In this document: positions 1-63,652 of the stretch, piece by piece
Numbering within the stretch: the first letter of the stretch is position 1
How the letters are laid out: every line of letters starts with the position of its first letter
Assembly: GCF_005876955.1 (NCBI RefSeq)
Contig: NZ_SSCL01000018.1
Location: forward strand, 1-63,652
Reading direction: 5' to 3'
Origin: Sinomonas gamaensis
Lineage (GTDB): Bacteria > Actinomycetota > Actinomycetes > Actinomycetales > Micrococcaceae
DNA: 63,652 nucleotides
Made by a program: the position numbers and the translations under genes
Notes under the pieces: generated by a model
The model's input: only the letters and a program-made list of their open reading frames with translations
What the model was told of the DNA's origin: nothing
Databases searched by the model: none

Positions 1-282
1 ATCCAGGCCAACGCCCAGCCCAACTGCACGGGGGTGCAGCAGACCAGACAAAATCAGCCATCAAAAAAATGGCATCGAATCGAACATGGCACACTATTGA
101 GTTCTCAAACAACCGGTCCACCAGGAATACCGGACTTTTTTTCCGGCATCGCCCCTGCGGAACGAGGTTCTAATTTACCTTCCCATTCGCCATTTCGCAA
201 ATCCGCGGATCATCCGTGAATTATGCGTTGCGGCCGATCAGTGAAGGATTTTCGTCTCCGCTCAGCGGCGGCGACTCGAAAT
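1..282 (-). other. Leader region of an rRNA operon (16S lies beyond the left edge)
   Basis: No gene is coded in the first 390 bases. Read on the minus strand, 113-88 carries TTGTTTGAGAACTCAATAG followed by TGTGCC, which resembles the conserved antitermination/processing segment found in actinobacterial pre-16S leaders and 16S-23S spacers. Two good promoters lie just upstream of it and tyrS ends upstream of those, a known actinobacterial arrangement (tyrS then rrn). The 16S gene itself is not in the window, so the operon is inferred from the leader. An alternative is a spacer of another stable RNA operon. Confidence 0.72.
172..200 (-). promoter_or_regulatory. Putative rRNA promoter P2
   Basis: On the minus strand a -35 TTGCGA (200-195) and a -10 TAAATT (177-172) are separated by exactly 17 bases. 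It lies between P1 and the boxA-like leader, as in tandem rRNA promoters. Confidence 0.6.
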
Positions 283-311
283 ACTGTACACGCACCCGTC
301 AGAGGCGGCAA
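283..311 (-). promoter_or_regulatory. Putative rRNA promoter P1
   Basis: On the minus strand a -35 TTGCCG (311-306) and a -10 TACAGT (288-283) are separated by 17 bases. The -35 overlaps the last bases of the tyrS terminator tail, so termination of tyrS and initiation of the rRNA operon are packed together. Confidence 0.6.
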
Positions 312-312
312 A

Positions 313-355
313 TCCGCCCAGACCCCCGGGCGTGTCGCGCAGGAGTCTGGGCGGA
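313..355 (-). terminator. tyrS terminator hairpin
   Basis: TCCGCCCAGAC (313-323) and GTCTGGGCGGA (345-355) form a perfect 11-bp stem with a 21-base loop, 35 bases after the tyrS stop codon on the minus strand. A short ATTTG follows instead of a long T tract, as is common for actinobacterial terminators. Confidence 0.75.
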
Positions 356-390
356 TGAGGTGCTACAGCCGCCGCTAGGAACAGCGTTGC

Positions 391-1698
391 TCAGCTCGTC
401 AGGACGGCCGTCGCGAGGTTCTTCTTGCCACGGCGCACCAGGAAGTAACGGCCATGGAGCGCCTGCTCCGAATCCACGACCGCCTCCGGGTCCGTGACCT
501 TGATGTTGTTGACGTAGGCACCGCCTTCGCCCACGGTCCGGCGTGCGGCGGACTTGCTGTCAGAGAGGCCCGTGACGACGAGAAGATCGATGATCCCCAA
601 CTGCGACGGCGTGACGGCCGCGGTGGTGAGCTCCGCCGTCGCCGCCTCCAGGGTGCTTTCATCGAGCACGCCGAGGTCGCCGTTGCCGAACAGGGCCGCC
701 GATGCCGCGATCACCTTCTCCGTCGCGCCGACGCCATGGACGGTGGAGGTCACCTCGAACGCGAGACGGCGCTGCGCCTCCCGCGCGAAGGGTCGATCCT
801 TCACCGCGGATTCGAGCTCCTCGATCTCGGCGCGGGTGAGGAAGGTGAAGACCTTGAGACGATCGATCACATCGGCATCAGACGTGTTGAGCCAGAACTG
901 GTAGAACGTGTACGGCGAGCACATGGATGGGTCGAGCCAGATGGCGTTGCCCTCGCTCTTGCCGAACTTCGTCCCGTCGGCGTTCGTGATCAGCGGCGTG
1001 CCGAAGGCATGCACGCGCTGCCCCTCGACCTTCCGGATCAGCTCCGTGCCGCTCGTGAGATTGCCCCACTGGTCAGACCCGCCGGTCTCCAGGACGCAGT
1101 TGTACTGACGGAACAGCTCGAGGTAGTCCATCCCCTGAAGGATCTGGTAGCTGAACTCGGTGTACGAGATGCCCTCGTCGGAGGCGAGCCTAGACGCGAC
1201 GGCATCCTTGCCCAGCATCGTTCCCACGCGGAAGTGCTTGCCCACGTCCCGGAGGAAGTCGATCGCCGAGAGCGGCGCAGTCCAGTCCAGGTTGTTGACG
1301 ATCCGGGCAGCGTTCTCGCCATCGAAGCTCAGGAAGCGCTGGACTTGGGCCTTGAGGTAGCCAACCCACTCCGCGACCGTGTCCTTCGTGTTCAAGGTGC
1401 GCTCCGCCGTCGGCCGCGGATCACCGATGAGGCCCGTGGAGCCGCCCACGAGCCCCAACGGCTTGTGCCCAGCGAGCTGAAGCCTGCGGAGCACGAGCAA
1501 TTGGACCAGGTTGCCGAGGTGCAGGCTCGGGGCCGTGGGGTCGAAGCCGCAGTAATACGTGATCGGATCCCCGGCGAGAAGGGCCTCGAGCTCGGCCTCG
1601 TCGGTGGAGACGTGGATCAGGCCACGCCACTTGAGCTCCTGCCAGATGTTCGGGAAGCTCGGATCGTTCTTCTGCGTATCGAGTACTGTCTGCGGCAC
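391..1698 (-). CDS. tyrS: Tyrosyl-tRNA synthetase
   Basis: Class I aminoacyl-tRNA synthetase that charges tRNA-Tyr in the cytoplasm. The 435-residue protein shows the HIGH-type motif as HLGN at residues 60-63, the KMSKS-type motif as KFGKS near residue 243, and a C-terminal S4-like RNA-binding domain (SKSAARRTVGEGGAYVNN). Length fits the family. The start used is GTG; the ribosome-binding site in front of it is weak. It follows the HelR-like gene by 30 bases, and it is followed by a hairpin terminator and rRNA promoters. High confidence in function. Confidence 0.97.
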   Translation of the reverse strand: MPQTVLDTQKNDPSFPNIWQELKWRGLIHVSTDEAELEALLAGDPITYYCGFDPTAPSLHLGNLVQLLVLRRLQLAGHKPLGLVGGSTGLIGDPRPTAERTLNTKDTVAEWVGYLKAQVQRFLSFDGENAARIVNNLDWTAPLSAIDFLRDVGKHFRVGTMLGKDAVASRLASDEGISYTEFSYQILQGMDYLELFRQYNCVLETGGSDQWGNLTSGTELIRKVEGQRVHAFGTPLITNADGTKFGKSEGNAIWLDPSMCSPYTFYQFWLNTSDADVIDRLKVFTFLTRAEIEELESAVKDRPFAREAQRRLAFEVTSTVHGVGATEKVIAASAALFGNGDLGVLDESTLEAATAELTTAAVTPSQLGIIDLLVVTGLSDSKSAARRTVGEGGAYVNNIKVTDPEAVVDSEQALHGRYFLVRRGKKNLATAVLTS

Positions 1699-1728
1699 GG
1701 CTTCTACGGTATCAGTGACCGGCGTCCG

Positions 1729-3990
1729 TCAGCGGGCTGCGAATTCCGCCTCGATCCCCGATGGCAGGGCCTCCGAGGCGATGAGCCGCAGGCGCTGCGT
1801 CGGGCGGGTCATCGCGACATAGAGATCGCCCACGCGGCCATGATGCTCGTCCACCATCCGGCCCGGTTCGAGCACCACGACGCCGTCGAATTCGAGGCCC
1901 TTCGCCTCCCGAGGGTCGATCACCACGATGTCCTGCTCGAAGCTCCCCGCGCCCGAGCCAACCCGACGCCCGTAGACCTCGCTGAGGGCGGAACGGGCCT
2001 TCTCGACGAGCTCCTCGGGCGCGATCACGGCGACCAGACCGCCATCGGCCGCCTCGAGCTCCTCCGGCATCGTCTGAACAAGCCGGCCCACGACGTCGCC
2101 GTCCCCCACGCGATCCACGATCGGCGGCCATTGGCCCTCGCGTACCGCTTTCGGGGCGGAAACAGTCAACCCAGCGGCGGCCGCCATGCGGGCCGCTGCC
2201 TCCGCAATCTGGCTCGGCGTCCGGTAGTTGACCGTGAGCTCCTCGAGCCGCCAGCGGTCGTCGAAGAACGGCGTCAGGGCACCGCTCCACGACGAGGCAC
2301 CGGCGGCGGCACTCGTCTGGGCAATGTCGCCCACGATCGTGAAGGACTTCAGCGGGCACCTCCGCACCAGGAGACGCCACTGCATGTAGGAGAGCTCCTG
2401 CGCCTCGTCCACGATGATGTGGCCGTACGCCCAGGTGCGGTCCCCCACCGCACGTTCGGCCGCGGTGAGCCTCGCGTCGCGCGACTCCTGGAGGTCGGCG
2501 AGGTCCTCGGCGCTGACCACGCCGTCGATCCCCTGCTCCCGCAAAGTGCTGTCGAGATTCGCGAGCGTGCGCTCGGCGTTCTCCAGATCCCGCTTCCGCT
2601 CCGCCTCCCTCCGGGCGGCTTCCGTTCCGCCTGCTGCGTCCATCTCCCCGAGGAGCTCCGCGGCCTCGTCGAGGAGCGGCACATCCGCTTCCGTCCAGGG
2701 AGCGTCGGCCGGCCGCTCCAGGAGCTCGCGCTCCTCGGGCGTGAAGCCCGAGGCGACGGCGTCGAGGAGGGCGCGCTTCGAGAACAATTCGGTCAGGAGC
2801 TTCTGCGGCGTGATCGGCATCCAGCACAGGTTGAGAGCTACCCGGACGTCCCGTGACTGGCGCACGTCCTCCGCCAGATACGAGCGGTCCGCGTTGTTGC
2901 CGACGCTGGACGCTTCCAGCTTCGTCTGCAGCTGCTCGGTGAGCTCCCGCAGGAGGATCTTGACGAAAGTGTTGCGGGCCTCGTTGTACGGCTTGCCCGT
3001 CGCACGGGCCTTGTCGCGCGCGCGGCGGACCTGGCGTGGGCTCAGCACGAGCTTCTGGCCCTCGACGTCGAGGATCCGATCGGAGGCCGGAATGCGCTGC
3101 CGGTTCGCGACCGCCGCACTCACCAGGTCCACCATGCGCTTGCTCCCCTTGAGCTTCGCGACCCGCGGGTCCTCCTCCGGGACAGCACTGATGCCGGGCA
3201 TGAGGCGGCCGAGGCTCGACATGACGACCCCAGTCTCGCCGAGGGAGGGAAGCACCCGCTCGATGTACTTCATGAACGACGGCGATGGCCCCACCAGAAG
3301 CACGCCGGCAGACTTGAGCCGCTCTCGGTGGCTGTAAAGGAGGTAGGCCGCGCGGTGCAGCGCCACCGCGGTCTTGCCCGTGCCCGGGCCGCCCTGCACA
3401 ACGAGGGCCCCTGGCATGGGCGCGCGGATGATGCGGTCCTGCTCGGCCTGGATCGTGCTGACGATGTCTGCCATGCGGCCGGTGCGCTTCGAATTGAGTG
3501 CGGCGAGCAGGGCGCCTTCGCCCTGATGGTGCCCGGCCTCCTCGAGCATGTCGGCATCCAGGATGTCGTCCTCGATGGCCTTGACGTCCCGGCCCTGGAG
3601 GATGAGGTGGCGGCGCCGCCTCACGCCCTGGCGGTCGAACGCCGTCGCCTGATAGAAGTGGCTCGCCTCGGGAGCCCGCCAGTCGACCATGAGGCGCCGC
3701 AGGTCCTCGGTGCTGAGCCCGATGCGTCCGATGTACTGCGCCTCGCCGCTGTCCAGATCAAGCCGGCCGAAGACAAGCCGATCCTCCACCGCATCGAGCT
3801 GCGCGAGCCGGTCCTCGTACATGGCGGCGAACGCGTCACGCTCTGAAATGTTCTGCACGGAACCGATCGCTCCCGCCTTGCGCACGGCAGCGAGCTGGGC
3901 GCGCTTCTCATCGCGCAGCTCATCGAGCCGGTGGTACAGCCCCTTCACGTAGTCGCGTTCGTGGGCCAGATCGGCGTCGGGCATCGGCAT
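1729..3990 (-). CDS. helR: HelR/HelD-type RNA polymerase-recycling ATPase
   Basis: SF1 (UvrD/Rep-like) ATPase of 753 residues. The family dislodges stalled RNA polymerase from DNA; in actinobacteria HelR-type members also protect the enzyme from rifamycins. Seen here: an N-terminal charged helical segment (about residues 8-40, the clearance arm in HelD proteins), Walker A GGPGTGKT near residues 199-207, a DEAQ Walker B box (VDEAQELSYMQW) near residue 527, and an SF1-type C-terminal block (VVVLEPGRMVDE, then YVAMTRPTQRL). The open frame extends further upstream, but the start is placed at the ATG at 3990 (or the ATG two codons later at 3984) because AAGGGG lies directly ahead and the upstream residues look non-coding. 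No rifamycin-associated element was recognised upstream. Distinction between HelR and HelD is inference. Confidence 0.85.
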   Translation of the reverse strand: MPMPDADLAHERDYVKGLYHRLDELRDEKRAQLAAVRKAGAIGSVQNISERDAFAAMYEDRLAQLDAVEDRLVFGRLDLDSGEAQYIGRIGLSTEDLRRLMVDWRAPEASHFYQATAFDRQGVRRRRHLILQGRDVKAIEDDILDADMLEEAGHHQGEGALLAALNSKRTGRMADIVSTIQAEQDRIIRAPMPGALVVQGGPGTGKTAVALHRAAYLLYSHRERLKSAGVLLVGPSPSFMKYIERVLPSLGETGVVMSSLGRLMPGISAVPEEDPRVAKLKGSKRMVDLVSAAVANRQRIPASDRILDVEGQKLVLSPRQVRRARDKARATGKPYNEARNTFVKILLRELTEQLQTKLEASSVGNNADRSYLAEDVRQSRDVRVALNLCWMPITPQKLLTELFSKRALLDAVASGFTPEERELLERPADAPWTEADVPLLDEAAELLGEMDAAGGTEAARREAERKRDLENAERTLANLDSTLREQGIDGVVSAEDLADLQESRDARLTAAERAVGDRTWAYGHIIVDEAQELSYMQWRLLVRRCPLKSFTIVGDIAQTSAAAGASSWSGALTPFFDDRWRLEELTVNYRTPSQIAEAAARMAAAAGLTVSAPKAVREGQWPPIVDRVGDGDVVGRLVQTMPEELEAADGGLVAVIAPEELVEKARSALSEVYGRRVGSGAGSFEQDIVVIDPREAKGLEFDGVVVLEPGRMVDEHHGRVGDLYVAMTRPTQRLRLIASEALPSGIEAEFAAR

Positions 3991-4090
3991 GTTCCCCTTA
4001 CTGCAATGACGGACCGTCCATTTTACAGCGATTTGAGTGAACATGCCGCTAACCGCATAGTGCGGCGTGCTGGCCGCCCCCTCGCGCCGA

Positions 4091-4642
4091 TCACAGGTCG
4101 ATGCGCTGGAGGGAGTGGACCTCGTGCCCAGCGAGCGCTGCCCGTCCACCGAGCCCTGCGAGTTCGAGGACGACGCCGATGCCCACCACGTGCGCGCCCG
4201 TGCGCTCCATGAGGCGGGTTGCCGCCGATAAAGTTCCTCCCGTGGCGAGGACGTCGTCGAGCAGGAGGATGCGGGAACCCGCTGGCACGTCCTCCTCGTG
4301 CACCTCGATCGTCGCATTGCCGTACTCGAGTGCGTAGTCCTCGGAGAGGGTGGTCCGCGGGAGCTTGCCCTTCTTCCGCACGGTGATCACGCCCGTCTTG
4401 GTCGCGTAGGCCGCGGCCGCCGCAAGCAGGAACCCACGCGCTTCGACGCCTGCTACGAGGTCGAATCGGCCGACGAAGGGCTCGGTCAGAGCGTCCACCA
4501 TGGCCCGCAATCCCTCGCCGTCGGCGAACACCGGCGTGAGGTCCTTGAAGGTGATTCCGGGCTTCGGATAGTCCTCAACAGTGGCGCACAAACGGTCGAG
4601 GATGGCGTGGATGGGCTCACGGGCTGCGGATTCGGCGGTCAC
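4091..4642 (-). CDS. apt: Adenine phosphoribosyltransferase
   Basis: Purine salvage enzyme that converts adenine and PRPP to AMP. The 183-residue protein has the apt N-terminal signature (PKPGITFKDLTPVF), the VAGVEARGF substrate segment and the PRPP-binding loop LLLDDVLATGGT near residues 124-136. The start codon is GTG at 4642. In many actinobacteria apt sits beside relA; here it is between a DNA glycosylase and helR. The 235 bases upstream (4643-4877) hold no gene that I can support. Confidence 0.95.
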   Translation of the reverse strand: MTAESAAREPIHAILDRLCATVEDYPKPGITFKDLTPVFADGEGLRAMVDALTEPFVGRFDLVAGVEARGFLLAAAAAYATKTGVITVRKKGKLPRTTLSEDYALEYGNATIEVHEEDVPAGSRILLLDDVLATGGTLSAATRLMERTGAHVVGIGVVLELAGLGGRAALAGHEVHSLQRIDL

Positions 4643-4877
4643 CGTTTCACGTTAGTCGAAAGTTCATTTCCACATAGGCCCATTCGGCGGTCTGGAGGCC
4701 ATTGGCGGGTGCTTCAATGTCCGCATCCATCACACGCTGGCCCTTTCCGGGCATGGGATTGGCCTGCTTCCGCTCGCGCCCCTGCACGCCTAGCAGCTCT
4801 TCCCGCTCATCGACGCTGGGCTCTGGTCCGGCACGGCGGCACCGCGCCCAGGAAGCCCCGAAGCTCTTTCACGGCTC

Positions 4878-5555
4878 TCAGCGGACGACGGCGTTCCCTG
4901 CCGTGCGCGCTCGGGTCCGCGGCTTCGCTGCACGATAGGCGGAAACGCTCGGTTCGCCAGGGATCCAGAAGCGCCACGGGTACTCCGCCGAACCTCCTGC
5001 GCCCGCGACGCCCACCCGGGGGCCATTCAGCACTCCCGCAAGGCGGTGGGCGGGCGGCTCCAGCCTGAACTCCCCGCCGTCGAGGGCCGCGCCATTGTGC
5101 TCGCGTGCGATGCCGAGCGCCTGCGCGAGCCGGGCAGGGCCCCGCGCGAGCTCCGCATCCCGTCGCGCCGCGGCCCTGCGGGAACGGGCGAGATCGATCC
5201 CCTCCACGATCTCGCCGGCCCGCAGCAGACACCCAGAGGAACGGCCGACGGGGCCGCAGACGATGTTCGCGCAGTAGTGCATCCCGTACGTGAAGTACAC
5301 GTAGAGCCGCCCCGGCGGCCCCCACATGACCTCGTTCCGGGCAGTTCGGCCGTTGTAGGAGTGGGAGCCCGGGTCGGCGTGCTCCGAGTCCCGGTGGCCG
5401 CGGTACGCCTCCACCTCGGTGAGTCGGACGCCCACGGTTCCCTCCGCCGTCGTATGCGTCAGAACGCCGCCCAGAAGGTCAGGGGCGACTGCCACTGGGT
5501 CGCGGTGGAGCCAGTGGACGAGCTCGTTGTAGTCCATAGAAGAGGCGACGTCCAT
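4878..5555 (-). CDS. 3-methyladenine DNA glycosylase (AAG/MPG family)
   Basis: Base-excision repair glycosylase that removes alkylated purines. Family hallmarks in the 225-residue protein are LLG near residue 28, VRLTEVEAY with the catalytic Glu, [19 protein letters not shown], and [15 protein letters not shown]. The C-terminal [16 protein letters not shown] is the usual end of the domain; about 17 Arg/Ala-rich residues follow. It starts 12 bases after the stop of the maleylpyruvate-isomerase-family gene, so the two are probably co-transcribed. No clear ribosome-binding site precedes 5555; a second ATG at 5537 is possible. Confidence 0.92.
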
Positions 5556-5567
5556 AAATGGGGCGGC

Positions 5568-6314
5568 CTACTTGAATGCGAAGGCCGACGGCCAAGGCCC
5601 AATCTCTGGCAGCGGAACGGCCTGACCCTCGTGCTCTGCCCTGACCGCTCCGCGGCCTATTTCGCGTCCCGCAAGCCACGCCGCGAGGTCTTGGAGCCTG
5701 CCCTCGACCACCACGCCGTCCGAGCCCTCTCCCAAGGTGATGCGCTCTCCGCCTTGGGTACGGAGAAGGAACGTCTCCCCCTCGGGCACCCGAGGCTCGA
5801 GGAAGTCGAGGAGGTGGTGGCAGAAGTCGCCGGTCCATTCCTGCTGGGTGCAGCCCGTCCCGAGGTCGCTGTGATGGATCACGAGCTCCCGCCAGAGGGC
5901 GAGGGCAGCGTCCCGGACCACTCCGTTCCGGAAGCGCACGGGCGCCTCCCACTGCTCCGGCTCGAGCGACTCGAAGGCGGCGAGCACTCGGTCGAGGGCC
6001 GACCCCACTCGCTCGCGATACTGCTCCGCGCTTGCGCCGGCTCCTTCTTCGATCGCCCGGTCACGGGCCGCTTGGCCGCCGTCGTAGAGGTCGACCTTCT
6101 CCCCGCGCTGGGCGTACTCGACCTGCCGGGCAAGGGCCAGGCAGATTCCCTCGAGATGCGCCAGCACGTGACCGCGGCTCCAGCCGGGAAGCTCGGAGGG
6201 ATGCCCCACCGCATCGTCCGAGAGGCGTTCGAGCTCATGGCGCACCCCCTGGGCGGCAGTGTGGAGCTCGTCAAGGAGGCGTTCGTCGGTGAGGGCAGCA
6301 GCTTTGGTTCCCAT
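5568..6314 (-). CDS. Maleylpyruvate isomerase family, putative mycothiol-dependent enzyme
   Basis: The 248-residue protein has the DinB-like/MDMPI_N four-helix layout: a start LLDELHTAAQGVRHELERL, then LPGWSRGHVLAHLEGI with a metal-ligand-type His, and a later YRERV..LDRVLAAFESL helix with HSDLGTG. Family members use mycothiol as cofactor or are mycothiol S-transferases. The substrate cannot be read from the sequence. It lies 13 bases after a PIG-L deacetylase gene, the same fold class as the mycothiol enzyme MshB, which may hint at thiol metabolism. Confidence 0.8.
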   Translation of the reverse strand: MGTKAAALTDERLLDELHTAAQGVRHELERLSDDAVGHPSELPGWSRGHVLAHLEGICLALARQVEYAQRGEKVDLYDGGQAARDRAIEEGAGASAEQYRERVGSALDRVLAAFESLEPEQWEAPVRFRNGVVRDAALALWRELVIHHSDLGTGCTQQEWTGDFCHHLLDFLEPRVPEGETFLLRTQGGERITLGEGSDGVVVEGRLQDLAAWLAGREIGRGAVRAEHEGQAVPLPEIGPWPSAFAFK

Positions 6315-6327
6315 GCCTTCAGAGTAG

Positions 6328-7131
6328 CTACTCGAGGCCCTCGAAGATGTCCTTCAGGAGAGGCAGACCGCGTTCGCGGGGCGGCCAGGCCTGGACGAAG
6401 TACTCGCGGGACGCGATCGAGAGCCATGTCTGCCGGGTCACCGGTCCTTCGAAGAGGGAAAGCCGCTGGCTGCGGTGCTCGGCGATGCCGTCGACGACGT
6501 GCTCGACGACGGCGCGGGTGTCCACCCGGATATCGATGAGCTCGTCCGGGATTCCGCGGAAATGGTAGACGAGCGTGGGATCCCAGGGCGACATTCCGGC
6601 GCGGATGCGCGCGCGGTTGATCCGCTCCCAGGCGGACTGCTTGATCGCCGCGTGAAGGAGCCGCTTCAGCCCGCGGCCGCCGTCGCCCGCCAGCGATGCG
6701 AAGGCGACGTCCGTCGCGTGGCCGACGACGATGTGGTCCGGGTGGCCGGTGATCCCGTCCGGCCCGAACGTGAAGACGACGTCGGGACGCTCGTCCAGGA
6801 GAAGCGACCTGATGGTGGAGACCAGGGCGCCGAAGTCGGCTCTCGCCAGCGCGCCGTCATCGTAGCCGAGCCACACATGGCGGTCTGGAACGCGCCCGTG
6901 CGCCTTCCACGCACGCTGCGCCTCGAGCCGGCGGACGACTCCGAGGGTCGCCGGAGTAGCGTCCACCTCTGGAGCGATCTGTCCTGCGGCCCCGTCGGTC
7001 GCGTGGATCAGCACAAAACGGAACACCGGCTCGTCGCCGTGGAGGGCGACGGAGCCGGCGATGCCGAATGCGTCGTCGTCGGGATGGGCGACGACAAGCA
7101 TGAGCGTGCGGGATGTCGGGTGCGACGACAT
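6328..7131 (-). CDS. PIG-L (LmbE-like) family N-deacetylase
   Basis: Zinc-dependent deacetylase of the PIG-L/LmbE/MshB family (267 residues). The zinc-site motif AHPDDD is at about residues 15-20 and the second motif GHPDH near residue 132. Substrates in the family are N-acetylglucosaminyl-inositol, bacillithiol or antibiotic intermediates; this one cannot be assigned. The frame is open further upstream to a GTG at 7179, but that start lies inside the argH terminator hairpin, so the ATG at 7131 (MSSHPTSRTLM) is preferred. It heads a run of MDMPI-family and DNA glycosylase genes. Confidence 0.85.
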   Translation of the reverse strand: MSSHPTSRTLMLVVAHPDDDAFGIAGSVALHGDEPVFRFVLIHATDGAAGQIAPEVDATPATLGVVRRLEAQRAWKAHGRVPDRHVWLGYDDGALARADFGALVSTIRSLLLDERPDVVFTFGPDGITGHPDHIVVGHATDVAFASLAGDGGRGLKRLLHAAIKQSAWERINRARIRAGMSPWDPTLVYHFRGIPDELIDIRVDTRAVVEHVVDGIAEHRSQRLSLFEGPVTRQTWLSIASREYFVQAWPPRERGLPLLKDIFEGLE

Positions 7132-7150
7132 GCCACTGATGATGCGCTGG

Positions 7151-7179
7151 GTGTTCCGCCCGAGGAAAGGGCGGAACAC
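7151..7179 (-). terminator. argH terminator hairpin
   Basis: GTGTTCCGCCC (7151-7161) and GGGCGGAACAC (7169-7179) form a perfect 11-bp stem around a 7-base loop, beginning 2 bases after the argH stop codon. No T tract follows. The palindrome would work in either direction, but only the minus strand has a gene ending here. Confidence 0.8.
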
Positions 7180-7180
7180 C

Positions 7181-9804
<2,624 letters not shown>

Positions 9805-9822
9805 GTTTTCTCCTTGAGATGA

Positions 9823-9862
9823 CTTGAATGCTTGTTGAATAGTTACGAATGATTATTCAAAA
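9823..9862 (-). promoter_or_regulatory. Two ARG-box-like ArgR operators upstream of argG
   Basis: On the minus strand TTTTGAATAATCATTCGT (9862-9845) matches the classical ARG-box palindrome (TGAAT, four AT-rich bases, ATTCA) with about two mismatches. A second copy, CTATTCAACAAGCATTCAAG (9842-9823), follows directly. The sites end 19 bases before the argG start. ArgR is encoded nearby, which fits arginine-dependent repression. A possible -10 TAGACT lies just upstream (9868-9863). Confidence 0.7.
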
Positions 9863-9872
9863 GTCTACATAC

Positions 9873-10316
9873 CTATGCAGCACCCTCGCACGCGGTGCGC
9901 GCCACATCCAGCTCGATGTCCCAGCCTTGGCTGTTTCCTTCGTATGCCGCTCGGCGGTCGGCGTCGCTCCCGGGCAGCGACGCGAAGCCGCTCTCCACGA
10001 CGCTCAGCCTCGCCCCGCCGTCGACCGCCTCGACCGAGAACTCAACGAGAGTGGACCCCGCCCCCTCGCCCACCCAGCGGAACGCCGCCCGAGCGGGCGG
10101 CTCGAGGGCGACGGTGAGGATCCCGAAGTCTCCGTGGACCGGGTCGCGCACGAGGCTCACGTCGCCGTCGCGCTCGATCTCATGGGCGCGGTACTCCCCG
10201 TCGTTGATGAACCAGCCCGGCTCGGACACGAACTCGAACACGCGGTCGGCCGGGGCTGCGATGTCGATGGACTTCTCGATGCGGTCGAAGACTGCGAGGT
10301 CGGTCGAATCAGTCAT
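9873..10316 (-). CDS. SRPBCC (START/AHSA1-like) domain protein
   Basis: A 147-residue single-domain protein of the SRPBCC fold. FDRIEKSIDIAAPADRVFEFVSEP is the typical first strand and helix, and the C-terminal AAYEGNSQGWDIELDVA helix closes the cavity. These proteins bind hydrophobic ligands or act as Hsp90 activators; no specific role can be read. It sits between argR and argG on the same strand. The frame opens at 10340, but the ATG at 10316 (MTDSTDLAVF) is preferred because the conserved domain begins soon after it. No ribosome-binding site is clear. Confidence 0.8.
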   Translation of the reverse strand: MTDSTDLAVFDRIEKSIDIAAPADRVFEFVSEPGWFINDGEYRAHEIERDGDVSLVRDPVHGDFGILTVALEPPARAAFRWVGEGAGSTLVEFSVEAVDGGARLSVVESGFASLPGSDADRRAAYEGNSQGWDIELDVARTACEGAA

Positions 10317-10353
10317 GGCCCCATCGTCCCGCCCCGGCAACTTCCTGTGAAGC

Positions 10354-10872
10354 TCAGGCGCCTTGAGACGCGAGCTCGAGGAAGCGAGCAGCCACCGCCT
10401 CCCCGCCGTCGGGGTCGCGCGTGACGATCACGACCGTGTCGTCGCCGGCAATCGTGCCCAGAATCGCCGGGATCACGGAGTGGTCGATGGCCAGCGCGAG
10501 GAAGTTCGCCGCTCCCGGCGGTGTGCGGAGCACCACCATGTTCGCGCTCGCCTCCGCCGTGACCAGGAGCTCGGCGCACAGCTTCGCGAGCCTCGCGTCG
10601 AGCACCTCGGGATCCAGCCCCGAGCGCGGGCTCCTGTCCCCGCCTTCCCCGCGCACCGCATACACGAGTCCGCCATCGGCGCCGCGCACCCGCACGGCGC
10701 CGATCTCCACGAGGTCGCGGGACAGCGTCGCCTGGGTGACCTGCACGCCGTCGTCCGCCAGAAGCGCGGCGAGCTCGGCCTGCGAGCGCACCGACTGGCC
10801 AGCGAGGAGCAGCCGGATGCGGGCCTGGCGCGCGGCCTTCGTCTGCGGGGCGGGGCTGGACGCGATGCTCAA
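10354..10872 (-). CDS. argR: Arginine repressor
   Basis: Hexameric DNA-binding repressor of arginine synthesis. The 172-residue protein has an N-terminal winged helix (ARQARIRLLLAGQ, then QAELAALLADDGVQVTQATLSRDL) and a C-terminal arginine-binding and oligomerisation domain (PPGAANFLALAIDHS, ILGTIAGDDTVVIVTRD). The start appears to be a TTG placed immediately after the argF stop codon (TAG then TTG), which suggests translational coupling. Its probable targets, ARG-box-like sites, are visible in front of argC and argG. Confidence 0.95.
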   Translation of the reverse strand: MSIASSPAPQTKAARQARIRLLLAGQSVRSQAELAALLADDGVQVTQATLSRDLVEIGAVRVRGADGGLVYAVRGEGGDRSPRSGLDPEVLDARLAKLCAELLVTAEASANMVVLRTPPGAANFLALAIDHSVIPAILGTIAGDDTVVIVTRDPDGGEAVAARFLELASQGA

Positions 10873-11850
10873 CTAGCCCTCCACCATGGCCTGGCCCGAG
10901 CGGTGCAGGAGCCACGCGAGGAGGGCCTTCTGCGCGTGCAGACGGTTCTCCGCCTCGTCCCACACGACCGACTGCGGGCCATCGATCACCTCGGCGGCGA
11001 CTTCGTAGCCCCGGTACGCCGGGAGGCAGTGCAGGAAGATCGCGTCAGGGGCGGCCAGCTCCATCGCTGCCGGGTCGATGCTGTAGTCGCGGAAGAGCGT
11101 CATACGCGCCTCCTTCTCGGATTCCTGCCCCATGGAGACCCACGTGTCGGTCGCCACAACGTCGGCACCCTCGAGAGCGGCCGCAGGGTCGACCGTGACG
11201 AGCACCGAGCCGCCCGTCTCAGCGGCGACGGACTCCGCCTCGGCCACGATTTCCGACGCTGGGAGGTAGCCCGCGGGACCGGCGATCCGCACATGCATGC
11301 CCGCCGTGACCCCGGCCAGCAGATAGGAATTAGCCATGTTGTTCGCCGCGTCGCCGAGGTACGCCATGGTGAGGCCGGCGAGTTCGCCCTTGTGCTCCCG
11401 AACGGTCAGGAGATCGGCGAGCAGCTGGCACGGGTGGTAGTCGTCGCACAGCGCGTTGACGACCGGGACGCGCGAATTCGCGGCCATGTCGACGAGGCCC
11501 TGATGGGCGCCCGTCCGCCAGACGATCGCCGCGACCATCCGCTCGAGCACACGCGCCGTGTCCTCGACGGATTCCTTGTGGCCGATCTGGCTCTCACCCG
11601 GATTGATGATGAGCGGCGTGCCGCCCAGATCGGAAATTCCGGTCGAGAACGAGACGCGGGTGCGTGTCGACGTCTTGTCGAAGATGACGGCGACGGTCTT
11701 GCGCGCCGAATCCTGGGCCGCGAGGGGCTGGACCGAATAGGGTTCGGCCTTGAGGCGGAGCGCGAGGCTGAGGACCTCTGCCTGCTCGGCGGGGCTGAGG
11801 TCGGTGTCCTTGAGGAAGTGCCGGACGGTCTTCGCGGCGACTTCGGTCAT
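10873..11850 (-). CDS. argF: Ornithine carbamoyltransferase
   Basis: Transfers carbamoyl phosphate to ornithine to give citrulline. In the 325-residue protein the carbamoyl-phosphate motif STRT is at residues 61-64 and the ornithine-binding FLHCLPAYRG is near residue 275. The ATG at 11850 has a strong AAGGAGG and overlaps the argD stop by four bases (ATGA). A longer upstream frame exists but it is antisense-like sequence over argD and was not used. Confidence 0.97.
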   Translation of the reverse strand: MTEVAAKTVRHFLKDTDLSPAEQAEVLSLALRLKAEPYSVQPLAAQDSARKTVAVIFDKTSTRTRVSFSTGISDLGGTPLIINPGESQIGHKESVEDTARVLERMVAAIVWRTGAHQGLVDMAANSRVPVVNALCDDYHPCQLLADLLTVREHKGELAGLTMAYLGDAANNMANSYLLAGVTAGMHVRIAGPAGYLPASEIVAEAESVAAETGGSVLVTVDPAAALEGADVVATDTWVSMGQESEKEARMTLFRDYSIDPAAMELAAPDAIFLHCLPAYRGYEVAAEVIDGPQSVVWDEAENRLHAQKALLAWLLHRSGQAMVEG

Positions 11851-13151
11851 GATGCCTCCTTGGTGGTGAGCGCTTCGGCTGCGGTGGACACGAGGTCCGG
11901 CAGCGCGGCAGCGAAGGTCTCGGCCTGCTCGATGCTGAGGATGAGCGGCGGCGCGAGGCGGATGGTGCGGGGACCGGGCGCGTTGACGATGAAGCCTGCG
12001 TCGAGGGCGGCATTGACGACGGCGGCCGCGAGGTTGGCGTTCTGCGGAACCGCGGCGACGTCCCCGCCCGGGCCTGTCAGGTCGAAACCGATGAGGAGGC
12101 CGCGCCCGCGTACCTCGGAGACCTCGGGGAGGTCCGCGAGCCTGGAGCGCAGCTCGTCGCCGACGGAGCGCACATGCTCGAGGAGCCCCTGGCTCTCGAT
12201 GGTGTGCAGCGTCGCCAGGGCGGCGGCGGTGGCGACCGGGTTTCCGCCGAAGGTGGTGCCGTGCTGCCCGGCCGTGAGTAGGGCGCTCGTCTCCGCGCCG
12301 AAGGTGATGAGGGCACCGATCGGGAAGCCGCCTCCCAGGCCCTTGGCGAGGGACATCGCGTCCGGCAGGATTCCCGAGTCCTCGATCGCGAACCACTGCC
12401 CCGTCCGGCCGATACCCGTCTGGACCTCGTCGACGATGAGCAGGGCACCGGCCTCTCGGGTGATCCGCCGCGCCTCGGCCAGATAGCCGTCGGGGAGCGG
12501 GATGACGCCGGCCTCGCCCTGGATCGGCTCGAGGAAGAGCGCCTGCGTGGTCTCGTCGACTTCGTCACGGAGCGCGTCGAGGTCTCCGAACGGGATGTGC
12601 ACCACGCCGCTCGGGAGCGGCGCGAACGGCTCGCGGTAGGCCTGCTTCGCGGTCAGGGCGAGCGCGCCCATGGTACGCCCGTGGAAGGCCCCCTCGAGCG
12701 CGACGATCTTGGTGCGGCGGCCGCCCTCCGAGTTGCGGCGTGCCAGCTTGAACGCGGCCTCGTTCGCCTCCGTGCCGGAGTTCGCGAAGAACACCTTCGA
12801 GCCGGCGGGCGCGTGGGCGATCTCAAGGAGCTTCTCGGCAAGCGCCACTTGGGTTGGGCTGGTGAAGAAGTTCGAGACGTGGCCGAGAGTGGCCAGCTGA
12901 GACGAGATGACGCTGGTGACGAAGGGATGCGCGTGGCCGAGGGCGTTGACCGCTATGCCGCCGAGCAGGTCGAGGTACTGCTTGCCGTCGGCATCCCAGA
13001 CGTAGCAGCCCTGACCGCGGACCAGGACTCGCTGGGGTGTGCCGAACACGCCCATGAGGGAGTTCGAGTAGCGGGCGAGCCAGGACTCGCCGGTCGACGT
13101 GCCGACCAGCTCCGAGACAGGCCTGGCTTCGGGGGTGCTGGAGGTGCTCAT
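11847..13151 (-). CDS. argD: Acetylornithine aminotransferase
   Basis: PLP-dependent class III aminotransferase of the arginine pathway, which may also serve N-succinyl-DAP in lysine synthesis. The 434-residue protein has [18 protein letters not shown] near the N-terminus, [18 protein letters not shown] for the cofactor phosphate, [11 protein letters not shown], and [14 protein letters not shown] containing the PLP lysine. The ATG at 13151 overlaps the argB stop by four bases and has GGAAGGGA ahead of it. Confidence 0.96.
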
Positions 13152-14089
13152 TGGGTCCCTTCCTCGTCTGGCACGACCTGCGTTCCGACACCCGCATTCG
13201 TGAAGATCTCTAGCAGCATGGTGTGCGGGCTTCGCCCGTCCACGATCGCCGCGCGGTCCACGCCTTCCGTGACCGCCTTCAGGCACGCGCCCATCTTGGG
13301 GATCATTCCCGACTCGAGCGAGGGCAGCATGTCCCGCAGCTCCGTCGCCGAGATCTGCGACACGAGGGAGTCCTTGTCCGGCCAGTTCCGGTAGAGGCCC
13401 TCGACGTCGGTGAGGATCACGAGCCGCGAGGCGTCGAGGGCCACGGCGACTGCGGCAGCGGCGGTGTCCGCGTTGACGTTGAGGACCTGTCCGGTGGGCT
13501 GGTACGCGCCGTCCGCTTCCCCCTCGACCTCGGGGGCCACCGTGGAGATCACGGGGATGCGCCCCGCCTCGAGGATGTCGTGGACGGCGGCGGGGTCGAC
13601 GCCGACGACCTCGCCCACGAGCCCGAGGTCGACTTCCTCGCCGTCGACGACGGCGCCTGTGCGCACGGCACGCAGCAGCCCCGCGTCCTCGCCGGAAAGA
13701 CCGACGGCGTACGGACCGTGGGAGTTGATGAGACCCACAAGCTCGCGCCCGACCTGGCCCGTGAGGACCATGCGCACCACGTCCATCGCCTCGGGTGTCG
13801 TGACGCGGAGACCGCCCTTGAACTCGCTCTCGATCCCCACGCGCTGCAGCATCGCGTTGATCTGCGGGCCGCCGCCGTGGACGACGACGGGCCGGATCCC
13901 CACGTGGTGGAGGAAGACGATGTCCTCGGCGAAGGCCCTGCGGAGCTCGTCGTTGACCATCGCGTTGCCGCCGTACTTCACCACCATGGTGCTGCCGGCG
14001 AACTTCTGGATCCACGGGAGCGCTTCGATGAGCGTCTCCGCCTTGTCCATGGCGAGCCGGATGTTCTGTCCTGCTGTTGCTTCAGTCAT
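13148..14089 (-). CDS. argB: Acetylglutamate kinase
   Basis: Phosphorylates N-acetylglutamate and is the usual arginine-feedback point of the pathway. Amino acid kinase motifs are VVKYGGNAM near residue 35 and [11 protein letters not shown] near residue 68, with an ILTDVEGLY loop in the ATP half. The start is placed at the ATG 14089 ([12 protein letters not shown], 313 residues), which has CGGAAG ahead and lies 10 bases after the argJ stop. An ATG-less extension of 12 codons upstream overlaps argJ and looks unlikely. Confidence 0.96.
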
Positions 14090-14099
14090 GAGCTTCCGA

Positions 14100-15266
14100 T
14101 CAGCTCGAGTACGCGCTGTTTTCATGCACGTAGTCGTGCGTGAGGTCGTTGGTCAGAATGGTCGCCTCCGCCTCACCCGCGGCGAGGTCGATCTCGACGA
14201 GGACTTCTCGCGGTTCGAGGTCCACGAGCGAGCGGTCGTCCCCGATGCCGCCCTTGCGGCACACCTGGACGCCGTTGATCGCGACATTGAGCTCGTCCGG
14301 GTCGAAGACGGCGTCGGTCGTCCCCACGGCGGAGAGGACCCGACCCCAGTTCGGGTCCTTGCCGAAGATCGCGGTCTTGAACAGGTTCGACCGGGCGACG
14401 GCCCGGGCCACGATCTCGGCGTCGCTCTCGGAGGCGGCGTTGAACGCCCGGATGGCGATGTCGTGGCTCGCCCCCTCGGCGTCGCCGATGAGCTTGCAAG
14501 CAAGCTCGGCGCACACCTGGGTGAGCCCGGCGGTGAAATCCGGTGCGTCGGGCACGGCGCCCGAGGCGCCGGACGAGAGGAGGACGACCGTGTCATTGGT
14601 GGACATGCAGCCGTCCGAGTCGGCCCGGTCGAACGTCACGCGCGCCGCGTCGCGCAGGGCCGAGTCGAGGAACTCGGGGGCTGCCGCCGCGTCGGTGGTG
14701 AGGACCACGAGCATGGTCGCAAGACCGGGCGCGAGCATGCCCGCACCCTTCGCGATGCCGCCGATCGTGTACGGCGTGCCCTGTGCGTCCGCTCCCGTGA
14801 AGACGGCCTCCTTCGGCACGGTGTCGGTCGTCATGATCGCGACGGCGGCGTCATGCCCGCCGTCGTCGGCCAGAACGGCCGCGGCGGACTCGACGCCCGG
14901 AAGGATCTTGTCCATGGGCAGCTGCTCGCCGATGAGCCCCGTGGAGCACACCACCACGTCGCCTGCGGAGATCCCGAGGACCTCGGCCGTCTTCTCCGCG
15001 GTGCGATGGGTGTTCTGGAAGCCTTCCGCCCCGGTGCAGGCATTCGCCCCGCCCGAGTTGAGGATCACGGCGTCGGCGCGCCCGTCGGCGATCGCCTGCC
15101 GGGACCAGCGGACCGGGGCCGCCGCGACGCGATTCGAGGTGAAGACGGCAGCGGCGTTCCGGTCCGGGCCGTCGTTGACCACGAGGGCCAGATCGGGCTT
15201 GCCCGAGGCCTTGATCCCGGCGGTCACGCCGGCGGCCCGGAAGCCCTTGGGTGCGGTCACGGTCAC
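14100..15266 (-). CDS. argJ: Bifunctional ornithine acetyltransferase / N-acetylglutamate synthase
   Basis: Recycles the acetyl group between acetylornithine and glutamate. The 388-residue precursor has [10 protein letters not shown] near residue 71 and an ATML autocleavage site (PGLATMLVV) whose Thr becomes the N-terminal nucleophile of the beta chain. Both precursor length and motifs fit the family. The GTG start overlaps the argC stop by four bases (GTGA). Confidence 0.96.
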
Positions 15267-16309
15267 GGGGCGACTCCCAGCTGTGCGAGGCCGGCGCCCT
15301 CAGGGAGCCCCAGCGCGATGTTCATGGACTGCACCGCTCCGCCGGCGGTGCCCTTGGTGAGGTTGTCGATGACGGAGCTCACGATCACCCGCCCGGCGTG
15401 CGGATCGAAGGCGAGCTGGATCGCCACGTTGTTCGAGCCGATGACCATCTGCGTCGCCGGCCACTGGCCCTCGGGCAGGAGATGGATGAAGGTCTCGTCG
15501 CCGTAGGCCGTCTCCCAAGCAGATCTCAGAGCGGAGGCGGCGACGCCCTCCTTCACGCGCGCCGTCGCCGTCGTCAGGATTCCGCGGCTCATGGGGGCAA
15601 GCGTCGGCGTGAAGGAGACCCGGACCGATTCGCCCGCGGCGTTCGACAGGCCCTGCTCGATCTCGGGAGTGTGGCGGTGGCCGCCGCCGACCCCATACGG
15701 GCTCATCGACCCCATGACCTCAGACCCCAGCAGATGGGGCTTGACGGACTTGCCGGCGCCCGAGGTGCCGGACGCGGACACGATCACCACGTCGTCGGCC
15801 TCAAGAAGCCCCGCGGCGAACCCCGGCACCAGCGCGAGCAGCGCCGACGTGGGGTAGCAGCCCGGAACGGCGATGCGGCGCGCTCCCTTGAGCTTCTCGC
15901 GTTGGCGATGGCCGCCGTCGAGCATCAGCTCAGGAAGCCCGTACGGCCACGTGCCGGCATGCTCGGACCGGTAGAACTTGAACCAGGCCTCAGGATCCTC
16001 GAGGCGGTGATCGGCCCCGGCGTCGATCACGAGCGTCGACTCGGGAAGCTGCGCCGCAACCTCGGCCGAGGCTCCGTGCGGCAGCGCGAGGAAGACCACG
16101 TCGTGGCCTGCGAGGTTCTCGGGGGTCGTCTCGACGATGACGCGATCGGCGAGCGACAGGAGATGCGGCTGGAGCTCGCCGAGCCGGCTGCCCGCACTGC
16201 TGTGCGCGGTAATGGCCCCGATCTCGATCTCAGGGTGATTGGCGAGCAGTCGGAGGACCTCTCCCCCGGCGTAGCCGCTGGCCCCGGACACTGCTGCGGT
16301 AATAGTCAC
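15263..16309 (-). CDS. argC: N-acetyl-gamma-glutamyl-phosphate reductase
   Basis: NADPH-dependent reductase and first gene of argCJBDFR. The 348-residue protein begins [19 protein letters not shown] (nucleotide-binding loop) and has the active-site Cys in [11 protein letters not shown]. The start used is the GTG at 16309: a -10 TATAGT ends seven bases upstream, so the mRNA is probably leaderless and begins at this codon. Other in-frame ATGs up to 16345 lie inside the promoter and operator and are rejected. Confidence 0.95.
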
Positions 16310-16315
16310 CTGACC

Positions 16316-16357
16316 ACTATAGGCAAAGTTATGCAGCGTTATCAATATTTATGCATT
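16316..16357 (-). promoter_or_regulatory. argC promoter overlapped by ARG-box-like operators
   Basis: On the minus strand -35 TTGATA (16345-16340) and -10 TATAGT (16321-16316) are 18 bases apart. AT-rich repeats of the form TGCATAAATATTGAT and CTGCATAACTTTGC (within 16357-16322) overlap the -35 and the spacer. TGCATAA-type half sites resemble actinobacterial ARG boxes. The placement fits direct occlusion by ArgR. Confidence 0.68.
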
Positions 16358-16432
16358 CGGCATTCGAGGGCGCGCCCCTAGGATGGGACGCGGACGAGAA
16401 CTCAGGAAAGCTGTGCCGAAAGAGGAAACTCC

Positions 16433-17398
16433 ATGATCAATGCCATCGTTGCCCGAGAGGCGGGAGGCCCCGAAGTCCTCTCCCTCACGGAGGTCGAGAA
16501 GCCCCAAGTCGGCCCCGGCCAGCTCCTTGTGAAGGTCGCCGCGGCCGGTGTCAACTTCATTGAGACCTACCAGCGCCGCGGCATCTACAACGTGCCCTTC
16601 CCCTTCACCCCGGGCGAAGAGGCATCCGGGACCGTCGAGGAGATCGGCGGCGGCGTGGAGGGATTCGCCGTCGGGGACCGCATCGCCACCGCCGAAGGGC
16701 GACGGACCTACTCCGAGTACATGGTCGTCGACGCCGAGAAGGCACTCCCCGTTCCGGAGGCCCTCGACTTGGAGACGGCCGCCGCGCTTCCCCTCCAGGG
16801 CATGACGGCGCACTACCTCATCAATTCGAGCTTCCGGGTGGAGCCGGGCCAGACGGTGCTCGTGCACGCCGGCGCAGGGGGCGTGGGCCTCCTGCTGATC
16901 CAGCTGCTCAAGGCCAAAGGGGCCCGCGTCATCACAACGGTCTCGACGGACCAGAAGGCCGCGCTCGCCGAGGGCGCCGGCGCGGACCACGTGATCCGCT
17001 ACTCAAGCTTCTCGGAGCACGTGCGCGAACTCACCAACGGCGCCGGCGTCGACGTGGTGTACGACGGCGTTGGCCGCGACACGTTCGACGGCTCGCTCGG
17101 CTGCCTGCGCGTGCGGGGCTATCTCGTGCTTTTCGGTGCCGCGTCGGGTCCTGTCCCGCCAGTGGACCCCCAGCGACTGAACGCCGGAGGGTCGCTGTTC
17201 CTCACCCGTCCGACCCTCAAGCACCACCTGCTCAATCCCCAGGAGCGCCTGTGGCGGTCCTCGGAGATCTTCTCCGCCGCGGCCGACGGATCGCTGACCG
17301 TGCGGATCGGCGCGACGTTCCCGCTCGCGGAGGCCGCCGACGCCCACCGCGCGCTTGAAGGCCGCGCGACCACCGGCAAAGTCCTCCTGGTTCCCTAG
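16433..17398 (+). CDS. NADPH:quinone oxidoreductase (zeta-crystallin type, zinc-free MDR)
   Basis: A 321-residue medium-chain reductase. It has the quinone-reductase N-terminus (GVNFIETYQRRGIY, FPFTPGEEASGTVEEIG), LPLQGMTAHYL, and the NADPH-binding loop HAGAGGVGLLLIQL near residues 143-156, with no structural-zinc cysteines. A GAGGAAACTCC ribosome-binding site precedes the ATG. The next gene, the large Pls-type synthetase, starts 12 bases after its stop, so they are probably co-transcribed; a role in the same pathway is only suggested by that spacing. Confidence 0.92.
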   Translation: MINAIVAREAGGPEVLSLTEVEKPQVGPGQLLVKVAAAGVNFIETYQRRGIYNVPFPFTPGEEASGTVEEIGGGVEGFAVGDRIATAEGRRTYSEYMVVDAEKALPVPEALDLETAAALPLQGMTAHYLINSSFRVEPGQTVLVHAGAGGVGLLLIQLLKAKGARVITTVSTDQKAALAEGAGADHVIRYSSFSEHVRELTNGAGVDVVYDGVGRDTFDGSLGCLRVRGYLVLFGAASGPVPPVDPQRLNAGGSLFLTRPTLKHHLLNPQERLWRSSEIFSAAADGSLTVRIGATFPLAEAADAHRALEGRATTGKVLLVP

Positions 17399-17410
17399 CC
17401 CCAGCACTCC

Positions 17411-20400
17411 GTGAGCGACCCCCAGCTCGTCTCCCCCGAGGCTCTGGAGCAGCGGCACGGGCCGCAGCTCCCGGCATCGGCGCGAACTCCGCCCGCGCGG
17501 ACGCTCCTCGACGTCCTGCTCGCGACAGCCGAGGCGTTTCCGGAATCCCCCGCACTCGACGACGGCGAGCGCGTGCTGAGCTACGCGGAGCTCCTCACCG
17601 AGGTCCGGGCTGTAGGCCGCCGGCTCCACGCCGCGGGGCTGGGAGCCGGGGACCGTGTGGGCGTCCGCATCCCCTCAGGGACGAACGAGCTGTACGTCGC
17701 GATCCTTGCGATCCTCCTGGTCGGCGCCGCGTACGTGCCCGTGGACGCGGATGATCCCGACGAGCGGGCCAAGCTCGTCTTCAGTGAGGCCGGCGTGGCG
17801 GGGATTGTGCGCAGTGGCTCGTCGCTCGTCGTCGACCGGAAGCGGCCCGCTCCGTTCCCCGATCCGCGCCTTCCCGGCCCCGACGACGACTGCTGGATCA
17901 TCTTCACCTCGGGCTCCACCGGGACGCCGAAGGGCGTTGCCGTACGTCATCGCTCGGCCGCCGCCTTCGTCGATGCGGAGGCGCGGATCTTCCTGCGCAA
18001 CGAGCCGATCGGCCCCGAGGACCGCGTCCTGGCCGGCCTCTCGGTGGCCTTCGACGCCTCGTGCGAGGAGATGTGGCTCGCGTGGCGCCATGGCGCCTGC
18101 CTCGTTCCCGCCCCACGTGCCCTCGTGCGCACCGGCATGGACCTTGGCCCGTGGCTCGTACAGCGCGGTATCACCATCGTCTCGACGGTTCCGACCCTCG
18201 CCGCGCTCTGGCCCAGTGAGGCGCTCGAGAACGTCCGGCTCCTCATCTTCGGCGGCGAGGCCTGCCCGCCCGAGCTCGCCCAGCGCCTCGCGGTGGAGGG
18301 CCGCGAGGTGTGGAACACGTACGGCCCCACCGAGGCCACCGTGGTTGCCTGCGCTGCTCAGCTGGGAGGCTCCGGGCCCGTGCGCATCGGCCTTCCGCTG
18401 GACGGCTGGGACCTCGCGATCGTCGACTCCCACGGCGTGCCCGTGCCCGAAGGCGGCGTGGGCGAGCTCATCATCGGCGGCGTCGGCCTCGCGAGATACC
18501 TCGATCCGGCGAAGGACGCCGAAAAGTACGCCCCCATGCCCTCCCTCGGCTGGGACCGCGCCTACCGTTCGGGCGACCTCGTGACCTTCGACCCCGCGGG
18601 CCTTGTGTTCCAAGGCCGCGCCGACGAGCAGGTCAAGCTCGGCGGGCGGCGGATCGAGCTCGGCGAGGTCGACGCCGCACTGCAGGCGCTCCCCGGGGTC
18701 GCGGGGGCCGCCGCAGCGGTGCGGACGACGGCGGCCGGGAACCAGGTGCTTGTCGGCTACCTCGCGTCGGCCGACGGTGGGGACCTGGATCTCGCAGCCC
18801 TCCGCGAGCGGCTCGCAAAAGCCCTCCCCGCTGCCCTCGTGCCGCTGCTCGCCGTCGTCGACCTCCTCCCCACGAAGACCAGCGGCAAAGTGGACCGCAA
18901 CGCGCTCCCCTGGCCGCTTCCCGGCACAGACGAGGGATCGGGCGAGCCGCTCGATCTCCCGGAGGACGCGGCGTGGGTCGTCGCCCAGTGGGGGTCCGTT
19001 CTGGGGACCCCTGCCTCGAGCCTCGACGCGGACTTCTTCGCCCACGGCGGCGGCTCGCTCGCGGCGGCGCAGCTCGTCTCGGCCCTGAGGGTCCGGTACC
19101 CCACGGTCACCGTGGCCGATGTCTATGCCCACCCACGGGTCGGCGCGCTCGTCGAAGCCGTCACCGGCGGCGGTCCTGCGACCGCAGCTGCCGTCGTCGA
19201 GCGCTCGGTAGCCCCCGCCTCGGCGAGAACCCAGCTCGCCCAGACCCTTCTCGGCATCCCGCTCTTCATCCTCGTGGGGATGCGCTGGCTCACGTACCTC
19301 ATGGCGGGGAACAACGTGCTCTCCGCCGCGGGCTTCCCGGGTGCGCCGACAGTCTCCTGGTGGTGGGTTGCTGCCTCGTGGCTCGTGTTCGTCAGCCCGC
19401 TCGGCCGCATGGCGATCTCCGTCGTGTCCGCGCGCCTCCTCCTCCGGGGCCTCGCCCCCGGAAGGTATCCCCGGTCCGGCTCGGTCCACGTGAGGCTATG
19501 GCTCGCCGAGCAGATCGCCGACCTCGCCCAAGCAGTGAGCCTCGCCAGCGCGCCCTGGGTTCCCTATTACGCCCGGGCGCTCGGGGCGAAGATCGGGCGC
19601 GACGCCGTACTTCACTCGGTGCCTCCCGTCACGGGGATGCTCGAACTCGGACGGGGGGCCTCGGTCGAGCCAGAGGTGGATCTGGCCGGGTGGTGGATCG
19701 ATGGCGACTGGGTGCACATCGGGCCGGTGCGGATCGGCCCGGGTGCCACGATCGGTTCCCGGAGCACGCTCCTCCCCGGAGCTCAGGTCGGCGCGAATGC
19801 CGTGGTCGAACCCGGTTCCGCGGTGTCTGGCAGGGTCAAAGCCGGCCTGCGGGTCTCCGGCTCCCCTGCCGAACGGATCGGCAAGGCCAAGCAGGACTGG
19901 CCGGAGGCCGCCCATCACCGTGGACGGGTCCTCGAAGGCCTCTGGATCACTGTCTTTGCTGCCGCCTCCTCGCTTCTGGCCCTCATCCCGTATCTGTCGG
20001 CGTCTGCGGCGGGGGCGGTCCTCGTCTGGGCCGCGGCCGGGCATGCCAGCCTCCACGACGCTCTTCCCGCGATCCTCGCCGCAGCTCCCCCCGCGGCCGC
20101 CGTCTGGTTTGCCGCGAACCTCCTGCTCGTCGCGGGGTGCACACGGCTGCTCGGCCTCGGCCTGCGTGAAGGCACCTATCGCGTCCGCAGCAGGATCGGA
20201 TGGCAGGTGTGGGCCACGGAGCGTGTCCTCGATCTGGCACGCGATCTGCTCTTCCCGCTCTACGCCAGCCTTTTCACTCCTACTTGGCTCCGCCTGCTGG
20301 GCGCCACCGTGGGCAAGGACGTCGAGGCATCTACCGTGCTCTTGGTGCCGAAGATGACGACGGTGGGGGACGGCGCGTTCCTCGCCGACGACACGATGGT

Positions 20401-21340
20401 CGCCTCCTACGAGCTCGGCGGCGGCTGGCTTCGCGTCGGTCCGGCCAAGATCGGCAAGCGGGCGTTCCTCGGCAACTCGGGCATGACGGCCCCGGGCCGC
20501 TCTGTGCCGAAGAACGGGCTCGTGGCGGTCCTTTCCGCCACGCCGAAGAAGGCAAAGACCGGTTCGTCATGGCTCGGCAGCCCGCCCGTGCGCCTTCGCC
20601 GCACGTCGCTCGAGACCGACACGTCCCGGACCTTCAGCCCGCCCGCCCGGCTCAAACTTGCCCGCGCCCTGTGGGAGCTGTGCCGAGCGGTGCCGGTGGT
20701 GCTCAGGGTGGCGATCGCCGCCGTCGTCCTCGCGGCGCTCGACTGGCTCGCCGCGCACTGGGGCTACCTCCTGACGGCGCTCGTGTGCGGCGCCGTCCTG
20801 CTGGCCGCCGGCGGCCTCGCAGCGGCGATGGCGACGGCGGCGAAGTGGCTCCTGGTGGGCCGGATCCGTTCCGGGGAGCATCCGCTGTGGAGTTCGTTCG
20901 TGTGGCGGAATGAGGTGGTGGACGCGTTCGTGGAGATGGTCGCCGCGCCGTGGTTCGCCCGGGCCGCCTCCGGGACCCCGGCGCTCGTCTGGTGGCTGCG
21001 GTCTCTGGGAGCGCGGATCGGCCGAGGCGCGTGGTGCGAGAGCTACTGGCTCCCCGAGGCGGATCTCGTGGAGCTCGGTCCCGGTTCCACCGTCAATCGA
21101 GGCTGCGTCGTGCAGACTCATCTCTTCCACGATCGGATCATGAGCATCGACGCCGTGCGCCTGCACGAGGGTGCGACTATGGGGCCCCACGGCGTCATAC
21201 TTCCCGGAGCGAGCCTCGGTCCCGGGGCCACGGTGGGGCCTGCGTCCCTCGTGATGCGCGGCGAGTCCATCCCGGGCGGAACGTACTGGCGTGGCAACCC
21301 GGTGGGTCCGTGGTCAGAACCGAAAGTGCCGACCCGATGA
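17411..21340 (+). CDS. Pls/PosA-family membrane nonribosomal peptide synthetase (epsilon-poly-lysine-synthetase-like)
   Basis: A 1309-residue single-module synthetase with the layout of epsilon-poly-L-lysine synthetase. An adenylation domain spans about residues 20-510 (FTSGSTGTPKGVAV; FDASCEEMWLAW; NTYGPTEATV; YRSGDLV; TSGKVDRNALP). A carrier domain follows with the phosphopantetheine Ser549 in HGGGS. Then come hydrophobic pairs near 612-670, 840-915 and 1085-1150, alternating with three soluble acyltransferase-like domains rich in hexapeptide-type repeats (about 735-820, 960-1060, 1195-1309). There is no condensation or thioesterase domain, as in Pls, which makes variable-length isopeptide polymers itself. 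The substrate is probably a cationic amino acid (acidic Glu in the A4 motif), by inference. The GTG start has no clear ribosome-binding site. It overlaps the M1 peptidase gene (ATGA). Confidence 0.9.
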   Translation: MSDPQLVSPEALEQRHGPQLPASARTPPARTLLDVLLATAEAFPESPALDDGERVLSYAELLTEVRAVGRRLHAAGLGAGDRVGVRIPSGTNELYVAILAILLVGAAYVPVDADDPDERAKLVFSEAGVAGIVRSGSSLVVDRKRPAPFPDPRLPGPDDDCWIIFTSGSTGTPKGVAVRHRSAAAFVDAEARIFLRNEPIGPEDRVLAGLSVAFDASCEEMWLAWRHGACLVPAPRALVRTGMDLGPWLVQRGITIVSTVPTLAALWPSEALENVRLLIFGGEACPPELAQRLAVEGREVWNTYGPTEATVVACAAQLGGSGPVRIGLPLDGWDLAIVDSHGVPVPEGGVGELIIGGVGLARYLDPAKDAEKYAPMPSLGWDRAYRSGDLVTFDPAGLVFQGRADEQVKLGGRRIELGEVDAALQALPGVAGAAAAVRTTAAGNQVLVGYLASADGGDLDLAALRERLAKALPAALVPLLAVVDLLPTKTSGKVDRNALPWPLPGTDEGSGEPLDLPEDAAWVVAQWGSVLGTPASSLDADFFAHGGGSLAAAQLVSALRVRYPTVTVADVYAHPRVGALVEAVTGGGPATAAAVVERSVAPASARTQLAQTLLGIPLFILVGMRWLTYLMAGNNVLSAAGFPGAPTVSWWWVAASWLVFVSPLGRMAISVVSARLLLRGLAPGRYPRSGSVHVRLWLAEQIADLAQAVSLASAPWVPYYARALGAKIGRDAVLHSVPPVTGMLELGRGASVEPEVDLAGWWIDGDWVHIGPVRIGPGATIGSRSTLLPGAQVGANAVVEPGSAVSGRVKAGLRVSGSPAERIGKAKQDWPEAAHHRGRVLEGLWITVFAAASSLLALIPYLSASAAGAVLVWAAAGHASLHDALPAILAAAPPAAAVWFAANLLLVAGCTRLLGLGLREGTYRVRSRIGWQVWATERVLDLARDLLFPLYASLFTPTWLRLLGATVGKDVEASTVLLVPKMTTVGDGAFLADDTMVASYELGGGWLRVGPAKIGKRAFLGNSGMTAPGRSVPKNGLVAVLSATPKKAKTGSSWLGSPPVRLRRTSLETDTSRTFSPPARLKLARALWELCRAVPVVLRVAIAAVVLAALDWLAAHWGYLLTALVCGAVLLAAGGLAAAMATAAKWLLVGRIRSGEHPLWSSFVWRNEVVDAFVEMVAAPWFARAASGTPALVWWLRSLGARIGRGAWCESYWLPEADLVELGPGSTVNRGCVVQTHLFHDRIMSIDAVRLHEGATMGPHGVILPGASLGPGATVGPASLVMRGESIPGGTYWRGNPVGPWSEPKVPTR

Positions 21341-22695
21341 GCCCCGACAACCGCACCGAAGACCCGTACACGCCCGGCCATGGAAGCAAGGCGTATCTGG
21401 TGAGGCGCTACGAGCTGGACCTCGACATCAGGCTCTCGAGCAACCGTCTTGACGGCCGAGCGCGGATCCTGGCGGCCGCGGCCGAGGATCTCGATGCGGT
21501 GGTGCTCAGCCTCGCCGGCCTCAAGGCCTCGAAGGTGAGGGTCAACGGTTCCAAGCCCGCCAAGGTCGCCCAGCGCGGCGACACTCTGGTAGTCCGGCCT
21601 GGCACCCCGATTCCGGCGGGAGCCGACTTCGAGCTTGATATCCGCTACGAGGGATCGCCCAGTCCGTCCCGTGGCCTCTGGGGCGATGTCGGCTGGGAGG
21701 AACTCGAGGACGGTGTGCTCGTTGCCGGGCAGCCAACGGGGGCACCCACGTGGTTCCCATGCAACGATCACCCGCAGCACAAGGCCACCTTCCGCATCGC
21801 GGCCACGGCGGACTCCGGGTACCGCGTGATCTCCAACGGTCTGCTCGTGGGGCAGCACCGGAAGTCGAGCCGGGAGACGTGGGTCTACGAACAGCACGAG
21901 CCGATGGCCCCCTATCTCGCGACCCTCATCATCGGCCGGTACCGGGAGCTCGAGCTGGGCAGGTGTGCGAACGAGGGCGCGCCGATGGTCACGGTGAGAG
22001 CCGCCATCCCGCCCATGCTCCACGTGGAAGCCCAGTCGGGGCTCGCGGATCAGGTGCGCATGGTCGAGCTGTTCACCGAACTGTTCGGGCCATACCCGTT
22101 CGCGGAGTACACCGTGGTGGTCACCGAGGATGAACTCGAGATTCCCCTCGAGGCGCAGACGCTCTCCATCATGGGCCGAAATCACATCACAGCGGATTGG
22201 GACGACCAGCGTCTCCTCGCCCACGAGCTCGCCCACCAGTGGTTCGGCAACTCGGTCACCGCGGCGAGGTGGCAGGACATCTGGCTCCACGAAGGCTTCG
22301 CCTGCTATGCCGAGTGGCTCTGGAGCGAGCACGCCGGGCTGGGGACGGCGCAAGAGCGCGCGACGGCCGCCTGGCGCCGCCTCGACAGCGGGCCGCAAGA
22401 CCTCGAGATCGGACGCCCGGGGCCCGAGCTCATGTTCGACGATCGGGTCTACAAGCGCGGCGCGCTCACGCTGCATGCCCTGCGGATTGCTGTCGGGGAT
22501 GCCCTCTTCTTCCGGTCGCTGCGCACTTTCGGGTCAGAGCACCGCCACGCGAACGCCTCAACCGAGGACTTCCTCCGGGTGCTCGATCGCGTATGCGCTG
22601 GCGTGCCCGGATTCAAGGCCCACGAGGTTCTCGAACGCTGGCTCTACCGGCAGGCCCTCCCGGGACTGCCGGACTCGGACGTCATCCGGACCTGA
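21337..22695 (+). CDS. M1 family zinc metallopeptidase
   Basis: A 452-residue aminopeptidase-like protein. The catalytic zinc motif HELAH is at residues 296-300, with the third ligand Glu319 in WLHEGF (HEXXH-X18-E); the usual GAMEN exopeptidase motif is replaced by LEAQT. The ATG overlaps the synthetase stop codon by four bases, so the two are translationally coupled. The family fold is clear; its role is inferred from the neighbour. Epsilon-poly-lysine producers are known to contain a zinc aminopeptidase that degrades the polymer, so trimming or self-protection is a reasonable guess. No signal peptide is visible. Its last 14 bases overlap the convergent transferase gene. Confidence 0.9.
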   Translation: MSPDNRTEDPYTPGHGSKAYLVRRYELDLDIRLSSNRLDGRARILAAAAEDLDAVVLSLAGLKASKVRVNGSKPAKVAQRGDTLVVRPGTPIPAGADFELDIRYEGSPSPSRGLWGDVGWEELEDGVLVAGQPTGAPTWFPCNDHPQHKATFRIAATADSGYRVISNGLLVGQHRKSSRETWVYEQHEPMAPYLATLIIGRYRELELGRCANEGAPMVTVRAAIPPMLHVEAQSGLADQVRMVELFTELFGPYPFAEYTVVVTEDELEIPLEAQTLSIMGRNHITADWDDQRLLAHELAHQWFGNSVTAARWQDIWLHEGFACYAEWLWSEHAGLGTAQERATAAWRRLDSGPQDLEIGRPGPELMFDDRVYKRGALTLHALRIAVGDALFFRSLRTFGSEHRHANASTEDFLRVLDRVCAGVPGFKAHEVLERWLYRQALPGLPDSDVIRT

Positions 22696-23329
22696 GCGCT
22701 AGCGCCGCCACGAACCCCTCCGGCAACCCGAGTCCGGCCGTGTCGATGTCGGTGACGCGGGGGTCGTCGAGGACCTCCACCGTAGCCGGATCTGTCCTGA
22801 GGCCGGATCCGAGTGCCTTGAGAAGGGCCTCCTTGCGAGCCCACAGCCGCGCAGCTGCAATGGCGGGCCGGGCGGCGAGTCCCAGATGACGGCGTTCGGC
22901 GGGCGAGAAGGCCGCCACCGGAATAGTGCGGCGCAAGTCCGCCACGGCGACGAGGTCCACGCCGATCGCGCGGCCGCCGTCGTCCCCGAGGCGCTCGACA
23001 GCGAAGAGGGCCCATCCGCCGGCGCGCGAAGCGCTGGCGGTCACGGGCACGGCGGAGACGGGGCCGCCGTCGTCATCCTCGCGGAAAGCGAAGCGCGGCG
23101 CGCCGTGCTCGCCCGCGCCGCAGTCGGGGCATTCGTACGCGGGCCGCACCCGTTCGGGATCGAGTGCCGCGGCCTGGGCCACGAGACCCCGCAGAGCACG
23201 GCGCGCCGCGAGGAATTCGTCCGCCCGCCGCGCATCGAGCATGGCCCGAGCGCGCGCGTCCTCCTCCGCCGTCGCCTCGCCGACGGGCCACGGCGGAGTG
23301 CACCCGAGCCAGAGCGCCCGGAGCATCAT
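22682..23329 (-). CDS. 4'-phosphopantetheinyl transferase superfamily protein
   Basis: A 215-residue Sfp-type transferase, which attaches phosphopantetheine to carrier-protein serines. Motifs are GVDL at residues 123-126 (metal-binding Asp), FSPAERRHL around 141-149 and WARKEALLK at 163-171. It starts 25 bases after the pheT stop codon, so it probably rides on the pheST transcript, and it converges on the M1 peptidase gene with a 14-base overlap. The adjacent carrier domain (Ser549 of the Pls-like enzyme) is the obvious substrate, by inference. The start is ATG-ATG with no strong ribosome-binding site. Confidence 0.88.
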   Translation of the reverse strand: MMLRALWLGCTPPWPVGEATAEEDARARAMLDARRADEFLAARRALRGLVAQAAALDPERVRPAYECPDCGAGEHGAPRFAFREDDDGGPVSAVPVTASASRAGGWALFAVERLGDDGGRAIGVDLVAVADLRRTIPVAAFSPAERRHLGLAARPAIAAARLWARKEALLKALGSGLRTDPATVEVLDDPRVTDIDTAGLGLPEGFVAALALRSG

Positions 23330-23354
23330 GACGTCGCCGTGGCCGCGCTGCGGC

Positions 23355-25901
23355 TCAGCGCTGGACGGCCCCGAAGCGCTCCGCGGCGCGGGCGACGGCA
23401 GAGGCCCTGGCTTCTGACGCCTCGTCTGCCGTCAGCGTCCGGTCCGGGGCACGGAAGCGCAGGCCGAAAGCGAGCGATTTCTTGCCCTCATCGATGCCCT
23501 TGCCCGAGTAGACGTCGAAGAGGTGGACCTCTTCGAGCAGCTCGCCTGCGCCCTCGCGCAGCGCCTCCTTGACATCGTCCGCGGGGACTGCGGCATCCAC
23601 AATCAGGGCGACGTCCTGGGTGGCAACGGGGAAGGTCGAGATGTGCTTGGACACAATGACGTCGGGCGCCGCCTCGAACAGGGCATCGGCGTCGAGCTCC
23701 AGGGCCGCCGACCGGGCCGGCATGTCGTAGGCGGCGAGCAGCTTCGGGTGCAGCTCGCCCGCGTAGCCCACGACCTCGCCGGTGCGCAGCGCAAGCTGCG
23801 CCGTGCGTCCGGGGTGGAACGCCTGATGAGCGCCCTGAGCGATGACCAAGTCGACACCGAGGACGTCCGAAGCAAGGCGCGCGATGTCGATGGCGTCGGC
23901 CCAATCCCAGGCCCGCGGCGTGTGATGGGCTCCCTCGGGCGAATCGTGGCCGGTGAGGATCACCCCGATGTGGAGGGGCTGGCTGGGAATGCCCGCCTCG
24001 AGGGCGTCCAGCACGTCCTCGGTTGGCAGCGCTCCCAGCGGCGGGATCGTCGCCGTGCCGATCGGTCCGTCGTCGGGAAGGAAGACAAGGCCGGCCTCGA
24101 AGAGCGCCAGATCGCGGAAGCCTCGCGAGTGGTTCCGCTTCGCGACCTCGATGAGGCCAGGGAGCATCGATGTCCGGAGCCAGCCGAGCTCCTCGCTCAA
24201 CGGGTTCGCGAGCTTGACCGCCGGGCGGGGCGCGCCTGCCTCGGCGACGCCGAACGTCTCGTTCGCTGCCTTGGCGACGAACGGGTACGCGAGGATCTCC
24301 GTGAGGCCCGCGTCGGCGAGGGCCTGCACGAGGCGACGGCGCTGCTGCTGCTTCCTGGTGAACCCGCGCCCCGGAGGCGCCACCGGGAGCCGCGACGGAA
24401 TCTTGTCGTAGCCGACGAGACGGGCGACCTCCTCCGAGAGATCCTCCTTCGTCTCCAAATCCCCGCGCCAGCTCGGCGGCGTGACCAGGAAGTCGGACTC
24501 ACTGCGGTCGACGCTCGCTCCGAGGTCGCCGAGGGTCCTCGCAATGAGCTCCTCGCTGAACTCCATGCCGATCCGCTCCGAGGCGAAACCGGCCGGCAGG
24601 AAGATCTGCACGGGCTCGGGGGCCACGCCGATGTCCGTCCCCGCACCGTCGGCCACTCCGCCGCCGAGTTCCACGAGGAGGTCGACCACGCGCTGAGCCG
24701 CCTCGTCGGCCACCTGCCAGTCGACGCCGCGCTCGAAGCGCTTGGACGCCTCAGAGGGCAGCTTGTGACGACGGCGTGAGCGGCCCACGGTCACGGTGTC
24801 GAAGTGCGCGGCCTCGACGAGCACATTGACCGTCGAGTCCGAGCACTCGGTCGATGCGCCGCCCATCACGCCGGCGATGCCGATCGGCCCCGACTCATCG
24901 GTGATGAGCAGGTCCTCGGGGTCGAGTTCGCGGACCTTGCCGTCGAGCGTCTCGAGCTTCTCGCCCTCCTCGGCACGCCGGACCGTGATGGGTCCGGAGA
25001 GCCGGTCGAGGTCGTAGCAGTGCGTGGGCTGGCCGAGTTCGAACATGACGTAGTTCGAGATGTCCACGGGCAGCGAGATCGAGCGGACCCCCGCGAGCCG
25101 GAGGCGCGACACCATCCACTGGGGCGTGGGGCGCGTCGGGTCGATGCCGCGCACGGTGCGCGCCACGAAGCGGTCGCAGCCGAGCACGCCGTAGATCGGG
25201 GCGCGGTCGTCGAGCACGACGTCGTAGCCTCCTTCGAGCTTCGCCGGCGGCGTCACCCGCGTGGCCGGGTCCTCGAAGGTGGTGCCCGTCGCGTGCGCGT
25301 ACTCGCGGGCGATGCCGCGGATGGAGAAGCAGTAGCTCCGGTCCGGGGTCACGTTGATCTCGGCGGCTTCGTCGTTCAGGCCCAGCAGTTCGAGGGCGTC
25401 GGTGCCGACCTCGGGATCGAGCCCGAGGCGGGAGAGGACGATGATGCCGTCGTGGTCCTCGCCGATCCCGAGCTCACGGGCGGAGGCGATCATGCCGGCC
25501 GAGAGGTGGCCGTAGGTCTTGCGGGCGGAAATGTGGAAGTCGCCCGGCAGCGTCGCGCCGGGGAGGGTCACTACGACCTTGTCGCCCTCGACGAAGTTGT
25601 GGGCTCCGCACACGATCCCCTGCACGCCGGACGGGTCGATGCCCTTGCCCGTGAGCTTCTGCTCCTGGCCCTCCGGAACCACTCTGACCTGGCACCAGTT
25701 GATCGTCTTGCCGTTCGACTGGGGTTCCTTGACGAGGCTCAGAACCTGCCCGACAACGATCGGACCCTTGATGCTCTCGGACGGCCGATGGACGGCTTCC
25801 TCCTCGAGGCCCACCGAGACAAGGTCGGCCATGAGGTCTTCTGCCGTCGCGTCGGCAGGAAGCTGCGTGTACTCGCGCAGCCACGAAAGGGGGATTCGCA
25901 T
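23355..25901 (-). CDS. pheT: Phenylalanyl-tRNA synthetase beta subunit
   Basis: Beta chain of the heterotetrameric class II enzyme. The 848-residue protein has MRIPLSWLREY at the N-terminus, an EMAP/tRNA-binding domain (CGAHNFVEGDKVVVTLPGA), B3/B4 editing-type domains, the B5 domain (VGRSRRRHKLPSEASKRFERGVD), and a C-terminal ferredoxin-fold anticodon-binding domain (HISTFPVATQDVALIVD). It starts 6 bases after the pheS stop codon. Confidence 0.97.
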   Translation of the reverse strand: MRIPLSWLREYTQLPADATAEDLMADLVSVGLEEEAVHRPSESIKGPIVVGQVLSLVKEPQSNGKTINWCQVRVVPEGQEQKLTGKGIDPSGVQGIVCGAHNFVEGDKVVVTLPGATLPGDFHISARKTYGHLSAGMIASARELGIGEDHDGIIVLSRLGLDPEVGTDALELLGLNDEAAEINVTPDRSYCFSIRGIAREYAHATGTTFEDPATRVTPPAKLEGGYDVVLDDRAPIYGVLGCDRFVARTVRGIDPTRPTPQWMVSRLRLAGVRSISLPVDISNYVMFELGQPTHCYDLDRLSGPITVRRAEEGEKLETLDGKVRELDPEDLLITDESGPIGIAGVMGGASTECSDSTVNVLVEAAHFDTVTVGRSRRRHKLPSEASKRFERGVDWQVADEAAQRVVDLLVELGGGVADGAGTDIGVAPEPVQIFLPAGFASERIGMEFSEELIARTLGDLGASVDRSESDFLVTPPSWRGDLETKEDLSEEVARLVGYDKIPSRLPVAPPGRGFTRKQQQRRRLVQALADAGLTEILAYPFVAKAANETFGVAEAGAPRPAVKLANPLSEELGWLRTSMLPGLIEVAKRNHSRGFRDLALFEAGLVFLPDDGPIGTATIPPLGALPTEDVLDALEAGIPSQPLHIGVILTGHDSPEGAHHTPRAWDWADAIDIARLASDVLGVDLVIAQGAHQAFHPGRTAQLALRTGEVVGYAGELHPKLLAAYDMPARSAALELDADALFEAAPDVIVSKHISTFPVATQDVALIVDAAVPADDVKEALREGAGELLEEVHLFDVYSGKGIDEGKKSLAFGLRFRAPDRTLTADEASEARASAVARAAERFGAVQR

Positions 25902-25907
25902 GATTGC

Positions 25908-26978
<1,071 letters not shown>

Positions 26979-27058
26979 TTACGCAGCGGGCGGGGTTTCG
27001 CCCCCAGTCTAGTGGACCGCCCGCTCACCTCTGGGCCGCGTGCCTCCACACGGCTACC

Positions 27059-27712
27059 GTGAGAGGCGTGGTACGCAAGCCTGACGTTGTGGTGGTCACC
27101 GGCACGGGCACTGTGCGAGCGATTCCGGATCTCGCCGTCCTCAGCCTTGCCGTCGAGGTGCGTCACGCCGGACTCCAAGGCTGCTATTCAGGTGCGGCCG
27201 CGGCAGCGACCCGCGTCGTCGAGGCTGTCACGTCCCTGGGAATAGCGCGCGCGGACGTCCGGACCACAGGCCTGTCCCTGCGGAGCGAGACGGTGTGGCG
27301 GGAGCAGAGCGGCCAGCAGGTGGTCGCCTACGTCGCGACTACCGGGCTCACCGTTGTGGTGCGGGAGCTCGCCCGCGCACCCGAGGTTCTGGACGCCGTC
27401 GTGCGGTCGGGCGGCGAGGCCCTCAGGGTCCATGGCCTCGCGCTCGAGGTGAGCGACGCGAAGCAGGCGGCCGCGGCGGCCCAGGCTGGGGCTTTCGACG
27501 ATGCGCGGGACGCAGCTGAGCGGCTGGCGGCAAAGGCGGGGCGGGAACTCGGGGAGGTCGTGCGGATCGACGCCGCGCCGCACGTCCTGCCGGGCCCTCC
27601 GATCCCGATGGCGCGGGTGGCCCTTGCCAGCTCCACCGAGGCCATGCCTGTGGAGGCCGGTGAGACGGAGATCAGCTCGTCCGTCACCGTCACCTGGCGC
27701 CTCCGCGATTGA
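27059..27712 (+). CDS. SIMPL domain protein (DUF541)
   Basis: A 217-residue protein with the SIMPL/DUF541 layout: an initial VVVTGTGTVRAIPDLAVLSLAVEV strand pair, then VRTTGLSLRSETVW and a C-terminal SSSVTVTWRL strand. Family members form oligomeric periplasmic or membrane-associated rings of unknown biochemical role. No signal peptide is seen, which is common in actinobacterial members. The start is uncertain: GTG at 27059 or GTG at 27068, the latter with GAGAGG too close upstream. It is divergent from pheS. Confidence 0.82.
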   Translation: MRGVVRKPDVVVVTGTGTVRAIPDLAVLSLAVEVRHAGLQGCYSGAAAAATRVVEAVTSLGIARADVRTTGLSLRSETVWREQSGQQVVAYVATTGLTVVVRELARAPEVLDAVVRSGGEALRVHGLALEVSDAKQAAAAAQAGAFDDARDAAERLAAKAGRELGEVVRIDAAPHVLPGPPIPMARVALASSTEAMPVEAGETEISSSVTVTWRLRD

Positions 27713-27737
27713 CATTGCCTAGAACATGTATTCGAAT
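27709..27737 (+). promoter_or_regulatory. SOS promoter of the radical SAM gene (LexA box)
   Basis: A consensus -35 TTGACA (27709-27714) and a -10-like TCGAAT (27732-27737) are 17 bases apart. TAGAACATGTATTCGA at 27720-27735 matches the actinobacterial LexA palindrome TCGAAC-NNNN-GTTCGA at 10 of its 12 fixed positions and fills the spacer. The predicted start of transcription coincides with the ATG at 27745. Confidence 0.7.
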
Positions 27738-27744
27738 GAGAGAC

Positions 27745-28803
27745 ATGCGATGGAACACGCAGACGACGCACGGCGAGAGCAACGAGACTCAGCCCGGTGA
27801 AGCTCCTCTGATCCCCCTCGCGGGGCTTCTTCGCGCCGTCCGGACGCCGGAGTTCCACGGCATCACCTTCCATGAGGTCGCCGCGAGATCGGCGCTCAAC
27901 AAGGTGCCGCCGGCGTCCTCCATGCCATTCCGATGGACGATCAATCCGTATCGCGGATGCAGCCACGCGTGCGTCTACTGCTTCGCCCGGGGCACTCACC
28001 AATACCTCGACCTCGACGCAGGGCTCGACTTCGACCGTCAGCTCGTGGTCAAGGTGAACGTCGTCGAGGTGCTGCGCGCCGAGCTCGCACGAGCATCGTG
28101 GAAACGCGAGCACGTCGCCTTGGGGACGAACACCGACCCGTACCAGCGTGCGGAGGGCCGCTACGCCCTCATGCCCGGCATCATCCGGGCCCTCGCGGAT
28201 TCAGGGACGCCGTTCTCCATCCTCACCAAGGGAACCCTGCTCGCACGGGATCTCCCGCTGCTCAAGGCTGCCGCAGCGCACGTCCCGGTCAGCGCTGCCA
28301 TTTCGCTCGCCGTCCTCGACCCCGAGCTGCAGGCCCATCTCGAGCCCGGGACCCCCACCCCGTCCGCCAGGCTCACTCTCATCTCCAAGCTCCGGGACGC
28401 CGGGTTGGCGTGCGGGGTCATGGCGATGCCGATCCTGCCGTGGCTCACCGACGGAGAAGAGCATCTCGATGCACTCTTCGGCGCCCTCTCGGCCGCTGGC
28501 GCTACAGGAGTGACCGCCGGGGCGCTCCACCTCCGCCCGGGCACGAAGGAATGGTTCATGCAGTGGCTCGCCCGCGAACACCCCCAGCTCGTGGGACCGT
28601 ATGCCCGCCTCTACGGAAAGGGGGCCTACGCGCCGAAGGAGTACCGGACGTGGCTCGCCGGACGCGTGAACGCCGCGAAGTCACGCCACCGCTTCGCGGG
28701 GCAGCCGGGCTTCGCCCATCGCATGGGGGCCGGAGGCACCGACGCCGAGCATCATGAGTCGGCAAGCCCGCGATCCCAGACGGTGCAGGAGCAGCTCTTC
28801 TAG
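27745..28803 (+). CDS. Radical SAM protein, Rv2578c-like
   Basis: A 352-residue radical SAM protein with the [4Fe-4S] motif CSHACVYC preceded by INPYRG, near residues 71-79, and the block GTNTDPYQRAE. This is the class annotated as Rv2578c family and distantly related to spore photoproduct lyase. The reaction is unknown. The start at 27745 (MRWNTQ) is preferred because MRW is the family start and it falls seven bases after the -10. A LexA-type site in the promoter suggests DNA-damage induction. Its stop codon overlaps the stop codon of the convergent Nudix gene. Confidence 0.88.
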   Translation: MRWNTQTTHGESNETQPGEAPLIPLAGLLRAVRTPEFHGITFHEVAARSALNKVPPASSMPFRWTINPYRGCSHACVYCFARGTHQYLDLDAGLDFDRQLVVKVNVVEVLRAELARASWKREHVALGTNTDPYQRAEGRYALMPGIIRALADSGTPFSILTKGTLLARDLPLLKAAAAHVPVSAAISLAVLDPELQAHLEPGTPTPSARLTLISKLRDAGLACGVMAMPILPWLTDGEEHLDALFGALSAAGATGVTAGALHLRPGTKEWFMQWLAREHPQLVGPYARLYGKGAYAPKEYRTWLAGRVNAAKSRHRFAGQPGFAHRMGAGGTDAEHHESASPRSQTVQEQLF

Positions 28804-29246
28804 GCCTCGCCGGAAGCGCTGTGCTGCATTCCGGAGCGGACGGCCTCGACGATCGGGAAGTCGGCCGGGATCCACGGAAGCCCCATGAGCCGCTCGTCCG
28901 CGAGAGGAACCCAGCGGAGCTCGTCGTGATCCGCGAGGGCCGACGGCTCGCTCCCGATGATCTCGGCGAGCCACACCCGCATCGCGGCCTTCTCGTTGAG
29001 CGGCCACCCCTCGGGGCGCGGGCCCACCACCTCGTGGCCCAGACGCACCACGACCCCCAGCTCCTCGTCGAGCTCGCGATGGAGCGCAGCCTCGTGTCCC
29101 TCCCCGGGTTCCACTTTGCCGCCGGGGAACTCCCACAGGCCGGCCAGAGCGGGAGGCGACGTTCTCCGCGCCGCAAGGAGCCTCGTGGGCTGCTCGAGGG
29201 AGTCGAGAATGGCGGCCCCCACCACCTGCACGAATTCGGGTTGCAC
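28800..29246 (-). CDS. Nudix hydrolase, MutT-like
   Basis: A 148-residue protein with a complete Nudix box: GGKVEPGEGHEAALHRELDEELG (residue 41 onward; G-x5-E-x7-RE-x2-EE-x-G pattern). Its length and the WEFPGGKVEPGE signature fit 8-oxo-dGTP-type pyrophosphohydrolases that clean the nucleotide pool. The start is a GTG at 29246. It is convergent with the SOS-type radical SAM gene, sharing the bases of the stop codons. Confidence 0.9.
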   Translation of the reverse strand: MQPEFVQVVGAAILDSLEQPTRLLAARRTSPPALAGLWEFPGGKVEPGEGHEAALHRELDEELGVVVRLGHEVVGPRPEGWPLNEKAAMRVWLAEIIGSEPSALADHDELRWVPLADERLMGLPWIPADFPIVEAVRSGMQHSASGEA

Positions 29247-29366
29247 TCGGCAAGTCTAGGCAGAGGTCTGGGCCATGGAACGCCCGGCGCTCGCATAGGG
29301 TTGAAGGAGTCCGAGGGCCACAGCTGTCCCTCGTCCCACGAGATACGGCTACCCGAGGTTCCTCCC

Positions 29367-30581
29367 ATGACAACACCTGTCCAGACCGCGCCCCCAGCAG
29401 GGCATCGCACCGGTCCTCTGGCACCGTGGCCGCTCTTCTGGGCCGTGCTCGCGCTCGCGCTGGGCGGCTTCGGCATCGGCACCGTCGAATTCACCACCAT
29501 GGGCCTGCTCAAGGACATCGAGCGTGGCCTCGGGCTCTCGACTCCGCAGGCGGGCCAGCTGATCTCCGCCTACGCCCTGGGCGTGGTCCTGGGCGCCCCG
29601 GTGCTCGCCGCGGTCGGTGCCCGTCTGCCGCGGAAGCGCCTCGTCATGGCACTGGCGGCGTTCATCGCCCTCGCCAACCTCTCCTCGGCCTTTGCCGGGG
29701 ACTTCGGCTCCATGATGGTCTCGAGGTTCGCCGCCGGGCTCCCCCACGGCGCGTACTTCGGCGCGGCCGCCGTCCTCGCGGGCTCGCTCGTCGCTCCGAC
29801 CAAGCGCGGTTGGGCCATTTCCGCAGTGATGTCCGGCCTCACGGTGGCCAACGTCGTCGGCGTTCCCTTCGCGACCTGGCTCGGGCAGACGTTCGGCTGG
29901 CGGCTCCTCTTCGTCGTCACTGCAGTGATCGGCCTCGCCGCCGTCGTCATGATCTGGCGGTTCGTGCCGTTCGCGCCGGCCCACCCGGAGGCGAGCATGC
30001 GCCGCGAACTGGCCGCGCTGCGCAGCGTCCAGATGTGGCTCGCGCTCCTGATCGGCATTGTCGGCTTCGGCGGGTTCTTCGCGACCTACACCTACATCTC
30101 CCACACCATGACGGCGGTCGCCGGCCTCGCGGAGAACCTGATGCCGGTCGTCGTCGCGCTGTACGGCCTCGGGATGGTCGTGGGCAATCTGGTGGGAGGG
30201 CGCATGGCTGACCGCTCCGTCATGGGGACGGTCTACCGCGGCCTGGGCCTCGTCGCCGTCGTCATGGTGCTGTACGGTCTGGCCGCCGTGTGGTGGCCGA
30301 GCGCGCTGCTCATGGTCTTCGTGGTCGGAGCGTCCGGCTCGATGCTCATTCCGGCGCTTCAGACTCGACTGCTCGATGCGGCGCCTCAAGCCCCCACGCT
30401 CGCCTCATCCCTGAACCACTCGGCGCTCAACGTCGCGAACGCCCTCGGGGCCTTCTTGGGCGGCGTGGTGATCGGATGGGGTTGGGGCTTCACCGCGCCC
30501 GCCTACGTGGGCGCTGCGCTGGCGGTTCTCGGCCTCGGCATCGCGGCCGTGAGCGGTCGGATCGAGCGGCGGGGGCGCTGA
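29367..30581 (+). CDS. MFS transporter (AraJ/drug-efflux type)
   Basis: A 404-residue major facilitator with about 12 hydrophobic segments. It has GTVEFTTMGLL in TM1, the motif A-like loop GARLPRKR near residue 86, and an antiporter-like segment GLPHGAYFGAAAVLAG in TM4. This pattern is shared with AraJ/PbuE/chloramphenicol-efflux permeases; the substrate is unknown. The frame is open further upstream, but the ATG at 29367 is followed at once by the first conserved segment. It converges with the CDF gene, 4 bases apart. Confidence 0.9.
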   Translation: MTTPVQTAPPAGHRTGPLAPWPLFWAVLALALGGFGIGTVEFTTMGLLKDIERGLGLSTPQAGQLISAYALGVVLGAPVLAAVGARLPRKRLVMALAAFIALANLSSAFAGDFGSMMVSRFAAGLPHGAYFGAAAVLAGSLVAPTKRGWAISAVMSGLTVANVVGVPFATWLGQTFGWRLLFVVTAVIGLAAVVMIWRFVPFAPAHPEASMRRELAALRSVQMWLALLIGIVGFGGFFATYTYISHTMTAVAGLAENLMPVVVALYGLGMVVGNLVGGRMADRSVMGTVYRGLGLVAVVMVLYGLAAVWWPSALLMVFVVGASGSMLIPALQTRLLDAAPQAPTLASSLNHSALNVANALGAFLGGVVIGWGWGFTAPAYVGAALAVLGLGIAAVSGRIERRGR

Positions 30582-30585
30582 GGCT

Positions 30586-31497
30586 CTAGCCGCGCGGGAT
30601 GTCGGGCTCGAGGTAGATGACGCTCGCGGTGGGCACGGCGGCCCTGATACGCGCTTCTGCGTCGTCGATTGCCTGCGCGATCTGAGCACCGTTCGAACCG
30701 CTCGTGACGCTGAATTTTGCCGCCACAAGCAACTCCTCAGGCCCCAGGTGCAGGGTCCGCAGGTGGATGATGCGGGTGCCGTCGCTCTGGATCGCAGCCT
30801 CGATCTTGGCCACGTCCGCGGCGGTAGCCGATTCCCCGAGGAGCAGCGAGCTGGTCTCGACGGCGAGCACCGCCGCGATGAGGACCAGGAGGATCCCGAT
30901 CATGGCCGTGCCGATGCCGTCCCACACGCCGTTGCCGGTGATGAGCGTGAGGGAGACGCCGAAGAGTGCGAACACTAGGCCGATGAGGGCGCCGAGGTCC
31001 TCGAGCAGGATGACCGGCAGCTCGGGCTGCTTGACGGAGCGGATGAATTGCACCCATGACTGGTCCCCGCGCAGAGACCCGGCCTCACGTGCAGCCGTGC
31101 GGAACGACAAGCCCTCCGCCACGATGGAGCCCACGAGGATCACCAGGGGAACCCACCACCACGCGCCCTCGATCCCGTGCGGATCGTGCAGCTTCTCCCA
31201 CGCCTCGAACAGCGCGAAGAGCCCGCCCACACTGAACAGGACGATCGAGACGATGAAGCCGTAGATGTACCGGGCCCGGCCATAGCCGAAGGGGTGCTGG
31301 CGGTTCGGCTTCCGCGAAGCACGCTTGCCGCCGATCAGCAGGAGCACTTGGTTCCCGGAATCCGCGACGGAGTGGATGGCCTCGGCGAGCATTGACGACG
31401 ACGCCGTCAGCAGGAAGGCCAGGAACTTCATCACGGCGATCGAGAGGTTGGCGGTGAGCGCCGCGATCACGGCCTTGGTGCCCCCAGAAGCAGACAT
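30586..31497 (-). CDS. Cation diffusion facilitator family transporter
   Basis: A 303-residue membrane protein of the CDF family that exports divalent metals (Zn, Fe, Mn or Co). HSVADSGNQ in TM2 carries the metal-site His and Asp residues, and LLEDLGALIGL in TM5 carries a variant of the usual HxxxD pair (E-D-x2-A-L). The RQHPFGYGRARYIYGF loop is typical of the ZNT9-like branch. A cytoplasmic C-terminal domain follows. Metal preference cannot be stated. Confidence 0.9.
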   Translation of the reverse strand: MSASGGTKAVIAALTANLSIAVMKFLAFLLTASSSMLAEAIHSVADSGNQVLLLIGGKRASRKPNRQHPFGYGRARYIYGFIVSIVLFSVGGLFALFEAWEKLHDPHGIEGAWWWVPLVILVGSIVAEGLSFRTAAREAGSLRGDQSWVQFIRSVKQPELPVILLEDLGALIGLVFALFGVSLTLITGNGVWDGIGTAMIGILLVLIAAVLAVETSSLLLGESATAADVAKIEAAIQSDGTRIIHLRTLHLGPEELLVAAKFSVTSGSNGAQIAQAIDDAEARIRAAVPTASVIYLEPDIPRG

Positions 31498-31526
31498 GCT
31501 TCAGAATCTACCCGACCTCGCGCGTC

Positions 31527-32420
31527 CTACCCGATGCCGTTGCGACGCTGCGCCCGCGCGCTCGCATAGAGGCAGACAGTGGCCGCCGTGCCGACGTTGA
31601 GGCTCTCGGCCTGCCCGTACACGGGCACCGCCACGCGGGCGTCCGCCAGCCCCAGCTCGGCCTCCGAGAGCCCCTGGGCCTCGTTGCCGAACAGCCATGC
31701 TGTGGGCGCCTCCAGAGCGTACGACGGCGGCTCCTCGCCTGCGCTGGTTGCTTCCCCGAGGCTGGCTGCTCTCCCCAGGCGGCGCGCGGCGCTGCTGTCC
31801 TGGAGCTCGTCAAGGTCCACCGGACCGTAGCCGTCGGCAGCCAGGATGCCGATCCCCGCCCCGGAGAGCACGTGGACGAGGTCATCGACAGGTTGGCCCA
31901 CCACGACGGGGACATGAAACAAGGAGCCGGCGGTGCTGCGCACGGCTTTGGGGTTGTAGATGTCCACGCTGCCGTCGGTGAAGACCACCGCGTCCGCACC
32001 CGCCGCGTCCGCCGCCCGAAGGATGGTGCCCGCGTTGCCCGGGTCCTGCACGCGGCAGAGGACGGCGATCAGCTGAGGAGAGCGCGAGAGGACGTCCTCG
32101 AGCGATACGTCGAGCTTTCGGCAGACGGCCACGATCCCCTGGGGGTTCACGGTGTCTGCCATCGCGGCAAGCACCTCGTCAGTGGCAAGGCGGAGCACTC
32201 CGGTCGCCTCGGCGAGGGCATCGAGTTCCGCGTGCCGTTCGAGGCAGGCCTCGCTCGCATAGACCTCGACAACGCGGTCAGGAACCAGCCTGAGCGCCTC
32301 CCGCACGGCTTGGGGACCCTCGGCGAGGAACAGGCCGCGCCGGTCCCGGGCAGAACGCTGCGCGAGCTTTGCGACGTCGCGCACGCGGTCGGCCCGGGGA
32401 TTCGTCATGGAGGAGGTCAC
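31527..32420 (-). CDS. TrmH/SpoU-family RNA 2'-O-methyltransferase
   Basis: A 297-residue SPOUT-class methyltransferase. It has an N-terminal substrate-binding domain (RDVAKLAQRSARDRRGLFLAEGPQAV) and the knotted SAM-binding motifs VQDPGNAGTILRAADAAG, AWLFGNEAQGLSE and ESLNVGTAATVCLY. The target, rRNA or tRNA, is not clear. The start is set at the GTG at 32420: a -10 TACAGT (32432-32427) ends seven bases upstream, which suggests a leaderless mRNA. An ATG at 32408 is the alternative. In this lineage the gene regularly lies downstream of rplT. Confidence 0.88.
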   Translation of the reverse strand: MTSSMTNPRADRVRDVAKLAQRSARDRRGLFLAEGPQAVREALRLVPDRVVEVYASEACLERHAELDALAEATGVLRLATDEVLAAMADTVNPQGIVAVCRKLDVSLEDVLSRSPQLIAVLCRVQDPGNAGTILRAADAAGADAVVFTDGSVDIYNPKAVRSTAGSLFHVPVVVGQPVDDLVHVLSGAGIGILAADGYGPVDLDELQDSSAARRLGRAASLGEATSAGEEPPSYALEAPTAWLFGNEAQGLSEAELGLADARVAVPVYGQAESLNVGTAATVCLYASARAQRRNGIG

Positions 32421-32426
32421 TGACCC

Positions 32427-32432
32427 ACTGTA
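32427..32432 (-). promoter_or_regulatory. -10 element of the trmH-family gene
   Basis: TACAGT on the minus strand with six bases (GGGTCA) to the GTG start at 32420; a clear -35 is not visible. It follows the rplT terminator, so this gene needs its own promoter. Confidence 0.5.
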
Positions 32433-32480
32433 GTGGGCGAAAATACGGGGGCCAGAAACAGACATCGGCCAGAAAACGCC

Positions 32481-32515
32481 AGGACGCCCGTGCTGCCTGG
32501 CAGCACGGGCGTCCT
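32481..32515 (-). terminator. Intrinsic terminator of infC-rpmI-rplT
   Basis: AGGACGCCCGTGCT (32481-32494) and AGCACGGGCGTCCT (32502-32515) form a perfect 14-bp stem with a 7-base loop, 16 bases after the rplT stop. On the minus strand it is followed by GGCGTTTTC, a short T tract. Confidence 0.93.
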
Positions 32516-32530
32516 GTGAACGCGGAGGGG

Positions 32531-32917
32531 TTACTTCGCGACGGCCGGAGCGTTGACGTCCGAGGGGAGGGCCTTCTTGGCGACCTCGACCAGCGCGGAG
32601 AACGCGGCGGCATCGGAGACGGCGAGCTCGGCGAGCATGCGGCGGTCCACCTCGACCTCAGCGGCCTTCAGGCCCTGGATGAGGCGGTTGTAGGTCAGGC
32701 CGTTCGCACGGGCAGCGGCGTTGATGCGCTGGATCCACAGACGGCGGAAGTCGCCCTTGCGCTTGTGGCGGTCCTGATAGCTGTAGACGAACGAGTGGAG
32801 CAGCTGCTCCTTCGCCTTGCGGTAGAGCCGCGACCGCTGGCCCCGGTACCCGGAGGCCCGATCGAGAATAGTGCGGCGCTTCTTGTGGGCGTTGACTGCC
32901 CGCTTCACACGTGCCAT
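32531..32917 (-). CDS. rplT: 50S ribosomal protein L20
   Basis: An early-assembly 23S rRNA-binding protein, 128 residues. It begins [15 protein letters not shown] and contains [19 protein letters not shown] and [14 protein letters not shown], all diagnostic of L20. AAAGGAG lies ahead of the ATG. It is the third gene of infC-rpmI-rplT and ends before a strong terminator. The last residues ([12 protein letters not shown]) are a short lineage-type tail. Confidence 0.98.
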
Positions 32918-32951
32918 GTGTGTACTCCTTTAGAAATCTGGCAGGGAAAAG

Positions 32952-33146
32952 TCAGATGCCCAGCATCCGCTTGATGACCTTGGCATAGCCACCGGTCACG
33001 ATCTTGTCCGCGTGCAGGCGGCGCGTGAGCGTGGTGGGCTTGTGCTCGAGGTAGTGGCGGCGATTGGCCTGCTGGCGCTTGATCTTGCCCGAGCCCGTCA
33101 GCTTGAAGCGCTTCTTGGCGCCACTGTGGGTCTTCATCTTCGGCAT
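32952..33146 (-). CDS. rpmI: 50S ribosomal protein L35
   Basis: A 64-residue basic ribosomal protein. It starts [20 protein letters not shown] and continues with the usual RRHYLEHK and RRL segments. The ATG at 33146 has AAGGAG ten bases ahead; an upstream extension of 13 codons is not conserved-looking and was not used. It lies between infC and rplT. Confidence 0.98.
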
Positions 33147-33269
33147 GGAAACCGATCTCCTTCGCTTCCCGCGGCACGAGGCCACGGCTTCTCTGGCGGC
33201 CCGCTTCCGCGGGCCGACTGGTGGTACCGGTCGTCTCGCCGACCCTACGGGTCGGGAGGCGGCGGTGGG

Positions 33270-34361
33270 CTAGTTGCCTCGGCGTCCCGACGGACGGGGC
33301 GCCGTGGGCTTCGGGGCCGCCGAGCCAGGCCGCGGGGCGCCGGGCTTGGGGGCCTGAGGGCGCGGTGCCGTTGGCTTCGGCGCAGTCGGCTTGGCAGCTT
33401 CAGCGGGCTTGGGGGCCTGCGGTCGCGGAGTCGGGCTCTGAGCGGCAGGGGCCGCAGGCCGCTCGGGAGCGGCGGTGGGCTGCTCTGCCGCCGGTGCCGG
33501 CTCGGCGGGCGCTTCGGCCTCAACGGCTTCAGGCTCAGCTTCGGCCAGAACGGCCTCAGGCTCAGCTTCGGCCAGAACGGCCTCAGGCTCAGCATCGGCC
33601 TCGGGTGCCGGCGCGGCCTGAACCTCCGGCGCAGCCACTGCTGTCTCCGCCTCGGCCTCGGCCTCCGCCGACTCAACCGGCTGCTCCTCGAGCTGGGCGG
33701 CTGCCTGGCGCAGTGCCTCGGGAATGGCGTCCCCGAGAGACTGCGTCAACGGCGCCTGATCAGCCGTGACCCCCGCCGTCTTGGCAGCCTCCGCCTTGGC
33801 CTTGTCGGTAGCCCGCTGGGCGGCCCGACGAGCCTCGGCCTTCGCTTCGGCCTTGTTCTTGAGCGGTCCGATAACCATGACCATGTTGCGGCCGTCGATC
33901 CGGGGCGCCGACTCGACGGCGCCGACCTCGGCGACGTCCTCCGCGAAGCGCTGGAGAAGGCGGATGCCCATCTCCGGACGCTGCTGCTCGCGGCCGCGGA
34001 ACTGGATCATGGCCTTGACCTTGTCCCCGGCGCCGAGGAAGCGGAGCGCGTGGCCCTTCTTCGTCTCGTAGTCGTGGGTGTCGATCTTGAGGCGGAAGCG
34101 GATCTCCTTCAGAACCGTGTTCGTCTGGTTCTTGCGCGCCTCGCGGGCCTTGACCGCGGCCTCGTACTTGTACTTGCCGAAGTCCATCAGCTTGCACACC
34201 GGCGGTTTCGCCTGGGGTGCTACCTCAACGAGATCAAGGTCCGACTCCGCGGCCAGACGCAGCGCGTCTTCGATACGCACGATGCCGACCTGCTCGCCAG
34301 CAGGCCCCACGAGGCGTACCTCAGGGACGCGGATTCGCTCATTGATGCGTGGATCGCTAAT
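33270..34361 (-). CDS. infC: Translation initiation factor IF-3 with long Ala/Pro/Glu-rich tail
   Basis: IF-3 controls start-codon fidelity and subunit dissociation. The conserved part covers residues 1 to about 185: [53 protein letters not shown] and [14 protein letters not shown]. About 178 extra residues follow, low in complexity and rich in Ala, Pro, Glu and Lys, including tandem AEAEPEAVL repeats. The start is an ATT at 34361 (ATT AGC GAT CCA): GAGGAG lies seven bases ahead and no ATG or GTG fits. AUU starts are known for infC and serve autoregulation through IF-3 discrimination. First gene of infC-rpmI-rplT. Confidence 0.93.
33525..33600 (-). repeat. 27-bp tandem repeats in the infC tail
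   Basis: Units at 33525-33551, 33552-33578 and a partial third at 33579-33600 are almost identical (plus-strand core GGCTCAGCTTCGGCCAGAAC). They encode 9-residue repeats of the AEPEAVLAE type. Copy number could change by slippage without breaking the frame. Confidence 0.9.
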
Positions 34362-34577
34362 GTTCAAGCTCCTCAAGTAGTCAAGGTCATGCCCGACAAC
34401 GAGGAAGGCCCCCGATTGTCGGCGCAATCGGAGGCCTCAGAAGGTGGGCGTTCCTGGGCGAACGCCTGTCCGGCTGCGGCAGAAGCCGTGCCAGCCAACC
34501 TGAGTACCCGGCAGCAATGCGATGCACGCCGACGCGGGTGGGAGAGATCTCCGCTTGCAAACTGTCTGTCAAGTATA
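34362..34577 (-). promoter_or_regulatory. Promoter and structured leader of infC-rpmI-rplT
   Basis: The region between infC and the divergent DUF1844 gene (34362-34672) has no gene. On the minus strand a -10 TATACT (34577-34572) without a good -35 would give a leader of about 200 bases. The leader can form three successive hairpins: CGGCT/AGCCG (34471-34488), GGCGTTC/GAACGCC (34447-34466) and a GC-rich 12-bp stem with one mismatch, GGCCCCCGATTG/CAATCGGAGGCC (34407-34436). The last one could act as an attenuator. Leader control of this operon is known in other bacteria; here it is inferred. Confidence 0.55.
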
Positions 34578-34672
34578 CAGGGTTGAAAACCCGCTCACGC
34601 GCGCCTCATCGAGGTGTTGTCAACGGGTGCCTGAATAACGACTTCCAGCCGGTCTATGCCAAGCTTATCAGC

Positions 34673-35110
34673 ATGAGTTCGACCAATCCCAGCGCCGCTG
34701 CCCCTTCTACTGGGGATCCCGAGGCCATTCGCGACTACGAGGCCTCTCCCGATCACGGAGCGCACGCCCACGCGGGCCCCTACGACGCGAGCGCCCAGGC
34801 GCGGGACATCGCCGAGGTTGCCGCGGTCGAGGTCATTACGACGACGGCCGTGCACCTCATGAGCGCAGCCGCAGTGAAGGTGGGCCTCGCCGACGAGGGG
34901 GACGAACTCAAGGACCTCGACGAGGCACGCAAGCTCATTACCGCCCTCGCAGGCCTTGTCACGGCCGCAGCCCCTGAGATCGGCTCCCAGCATGCTGCGC
35001 CGCTCCGCGACGGCCTCCGCTCCCTCCAGCTCGCGTTCCGCGAGGCGTCGATCATTCAGGACGAACCCGGCAAGGGCCCTGGCGAGAAGTACACCGGGCC
35101 GGTGAACTAG
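34673..35110 (+). CDS. DUF1844 family protein
   Basis: A 145-residue protein. After a low-complexity N-terminus (about 45 residues), the DUF1844 core appears: ARDIAEVAAVEVITTTAVHLMSAAAVKVGL, then DLDEARKLITALAGLVTAAAPEIGSQHAAPLRDGLRSLQLAFREAS. The function is unknown; the gene is regularly found next to infC in actinobacteria. The ATG at 34673 is chosen since upstream codons overlap the infC promoter. It converges with an MFS gene and the stop codons overlap by four bases. Confidence 0.88.
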   Translation: MSSTNPSAAAPSTGDPEAIRDYEASPDHGAHAHAGPYDASAQARDIAEVAAVEVITTTAVHLMSAAAVKVGLADEGDELKDLDEARKLITALAGLVTAAAPEIGSQHAAPLRDGLRSLQLAFREASIIQDEPGKGPGEKYTGPVN

Positions 35111-36438
35111 CCGAGGTTGGTCTCGGGCGCCGTGCTGGCCCGCCGTCGTCGTACGCCCTGAGCCGCGAGCCCAGCTGCGCCGAGGATCACTCCTGCGACC
35201 CCAATGCCGGCGAATCCAGCCCAGGGTCCCGCCGCGTCGATCATCACCCCGGTGAGCGGCGAGCCCAGGGCGGTCCCGGCGGTCAGCGCCGACCCATACC
35301 AGCCCATCGCCTCCCCGCGCCGCGACTCCTCCACCAAGGCGGCAATGGCCTCGGACGCGGCCGAGAGCGTAGGGGCGCAGAGGAGGCCGGCCGGCAGCGC
35401 GAGCACCGCGAGGCTCCACACGTCGGTCGCGAAGCCCATGGGAATGGTCAGCGCAGCCAGCAGCAGGAGAAGGACCAGCGGGTGGATTCGGCGCTTCATC
35501 GCGCCGTAGATCACGCCGCCGATCAGCGAGGCGAGGCACCACGCGAAGAAGACGATGCCCAACTGCTCGCCCTGGCCTTGACCGCGCAGCACGGCCACAA
35601 TGCTGACGTCCGTCCCCGAGAGGACCATGCCCGCGCCTGCTGCCACGACGAGGATGACGGCAACCGCCACCGTGAGCCAGCCCAGGCCGCCGCGGGCACG
35701 ACCCAGCAGCCGCCGGAGCCCCGACGCGCCGTCGGCCTGGCCGGCGGCGACCTCAGCGGGGGCGGCGCTGCCGGCGGACTCGAGACAGGAGGCCGGGTCT
35801 GAATCGTCGGACGCCTCGCCGTCCGTCACTTCCGCGGCGCCCGGCTGTCCGGAGCGAGTCGGCGGGTTGAACCACATGAGCGCAAGGCCCGCAAGAGCGG
35901 CGGAGACCCCGACCGCAGTCAGCCCGATCACGGTGGAAAGCTGTACGGCGACCAGCGCAGCGAGCGCGGGCCCCATCATGAACGTGATCTCGGTGAAGAT
36001 CGAGTCGAGCGCGAAGGCAGTGCGCCTCTGCGCGGGCGTCGACAGTACGCCGAGCGACTGGCGGACCACCGAGAAGATGGGCAGGGCGAAGAGGCCACCG
36101 ACGAGGGCAGCCACCAGCAGCCCGGGGTAGCTGAGGTGGGGTGCGATGCTCCACACCACGGCCTCGGCAACGATGGACGGAATGAGCGCGACTCTGAGGC
36201 CCACGGTATCCACGCGTCGCCCACGCCATGGCGCTCCGAGCGCGATGCCTATGGTGAGGAGGGCCGCGACGCTCCCGGCCGCACCATAGCCGAGGCCGAG
36301 GGTCTGGACCACGTGCAGCGTCAGCAGCACGCCGGCCGCGGAGTGCGGCAGGCGCGCCACCATGCCCACGAGGAGCAGATTCCGCACGGGGCGCCGACGC
36401 CACAGCTGCCCGTACAGCGCGAAATCCACGCCGGTCAC
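35107..36438 (-). CDS. MFS transporter
   Basis: A 443-residue membrane protein with about 12 hydrophobic segments and a charged central loop (about residues 185-245, with GEASDDSDPAS). Major facilitator features are GAPWRGRRVDTVG in the loop after TM2 and VEESRRGEAMGWYGSALTAGTALGSPLTG in the second half. The substrate is unknown; efflux is the usual guess. It follows the SseB-family gene on the same strand by 16 bases, so co-transcription is likely. Confidence 0.85.
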   Translation of the reverse strand: MTGVDFALYGQLWRRRPVRNLLLVGMVARLPHSAAGVLLTLHVVQTLGLGYGAAGSVAALLTIGIALGAPWRGRRVDTVGLRVALIPSIVAEAVVWSIAPHLSYPGLLVAALVGGLFALPIFSVVRQSLGVLSTPAQRRTAFALDSIFTEITFMMGPALAALVAVQLSTVIGLTAVGVSAALAGLALMWFNPPTRSGQPGAAEVTDGEASDDSDPASCLESAGSAAPAEVAAGQADGASGLRRLLGRARGGLGWLTVAVAVILVVAAGAGMVLSGTDVSIVAVLRGQGQGEQLGIVFFAWCLASLIGGVIYGAMKRRIHPLVLLLLLAALTIPMGFATDVWSLAVLALPAGLLCAPTLSAASEAIAALVEESRRGEAMGWYGSALTAGTALGSPLTGVMIDAAGPWAGFAGIGVAGVILGAAGLAAQGVRRRRASTAPETNLG

Positions 36439-36454
36439 CTCAGTCTCTGCTTGG

Positions 36455-37336
36455 TCAGTCCCCTCCCGTGCGGAGGGAAATCTCGATGGAGTCGACGGCC
36501 TCGGCGAAGCGCTTGCTACCGGCCAGTCGGTTGTTCAGCTCTGTCACGATGCCACGCACCGCCTCAGCAGGCAAGCCGGGGGCAAGCTCGAGGACAATCC
36601 GGAGCTCGGGACCGGGCCCTCCCCCGTTCAGGATCCGTCCGCCGGCATCCCGGCTGACCACGCCTTTGCCCGGTTCGAGCCGCGCCGAGCGGACTGCTGG
36701 CGTCCCCTCGATGGCGTCCGCCACGAGGGGAACCAGCGTCTCGTCCCGGTACGACGGCGTCCATGGCCTCTGCTGGGCGAGCGCCCACACGGCGGGCCGA
36801 CGGAGCACGAAGGTGGTCTCGGCGCCGGGGTCGAGGACGAGGAGCTCTGCGCCTTCTGACACGGCGGAGAGCGCAGCGCGCGCGGCGTAGACCGCGACCG
36901 GCCGCGCCTCGCGGTGCCAGGCCTCGAGGCGTCCGACGGAGGTGAACACCGGAAGGGCTTTCCGGCCATCGGGCGCGCTGAGGGTCACGAGGGCCATATC
37001 GGCCTCCTTGTCCTCGGCGAAACCGTGAGGCCCGATGCCGCCCTCAGCGAGCGACGCCACGACTGGGACGAAGACCCGGGCAGTCGCAAGCGCTTCGTGG
37101 ACGGCTTCCTCAGTCCCGCGCGAGGCGAGTGCCGCGAGGGCTGACTCTACGCGGGCGTCCGGGGCGCCGTCGTCTGCGTCGAACCGGTGCAAAGGGTTGC
37201 CGTCGCCGGTGAGATCCCGGCCAGCCCAGGGCTGACCGGCAGAGTCGGCTGCCTCGCCGGCCCGCGCGAGGGCCGCCGCAATGTGCCCTGGGAGGTGCCG
37301 CGGCGCCGGATCTCCGGCGCCCGCCTCGCCGTTCAT
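36455..37336 (-). CDS. SseB family protein
   Basis: A 293-residue protein with an SseB-type N-terminal domain (FVPVVA, DKEADMALVTLSAPDGRKALPVFTS, WHREARPVAVYAARAALSA) and an SseB C-terminal-like region (LELAPGLPAEAVRGIVTELNNRLA). The biochemical role is unknown. In actinobacteria it lies beside hisA and is co-transcribed: only one base separates the hisA stop from this ATG. Confidence 0.85.
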   Translation of the reverse strand: MNGEAGAGDPAPRHLPGHIAAALARAGEAADSAGQPWAGRDLTGDGNPLHRFDADDGAPDARVESALAALASRGTEEAVHEALATARVFVPVVASLAEGGIGPHGFAEDKEADMALVTLSAPDGRKALPVFTSVGRLEAWHREARPVAVYAARAALSAVSEGAELLVLDPGAETTFVLRRPAVWALAQQRPWTPSYRDETLVPLVADAIEGTPAVRSARLEPGKGVVSRDAGGRILNGGGPGPELRIVLELAPGLPAEAVRGIVTELNNRLAGSKRFAEAVDSIEISLRTGGD

Positions 37337-37337
37337 G

Positions 37338-38078
37338 TCAGCGCCGGCCGGCGACGTCGAGCGCCTCAGGGAGGGTGAACTTGCCGGCGTACAGCGCCTT
37401 GCCCACGATCGCACCCTCAACTCCGAGCGGGACGAGCTCGCGGAGTGCCCGCAGGTCGTCGAGGCTCGAGATGCCTCCGGAGGCAACCACCGGCTTGTCC
37501 GTCCGCTCGCACATCTCGCGGAGGAGGTCCACGTTCGGGCCGCGCAGCGTGCCGTCCTTGGTGACGTCGGTGACCACGTACCGGGCGCAGCCGGCATCCT
37601 CAAGGCGCGCGAGCACCTCCCAGAGGTCGCCGCCCTCCTTTGTCCAGCCGCGCGCTGCGAGCGTGGTCCCGCGGACATCGAGGCCCACGGCGATCTGGTC
37701 GCCATAGCGCTCGATCGCGCGGGCGGTCCATTCGGGATCTTCGAGCGCCGCCGTGCCGAGGTTCACGCGCGCGGCACCGAGTTCGAGCGCGGCGTCCAGC
37801 GACGCGTCGTCCCGGATTCCGCCCGAGAGCTCGACCTTGACGGACAGCTGGCGCACCACGTCGGCGAGCAGCTCACGGTTGCTCCCGCGGCCGAACGCGG
37901 CGTCGAGATCCACCAGATGAACCCATTCGGCGCCGTCGTTCTGCCAAGCGAGCGCGGCCTCGAGAGGCTCGCCGTAGCTCGTCTCGCTCCCGGCCTCGCC
38001 CTGCACCAGGCGCACGGCCTGGCCGTCAGCCACGTCGACGGCGGGGAGCAGCTCGAGGATCGACTCGCTGGCGGTCAT
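37338..38078 (-). CDS. priA: Phosphoribosyl isomerase A (HisA, possibly bifunctional PriA)
   Basis: TIM-barrel isomerase of 246 residues acting in histidine synthesis; in actinobacteria lacking trpF the enzyme also serves tryptophan synthesis. Seen: [18 protein letters not shown] with the first catalytic Asp, [41 protein letters not shown] with the second Asp, and VVASGGISS. The bifunctional call is inferred from lineage. The ATG at 38078 follows the small membrane-protein gene by 28 bases and has AAGGAGATCC ahead. Confidence 0.94.
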
Positions 38079-38106
38079 GCAGGATCTCCTTGAAGCAGGG
38101 CGGCCA

Positions 38107-38262
38107 TCAGGCCGACAGTGTGAACAGATAGGCGGCCACGAGGGCTGCAACGGCGAGGACCGCGAACGAGATCCACGTCCAGTTCGGCAGGCCCTGCCGG
38201 CGGAACGAGACGACTCCTCCGACGAGCAGCCCCGCGAGGCCGAACAGCAGCACAGACCACAT
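38107..38262 (-). CDS. Small two-helix membrane protein inside the his operon
   Basis: A 51-residue protein. It starts [20 protein letters not shown] (first membrane helix), has a short basic loop [10 protein letters not shown], then a second helix [19 protein letters not shown]. Its ATG overlaps the hisH stop codon by four bases (ATGA) and its stop lies 28 bases before priA, so it is fully integrated in the operon. I do not recognise the family. Codon use is GC-rich like its neighbours, which supports real coding. Confidence 0.82.
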
Positions 38263-38999
38263 CAGGCGGGCTGGTCCGACGCTGCCGGTCGCTTGGCCTT
38301 GAGGGACGCGACCCAGTTGCGGAGCAGGCGCGCACCGGCGTCACCGGACTTTTCCGGGTGAAATTGGGTAGCGCACAGCGGACCGTTCTCGACGGCCGCG
38401 ATGAACGGCGCGCCGTGCTCCGACCAGGTCACGAGCGGCGCCGCCATCCGAGGCTGGCTCACGTCGAACTCCCACTTCTGCACGCCGTAGGAGTGCACGA
38501 AGTAGAAGCGCTCGTCCTCGACGCCCGCGAACAATGTGGATCCTTCCGGCACCTTCACTGTGTTCCATCCCATGTGCGGGACGACCTCTGCGGGAAGGAG
38601 CTCGACCGTTCCCGGCCACTCGCCGAGGCCCTCGGACTCAACGCCGTGCTCGACGCCGCGTTCGAACATGATCTGGAGGCCGACGCAGATCGCGAGGACA
38701 GGCCGCCCTCCCGCCACGCGGCGGCCGATGATGCGCAGCCCGTCGACCGCCTTGAGCTCCTTCATCACCGTGGCGAAGGCGCCGACCCCGGGCACCACGA
38801 GGCCGTCCGCGTTGAGCGCGTCCTCCGGCTTGGAGCTGAGCGTCACGGCAGCGCCGGCGCGTTCGAGGGCGCGCACTGCCGAGCGCACGTTCCCCGAGCC
38901 GTAGTCGAGGACGACGACGGTGGGGCGCCCCTCGGGATCCGGAGCCGGACCGCCGTGGTTTCGTGAGTCAACGGCGATGCCGTTCGTCGCGTCTGTCAT
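38262..38999 (-). CDS. hisH: Imidazole glycerol phosphate synthase, glutaminase subunit
   Basis: Class I glutamine amidotransferase that feeds ammonia to HisF. The 245-residue protein has [19 protein letters not shown], the nucleophile Cys105 in [11 protein letters not shown], and His and Glu of the triad in [10 protein letters not shown]. About 25 residues at the N-terminus precede the domain and look disordered. It overlaps hisB at its start and the small membrane-protein gene at its stop, four bases each. The partner hisF is not in the window. Confidence 0.96.
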
Positions 39000-39628
39000 A
39001 ACGCCCCCTTCGTCGACGGGATCGCGTCTCCGATTCGGGGATCGGGCTCGACCGCGGCGCGGAGCGCGCGAGCGAATGCCTTGAACTGCGCCTCGACGAT
39101 GTGATGCGGATCCCGGCCGGCCAGCACGCGCATGTGCAGGCAGATCCCTGCGTGCAGGGTGATCGCCTCGAACACGTGCCGCGTGAGCGACCCCGTGAAG
39201 TGTCCCCCGATGAGGTGGTACTCCTGACCCGCGGGCTCGCCCGTGTGGACGAGGTATGGACGCCCTGACACATCGACGACCGCGTGCGCGAGCGCCTCGT
39301 CCAGCGGCACGGTGGCCTCACCGAAGCGGCGGATCCCGGCCTTAGTACCGAGGGCCTGCTTGAGCACTTCGCCGAACGTGATCGCGATGTCCTCGACCGT
39401 GTGGTGCACGTCGATGTGCGTGTCGCCCGTCGCCTTCACTGTGAGGTCGATGAGTGAATGCTTGGCGAGCGCGGTGAGCATGTGGTCGTAGAACGGGACG
39501 CTGCTGGAGATGTCCGAACGCCCGGTTCCGTCAAGGTTGATCTCCACCAGGACGGACGACTCGGACGTCGTGCGCTCCATCCGTGCGGTCCGCGAAACGC
39601 GAGGCACGGTCTGCAGCTCGGTGCTCAT
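38996..39628 (-). CDS. hisB: Imidazoleglycerol-phosphate dehydratase
   Basis: Dehydratase of histidine synthesis, 210 residues, monofunctional as in actinobacteria. The two manganese-binding repeats are present as [13 protein letters not shown]-type (residues about 78-90) and [15 protein letters not shown] with DPHH just before it. [13 protein letters not shown] is also diagnostic. It overlaps hisH by four bases. Confidence 0.97.
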
Positions 39629-39708
39629 GGGTGTACGTCCTTCAATGGGGTGGTGCTGACTTCAGCGAGGTGATGCTGAGGGGACTTGACTATTCTACGG
39701 GGCCGGGA

Positions 39709-40818
39709 TCAGGCGGGCTCGGCGAGCAGTTCTTCGAGTCGGCCGAGGAACGCGGAAGTTTCCTCCTCCGTCCCCGCCGTCACGCGGAGACTGCCCGGGA
39801 TTCCGACGTCGCGGACCAGCACGCCCGCTTCGAGAAGGCCCCTCCACACCCGCTGCGGATCGTCGAGACCCGTGAAGAAAACGAAGTTGGAATCGGACGC
39901 CGCGGGCTTGAGCCCGAGCCGCACAAGCTCCTTGACGATCCTGTCCCGCTGGTGCTTGATCTCCTCGACCTCGGACATCAGCGAGGCACGGTGCTGCAGC
40001 GCGGCAAGCGCGGTCGCCTGCGTGATGGCCGAGAGGTGGTACGGGAGCCGGACGAGCCGGAGCGCGTCAATGACCTCGGGCGCCGCGGCGAGATAGCCCA
40101 GACGGGCGCCCGCGAGGGCAAAGGCTTTGCTCATGGTGCGGCTCACCACGAGCCGGGGGCGTTCCGGAAGGAGGCTCAGCGCGCTCTGCGTGCCGAGCTG
40201 CGCGAATTCGGCGTACGCCTCATCGACGATGACGATGGCCTGGCTGGCCTCGCCAGCCTCGTACACCGCCTCAACGACATCGAGGCCGAGTGCTGTTCCC
40301 GTGGGGTTGTTCGGGGAGCAGAGGAACACGATGTTCGCCCCGAGCTCTCGCACCTGACGCGCCGCGGAGTCGGCGGTGAGCTCATAGTCCTCTCCGCGCT
40401 CCCCCCTGAGGTATGCCGTCCCAGTCCCCGCGGCCAGCAGGGGATACATCGAGTAGGTCGGGGGGAAGCCGAGCGCCGTGCGCCCCGGACCTCCGAACGC
40501 TTGGAGGAGCTGCTGGAGGACTTCATTCGAACCGTTCGCCGCCCAGATCTGATCGGGAGTCAGACCATGGCCGAGGTACTCGGCCAGCGCGGTGCGAAGC
40601 GCCGTGAATTCCCGGTCCGGGTAGCGGTTGAGCCCTGCGGCGGCCTCGCGCACCGCTTCCGTGATGGCCTCCTGCACGTCCTCCGGCACACCATGCGTGT
40701 TCTCATTCACGTTCAGCATGATCGGGACGTCGAGCTGCGGGGCCCCGTAGGGGTGCTGTCCACGCAGGTCTTCGCGAAGCGGGAGGCGAGCGAGCCGCTC
40801 TTCGGGGGTCGAATTCAC
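39709..40818 (-). CDS. hisC: Histidinol-phosphate aminotransferase
   Basis: PLP-dependent class I/II aminotransferase, 369 residues. LNVNENTHGVP and LNRYPDRE are in the N-terminal part, and the PLP lysine is in SRTMSKAFALAGARLGY. The start is a GTG at 40818 (NSTPEERLARLPLR). It precedes hisB by 80 bases. hisD, the usual first gene of this cluster, is not present in the window. Confidence 0.96.
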   Translation of the reverse strand: MNSTPEERLARLPLREDLRGQHPYGAPQLDVPIMLNVNENTHGVPEDVQEAITEAVREAAAGLNRYPDREFTALRTALAEYLGHGLTPDQIWAANGSNEVLQQLLQAFGGPGRTALGFPPTYSMYPLLAAGTGTAYLRGERGEDYELTADSAARQVRELGANIVFLCSPNNPTGTALGLDVVEAVYEAGEASQAIVIVDEAYAEFAQLGTQSALSLLPERPRLVVSRTMSKAFALAGARLGYLAAAPEVIDALRLVRLPYHLSAITQATALAALQHRASLMSEVEEIKHQRDRIVKELVRLGLKPAASDSNFVFFTGLDDPQRVWRGLLEAGVLVRDVGIPGSLRVTAGTEEETSAFLGRLEELLAEPA

Positions 40819-40878
40819 CGTTCAAGCCTACGCCGGGAGAGCGCCGGCACCTGCATCGATGAAGGTCGGTCCAGCCGT

Positions 40879-41232
40879 CTATCCCTCGCGGGGGACGAGC
40901 AGCTGCTGACCCGGAAGCACTCTGGCGGAGTCCAGGCCGTTGAGCTCCACGATCTCCCCGATGACCACGCGCGGGTCCCGATCCGGCGCGTATTGCGCCG
41001 CGACGGACCAGAGGGATTGGCCCTGCTGGACCGTGATCTGCACCGTCTGCGTCTGGACCGGGGCGCTGTCCCCGGCCCGCGCCGGCGAAAGCACGGCGGT
41101 CAGGCCCGCCAGCAGCAGAATGGATGCCACGAACACCGGGAACGCGATCAGGACGAGACGGCCTCGGCGGGTGAGCCGGAGTCGGGGCGCCGCTGGAGCT
41201 GCGCCGAACGGTGCTGCGAATGCCTGTGCCAC
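40879..41232 (-). CDS. LysM-domain membrane protein, DivS/Rv2719c-like SOS cell-division regulator
   Basis: A 117-residue protein with one membrane helix (LVLIAFPVFVASILLLAGL, about residues 28-46) and a C-terminal LysM domain (ITVQQGQSLWSVAAQYAPDRDPRVVIGEIVELNGL ... LLVPREG). Small LysM proteins divergent from lexA are SOS-induced division regulators in mycobacteria (Rv2719c), corynebacteria (DivS) and bacilli (YneA). The GTG at 41232 is chosen for its GGAGGAAGAAC ribosome-binding site. A LexA box lies 25 bases upstream. Confidence 0.85.
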   Translation of the reverse strand: MAQAFAAPFGAAPAAPRLRLTRRGRLVLIAFPVFVASILLLAGLTAVLSPARAGDSAPVQTQTVQITVQQGQSLWSVAAQYAPDRDPRVVIGEIVELNGLDSARVLPGQQLLVPREG

Positions 41233-41256
41233 TGTTCTTCCTCCTCGGGAAGTTCT

Positions 41257-41272
41257 TCGAACATGTCTTCGA
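41257..41272 (-). promoter_or_regulatory. LexA box in front of the LysM gene
   Basis: TCGAACATGTCTTCGA on the plus strand matches TCGAAC-NNNN-GTTCGA with one mismatch, 25-40 bases before the GTG of the LysM gene. It is the better of two boxes in the divergent lexA region. Confidence 0.82.
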
Positions 41273-41323
41273 ATCATCCGAGAACACTTTTAGCACCTCT
41301 CAACGAATCGTGTCCAGACTCGA

Positions 41324-41339
41324 TAGAACACATGTTTGA
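41324..41339 (+). promoter_or_regulatory. LexA box in front of lexA
   Basis: TAGAACACATGTTTGA matches the LexA palindrome with two mismatches and lies 75 bases before the lexA ATG. It supports autoregulation of lexA. Confidence 0.8.
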
Positions 41340-41414
41340 AAGGCGACCTCGTGTCCCCTACGGTGGAATCAGCATCCGGCGGGGCACCGACAAAATAAGC
41401 GGGAGGAACTTTTC

Positions 41415-42122
41415 ATGGCAGGAGTTGCGAGGGCAGCAAAGGGTCTGACCGTCCGTCAGCGGAAGATCCTCGAGACGATCCAGCGCTCCGTCCAGACGAA
41501 GGGCTACCCGCCGTCCATGCGCGAGATCGGCGACACGGTGGGCCTCGCGAGCCTCTCGAGCGTGACCCACCAGCTTGCCCAGCTTGAAAAGCTCGGCTAC
41601 TTGCGGCGAGACCCGAAGCGCCCGCGCGCCATGGAGGTGCTCATGCCGCTGAGCCTGGATGAGGGTCCGCTGACCCTCGAGGTCGAGCGGAAGGAAGCCG
41701 TGGTGGGCGTTGGCGGCATCACCGTCGAGGACATGGCCAGTGCCGCCGACACGGCGATGGTGCCTCTGGTGGGCCGTATCGCGGCCGGTGGACCGATCCT
41801 CGCCGATCAGGTCGTCGAAGATGTGATGCCGCTCCCCCGCCAGCTTGTCGGCTATGGCGAGCTGTTCATGCTCAAGGTCAAGGGCGATTCAATGATCGAC
41901 GCCGCAATCTGCGACGGCGACTGGGTCGTGGTGCGGCGCCAGAACGACGCTGGGAACGGCGACATCGTGGCGGCGCTCCTCGATGACGAGGCCACAGTCA
42001 AGACCTTCCGCCAGCGGGATGGCCACACATGGCTCCTGCCGCAGAACACGCGCTACGAGCCGATCCTCGGGGACCACGCCACGATCATGGGTCGCGTGGT
42101 CTCCGTGCTGCGTTCCGTCTGA
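41415..42122 (+). CDS. lexA: LexA repressor
   Basis: SOS repressor with self-cleavage, 235 residues. The N-terminal winged helix ([39 protein letters not shown]) binds DNA. The cleavage site is Ala124-Gly125 in RIAAGGPI and the Ser/Lys dyad is Ser159 (KGDSMIDA) and Lys196 (ATVKTF). GGGAGGAAC precedes the ATG. LexA-type boxes are visible at five places in this window. Confidence 0.98.
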
Positions 42123-42129
42123 GGTCGGC

Positions 42130-44160
42130 CTACGCCCTCGCTCGTCCCGTCGCTGCGAGGCGTTCGAGTGCCTGGAGCACGACACCCCGATCGGTCGTGC
42201 CCCACAGAGGCGGCAGGGCGGAGCGCAGGAAGGCGCCGTAGCGTTCGGTCGCGAGCCGCGAGTCGAGCACGGCGACCACTCCGCGGTCCTCCGTCGAGCG
42301 GATCAGCCGCCCGGCGCCTTGGGCCAGCCGGACCGCGGCGTGTGACGCGGAAACGCTCATGAAGCCGTTCCCTCCGGCCTGCGCCACCGCGCGGGAGCGC
42401 GCAGTCGTCAGCGGGTCGTCGGGACGGGGGAATGGAATGCGATCGATCACCACGAGCCGGCACGCATGGCCCGGCACATCGACCCCCTGCCAGAGCGACA
42501 TCGTCCCGAAGAGGCAGGTATCCGGCTCGTCCGAGAATTGGCGCACCAGCGCGCTCATGGACGACTCCCCCTGGCAGAGGATCTGCACGTCGAGCCTCCC
42601 GCGCAGCTCATCCGCCGCCTCCTCGGCCGCCCGCCGTGAAGAGAAGAGGCACAGCGCGCCCCCGGAGGACGCTCGGATGAGAGCCTCGAGCTCGTCGACC
42701 GCCTCGTGCGACAGGCCTCTGCCGGGCTTGGGAAGGTGCTTTGCCACGTACAGCATCCCCTGCTTGGGGTAATCGAAGGGGGACCCGACGTCGACGCCGG
42801 TCCAGCTCGGGGCCCCGGCGCCCAGGAGGCCGAGCCCGCCCGCGGCCGGTTCGAAGGCCGCGCCGATCGCGAGCGTGGCCGAGGTCAGCACTACTGTGTG
42901 CCCGGCAAAGAGACCGTCGCGGAGCCGCGCGCCGACGTTGAGGGGCGCGATGCTCAGGGTTGCCGGCGCGTCGTCGGCAGGCGACGAATACCCAGTGGCG
43001 GGATCGAACGTGCCAGCCCTGGAGACCCAGACGACCTCGCCGTTGGCCTCGGCGTCCAGCATCCGCTCACAGCACTCGAGGATCGCGAGGAGCCGAGACC
43101 GTGCCACCTGCCTCCCGCCATCCGCAGACTGTCCCTCGCCCGGCTTCGAATCGGAGAGGGCCACACGGGAAGCGTCGCGGACAAGCTCCACGGCCTGCGC
43201 AAGCTCCTCCGGAAGCCCCCGGGCGAGCAGTCCGTTGGGGATACCCGCAAGCGCTAGGTCCAGCTGCGCCGCGGCGGACTGCAGGGCTTCCGCTGTGATT
43301 CCACGGTGCTTCCGTGCGCTCGAGGCGGCCGCGGCCGCCATCGCCGCCGAGAGCTGCGCGCTCACCGCGCCTGTGACCCTGTCCTGGAGCTCGTGCGCCT
43401 CGTCGACCACCACCACGTCGTACTCGGGGAGCACGTTGAGGCCCTCGAAGGCGTTGATCGCCAGCATCGCGTGATTCGTCACCACGATGTCGGCCTCCGC
43501 GCCCCGCTGCCGCGCAAGTTCGCTGAAGCATTCGGCGGCAAGAGGACACCGCTGGGCGCCGAGGCATTCAAGGGCCGTCACCGACACCTGGCGCCATGCC
43601 CTGTCGCTCACGCCCGGCACAAGGTCGTCCCGATCTCCGGTCTCTGTCTCCTCAGCCCACTCGCGCAGGCGCTTGACCTCGCGCCCTAGCTGAGTGGTCG
43701 GCCCGCCGCCGGCGGGATGGGCGACGGCCAGATCCTCGCCGACCGCGAACAGCGTGCCCTCGCCGCCGTCCTCGGACGGGAACCCGCCCGAGAGCTTGTG
43801 CTTGCACAGGTAATTCGACCGTCCCTTGACGAGCGCGACGTCGACGGGGTGGTCGAGTTCGCCCTCGATGGCGCCCAGGAGGCGCGGAAGGTCACGGCCG
43901 ACGACCTGGGCCTGCAGCGCAAGCGTTGCCGTGGCGACGACCGCTGGCCTCCCGCTCTCCTGGGCATGCGCGATCAGGGGAATGAGGTATGCGAGCGACT
44001 TGCCGGTGCCGGTGCCGGCCTGCACGAGCAGGTGCTTGCCCTCGTCGATGGCCTTGGCCACCTGCTTGGCCATCTCGTGCTGCCCGTCCCGCTGCTGACC
44101 GCCCATCGCGGCCACCGCGACGTCCAGCAGCCGGACCGCCGTCTCCCCCGCATCAGTCAT
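42130..44160 (-). CDS. dinG: ATP-dependent DNA helicase, DinG/XPD-like
   Basis: SF2 iron-sulfur helicase, 676 residues. Walker A is VQAGTGTGKSLAY near residue 48, with VVATATLALQ after it. Four cysteines lie in the right spacing for a [4Fe-4S] cluster (NYLCKHKL, then GAQRCPLAAECFSELA with one more between them implied). The DEAH box is VVVDEAHEL. The C-terminal half has FGTMSLWQGVDVPG and QGAGRLIRSTEDRGVV. It overlaps hflX by eight bases. The gene is convergent with lexA; no LexA box of its own was seen. Confidence 0.92.
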   Translation of the reverse strand: MTDAGETAVRLLDVAVAAMGGQQRDGQHEMAKQVAKAIDEGKHLLVQAGTGTGKSLAYLIPLIAHAQESGRPAVVATATLALQAQVVGRDLPRLLGAIEGELDHPVDVALVKGRSNYLCKHKLSGGFPSEDGGEGTLFAVGEDLAVAHPAGGGPTTQLGREVKRLREWAEETETGDRDDLVPGVSDRAWRQVSVTALECLGAQRCPLAAECFSELARQRGAEADIVVTNHAMLAINAFEGLNVLPEYDVVVVDEAHELQDRVTGAVSAQLSAAMAAAAASSARKHRGITAEALQSAAAQLDLALAGIPNGLLARGLPEELAQAVELVRDASRVALSDSKPGEGQSADGGRQVARSRLLAILECCERMLDAEANGEVVWVSRAGTFDPATGYSSPADDAPATLSIAPLNVGARLRDGLFAGHTVVLTSATLAIGAAFEPAAGGLGLLGAGAPSWTGVDVGSPFDYPKQGMLYVAKHLPKPGRGLSHEAVDELEALIRASSGGALCLFSSRRAAEEAADELRGRLDVQILCQGESSMSALVRQFSDEPDTCLFGTMSLWQGVDVPGHACRLVVIDRIPFPRPDDPLTTARSRAVAQAGGNGFMSVSASHAAVRLAQGAGRLIRSTEDRGVVAVLDSRLATERYGAFLRSALPPLWGTTDRGVVLQALERLAATGRARA

Positions 44161-45754
44161 GGATCGCGAACGGCTCCAATTCCGCAACGAACTCGGGGCG
44201 GACCACCACGCGCGCCAGTGTCCCGTCGGCGGTGTGTTCGAGCGAGTGGATCTCAGCACTGCTGTCGTGCAGCCGGCTCAGCAGGTCGCCCCTGTTGTAC
44301 GGGAGGAGCACAGTGAGCGCGACGTTCGGCCGCGGGATCGCGGCGCTGATCGCCTGCTTGAGATCGTCGATGCCCTGTCCAGTCCTCGCAGAGACCACGA
44401 CGTGACGAGGCTCGTGCTGGCGGAGCCGCTCGAGCACGAACGGGTCCGCGGCGTCAGCCTTGTTGAGCACGATGATCTCGGGGATCTTGCGCGCGTCGAC
44501 CTCGGTGAGGACCTGCCTCACCGCCGCGATCTGGCCCTCGGGGTCGGGGTGGGAGGCGTCCACCACGTGCAGGATCAGATCGGCGTCGGCCACCTCCTCG
44601 AGGGTCGAGCGGAACGCCTCGACGAGCTGCGTCGGCAGGGACCGGACGAAGCCGACCGTGTCGGAGATGGTGTAGGGCAGCCCATCGGGCGTCTCGGCCC
44701 GGCGGACCGTCGGATCGAGGGTTGCGAAAAGGGCATTCTCGACGAGCACCCCGGCATCAGTCAGGCGGTTCAGGAGGGACGACTTTCCTGCGTTCGTGTA
44801 GCCGGCGATCGCCACCGAGGGGATCTCGGTCCGCTTTCGATTCGCCCGCTTCGTCTCCCGCGCCGGCTTCATCCCGGCGATCTCCCGCCGAAGCTTCGAC
44901 ATGCGGGTGCGGATCCGGCGGCGATCGAGTTCGATCTTGGTCTCGCCTGGGCCACGGGATCCGATCCCGCCGCCGGCGGCGCCGACGCGGCCACCGGCCT
45001 GTCGAGACATCGACTCGCCCCAACCGCGCAGGCGCGGGAGGAGGTACTCGAGCTGTGCCAGCTCGACCTGCGCCTTGCCCTCGCGGCTCTTGGCGTGCTG
45101 GGCGAAGATGTCGAGGATCAGCGCCGTCCGGTCGATCACCTTGACCTTGACGATGTCCTCGAGACCACGCCGCTGGGAGGGCGACAGCTCGGAGTCGACG
45201 ATCACCGTGTCGGCGCCCGTGGCGTAGACGATGTCCTTGAGCTCCTGCGCCTTCCCGGAGCCGAGGAAGGTCCCGGCATCCGGTTTGAGGCGCCGCTGCA
45301 CCACACCGTCCAGGACTTCCGATCCGGCCGTCTCGGCGAGTGCCGCGAGCTCCTGAAGCGAGTTCTCGGCGTCCTCGAGCGTTCCTTCGCTCCACAGGCC
45401 CGCGAGAACCACGCGCTCGAGCCGCAGCTGCCGGTACTCGACTTCGGTGACGTCCTCGAGTTCGGTCGAGAGGCCGGCCACGCGCCGCAGGGCGCGTCGT
45501 TCCTCGAGGTCGCGCTGCTCGCCGTCGTAGTCGCCGTGCTCGTTGTCGACGTCCGAGAGGGCGAGCGCCTTGCCGCTCGTCATTCCCGTGCGCCCTGCGG
45601 ACGGGGCGGAGTCGCCGTCGTCCGCGGCCCGCTTCCCCGCACCCTTTGCCGCTGCGGCTTCCTCTTTCGCGAGGATGCGGTCGATGACCGCCTGAATGTC
45701 CTGTGCGCTCAGGTCCTGCGGCTGGGGTTCGGGCGCGGATTGCTGGTTGGTCAT
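44153..45754 (-). CDS. hflX: GTPase HflX
   Basis: Ribosome-associated GTPase that splits stalled or hibernating ribosomes. The 533-residue protein has the HflX domain (LKPDAGTFLGSGKAQELKD, SPSQRRGLEDI), a helical arm with GPGETKIELDRRRIRTR, and the G domain with AGYTNAGKSSLLNRL (G1), DTVGFVRSLP (G3) and LNKAD (G4). About 100 charged residues precede the conserved part. The ATG at 45754 has AAGGAGAAC ahead. dinG follows with an eight-base overlap. Confidence 0.95.
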   Translation of the reverse strand: MTNQQSAPEPQPQDLSAQDIQAVIDRILAKEEAAAAKGAGKRAADDGDSAPSAGRTGMTSGKALALSDVDNEHGDYDGEQRDLEERRALRRVAGLSTELEDVTEVEYRQLRLERVVLAGLWSEGTLEDAENSLQELAALAETAGSEVLDGVVQRRLKPDAGTFLGSGKAQELKDIVYATGADTVIVDSELSPSQRRGLEDIVKVKVIDRTALILDIFAQHAKSREGKAQVELAQLEYLLPRLRGWGESMSRQAGGRVGAAGGGIGSRGPGETKIELDRRRIRTRMSKLRREIAGMKPARETKRANRKRTEIPSVAIAGYTNAGKSSLLNRLTDAGVLVENALFATLDPTVRRAETPDGLPYTISDTVGFVRSLPTQLVEAFRSTLEEVADADLILHVVDASHPDPEGQIAAVRQVLTEVDARKIPEIIVLNKADAADPFVLERLRQHEPRHVVVSARTGQGIDDLKQAISAAIPRPNVALTVLLPYNRGDLLSRLHDSSAEIHSLEHTADGTLARVVVRPEFVAELEPFAIHD

Positions 45755-45941
45755 GTTCTCCTTCGTGAGGGACTCGTTTCCAGAATAGTTCTGAGGGGTG
45801 ACAGAAGAGAGATCTCGCAGATGGCGTCTCAAAAGAATGCTTTCCTGTTGAGCCCGGCCGGATAGAGGTCGACGGCGGGCAGGGGCCGGCAGAGAGATGA
45901 TCGGCTACTTGAACAGGCGCATGGATCTATTCTACTTGATC

Positions 45942-46568
45942 ATGGAGTCCGCCCACTATTTCAACGCCCAGCCCAACGTGCCCGACGTTCGGCGACCGCT
46001 CGCCGTCGTGCTCGAAGGCGAAGAGCGCATCCTCGAGACCTCGCCCGGGATCTTCAGCCCCGACGGAGTGGACAAGGGCACGGCGGTGCTCCTCGCACAC
46101 GTTCCCGACCCCGCGCCCGAAGGCCATCTGCTCGACATCGGCTGCGGGTGGGGTCCGATCGCCCTCACGATGGCGCTGCGCTCCCCGAGCGCGATCGTGC
46201 ACGCGGTGGACGTGAACAAGCGGAGCCTCTCGTTGACCGAGTCCAATGCGCGACGCCTTGGACTCGACAATGTCCTCACTGCGCTGCCCGACGACGTCCC
46301 GGCGGACGTGAGATTCGCCACCATCTGGTCGAACCCGCCCATCCGGATCGGCAAGGAGGCTCTCCACGGGCTCCTCTTGCGCTGGCTTCCGCGCCTCGCG
46401 GTCGGCGGGGAGGCTTGGCTCGTGGTGCAGAAGAACCTCGGGGCGGACTCACTTCAGCGCTGGTTGGCCGACGAGCTAGGAGACGCGTACGACGTCGGCC
46501 GCGAGGCAACGTCGAAAGGCTTCAGGATTCTTCGGGTGACCAGAGAGGAACCCACCCAAGAGGAATAG
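45942..46568 (+). CDS. Class I SAM-dependent methyltransferase, RsmC-like small domain
   Basis: A 208-residue single-domain methyltransferase. Motif I is LLDIGCGWGPIALTMA and motif IV is WSNPPIRIGKEAL, where NPPI is typical of the RsmC/RlmG class that methylates guanines in rRNA; the exact target is inferred. The start at 45942 (MESAHYFNAQP) is preferred over the upstream frame start because a -10-like TATTCT (45928-45933) ends eight bases before it, fitting a leaderless mRNA. Confidence 0.88.
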   Translation: MESAHYFNAQPNVPDVRRPLAVVLEGEERILETSPGIFSPDGVDKGTAVLLAHVPDPAPEGHLLDIGCGWGPIALTMALRSPSAIVHAVDVNKRSLSLTESNARRLGLDNVLTALPDDVPADVRFATIWSNPPIRIGKEALHGLLLRWLPRLAVGGEAWLVVQKNLGADSLQRWLADELGDAYDVGREATSKGFRILRVTREEPTQEE

Positions 46569-46573
46569 GGTGA

Positions 46574-47527
46574 CTAGCCGATGGCGCCGTGGGCGACGAT
46601 CACTGCCGGGCCGCTCAGCTCCACGTGCTCCGCGCCCTCGATCCCCGTGACGAAGGCGACCTGGACGGTCCCTCCGGGAACCCGGATGTCCCAGCGGTTG
46701 GGCGCCCCGGCCCCGGCCCAGTGACGAATGGCCACAGCGGCAGCGCAGGCCCCGGTACCGCATGACTGGGTCTCGCCCACGCCGCGTTCGTGGACGCGCA
46801 TCGCAATGCTCCCCACGCCCTCGCGAACGAGCGGTTCGGCCGGCACCACGAACTCGACGTTCGTTCCGTGCGGCGGAACCGGCTCGACGACCGGTGCGGA
46901 GAACAGGCGGAGCCGCTCCAGCTCCGCTCCTTCGGCGAGCGCGACCACAGTGTGGGGGTTGCCCATGCTCACACTCAGCGCGGGGCGTGAGACGTCGAGC
47001 CCGTCAGCCGTGACCAGGGAGTCGCCCGCCTCGGCCTCGGCCTGAGCGGGATGGATGAACTCCCACGGCCCCATGTCCACGGCAAAGCCGCCCTCGCGGC
47101 GCTCCACGCGCTTGATCCCCGCGCGGGTTCCCACAGGCAGTACCTCACCGGGGTCAAGCGAGGCGAGTCCCTGCTCGAGGAGGAACGCGACGAACACCCG
47201 CACCCCGTTGCCGCACATCTCCGATACCGAGCCGTCCGCGTTGCGGTAGTCCATGAACCAGATTGCGCCCGCGTCCTCTGCCAGGAGTTCGCGCCCTTCT
47301 GCGAGATGCTCCGACCGGATCGCGCGGATGAGCCCGTCGGCGCCGATGCCGAGGTGCCGGTCGCAGAGGGCTGCGACTTCCTGGGGCGCGATGTCCCGCG
47401 CCCCCTCCGGATCGGCGACCAGGACGAAGTCGTTGCCGGTCCCGTGTCCCTTCGCGAACGCGAGCCCGGTGAGCGAGGCGAGGGGGTTGTGGGCAGGCGC
47501 GGCGAGGGAATCCGGGGCGGCGGTCAT
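46574..47527 (-). CDS. dapF: Diaminopimelate epimerase
   Basis: Cofactor-independent epimerase that makes meso-DAP for lysine and peptidoglycan. The 317-residue protein has the two catalytic cysteines in SEMCGNGVRVF and QSCGTGACAAAV, plus KGHGTGNDFVLV near the N-terminus. It starts 4 bases after the miaA stop and so belongs to miaB-miaA-dapF. Confidence 0.97.
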   Translation of the reverse strand: MTAAPDSLAAPAHNPLASLTGLAFAKGHGTGNDFVLVADPEGARDIAPQEVAALCDRHLGIGADGLIRAIRSEHLAEGRELLAEDAGAIWFMDYRNADGSVSEMCGNGVRVFVAFLLEQGLASLDPGEVLPVGTRAGIKRVERREGGFAVDMGPWEFIHPAQAEAEAGDSLVTADGLDVSRPALSVSMGNPHTVVALAEGAELERLRLFSAPVVEPVPPHGTNVEFVVPAEPLVREGVGSIAMRVHERGVGETQSCGTGACAAAVAIRHWAGAGAPNRWDIRVPGGTVQVAFVTGIEGAEHVELSGPAVIVAHGAIG

Positions 47528-47531
47528 GCCT

Positions 47532-48452
47532 CTAGGATACCGAGCGGCCGAGGAGATCCAGGGCGGCCTCGGTCACGTTGGGCGCCAGCGCGTCGAACCA
47601 CTGCACCCGCGGATCGGCCTTGAACCAGGTCACCTGGCGGCGCGCAAACTGTCGGGTGGCGACGATGGTCTGCTCGCACGCCTGCTCCACCTCCGCGTCG
47701 CCATCGAGCACCCGGAGGAACTGGGCATAGCCGAGGGCCCGTGAGGCCGTCTTGCCCTCCCGCAGCCCCCGGCCCTCAAGCCGAGCGACCTCGTCGAGCA
47801 GCCCGGCGTCCACCATGCGGTGCACGCGCGCCGCCAAGCGCCCATGGAGCGCTGACCGGTCCATGTCCAACCCTATCTGGACCGTCGGCTGCACGTACTC
47901 GCGGCGCGGCATGTAGGCGCTGAACGGCTTGCCGGTCACCTCGTAGACCTCGAGCGCGCGGATGATCCGCCGCGCATCCTTGAGCCGTTCAGCCGAGACC
48001 GGATCCCACTCCGCGAGCCGCCGCGCCAGCGCACCAACGCCATCGCTTTCCGCCTCGGACTCGAGCCGTGCTCTGACGGCCGGGTCGGTGCCCGGGAACT
48101 CGAGGACATCCAGGACGGCCCGCACGTACAGCCCGGATCCGCCGGCCAAGATGGCGTGCTTGCCTCGCGAATGGATGTCCTCAATTGCCGCGCGGGCTGC
48201 GGCTTGGAATGCGGAGACGCTTGCCTCTTCCCGCACGTCGAGGATGTCCAGCAGGTGGTGCGGGACGCCTTTGCGTTCGTCGAGTGAGAGCTTCGCAGTC
48301 CCGATGTCCATGCCCCGATAGAACTGCATGGCGTCGGTGTTGACCACTTCTCCGTCGAGCGTGAGCGCGAGCTCGACGGCCAGATCCGATTTTCCGGTGC
48401 CTGTGGGGCCGACGACGGCGATCACCGGCCGTGAGCGCCCGTCGGTCAACAC
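47532..48452 (-). CDS. miaA: tRNA dimethylallyltransferase
   Basis: Adds dimethylallyl to A37 of tRNAs reading UNN codons. The 306-residue protein has the P-loop [17 protein letters not shown], the [13 protein letters not shown] segment and the DxxAxx-like [21 protein letters not shown] helix. The C-terminal [20 protein letters not shown] is diagnostic. It precedes dapF and follows miaB by 3 bases. Confidence 0.97.
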
Positions 48453-48455
48453 CGG

Positions 48456-49973
48456 CTAGCCTGCGCGCACGGGAAGCGCGGGCATCCCGAGGCTCACCGC
48501 GCGCGCCCCGCCAACGCCGCTCGCAGAGGCACCCGGCGCAGGTACCCCGCAGGACTCCGCCTGGGCTCGGTCCCACGCATCTCCGGCGCGAGAGCGCCGC
48601 ACCGAATACTGCTCAAAGCGCGGGTCCGCGATCAGGTGGTGGGGTGCCGCGTCGGTCACCGTGAGGGTCACGAGGTCGCCGGGGCGCGGCTCCTCAGCGC
48701 CGTCCGGGACGCTGAAATGCACCAGGCGGTGGTCCTTCGCCCGCCCTGAAAGGCGGTGCGTCTCCCCTGACTTGCGCCCGCTCTGCGCCGTCACCATAAG
48801 CTCGACCTCACGACCGACCTGCCGTGCGTTCTCCTCGCCGGAGATCCTCTCCTGCAGCTCGATCAGCCGCTCGTAGCGCTCCTGCACCACTGCCTTGGGG
48901 AGCTGGTCCGGCAGGTCCGCCGCCGGAGTGCCGGGCCGCTTGGAGTACTGGAAGGTGAAGGCGCTCGAGAAGCGCGAGCGCTCCACGACGTCGAGCGTCG
49001 CCTGAAAGTCCTCTTCGGTTTCGCCGGGGAACCCGACGATGATGTCCGTGGTGATGGCAGCCCCGGGAATCCGCTCCCGGACGCGGTCCAGGATCCCGAG
49101 GAATTTGGTGGAGCGGTAGGAGCGGCGCATGGCGCGGAGGAGCCTGTCGGACCCGGACTGCAGCGGCATGTGGAGCTGCGGCATCACGTTGGGCGTCTCG
49201 GCCATCGCGTCGATGACGTCGTCGGTGAAGGCGGCCGGGTGAGGGCTCGTGAAGCGGACACGTTCGAGTCCCTCGATCTCTCCGCACGCCCGCAGGAGCT
49301 TGCCGAACGCCAGCCGATCGCCGAACTCCACCCCGTAGGAGTTCACGTTCTGGCCCAGCAATGTCACCTCGATCGCGCCGTCGTCCACGAGAGCCTGAAC
49401 CTCGGCCAGGACGTCGCCCGGACGCCGGTCACGCTCCTTCCCGCGAAGGCTCGGCACGATGCAGAAGGTGCACGTGTTGTTGCAGCCCACTGAGATGGAC
49501 ACCCAGCCGCTGTACACCGAGTCACGCTTGGTGGGCAGAGTCGAAGGGAAGACTTCGAGCGACTCGAGGATCTCGAGCTGAGCCTCGTGATTGTGGCGGG
49601 ACCGCTCCAGCAGGGCCGGAAGCGCGCCGACGTTGTGGGTTCCGAAGACTGCGTCGACCCAGGGCGCCTTCTCGAGGATCGTCTCGCGGTCCTTCTGCGC
49701 GAGGCAGCCGCCGACTGCGATCTGCATCCCGGGATGCCGGTCCTTGACCGGCCGGAGCTGCCCGAGGTTGCCGTAGAGCCGGTTGTCCGCGTTCTCGCGT
49801 ACGGCGCACGTGTTGAAGACGACGACGTCCGGCTCAGAGCCTTCCTCCGCACGGACATACCCCGCTGCCTCGAGGAGGCCGGACATTCGCTCTGAGTCAT
49901 GAACGTTCATCTGGCAGCCGAAGGTGCGCACCTCATAGCTGCGGGGGCTGCTCTCGTCGATCGTGGAACTCAC
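48456..49973 (-). CDS. miaB: tRNA-2-methylthio-N6-dimethylallyladenosine synthase
   Basis: Radical SAM methylthiotransferase acting after MiaA. The 505-residue protein has an N-terminal UPF0004 domain with three cluster cysteines (TFGCQMN, NTCAVRE, VGGCLAQ), a radical [11 protein letters not shown] motif, and a TRAM domain ([32 protein letters not shown]). About 55 residues after the TRAM domain are extra and not conserved-looking. It is the first gene of miaB-miaA-dapF. Confidence 0.96.
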
Positions 49974-50018
49974 CCATCAAGATTACCGGCACCGTGGCCG
50001 GCTAGGGGCCGGTCGTGC

Positions 50019-51266
50019 CTAATACCAGCCAATGGAGACCTCGTGGGCCCACGCGTTGCAGGGGCTGCCATAGCGATCCTGGATATAGCCGAGACCCCAG
50101 TTGATCTGAGTCCGGTAATTCGTGAGCCAATCCGCTCCGGCCGCGTTGTACTTGGACGCGGGCAGGGCTTGGGCAATCCCGTAGGCACCACTCGTCGGAT
50201 TCGTGGCATCCGTCATCCAGCTCGATTCCCTCGTCCACAGCTGAAGGAGACACTGGAACTGGCTTCCGCCCCAGCCGTAGCCGCCGATCTGGGACGAAGC
50301 GTACGCTTGAGCGCCACCGGGATCGTTGACCACCGAGCCCACATGGGGGCTGACGACGGTGACGCCAATATCGACGGGCGCAGCGGGCCCAGCAAGCTGC
50401 TGTGCGGCTTGCTGGGCGGCCCGTTGGGCGGCCAGCTGCGCAGCCGCGGCGGCCTCCTCCGCGGCTTTCCGCTTGGCCTCCTGCGCCGCCTGGTAGGCGG
50501 CCAGCGCTTGCTGGCCCTCGTTGTACTTCTGCACCACCTCTGCCGCCGTGCCCTGCAGGTCCGCAAGCTGGGCCACAAGGGTGCTTTGCTGCTGCTGCGT
50601 TTGGGCCACGACGTCCTGAGCATGCTGTTGCGCCGCCTGTGCCGCGTCGAGATCCTTCTTCGCCGCGGCAGACAGCTGGGCGAGGGCATCCTCGGCCGCG
50701 CGCGACTGGCCTTCGGCCGCCGCCGCGTTATTGGCAGCGCTCTTGTAACGGGCCACCGCGTCGGCCGCTTCGTTCCCGAGGATCTGCAGAGTGCCAAGAC
50801 GGTCAAGGCCGTCCGACTGCCCCAGGATTGAAAACGCATCAAGAGCACCTGACGACGAGCCACCCGCATACGCTGCGGCGGCGATGCGCCCCGCCGCCTG
50901 CTGCGCCGTGTCCCGTTCTTTCAGCCGCTGGTCCTTCGCGGCCTGCAGGGCGTCCACGACCTTCTGCTGGTCTTTCACCGCCTGATCCGCGCGCGCATAC
51001 GTGGCGCCAGCCTCGACAGCCTTCGCGGAGGCATCGGCTGCAGTGGCCTGAACCGACGTCAACAGACCGTTGATCTTCGTCACCTCTGCCTGGGCGGCGT
51101 CAGCATTGGCCTTCGCTGCCTGGACATCGGCCCACGTCGGAAATCCGGACGGCGGCGCGTCATCATCCGCGACTGCCGAGGGCACAGCCGAACACGCCAG
51201 CACCAGAATGGCGCTGGCGAGAGCCGCCGAAACGGCTCGGCCCAGTCGATTGCCTTCGCGTCCCAT
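50019..51266 (-). CDS. Secreted coiled-coil protein with C-terminal lysozyme/transglycosylase-like domain
   Basis: A 415-residue exported protein. A signal peptide covers about residues 1-33 (basic start, AVSAALASAILVLACSAV, then AVA). A long Ala/Gln-rich coiled coil spans about 45-300. The C-terminal 95 residues resemble a lysozyme-like domain: LLQLWTRESSWMTDATNPTSGAYGIAQALP, then INWGLGYIQDRYGSP. A role in peptidoglycan remodelling is inferred. The start is set where the signal peptide begins; its ribosome-binding site is weak. It lies 79 bases downstream of recX on the same strand. Confidence 0.85.
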   Translation of the reverse strand: MGREGNRLGRAVSAALASAILVLACSAVPSAVADDDAPPSGFPTWADVQAAKANADAAQAEVTKINGLLTSVQATAADASAKAVEAGATYARADQAVKDQQKVVDALQAAKDQRLKERDTAQQAAGRIAAAAYAGGSSSGALDAFSILGQSDGLDRLGTLQILGNEAADAVARYKSAANNAAAAEGQSRAAEDALAQLSAAAKKDLDAAQAAQQHAQDVVAQTQQQQSTLVAQLADLQGTAAEVVQKYNEGQQALAAYQAAQEAKRKAAEEAAAAAQLAAQRAAQQAAQQLAGPAAPVDIGVTVVSPHVGSVVNDPGGAQAYASSQIGGYGWGGSQFQCLLQLWTRESSWMTDATNPTSGAYGIAQALPASKYNAAGADWLTNYRTQINWGLGYIQDRYGSPCNAWAHEVSIGWY

Positions 51267-51345
51267 ACTGCTGACGAGTATTGAGGCCCGGGACAATCGG
51301 CGTCCACGGGGCGCGCTGGATTCACGGGGAGTTCCCAGCGGACTG

Positions 51346-51852
51346 TCAGTCTTGCAGCGCCTCCGCTGCGAGCCTGAAGGCCCGTCCCGGAGGGTGGCCC
51401 TTTCTGGCGAGCATGCCGACCAGCCGTCGCAGCTCCTTGTCGCGTGCGGCGGGGTCAGCTGCATCCACCGGACGGCGCTTCCGCGCCACGAGCCGGCGCG
51501 CGGCGTCCAGCTCATCGTCGTCGCTCAGCTCCGACAACGCACTTTCCGCCGCGGGCCCATCGATGCCCTTCTGGGCTAGTTCCCGGCGAAGCGCCGCTTT
51601 GGAGAGCGACCTGCCCGAGGACCTCGTGCGGACCCACATGCCGGCGAACTCGGCATCGTTGATCAGCCCTACCTCCTCGAAGCGCGTCAGCACCGCTTGG
51701 GCGATCTCCTCCGGCACGTTCCTCCCGCGGAGCTTCTCCGCCAACTGGTGCCTGCTCTTGGGACCGAGCGTGAGTTGTCGGAGAAGGATCGCCCGCGCGA
51801 CTGTTTCCGGATCGGCTTCGCGGTCCTCCTCCGGTTCCGGGGAACGACCCAC
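51346..51852 (-). CDS. recX: RecX regulatory protein
   Basis: Modulates RecA filament growth. The 168-residue protein has the three-helix repeat pattern of RecX: ARAILLRQLTLGPKSRHQLAEKLRGRNV, FEEVGLINDAEFAGMWV, LRRELAQKGIDG. The start is a GTG at 51852, 3 bases after the recA stop, so recA and recX are co-transcribed. Confidence 0.93.
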   Translation of the reverse strand: MGRSPEPEEDREADPETVARAILLRQLTLGPKSRHQLAEKLRGRNVPEEIAQAVLTRFEEVGLINDAEFAGMWVRTRSSGRSLSKAALRRELAQKGIDGPAAESALSELSDDDELDAARRLVARKRRPVDAADPAARDKELRRLVGMLARKGHPPGRAFRLAAEALQD

Positions 51853-51855
51853 CGA

Positions 51856-52902
51856 CTACTCGCCGTCGACGGCCTTGAGCCGCGGCTGCTCTTCCTCAGC
51901 CGGCTTCGTGCCCACGCCGAGCTTCTCCTTGATGAGCCGCTCGAGCTCTTCGGCAAGCTCGGGGTTGTCGCGCAGGAATCGCCGCGAGTTCTCCATTCCC
52001 TGGCCGAGCTGATCGCCGTCATACGTGAACCACGAACCCGACTTCTTGATGATGCCGTGCTCCACGCCCATGTCGATGATCCCGCCTTCTCGCGAGATGC
52101 CCTGACCGTAGATGATGTCGAATTCAGCCTGCTTGAAGGGCGGGGCCATCTTGTTCTTGACGATCTTCGCCTTCGTGCGGTTACCGACGGAGTCCGCCCC
52201 CTCTTTGAGGGTTTGGACGCGCCGGACGTCAATGCGCACCGAAGCGTAGAACTTGAGGGCCTTTCCACCAGTAGTCGTCTCGGGAGAGCCGAAGAAGACG
52301 CCGATCTTCTCACGCAGCTGGTTGATGAAGATGGCCGTCGTCTTGGTCTGGTTGAGGCGACCCGTGACCTTCCGGAGCGCCTGGCTCATGAGGCGTGCCT
52401 GGAGGCCCACGTGGCTATCGCCCATCTCGCCTTCGATTTCGGCACGGGGAACCAGAGCTGCAACCGAGTCGATCACGATGATGTCGAGCGAACCCGAGCC
52501 CACCAGCATGTCCATGATCTCGAGCGCCTGTTCACCCGTGTCCGGCTGGGACACAAGCAGCGCATCCGTGTCCACGCCGAGCTTCGCCGCGTACTCCGGA
52601 TCCAGAGCGTGCTCCGCGTCGATGAAGGCCGCGATGCCGCCGTTCCGCTGGGCGTTCGCGACGGCATGGAGGGCCACCGTGGTCTTACCCGATGATTCAG
52701 GGCCGTAGATCTCGACGACACGCCCACGCGGGAGCCCGCCAATCCCGAGCGCCACATCGAGAGCGATCGAGCCGGTCGGGATGACCTCTATCGGCGCCCG
52801 GGTATCGTCCCCGAGACGCATGATCGATCCCTTGCCGAACTGCTTGTCGATCTGCGCGAGGGCCGCTTCGAGTGCCTTTGCACGATCTGGCGCTGCCGCC
52901 AT
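51856..52902 (-). CDS. recA: Recombinase RecA
   Basis: Strand-exchange protein and LexA co-protease, 348 residues. It has [14 protein letters not shown], the Walker [10 protein letters not shown] near residues 67-75, the DNA-binding loop segments around [17 protein letters not shown], and a short acidic C-terminal tail. There is no intein. GGAGGTGGACC precedes the ATG. A LexA box and a TAGTCT -10 lie about 130-155 bases upstream. Confidence 0.99.
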
Positions 52903-53029
52903 GGTCCACCTCCGGTCGGTTGCCGTTCAATCCACTCGCTACGCTACCGACGCCCACCGACAACACAGCGTTCCCCGCATGCGTATGTGGACAACTCGGC
53001 CCGGAACCGTGAATCTTTGCCTGATGAAG

Positions 53030-53058
53030 AGACTACCGCTCACCGAACACATCTTCGA
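53030..53058 (-). promoter_or_regulatory. recA SOS promoter with LexA box
   Basis: CCGAACACATCTTCGA (53043-53058 on the plus strand) matches the LexA palindrome with two mismatches. On the minus strand a -10-like TAGTCT (53035-53030) follows eight bases later, so the operator covers the -35 region. The leader to recA would be about 120 bases. Confidence 0.75.
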
Positions 53059-53077
53059 AGAGCCGAGCGGCGTGTCA

Positions 53078-53299
53078 TCAATCTTTGAGTGGCCTGTCCT
53101 TGCCGAGCCGCCGTTCGGGCGGGACGTCCTGCATCTCGCACACTGCCAGCCAGACGGTGCGGGGGTTCTGCCCCGCCTTCAGCGCTTCGACGGCGGTGCG
53201 GCCGCCCACCGCAGTGAGCACGAGGCTTGAGGCGAGCACGCGTGCGTAGCCCTCTCCGAACTCATCCTCCATGAGCCGCCAGAAGTCACTGTGCCGCAT
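53078..53299 (-). CDS. DUF3046 family protein
   Basis: A 73-residue protein. It starts MRHSDFWRLMEDEFGEGYARVLASSLVL and contains GGRTAVEALKAGQNPRTVWLAVCE, the DUF3046 pattern. The function is unknown, but it is a regular upstream neighbour of recA in actinobacteria. The recA SOS promoter lies directly after its stop codon. Confidence 0.92.
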   Translation of the reverse strand: MRHSDFWRLMEDEFGEGYARVLASSLVLTAVGGRTAVEALKAGQNPRTVWLAVCEMQDVPPERRLGKDRPLKD

Positions 53300-53332
53300 C
53301 AGTACATTCTTTCACCCACCTATGATTGCCTC

Positions 53333-53878
53333 ATGCCCACCCCGAGCGAGAATCCGCAGGAGTTCGACGCGGCCTTCGAGACGATCGAACAACAGCTGAG
53401 CCTCTTCTGGCGCCGGGCCCGGGCCGTCTCCCACGCCATCTCCCGGTCGCTGCACCCCGAAGTCGAGCCCGGGGCCTACGGCCTTCTCATGCTGCTGCAG
53501 CGCGAAGGGCCCATGCGTGTTACCGAGATCGCGGCCCTGATCGGAATCGGCAAGCCCTCCGTCAGCCGTCAGGTGGCCCTGCTCGAGCAGCTCGGACTCG
53601 TCACCAAGGCCGACGACCCAGACGACCGCCGAGCGCAGCGTGTCGCGCTCAGCCCGGCCGGCGTCGCCGAGGTTCAGGAGCTGCGCAGCCGGCGTCTTTC
53701 CTTCTTCCGCGAGGCGCTGGGCTCGTGGGACCTCACCGACCTCTCGCAGCTGGCGGGCTACTTCTCCCGGGTGAACGAGGCCCTGGCCGCGGCCGGCCAA
53801 CGCAAGCACGAAAAGCCGGAAGGGCAGGACTCGCGTCCTGCCCCTCCGGCTCAAGAATCTATGTCCGACGGCGACTAG
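53333..53878 (+). CDS. MarR family transcriptional regulator
   Basis: A 181-residue winged-helix regulator: LHPEVEPGAYGLLMLLQREGPMRVTEIAALIGIGKPSVSRQVALLEQLGLVTKADDPDDRRAQRVALSPAG covers the helix-turn-helix and DDRR wing. The ligand is unknown. The ATG at 53333 lies seven bases after a -10 TATGAT (53321-53326), so the mRNA is probably leaderless. The last 20 codons are encoded by the terminator hairpin of the convergent clgR gene, so the C-terminal tail may not be functional. Confidence 0.9.
   Translation: MPTPSENPQEFDAAFETIEQQLSLFWRRARAVSHAISRSLHPEVEPGAYGLLMLLQREGPMRVTEIAALIGIGKPSVSRQVALLEQLGLVTKADDPDDRRAQRVALSPAGVAEVQELRSRRLSFFREALGSWDLTDLSQLAGYFSRVNEALAAAGQRKHEKPEGQDSRPAPPAQESMSDGD
53814..53851 (-). 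terminator. Terminator of the clgR transcript, inside the MarR coding end
   Basis: AGCCGGA-A-GGGCAGGAC (53814-53830) pairs with GTCCTGCCC-C-TCCGGCT (53835-53851): 16 pairs with one mismatch and a 4-base loop. On the minus strand it is followed by TTTTCG, so it serves clgR, whose stop lies 60 bases upstream. Confidence 0.88.
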
Positions 53879-53910
53879 CTGTTACGTCGACCCGTCGCCA
53901 GCCTCGGATC

Positions 53911-54243
53911 TCAGCGCGATCCGCTGAGCTCAATCCCCAGCTCCTCGGTGAGGTCACGACCGTACCGCTGCGAGAATTCCTGCGGCACGGTGTCCGGAAC
54001 GGCGATGCCCTCGGCAACGGCGACCCGATCGCTGACTTCGCGAAGCATGGCTGAGAGCGGCACGTCGAGAGCCGCGCAAATCGATGAGAGAAGCTCAGAG
54101 GACGCTTCCTTCTGACCCCGCTCGACCTCGCTCAGGTAACCGAGCGAAACGCGGGCGTTGTGGGAAACTTCACGGAGCGTGCGGCCCTGACGTTGGCGGA
54201 CGTCACGCAGGACGTCTCCAATCTCATGACGCAGAACTACCAT
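53911..54243 (-). CDS. clgR: XRE-family regulator, ClgR-like
   Basis: A 110-residue helix-turn-helix activator of the ClgR class, which controls clp protease genes in actinobacteria. It has [26 protein letters not shown] and [20 protein letters not shown] as the DNA-binding core. Gene order with cinA, pgsA and ftsK is the same as for ClgR in mycobacteria and corynebacteria. The ATG at 54243 has a perfect AAGGAG six bases away and gives the usual family length; an ATG at 54336 would add 31 residues ([14 protein letters not shown]...). The C-terminal end (IELSGSR) is not the Val-Ala-Ala type known as a Clp degron. Confidence 0.9.
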
Positions 54244-54495
54244 CTTGCGCTCCTTCTTCTCTTCAGGGGCGATTTCAGCCAAGCCCACATTGCGCCAGCG
54301 GACTACGCCATTGACGGTTACGGGCTGCTTGACCATGTGTATCAGTGCGCTCCTTGTAGGGGTGCCCGGCTCGCCGGGCTTCCGTGTCACCCATCCTAGA
54401 TGCCGCCGTTGTGGTGGCGACACTAGAATCAACTATCAGCTTTGGTCCTTTGTTCCCCAGTGGCTCTGCGGCCTACCCAAAATCACAGACGGCTC

Positions 54496-54972
54496 TCAGA
54501 TAACGAGCTCGCCGAGGAGTGCCCGAAGGGCCGCGTCCCGAGCGGCGGCGCGAATTTCGGCGCGGTTTCCCTCAAACCTGAACTCTTCGGTTTCAGTTCT
54601 GTCCGGTCCCGCGACGGCAACGTAGACCGTTCCCACTGGCTTGCCGTCGTGGGGGTCCGGGCCCGCCACCCCGGTCGTCGCCACACCATAATCTGCACCG
54701 CAGACTCGGCGCGCTCCTTCGGCCATCTGGGCCGCGACGCGAGGATCGACTGAACCGGCCTCGGCCAGAAGCTGCTCGGAAACCCCGAGGATCCCGGCTT
54801 TGACCTCACTCGCGTAGCTGACCACTCCGCCGCGCAGCATCCCAGAGGCACCCGGAACGTCCGCGAGGGCAGCGGCGACGAGGCCAGCAGTCAGCGACTC
54901 CGCCGTCGCCGCCGTGGCACCCCTGCCCAAGAAGGCCGCTACAACCTGCTCCGCGGTCACCGCACGCTCCAC
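54496..54972 (-). CDS. CinA C-terminal-type nicotinamide-nucleotide amidase
   Basis: A 158-residue single-domain protein corresponding to the PncC/CinA C-terminal amidase, which deamidates NMN in pyridine nucleotide salvage. It has TAATAESLTAGLVAAALADVPGAS with the catalytic Ser, SYASEVKAGILGV, ATTGVAGPDPHDGKPVGTVYVA. The N-terminal CinA domain is absent, as usual in this lineage. Its ATG lies 4 bases after the pgsA stop. Confidence 0.93.
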   Translation of the reverse strand: MERAVTAEQVVAAFLGRGATAATAESLTAGLVAAALADVPGASGMLRGGVVSYASEVKAGILGVSEQLLAEAGSVDPRVAAQMAEGARRVCGADYGVATTGVAGPDPHDGKPVGTVYVAVAGPDRTETEEFRFEGNRAEIRAAARDAALRALLGELVI

Positions 54973-54976
54973 CGCG

Positions 54977-55588
54977 TCACTCCCCCCGTACCGCCGCAGC
55001 CCGGAGCCTGACGGCCTTGACCACGTAGTCGGCGCCCGTTGCCACGGTCACCGCGACCGCGGCCAGCATCACCACCAACGCGACCGCAGGAACCGCCGGC
55101 GCGATGTCCCTCAGCGGCAGCAGGTAGAGCCCTAGAGCTATGGTCTGCAGGACAGTCTTGAGCTTGCCTCCTGGCGAGGCGGGCATCACCCCATAGCGGA
55201 TGACGACGAACCGAAGTGCCGTGATGCCCCATTCCCGCGCGAGGATCACAATCGTGATCCACCACGGGAGCTCGCCGAGGGCCGAGAGAAGCAGGAGCCC
55301 GGCCCCAGTGAGGAGCTTGTCTGCGATCGGGTCGGCGATCTTCCCGAAGTTGGTGACGAGGTTGCGTCGCCGGGCGATCTGGCCGTCGAGCTGGTCGGTG
55401 TACATCGCAACGGCGAACGCCAGCACCGCGAACCACCGCAAAGGTCCCTGATGCGAGCCGTCCGCCACCATCAGCCAGACGAAGACCGGAACGAGGACGA
55501 TCCGGAACATCGTGAGGACGTTCGGCAGGTTCCAAAGCTGGGAGGCCCGAGGGCCCGTCTGCTCCGGCGGCTGTGCGGTGGTCACCAA
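54977..55588 (-). CDS. pgsA: CDP-diacylglycerol-glycerol-3-phosphate 3-phosphatidyltransferase (PgsA-type)
   Basis: Membrane enzyme of phospholipid synthesis, 203 residues. The CDP-alcohol phosphotransferase motif is complete as DGQIARRRNLVTNFGKIAD with the final PIAD (D-G-x2-A-R-x9-G-x3-D-x3-D). Five or so hydrophobic segments are visible. Start NLPNVLTMFRIVLVPVFV is typical of PgsA. The exact alcohol substrate is not proven by sequence. It follows ftsK by 6 bases. Confidence 0.92.
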   Translation of the reverse strand: MVTTAQPPEQTGPRASQLWNLPNVLTMFRIVLVPVFVWLMVADGSHQGPLRWFAVLAFAVAMYTDQLDGQIARRRNLVTNFGKIADPIADKLLTGAGLLLLSALGELPWWITIVILAREWGITALRFVVIRYGVMPASPGGKLKTVLQTIALGLYLLPLRDIAPAVPAVALVVMLAAVAVTVATGADYVVKAVRLRAAAVRGE

Positions 55589-55594
55589 CCAAGC

Positions 55595-58429
55595 CTAGCG
55601 GCCGGTGAGCTGCCAGGCGTCCTCGCTGCCGCCGTCGTCGTCCTCGTCGTAGTAGTCGACGGCCTGGGTGCGCGCATCCAGATCAGCGGCGACCACGTCC
55701 TCCGCATACGGCGAGTCGAGGGCATGGTCGCCCAGCCTGTGGTTGGCGTTCGCGTTCTCTGCCAGAGCCTGCTCGGTATGGCTTGCGGGCGAGGACGGCG
55801 GCGAGTCCTCGCCGCGAAGCGCGGCCAGCACGGCGGGCAGGTCGTCGGGCTTGACCAGGACGTCGCGCGCCTTCGAGCCCTCCGAGGGTCCGACCACGCC
55901 ACGGCTCTCGAGAAGGTCCATGAGACGGCCAGCCTTCGCGAAGCCGACTCTCAGCTTGCGCTGGAGCATGGACGTCGAGCCGAACTGCGTGGTCACCACG
56001 AGCTCGGTGGCCTGGAGCAGCACCTCGAGATCGTCGCCGATCTCCTCGTCGATCTGCTTCTTCTCCGGCTCCGCTGCGACGTCCTCGCGGTAGGTCACCT
56101 GCAGTTGGCCCTTGACGTGCTCGACGACCTGGTGGATCTCGGATTCGGAGACCCACGCGCCCTGGACGCGCATGGGCTTCGAGGCGCCCATGGGCAGGAA
56201 GAGTGCGTCACCCTGGCCGATGAGCTTCTCCGCACCGGGCTGGTCAAGCACGACTCGGGAGTCTGTGACGGACGACGTCGCGAAGGCCATGCGAGAGGGC
56301 ACGTTCGCCTTGATAAGGCCTGTGACGACGTCGACTGAGGGGCGCTGCGTGGCGAGCACGAGGTGGATTCCAGCGGCGCGGGCGAGCTGGGTGATGCGAA
56401 CGATCGAGTCCTCGACGTCACGCGGGGCCACCATCATGAGATCGGCGAGCTCGTCGACGATCACGAGGAGGTACGGGTATGCCTTGACCTTCCGCTCGGA
56501 GCCCGGGGGCGGGACCACCTTGCCCGCGCGCACAGCCTTGTTGAAGTCGTCGATGTGCTTGAAGCCGTAGTTGGCGAGATCGTCATAGCGGGCGTCCATC
56601 TCGCGTACCACCCATTGGAGGGCCTCGGCAGCCTTCTTCGGGTTGGTGATGATGGGCGTGATGAGGTGTGGGACGCCCTCGTAGGCGGTGAGCTCCACGC
56701 GCTTGGGGTCCACCATGACCATGCGGACCTCGTCAGGGGTGGCGCGCATGAGGATCGACGTGATCATCGAGTTCACGAACGAGGACTTGCCCGCGCCGGT
56801 CGCGCCGGCCACGAGCATGTGCGGCATCTTGGCGAGGTTCGCGACGACGAAGCCGCCCTCGACGTCCTTGCCCACTCCCATGACCATCGGATGATCCGTG
56901 CGCCGCGCGTTCTGGCTGCGCAGGACGTCGCCCAACGACACCGTCTCGCGGTCCGTATTGGGGATTTCGATGCCGATCGCACTCTTGCCGGGGATGGGGC
57001 TCAGGATGCGCACGTCCGAGCTCGCGACGGCGTAGGCGATGTTCTTGCTGAGCGCCGTGACCTTCTCGACCTTCGTCCCTGAGGCCAGCTCGATCTCGTA
57101 GCGTGTGACAGTCGGCCCGCGGCTGAAACCGGTCACCTCTGCATCCACGTTGAACTGCTGGAGCGTGTTGGTCAGCGCCGCGACGATGGCGTCGTTCGCT
57201 TCCGTGCGCTCCTTCGGCACCGTCCCCTGGACGAGGAGTTCCGACGAGGGGAGCGTGTAGGTGACGTCGCCTGCCAGCTGGAGCTGCTCGGTCCGCTGCG
57301 GGATGGGCGACGGCGGCGCTGCTGGCGGGCGCGGTGCGGACGGGACAGTCGGGACCGCTTGAGGGACGACGGCGGGAATCGCCTCGGTTGCACCCTCCGG
57401 CGCCTTCTCGGCTGCTTTTGCGCTTCCCCTCGCCGCACGGATCTTCTCGATCGCGGCTTCGGCCTGGGACCGTCCCCGCCCGGAGGCGGCACCATCAGAA
57501 AGAGCCTCGGTCGGGTCCGGATCCCCCACGACGGCCCTCTCGTACGGCTCATCGCCAGCGAAGCCCTCCGCCGCATCGAACTCTTCGGTGGCGTCGTCGC
57601 GGCCGAACAGGCGGCGCTTCTTCTTGGGCTTCTTTGCGGTCGCCTCGGCCCGCCGCTCTGAGTCGTACAGGTAGCTGCGATCGTGGCCGTCCCCGTCGTC
57701 GTTCGCCGGATCGACGCCCATGAGCTGCTCCCAGCCCTCCCGCAGCCGCCGGGGAATGGCGGTGAACGGAGTGGCCGTCACGATGAGGACCGAGACGAAC
57801 AGCAGGAACGAATAGACCACGACTGGGACGGCGGGATTGATCGAGGCCAACAGTGATGAGGCGAGGAATCCCACCATCCCGCCGGCGCGCCGAAGGCTGT
57901 CGAAGCCGTCGGCCACGGATGGCAGTCCGCCGAGCACGTGCGCAAGTCCCGTTCCGGAGAAGGCCATGACGAGGAAGCCGATGCCCACCCGGTTGTTGCC
58001 TCGCTGGTCCTCGGGATGGCGGAAGAGCCTGAAGGCGCAGACCCCGAGCATGAGCGGAAGCACGAGGGAAATCCACCCGAAGGTCCCGTTGACCACTGCG
58101 TAGACAACATCCGGAAACCACCCGTGCCAACCCCACCAGGCGAAGGTCGCTATGAACACGGCGAGAGCAAGGTTGAACAAGCCGGCGCCGTCGCGCCGTG
58201 CCGCGGGATCAATGTCGCTCACGTCGGTGCCGACGCGCCTCACGCCCGCGCCGACGGCATGGGCGATCCCCTGCCAAGCCCCGCCGACGACTCGCGCGGG
58301 CCAGGGCTGCCCGGTATCCCTGCTGGTGACGGACGAGGATCTGCCGGATGGACGCTTGGACCCGGAGCCTGAGGCCTTGCCCTGGCTGGATCGAGTGGTG
58401 CGTGGCGCGGAGGAAGTACGGGTCGCCAT
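55595..58429 (-). CDS. ftsK: DNA translocase FtsK/SpoIIIE
   Basis: Septal DNA pump that clears chromosome termini at division, 944 residues. About four hydrophobic helices lie between residues 60 and 230. A charged linker follows (about 240-370). The motor has VAGATGAGKSSFVNSMI (Walker A near residue 545), VDELADLMMVAP (Walker B) and QRPSVDVVTG. The C-terminal gamma winged helix (TSMLQRKLRVGFAKAGRLMDLLESRGVVGPSEGSKARDVLV) reads polar KOPS-type sequences. The ATG is 12 bases after a large hairpin. Confidence 0.97.
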   Translation of the reverse strand: MATRTSSAPRTTRSSQGKASGSGSKRPSGRSSSVTSRDTGQPWPARVVGGAWQGIAHAVGAGVRRVGTDVSDIDPAARRDGAGLFNLALAVFIATFAWWGWHGWFPDVVYAVVNGTFGWISLVLPLMLGVCAFRLFRHPEDQRGNNRVGIGFLVMAFSGTGLAHVLGGLPSVADGFDSLRRAGGMVGFLASSLLASINPAVPVVVYSFLLFVSVLIVTATPFTAIPRRLREGWEQLMGVDPANDDGDGHDRSYLYDSERRAEATAKKPKKKRRLFGRDDATEEFDAAEGFAGDEPYERAVVGDPDPTEALSDGAASGRGRSQAEAAIEKIRAARGSAKAAEKAPEGATEAIPAVVPQAVPTVPSAPRPPAAPPSPIPQRTEQLQLAGDVTYTLPSSELLVQGTVPKERTEANDAIVAALTNTLQQFNVDAEVTGFSRGPTVTRYEIELASGTKVEKVTALSKNIAYAVASSDVRILSPIPGKSAIGIEIPNTDRETVSLGDVLRSQNARRTDHPMVMGVGKDVEGGFVVANLAKMPHMLVAGATGAGKSSFVNSMITSILMRATPDEVRMVMVDPKRVELTAYEGVPHLITPIITNPKKAAEALQWVVREMDARYDDLANYGFKHIDDFNKAVRAGKVVPPPGSERKVKAYPYLLVIVDELADLMMVAPRDVEDSIVRITQLARAAGIHLVLATQRPSVDVVTGLIKANVPSRMAFATSSVTDSRVVLDQPGAEKLIGQGDALFLPMGASKPMRVQGAWVSESEIHQVVEHVKGQLQVTYREDVAAEPEKKQIDEEIGDDLEVLLQATELVVTTQFGSTSMLQRKLRVGFAKAGRLMDLLESRGVVGPSEGSKARDVLVKPDDLPAVLAALRGEDSPPSSPASHTEQALAENANANHRLGDHALDSPYAEDVVAADLDARTQAVDYYDEDDDGGSEDAWQLTGR

Positions 58430-58440
58430 GCCCCCTACGG

Positions 58441-58504
58441 TAGCGCGAGGGGCCGACGAATCCGTGGACCTCGACCGTCCACGGCTCGGCGGCCCCTCGC
58501 GCTA
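58441..58504 (-). terminator. Large nested hairpin between rnj and ftsK
   Basis: TAGCGCGAGGGGCCG (58441-58455) pairs perfectly with CGGCCCCTCGCGCTA (58490-58504), and an inner CCGTGGAC/GTCCACGG (58462-58484) makes a second stem. It starts 17 bases after the rnj stop and ends 11 bases before the ftsK start. No T tract follows, so it may be a terminator, a partial one, or a structured ftsK leader. Confidence 0.75.
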
Positions 58505-58521
58505 TAGCTCCGGTTTGCTGC

Positions 58522-60213
58522 TCAGGCTTCGAGCACCACCGGGATGATCATGGGCCGACGCCGCAGCTTGCGGCTCACCCACGTGCCGATCACGCGCCGG
58601 ACCACCTGCTGGAGCTGGTACGCCGTGTGGTCTGGCTTCGCGAGGATCGCCTCCTCGAGCGCCTCGTTGACCTTCGGGATGATGTCATCGAAGACGGCGT
58701 CGTCCTCCGCCACGCCGCGGGCGTGGATCTCTGGGCCGGACACGACCTTGCCGGTCGAGCGGTTCACCACGGTGATGACCGAGATGAAGCCCTCATCGCC
58801 AAGGATGCGACGGTCCTTGAGGTCGGCATCGGTGATAGCGCCCACACTACTGCCGTCGACGTAGACAAAGCCGACCTCGACCTGGCCCACGATCCGAGCA
58901 CGCCCGTCTGCGAGGTCCACGACCGTGCCGTTGTCGGCAAGGATCACGCTGTCCGGCTCCATCCCCGTCTCAAGGGCGAGATTGCCGTTGGCGATGAGAT
59001 GCCGAGTCTCGCCGTGAACCGGCATGGCGTTGAGCGGCTCGACGATGTTGTAGCAGTAGAGGAGCTCGCCCGCCGCCGCATGGCCGGAGACGTGGACCTT
59101 GGCGTTGCCCTTGTGGACGACCTTGGCACCGAGCTTGAGCAGGCCGTTGATGACGCGGAAGACCGCGTTCTCGTTGCCCGGGATGAGCGACGAGGCGAGG
59201 ATCACCATGTCCCCCGTGCCGACTTGCACGCGATGGTCGCCGTTTGCCATCCGCGACAGCGCGGCCATGGGTTCACCCTGGGACCCGGTCGACATCAGGA
59301 CGAGCTGGTGGTCCGGATAGTCATCGATGTGCTTGATGTCCACGAGAATGCCCGGCGGGACGTCAAGGTAGCCGAGCTTCGCGGCGATCGTCATGTTCCG
59401 CACCATCGAGCGGCCAACGAAGGCCACCTTGCGACCGTGGTGGTGGGCGGCGTCGAGCACCTGCTGCACACGGTGAACATGCGAGGAGAAGCTCGCCACG
59501 ATGATCCGCTTGCGCGCCTGGCCGAAAAGACGGTCGAGGACCGGGCCGATCTCTTTCTCAGCGGTCGTGAACCCCGGGATGTCAGCGTTCGTCGAATCCG
59601 CCATGAAGAGGTCCACCCCCTCTTCGCCAAGCCTGGCGAAGTGGCGGAGGTCCGTGATGCGGCCGTCGAGCGGGAGCTGGTCCATCTTGAAGTCACCCGT
59701 GTGGAGGACGCTGCCTCCCGCGGTCCGGATGAACACGGCGAGCGCGTCCGGGATGGAGTGGTTCACCGCGATGAACTCGGTCTGGAATGGGCCGAAGTCG
59801 AGGACTTGGCCTTCTTCGACCACCCGGAGGACGGGTGTGATCCTGTGCTCTGCGAGCTTCGCCTCCACGAGGGCCAGGGTGAGCTGCGAGCCGACGAGGG
59901 GGATGTCGCGGCGGTGCCGGAGGAGGTACGGAACGGCCCCTATGTGGTCCTCGTGACCGTGGGTGAGCACACAGGCCACCACATCCTGAATGCGATTCTC
60001 AATGTAGGAGAAGTCCGGGAGGATCAAGTCCACGCCGGGCTGGTGCTCTTCCGGGAAGAGGACGCCGCAGTCGACGATGAGGAGCTTGCCGTCGATCTCG
60101 AAGACGGCCATGTTGCGGCCGACCTCGCCCAGTCCCCCGAGGGGCACGATCCGGAGAGTGCCCTGCGGCAACTTCGGCGGCGTCGTGAGGACCGGGAGGG
60201 CAAGTTGGGTCAT
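58522..60213 (-). CDS. rnj: Ribonuclease J
   Basis: Metallo-beta-lactamase RNase of 563 residues with endo- and 5'-exonuclease activity. The zinc motif HGHEDH is at residues 85-90. The beta-CASP segments are LFMADSTNADIPGFT, IIVASFSSHVHRVQQVLDAA and VHVSGHAAAGEL. A C-terminal domain dimerises in the family. It lies between dapA and ftsK on the same strand, 27 bases after dapA. Confidence 0.97.
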   Translation of the reverse strand: MTQLALPVLTTPPKLPQGTLRIVPLGGLGEVGRNMAVFEIDGKLLIVDCGVLFPEEHQPGVDLILPDFSYIENRIQDVVACVLTHGHEDHIGAVPYLLRHRRDIPLVGSQLTLALVEAKLAEHRITPVLRVVEEGQVLDFGPFQTEFIAVNHSIPDALAVFIRTAGGSVLHTGDFKMDQLPLDGRITDLRHFARLGEEGVDLFMADSTNADIPGFTTAEKEIGPVLDRLFGQARKRIIVASFSSHVHRVQQVLDAAHHHGRKVAFVGRSMVRNMTIAAKLGYLDVPPGILVDIKHIDDYPDHQLVLMSTGSQGEPMAALSRMANGDHRVQVGTGDMVILASSLIPGNENAVFRVINGLLKLGAKVVHKGNAKVHVSGHAAAGELLYCYNIVEPLNAMPVHGETRHLIANGNLALETGMEPDSVILADNGTVVDLADGRARIVGQVEVGFVYVDGSSVGAITDADLKDRRILGDEGFISVITVVNRSTGKVVSGPEIHARGVAEDDAVFDDIIPKVNEALEEAILAKPDHTAYQLQQVVRRVIGTWVSRKLRRRPMIIPVVLEA

Positions 60214-60240
60214 TGCTTCTTCTTTCTAGGTACAGTCCAT

Positions 60241-61155
60241 CTAGGCAAAGTCCATTCCGGCTTCGGCCAGATCGGCTCGGATAAGGGCTAGCTCCGCGTC
60301 GCCCGGCTCCACGAGGGGAAGCCGGACCGTGGAGGTGGGCAGGACTCCCTGCCACTTGAGAACCTGCTTCGTCGCGACGGCACCCTGAACGCGGGTCATG
60401 ATGCCGCGGATCACGGGGTCGAGATCGAAGTGAATCTTGCGGGCGGTCGTAAAGTCGCCGGCGAGCGCCGCGTCGACGAGGGCCCGGAACTCCTTTGTGA
60501 CCACGTGGGCGGTCACGCTCACGACGCCGAGAGCACCTGCAGCCATCCACGGCAGCGTCAGCCCGTCGTCGCCCGAGTAGACGGCCAGGTCGGTCTTTGC
60601 GAGGACCCGCGTGATGGAGGCGAAGTCCGCCTTCGCGTCCTTGAGGCCGAGGATGTTGGGGTGCTCGGCCAGCCGGAGGATCGTGTCTGTGGCGATCGGA
60701 ATCCCCGAACGTCCGGGGATGTCGTAGAGCATGACGGGAAGGTCCGTCGCGGAGGCGATGCTCTCGAAGTGCGCCTGAACTCCAGCCTGGCTCGGCTTGT
60801 TGTAGTAGGGAGTCACGATGAGCAGGCCGTCGACACCGAGCTCCGCCGCTCGCCGCGACAGGCTGATCGAGTGACGGGTGTCGTTCGTCCCCGTGCCGGC
60901 GATCACCTTGGCCCGGTCGCCCACGGCCTCGAGGACCACCTTGAACATCGAGAGGTTTTCCTCGTCCGTGAGGGTGGAGGTCTCACCCGTGGTGCCCGTG
61001 ACCACGAGCCCATCGCATCCGTCGTCGACAAGCTTGGCTGCCAGCTGACCCGCCGCATCGTAGTCGACCTCGCCGTCCTTCGCGAAAGGGGTGACCATCG
61101 CGGTCAGAAGGGTGCCGAAAGTCTGGGTGCGGATGTCGGAGTCAGCCATGCTCAA
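60241..61155 (-). CDS. dapA: 4-hydroxy-tetrahydrodipicolinate synthase
   Basis: First committed enzyme of DAP/lysine synthesis, condensing pyruvate and aspartate semialdehyde. The 304-residue barrel shows GTTGETSTLTDEE, TPYYNKPSQAG, MLYDIPGRSGI with the catalytic Tyr, and ILGLKDAKAD with the Schiff-base Lys. Start MSMADSDIRTQTFGTLLTAMVTPF. dapF elsewhere in the window belongs to the same pathway. Confidence 0.97.
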   Translation of the reverse strand: MSMADSDIRTQTFGTLLTAMVTPFAKDGEVDYDAAGQLAAKLVDDGCDGLVVTGTTGETSTLTDEENLSMFKVVLEAVGDRAKVIAGTGTNDTRHSISLSRRAAELGVDGLLIVTPYYNKPSQAGVQAHFESIASATDLPVMLYDIPGRSGIPIATDTILRLAEHPNILGLKDAKADFASITRVLAKTDLAVYSGDDGLTLPWMAAGALGVVSVTAHVVTKEFRALVDAALAGDFTTARKIHFDLDPVIRGIMTRVQGAVATKQVLKWQGVLPTSTVRLPLVEPGDAELALIRADLAEAGMDFA

Positions 61156-61202
61156 AACGTTACCCTGTCGCCGCTCGAGATGGAGAACGGAGCGCTCGCA
61201 AT

Positions 61203-61952
61203 TCAGCGGCGGTAACGGTCAAGCACGGAGCGGAACAAGAGCGCAGAAACCACCTCTGACCCCGTTCCTCTGGCGTGGACCATCCTGTGCCCGTCGGGAC
61301 CCCACACACCGCTCCCACCGCACGATTGCCCTAGCGAGGTCCTTCCGGCGGCGTTCGCCAAAAGCGCGAAGAAGCGGCTGTCCATGGCGCGGGCCCCGAA
61401 ATGCAGGTCCAACCGGCGCTCCTCCCCCACAACGTAGACGGCGGAAGCCGCGTAGAGATCAGCACCGCCAGCTGCGGCTTCGGCGGCGTGCGACGGTTTC
61501 GCCACGTCGAAGCAGACAGCCAGAGCGATATTCCAGCCGTCCACTTCGACAAGCGTCGGCCCTGAGCCCGGCTCGAAGTAGTGCTGCTCAGCACCATGCA
61601 CGTGCGTCTTCGGGGCGATGAGGGGAATGGTTCCCGGCCGGATCAGCACCGACGCGAGACGGGGCGTCCCATCGGGCTCCCGGACCGCCGCGCCCAACGC
61701 GGCGATGATCCCCATGTCCTCGCACGCGGCCTGAACTTCGGCGAGCTGGCTCGAGGGATTGGTGAGCCAGCAGGCTTCGTCGTCGAGTTGCGAGAGGTCG
61801 TATCCGATGAGCGAGAGCTCGGGGAAGACGGCGATTCGCGCGCCGTGGCCGTCGGCATCTTCCAGAGCCTGGACATGTCCGTCGATGTTCGCCGCGATTC
61901 CGCCTTGGCTCGACTCGTATTGCACGGCTGCGACGGTGAGCTCAGCGGACAT
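61203..61952 (-). CDS. Carbon-nitrogen hydrolase (nitrilase superfamily)
   Basis: A 249-residue amidase-like hydrolase. The catalytic triad is complete: Glu in FPELSLIGYDL, Lys in PKTHVHGAE, and Cys in AVCFDVAKP. The substrate is unknown; omega-amidase or N-carbamoyl type enzymes are possible. It lies on the same strand upstream of dapA, 47 bases away, and downstream of the small SOS gene by 30 bases. Confidence 0.9.
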   Translation of the reverse strand: MSAELTVAAVQYESSQGGIAANIDGHVQALEDADGHGARIAVFPELSLIGYDLSQLDDEACWLTNPSSQLAEVQAACEDMGIIAALGAAVREPDGTPRLASVLIRPGTIPLIAPKTHVHGAEQHYFEPGSGPTLVEVDGWNIALAVCFDVAKPSHAAEAAAGGADLYAASAVYVVGEERRLDLHFGARAMDSRFFALLANAAGRTSLGQSCGGSGVWGPDGHRMVHARGTGSEVVSALLFRSVLDRYRR

Positions 61953-61982
61953 GCGGCCATCCTAGGCCATCGGGCTGGCCGC

Positions 61983-62210
61983 TCAGGGGGCGTGGAGGAG
62001 GGCGACAAGGCGAGCTTCGGCAGCTCTCCGCAGAGCCTCGGCCCATCCGGCCAGCTGGCCCGCAGCGAGCGAGAACCGGACGAGCTCTTCGGGGCGAAGG
62101 ACTTCGACGTCCGCCTCGCTCAGCCTGCGCGCGAGTTCACCGGCCGTCGGCTCGCCCACCGCGAGTGGGTTCTCGACACCCCAGGCCTCGGGATCATGTG
62201 GAGCGTCCAT
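61983..62210 (-). CDS. Small SOS-controlled protein of unknown function
   Basis: A 75-residue, acidic-then-Ala/Arg-rich protein starting MDAPHDPEAWGVENPL and ending QLAGWAEALRRAAEARLVALLHAP. The second half is helical and reminds me of the first helix of DUF222/13E12-type proteins, but this is a weak resemblance. The start is fixed by the promoter: -10 TATTCT ends seven bases before the ATG, with a near-perfect LexA box in the spacer. It could be a degraded remnant or a complete small protein. Confidence 0.6.
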   Translation of the reverse strand: MDAPHDPEAWGVENPLAVGEPTAGELARRLSEADVEVLRPEELVRFSLAAGQLAGWAEALRRAAEARLVALLHAP

Positions 62211-62217
62211 GGCTTCG

Positions 62218-62247
62218 AGAATATTCGAAGATGTGTTCGAACAGCAA
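62218..62247 (-). promoter_or_regulatory. SOS promoter with near-perfect LexA box
   Basis: On the minus strand -35 TTGCTG (62247-62242) and -10 TATTCT (62223-62218) are 18 bases apart. TCGAAGATGTGTTCGA (62225-62240, plus strand) in the spacer differs from the LexA palindrome TCGAAC-NNNN-GTTCGA at one base. The ATG at 62210 is seven bases beyond the -10. Confidence 0.8.
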
Positions 62248-62278
62248 GGGCGTCTCTGCTCCGTGAGAGCATGAGCCC

Positions 62279-63487
62279 ATGGCGTCTCCTCCCCCGGCCG
62301 CAGCGCGACTCGTCGGGGTCGACCTTGCACGCGGGACAGCATTGCTCGCCATGATGACCACCCACATCCTGCCGACCATGGAACCCGACCTCGCCGGGCG
62401 AATGGAGCCCACATGGATCGGCCTCGCCTTCTCGGGACGGGCGGCCGCGCTCTTCGCCGTCGTGGCGGGAATCTCGCTATCCCTCGGCCGCGTTCCAGCT
62501 GCGGCCAACCGTCTGGGTCTGGCCCTGCGCGCGCTGGTGATCGCCGTCGTCGGCCTCTTCCTTGGCGGGCTCGACGTGAACATCGCGATCATTCTGGTCC
62601 AGTACGCCGTGCTGTTCTGGTGCTCGATCCCAGTGTTCAGACTCAGTCAGCGCTCGCTCGGCCTCCTCGCTGGAGCATGGATCGTGCTGGCGCCGGTCGC
62701 TTCGTTCATCGTGAGGCCGTGGTTCATCGACCGCCCCGAACCATTGGTGCTCGGCCACAATCCAACGTGGACGGACCTCCGCGATCCGGGCAAGCTGCTC
62801 ACGGACCTCTTCGTGACCGGGAACTACCCCGTCGTTCAATGGATGGCCTACATCTTCGTCGGCCTGTGGATCGGGCGCCTGCCGCTGCGGAACTGGAGCG
62901 TCCAGCTGGGGCTGCTGCTGGGAGGAGCCATAGCAGCCGCCCTGGGGAAGGCCGCCGAGTGGGCGCTCATGGTCCCCTTGGGAGGCCACGCCGCGCTCAT
63001 GGCCACGCCTCAAGCCAGCCAATGGCCGTTGGATGCGATGCTTAGGGCCGATCTGATCGGCGTGCAGCAGACCGGCACCGTCTGGTGGCTGGCAACAGCC
63101 GCACCTCACTCGGGCAGCACCCTCGACCTCCTGCACACGAGCGGAACTTCCGCGATGGCGCTCGGATTCTTCCTCCTCGTAGCCCGCATGCGGCCGCTCA
63201 GCCGAACCGGGGTTCTCCTGCCGCTCGCGGGCGCGGGGAGCATGACCCTCACCCTCTACACCGCCCATGTCTGGGCGGTGTCATGGAGCCAGGGTGGCGG
63301 TACCCCCGGCCTTGAGCGAGAGGGCCTGCTCGCCGTTCATATCGTTGCCGCGTTGGCGATAGGGCTTCTTTTCAGAGCCAACGGCTGGAGGGGCCCGCTC
63401 GAGTGGGTAGCGCATGGCGCCTACCGTCTCGGGAGCCTCAAGCAGAGGACGACGACGGCGACTCCCCGCCAAGGGCGCGTCAGGTAA
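62279..63487 (+). CDS. Membrane acyltransferase-like protein, DUF1624/HGSNAT type
   Basis: A 402-residue membrane protein with about 10 hydrophobic segments. The N-terminus LVGVDLARGTALLAMMTTHIL, followed by FSGRAAALFAVVAGISLSLG, is the pattern of heparan-alpha-glucosaminide acetyltransferase-like/DUF1624 and DUF418 proteins. It may move acetyl groups across the membrane; the substrate is unknown. It is divergent from the small SOS gene and its ATG lies 39 bases from the LexA box, so it might share the control. Only a weak GAGAG precedes the start. Confidence 0.8.
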   Translation: MASPPPAAARLVGVDLARGTALLAMMTTHILPTMEPDLAGRMEPTWIGLAFSGRAAALFAVVAGISLSLGRVPAAANRLGLALRALVIAVVGLFLGGLDVNIAIILVQYAVLFWCSIPVFRLSQRSLGLLAGAWIVLAPVASFIVRPWFIDRPEPLVLGHNPTWTDLRDPGKLLTDLFVTGNYPVVQWMAYIFVGLWIGRLPLRNWSVQLGLLLGGAIAAALGKAAEWALMVPLGGHAALMATPQASQWPLDAMLRADLIGVQQTGTVWWLATAAPHSGSTLDLLHTSGTSAMALGFFLLVARMRPLSRTGVLLPLAGAGSMTLTLYTAHVWAVSWSQGGGTPGLEREGLLAVHIVAALAIGLLFRANGWRGPLEWVAHGAYRLGSLKQRTTTATPRQGRVR

Positions 63488-63527
63488 CCGCTTAGGCCAC
63501 GTCCGTGCGCCAGCGTAGGTGATGGGT

Positions 63528-63652
63528 TCAGCAGCCTTCGGCGTGGGGGTTGGTGGTGCAGGTTTGGGCGTAGAGCTTGACCTGGGAGCGCCAGACGGAG
63601 ACCGGGCGGGGCGGGGAGGGCACGGCGGCGGTGCCGGGGATGGGCTGGAAGG
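63528..63652 (-). CDS. C-terminal end of an unidentified gene (cut by the window edge)
   Basis: An open frame enters from the right edge on the minus strand and ends at a TGA (63528-63530). The visible 41 residues include PSPPRPVSVWRSQVKLYAQT and end CTTNPHAEGC. Codons have G or C at nearly every third position, which supports real coding. I do not recognise the family. The last 40 bases before it (63488-63527) hold nothing that I can name. Confidence 0.5.
   Translation of the reverse strand, partial: FQPIPGTAAVPSPPRPVSVWRSQVKLYAQTCTTNPHAEGC

Follow-up and report, generated by a model that had tools for sequence, protein, structure and literature searches.

Pls-type synthetases belong to the class that is labelled NAPAA in genome mining. 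Streptomyces is used commercially to produce the polymer epsilon-poly-L-lysine as a food preservative (PMC8117764), and in S. albulus the gene pldII adjoins pls with a 4-bp overlap, the two forming one operon, while both Pld and PldII are reported to degrade the polymer (PMC4361855). PldII has been described as an endo-type enzyme that is translationally coupled to pls and whose repression leads to longer chains (PMC9223678), and its activity in S. albulus has been reported at the cell surface (PMC9205021). According to another report, however, inactivation of both degrading enzymes left production and degree of polymerization unchanged (PMC8506220). As these accounts of chain length conflict, ‘trimming’ is only a possible role of PldII.

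Homologues of Pls have been reported in Arthrobacter, Micrococcus, Glutamicibacter and other genera, their pockets being the same as those of confirmed Pls enzymes or very close to them, and lysine being the predicted substrate (Jiang et al., 2021, PMC8117764). Sinomonas was not seen among the genera named there. The same paper describes a pls–peptidase operon in Corynebacterium variabile and identifies the product of that homologue as epsilon-poly-L-lysine. As reported there, no polymer could be detected when C. variabile itself was cultured, the gene likewise yielded none in C. glutamicum, and production succeeded in S. coelicolor with the gene driven by an S. albulus pls promoter. Two further relatives are PosA, the delta-poly-L-ornithine synthetase of Acinetobacter baumannii, which shares family and domain order with the enzyme described here (PMC10522769), and the poly-diaminopropionate synthetase of S. 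albulus PD-1, which shares the A-carrier-C1-C2-C3 layout and whose monomer is made by cysteine-synthetase-like and ornithine-cyclodeaminase-like proteins (PMC4668381).

The window analysed here, a stretch of 63,652 nt from a contig of Sinomonas gamaensis, carries a well-formed example of this already published system in a Sinomonas host (Table 1). We consider it highly probable that a pls-pldII operon of the epsilon-poly-L-lysine kind explains the locus as a whole. The first-pass annotation had proposed a possible complete polyamino acid system made up of a 1309-residue synthetase, a coupled M1 peptidase and a phosphopantetheinyl transferase; when the open reading frames were re-read the coordinates of all three genes held, and at the level of sequence the proposal is supported. 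The synthetase gene opens with GTG at 17411 and closes with TGA at 21338–21340, the peptidase gene opens with ATG at 21337, and the four letters ATGA (21337–21340) are common to both, which bears out the overlap of stop and start that had been described. The transferase gene does abut them on the other strand, its end overlapping that of the peptidase gene by 14 bp, tail to tail. Upstream, a quinone-reductase-like gene (16433–17398) ends 12 bp short of pls.

Table 1. Features of the Sinomonas pls locus, with the evidence for each.
Feature	Position	Strand	Evidence
pls, predicted epsilon-poly-L-lysine synthetase, Pls/PosA-family single-module NRPS, 1309 aa	17411..21340	+	TIGR02353, 7wew match, pocket code
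Adenylation domain, pocket D215 A216 E219 S258 I279 G281 T303 V311 V312 K493	17489..18910	+	Pfam, PDB match, pocket alignment
Carrier (thiolation) domain, phosphopantetheine serine S549 in GGGSL	18974..19162	+	PF00550 44.2 bits
C1, first acyltransferase-like (hexapeptide-repeat) domain	19478..19906	+	Hexapep PF00132 at residues 773-806; PDB; hhalign
C2, second acyltransferase-like domain	20153..20620	+	hhalign to C1, C3
C3, third acyltransferase-like domain	20843..21325	+	weak PDB matches; hhalign to C1
PldII-like compact M1 zinc metallopeptidase, 452 aa	21337..22695	+	PF01433, PF17900; PDB 6a8z
Sfp-type 4'-phosphopantetheinyl transferase, 215 aa	22682..23329	-	PF01648 45.9 bits, cut-off 25

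The locus resembles S. albulus pls-pldII in its synthetase architecture, its ten-residue pocket, the peptidase gene directly downstream and the 4-bp overlap (PMC4361855), but differs from it in that an Sfp-type transferase gene converges on the peptidase gene. With C. variabile it shares a non-filamentous actinobacterial host, a pls–peptidase gene pair (in Sinomonas a predicted operon) and a predicted lysine pocket; unlike the Sinomonas locus, that of C. variabile has a demonstrated product, and it is the sole coryneform homologue of which this has been reported (PMC8117764).

The domain order of the synthetase is that of the family. Its match to TIGR02353 (716.5 bits, cut-off 423.1) places the terminal domain at residues 610–1298, Pfam finds an AMP-binding domain (39–362) and a carrier (522–584), and neither a condensation nor a thioesterase domain has a Pfam match in the protein, all as first read. 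Among solved chains the top match by sequence is 7wew, an epsilon-poly-L-lysine synthase that we take to come from S. albulus (667 bits over residues 16–505). The three domains C1, C2 and C3 are mutually homologous (hhalign probability C1–C2 98.7%, C1–C3 98.9%, C2–C3 96.8%, from shallow alignments of 28 rows). Searched against the PDB, C1 and C3 weakly matched acetyltransferases of the hexapeptide-repeat type and gamma-carbonic anhydrases (best E 1.6e-4 for C1 and 2.6e-5 for C3), including maltose transacetylase for C1, and gamma-carbonic anhydrase and hexapeptide transferases for C3. Given this homology and these matches, ‘acyltransferase-like’ seems a fair label for all three. That they alternate with membrane helices was borne out only in part, since a hydropathy scan (hydrophobic stretches at about 609–632, 840–876, 884–918 and 1087–1144) supports five of six helices. 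Of the first two helices, the second (about 648–672, placed by eye) stays under the threshold, and within the soluble adenylation domain a pair of stretches (91–114 and 468–487) are false positives, so six is the number that would be expected from the family.

The adenylation pocket is of the lysine type. Its positions in the synthetase alignment were fixed with motifs that we take to be those of GrsA. The ten-residue code, DAESIGTVVK, is the same in the Sinomonas synthetase, in 7wew and in 100 of the 101 aligned relatives, the sole exception (L100) having no adenylation domain. As a cross-check, the same register fits the PosA code that PMC10522769 gives. As printed there, the ornithine pocket of PosA is DMEHNGTVSK and that of the beta-lysine type DGESISVVNK, and position 2 is tied to chain length, with Ala in the lysine type, Met in PosA and Phe in the diaminopropionate and diaminobutyrate types. 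The Sinomonas synthetase, which agrees with 7wew, does not match the PosA code, which has Met at position 2 and Ser at position 9; PosA is also described as having no obvious co-transcribed neighbours (PMC10522769), another point in which it differs from the enzyme studied here.

Lysine is therefore the predicted substrate, by analogy with 7wew. The family does include synthetases for other diamino acids (PMC10522769; PMC4668381; PMC8117764), and a sequence by itself is no measure of substrate preference, so that an enzyme making a different polycation from ornithine, diaminobutyrate, diaminopropionate or beta-lysine has to be weighed. We rejected this candidate and hold it to be very improbable, as all ten pocket positions are those of lysine-type 7wew, the printed PosA and beta-lysine-type codes differ from them, and a neighbouring peptidase gene is reported to set the gene context apart from that of diaminopropionate and diaminobutyrate synthetases (Jiang et al., 2021, PMC8117764). 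Neither a cysteine-synthetase-like nor an ornithine-cyclodeaminase-like protein was seen among the nine Sinomonas neighbours scanned (15263–28803).

The synthetase gene is intact and under purifying selection. At 395 of the 397 columns with at least 97% agreement among 100 relatives the Sinomonas protein keeps the shared residue, the remaining two being I for V, and the carrier serine is among these columns. Compared with Sinomonas notoginsengisoli (synthetase identity 80%), dN/dS by a counting method is 0.16 for pls, 0.29 for the M1 gene and 0.36 for the transferase gene, against 0.21 for the quinone reductase, 0.14 for pheT, 0.10 for pheS and 0.10 for argC among the neighbours, values that are rough because they come from one species pair in which dS is high (0.76–1.04). 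The synthetase gene is thus constrained like a core gene, and the other two more loosely. The conserved columns, together with a dN/dS close to that of pheT, mean that the resemblance to Pls is not due to chance, and the same two results led us to reject a degenerate or dead pls. Loss of catalytic residues, which would have told against the earlier reading, was not found in the pocket, the carrier, the peptidase or the transferase, whose key residues are all intact.

The place of the peptidase gene beside pls is conserved. A search of genome contigs yielded 588 confirmed relatives, and at all of the best 80 loci an M1 gene follows on the same strand, within about 200 bp of the end of the pls hit at 75 and at 0.6–2.2 kb at the other five. 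An M1 start that would allow the same 4-bp overlap is present at 28 of these 80, another overlap at 22 and a short gap at 23. The remaining seven have no M1 start between -60 and +80; they comprise the five with the more distant M1 gene and two (L009, L015) in which we take the missing start for an artefact of the hit overrunning the pls stop, as the stop in the translation shows for L009 and as we assume for L015. In a phylum-wide search, 19 of 20 adenylation-bearing loci with about 1.5 kb of flank had an M1 gene; none was seen beside pls within such a flank in L106. On plasmids, the Pls gene of Kitasatospora has an M1 gene beside it and that of Rhodococcus opacus pROB01 has none.

The association extends to whole genomes. 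Counting also proteins that lack an adenylation domain, TIGR02353 exceeded its cut-off in 162 of 295 Micrococcaceae genomes, in 14 of 15 genomes of the same genus (our own included) and in 22 of 296 across the phylum. Among 80 Micrococcaceae genomes (G000–G079), M1 proteins of this type (E up to 1e-60) occurred in 38 of the 42 with a strong Pls terminal domain (best E below 1e-140) and in none of the 38 without, counts for which we chose the M1 threshold and distance limits ourselves and in which the genomes are related and shared ancestry is ignored, so that Fisher values overstate independence. In four genomes with the Pls domain (G007, G037, G048, G060) no M1 protein was found at that threshold; in G007 and G037 the Pls matches lie in frames of 973–1094 aa, too short for a full synthetase, and the G007 protein has, by eye, carrier and terminal parts and no adenylation domain. 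From this distribution, the peptidase would seem to belong to the system as a regular component.

The peptidase itself keeps its key residues. H296, E297, H300, E319 and E272 are invariant in alignments of 13 and 18 sequences; the first four form HEXXH-18-E, which we take to be the zinc-peptidase motif, and E272 presumably occupies the place of the exopeptidase motif. It is 48–52% identical to the M1 proteins that follow pls in four presumed Streptomyces genomes. M1 enzymes are usually peptide aminopeptidases. The nearest PDB sequence, 6a8z, is a compact M1 metalloprotease, and by eye the N-terminus has no signal peptide-like start, which contrasts with the cell-surface activity reported for PldII in S. 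albulus (PMC9205021). These points would fit a general aminopeptidase that is co-transcribed with pls by chance and does not degrade the polymer. We judge that account improbable, however, because this type of M1 protein tracks the Pls domain across Micrococcaceae while the Sinomonas genome has two further M1 frames, both larger, and because the pls-adjacent PldII of S. albulus is reported to degrade the polymer (PMC9223678; PMC4361855). By analogy with that enzyme, the Sinomonas M1 protein would cleave the polymer made by its neighbour.

The third gene encodes a transferase with an ACPS-superfamily domain in which D125, E145, W163, K166, E167, A168 and K171 are invariant among 16 aligned sequences; the conserved D, E and W and the KEA motif mark it as Sfp-type. 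PF01648 has two matches in the genome, this protein and a 125-aa frame of AcpS size, while carrier domains (PP-binding) have three: a 116-aa frame of AcpP size, the Pls carrier and the carrier of an 869-aa protein on another contig that also has AMP-binding and Acyl_transf_3 domains. The transferase is thus the probable activator of Pls. What had been called a carrier-activating transferase stands as to its Sfp type, but since it is the only such enzyme found in the genome and there is one further non-AcpP carrier, it need not be dedicated to Pls and probably serves one more client.

Linkage of the transferase to pls is mainly a feature of Micrococcaceae. When the best 80 of the 588 loci were split by genus name into 35 from this family and 45 others, the transferase gene was adjacent and convergent in 22 of the 35, further down in four, elsewhere or in another orientation in three and absent in five, with no room in one. 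It was adjacent in just 5 of the 45 others, with none in the flanks of 39 and no room in one; hence it is not an obligate part of the system. In 32 of the 38 M1-bearing Micrococcaceae genomes the M1 and transferase genes lie on opposite strands no more than 6 kb apart: the transferase gene is an adjacent, convergent neighbour in 22, lies further downstream in six and is on the upstream side of M1 in four. The other six genomes have none on the same contig. In three of the upstream-side four (G022, G049, G072) it lies beyond the pls start; in the fourth (G041), counted among the 32 although the place of pls is not listed, it lies 188 bp upstream of M1. Across relatives, then, both the M1 gene and, within Micrococcaceae, the transferase gene are linked to the synthetase gene; the earlier reading would have been undermined had they never been.

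This linkage might reflect no special tie to the synthetase, the transferase being a mere syntenic neighbour in the argC ... pheT-pheS region, an account that we regard as possible, if not the likelier one. Genes of that region, argC or others, are found in the flanks of 17 of the 27 loci where the transferase gene is adjacent and convergent, and of the Sinomonas locus as well, so the linkage could be inherited order; the transferase is present (E up to 1e-6) in 39 of the 42 genomes with the Pls domain but also in 11 of the 38 without, and outside Micrococcaceae it is mostly missing near pls, as noted above. On the other hand, 10 of the 27 have neither argC nor quinone reductase nor pheT in the flanks examined, for which reason inherited order alone probably does not account for the linkage. 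Pure synteny is further weakened by the loci in which the transferase gene lies elsewhere, upstream of pls on the opposite strand (L035 and L036, besides G022, G049 and G072).

On the preferred reading, that of a pls-pldII operon for epsilon-poly-L-lysine, the neighbouring Sfp-type transferase would arm the carrier with phosphopantetheine, and the adenylation domain would activate L-lysine with ATP and load it onto that carrier. The membrane-embedded C1–C3 would then couple the lysyl units via their side-chain amines, giving a polycation at the membrane that would be isopeptide-linked, by analogy with the known product, and would need no thioesterase for its release. This polymer would be cut by the coupled M1 peptidase, either to keep it from harming the producer or to recycle it. 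Since no polymer was detected from C. variabile itself, nor from its gene in C. glutamicum, the Sinomonas locus may be silent in its native host as well.

The earlier remark that no product was known for such a locus in Arthrobacter-like bacteria is outdated, as the C. variabile product and Arthrobacter homologues have been published (PMC8117764). What this analysis adds is the close co-occurrence of Pls and M1 and, as a modest addition, the transferase linkage in Micrococcaceae. We found no published counterpart of either set of counts, the transferase link having been searched narrowly, and no literature linking Sinomonas with poly-L-lysine. A similarly narrow search of the Pls literature found no description of a Pls-adjacent phosphopantetheinyl transferase; where PMC4361855 mentions such an enzyme, it does so in the context of gene enrichment and not as a neighbour of pls.

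A more speculative reading, which we think rather unlikely, is that pls, M1 and transferase genes of Micrococcaceae form a three-gene cassette kept and moved as a unit, with housekeeping-like constraint on pls, and that the polycation has a lasting role in the envelope or in acid stress and is not an occasional antibiotic. If so, the cell would make, arm and recycle it as needed. Soil actinobacteria that do not form filaments could be alternative sources of the polymer where they carry a pls-pldII-like operon, intact and under constraint, together with a linked activator, and the co-occurrence of Pls and M1 makes the question of why bacteria keep such a polymer testable in easily grown hosts.

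The predicted epsilon-poly-L-lysine synthetase gene, pls, is directly preceded by a quinone-reductase-like gene, both in the window and in many Micrococcaceae loci in which the cluster sits at the argC site, and the two genes may be co-transcribed. Besides Pls itself and the one carrier of AcpP size, the sole carrier domain found in the window's own genome belongs to an 869-residue protein (see table).

The pairing of Pls with the M1 (PldII-like) peptidase is not absolute, as no M1 gene is annotated adjoining the Pls of Rhodococcus opacus B4 plasmid pROB01. Plasmids of Mycobacterium avium and M. intracellulare also carry matches to residues 18-627 of the window synthetase.

Some Micrococcaceae genomes (G159, G118, G082 and G029) contain two or three matches to TIGR02353, the Pls/PosA terminal-domain model, in frames that, going by their length only, could hold a full synthetase. 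TIGR02353 proteins also come in a second form, with no adenylation domain and with one to four tandem carrier domains ahead of the Pls-type terminal domain. Downstream of such a protein, locus L127 has a separate adenylation-carrier protein, together with a TauD-like gene and one of the ornithine-cyclodeaminase family, and locus L130 has an adenylation-carrier-thioesterase protein. The proteins of this kind at L127-L130 appear to be split relatives of Pls with multiple carriers.

Locations of the features discussed (L, individual loci; G000, the window's own genome)
Feature	Location	Detail	Basis
Quinone-reductase-like gene	window 16433-17398	end lies 12 bp upstream of pls	
Protein combining AMP-binding, carrier and Acyl_transf_3 domains	G000:C12:8350-9873 (L126:454-3063)	869 aa	
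Plasmid-borne Pls	L136:4953-8831	pROB01	
TIGR02353 protein without adenylation domain	L127:249-8138	4 carrier domains	Pfam
TIGR02353 protein without adenylation domain	L128:2615-5725	3 carrier domains	Pfam
TIGR02353 protein without adenylation domain	L129:3083-5992		read by eye only
TIGR02353 protein without adenylation domain	L130:3631-9751	1 carrier domain	Pfam
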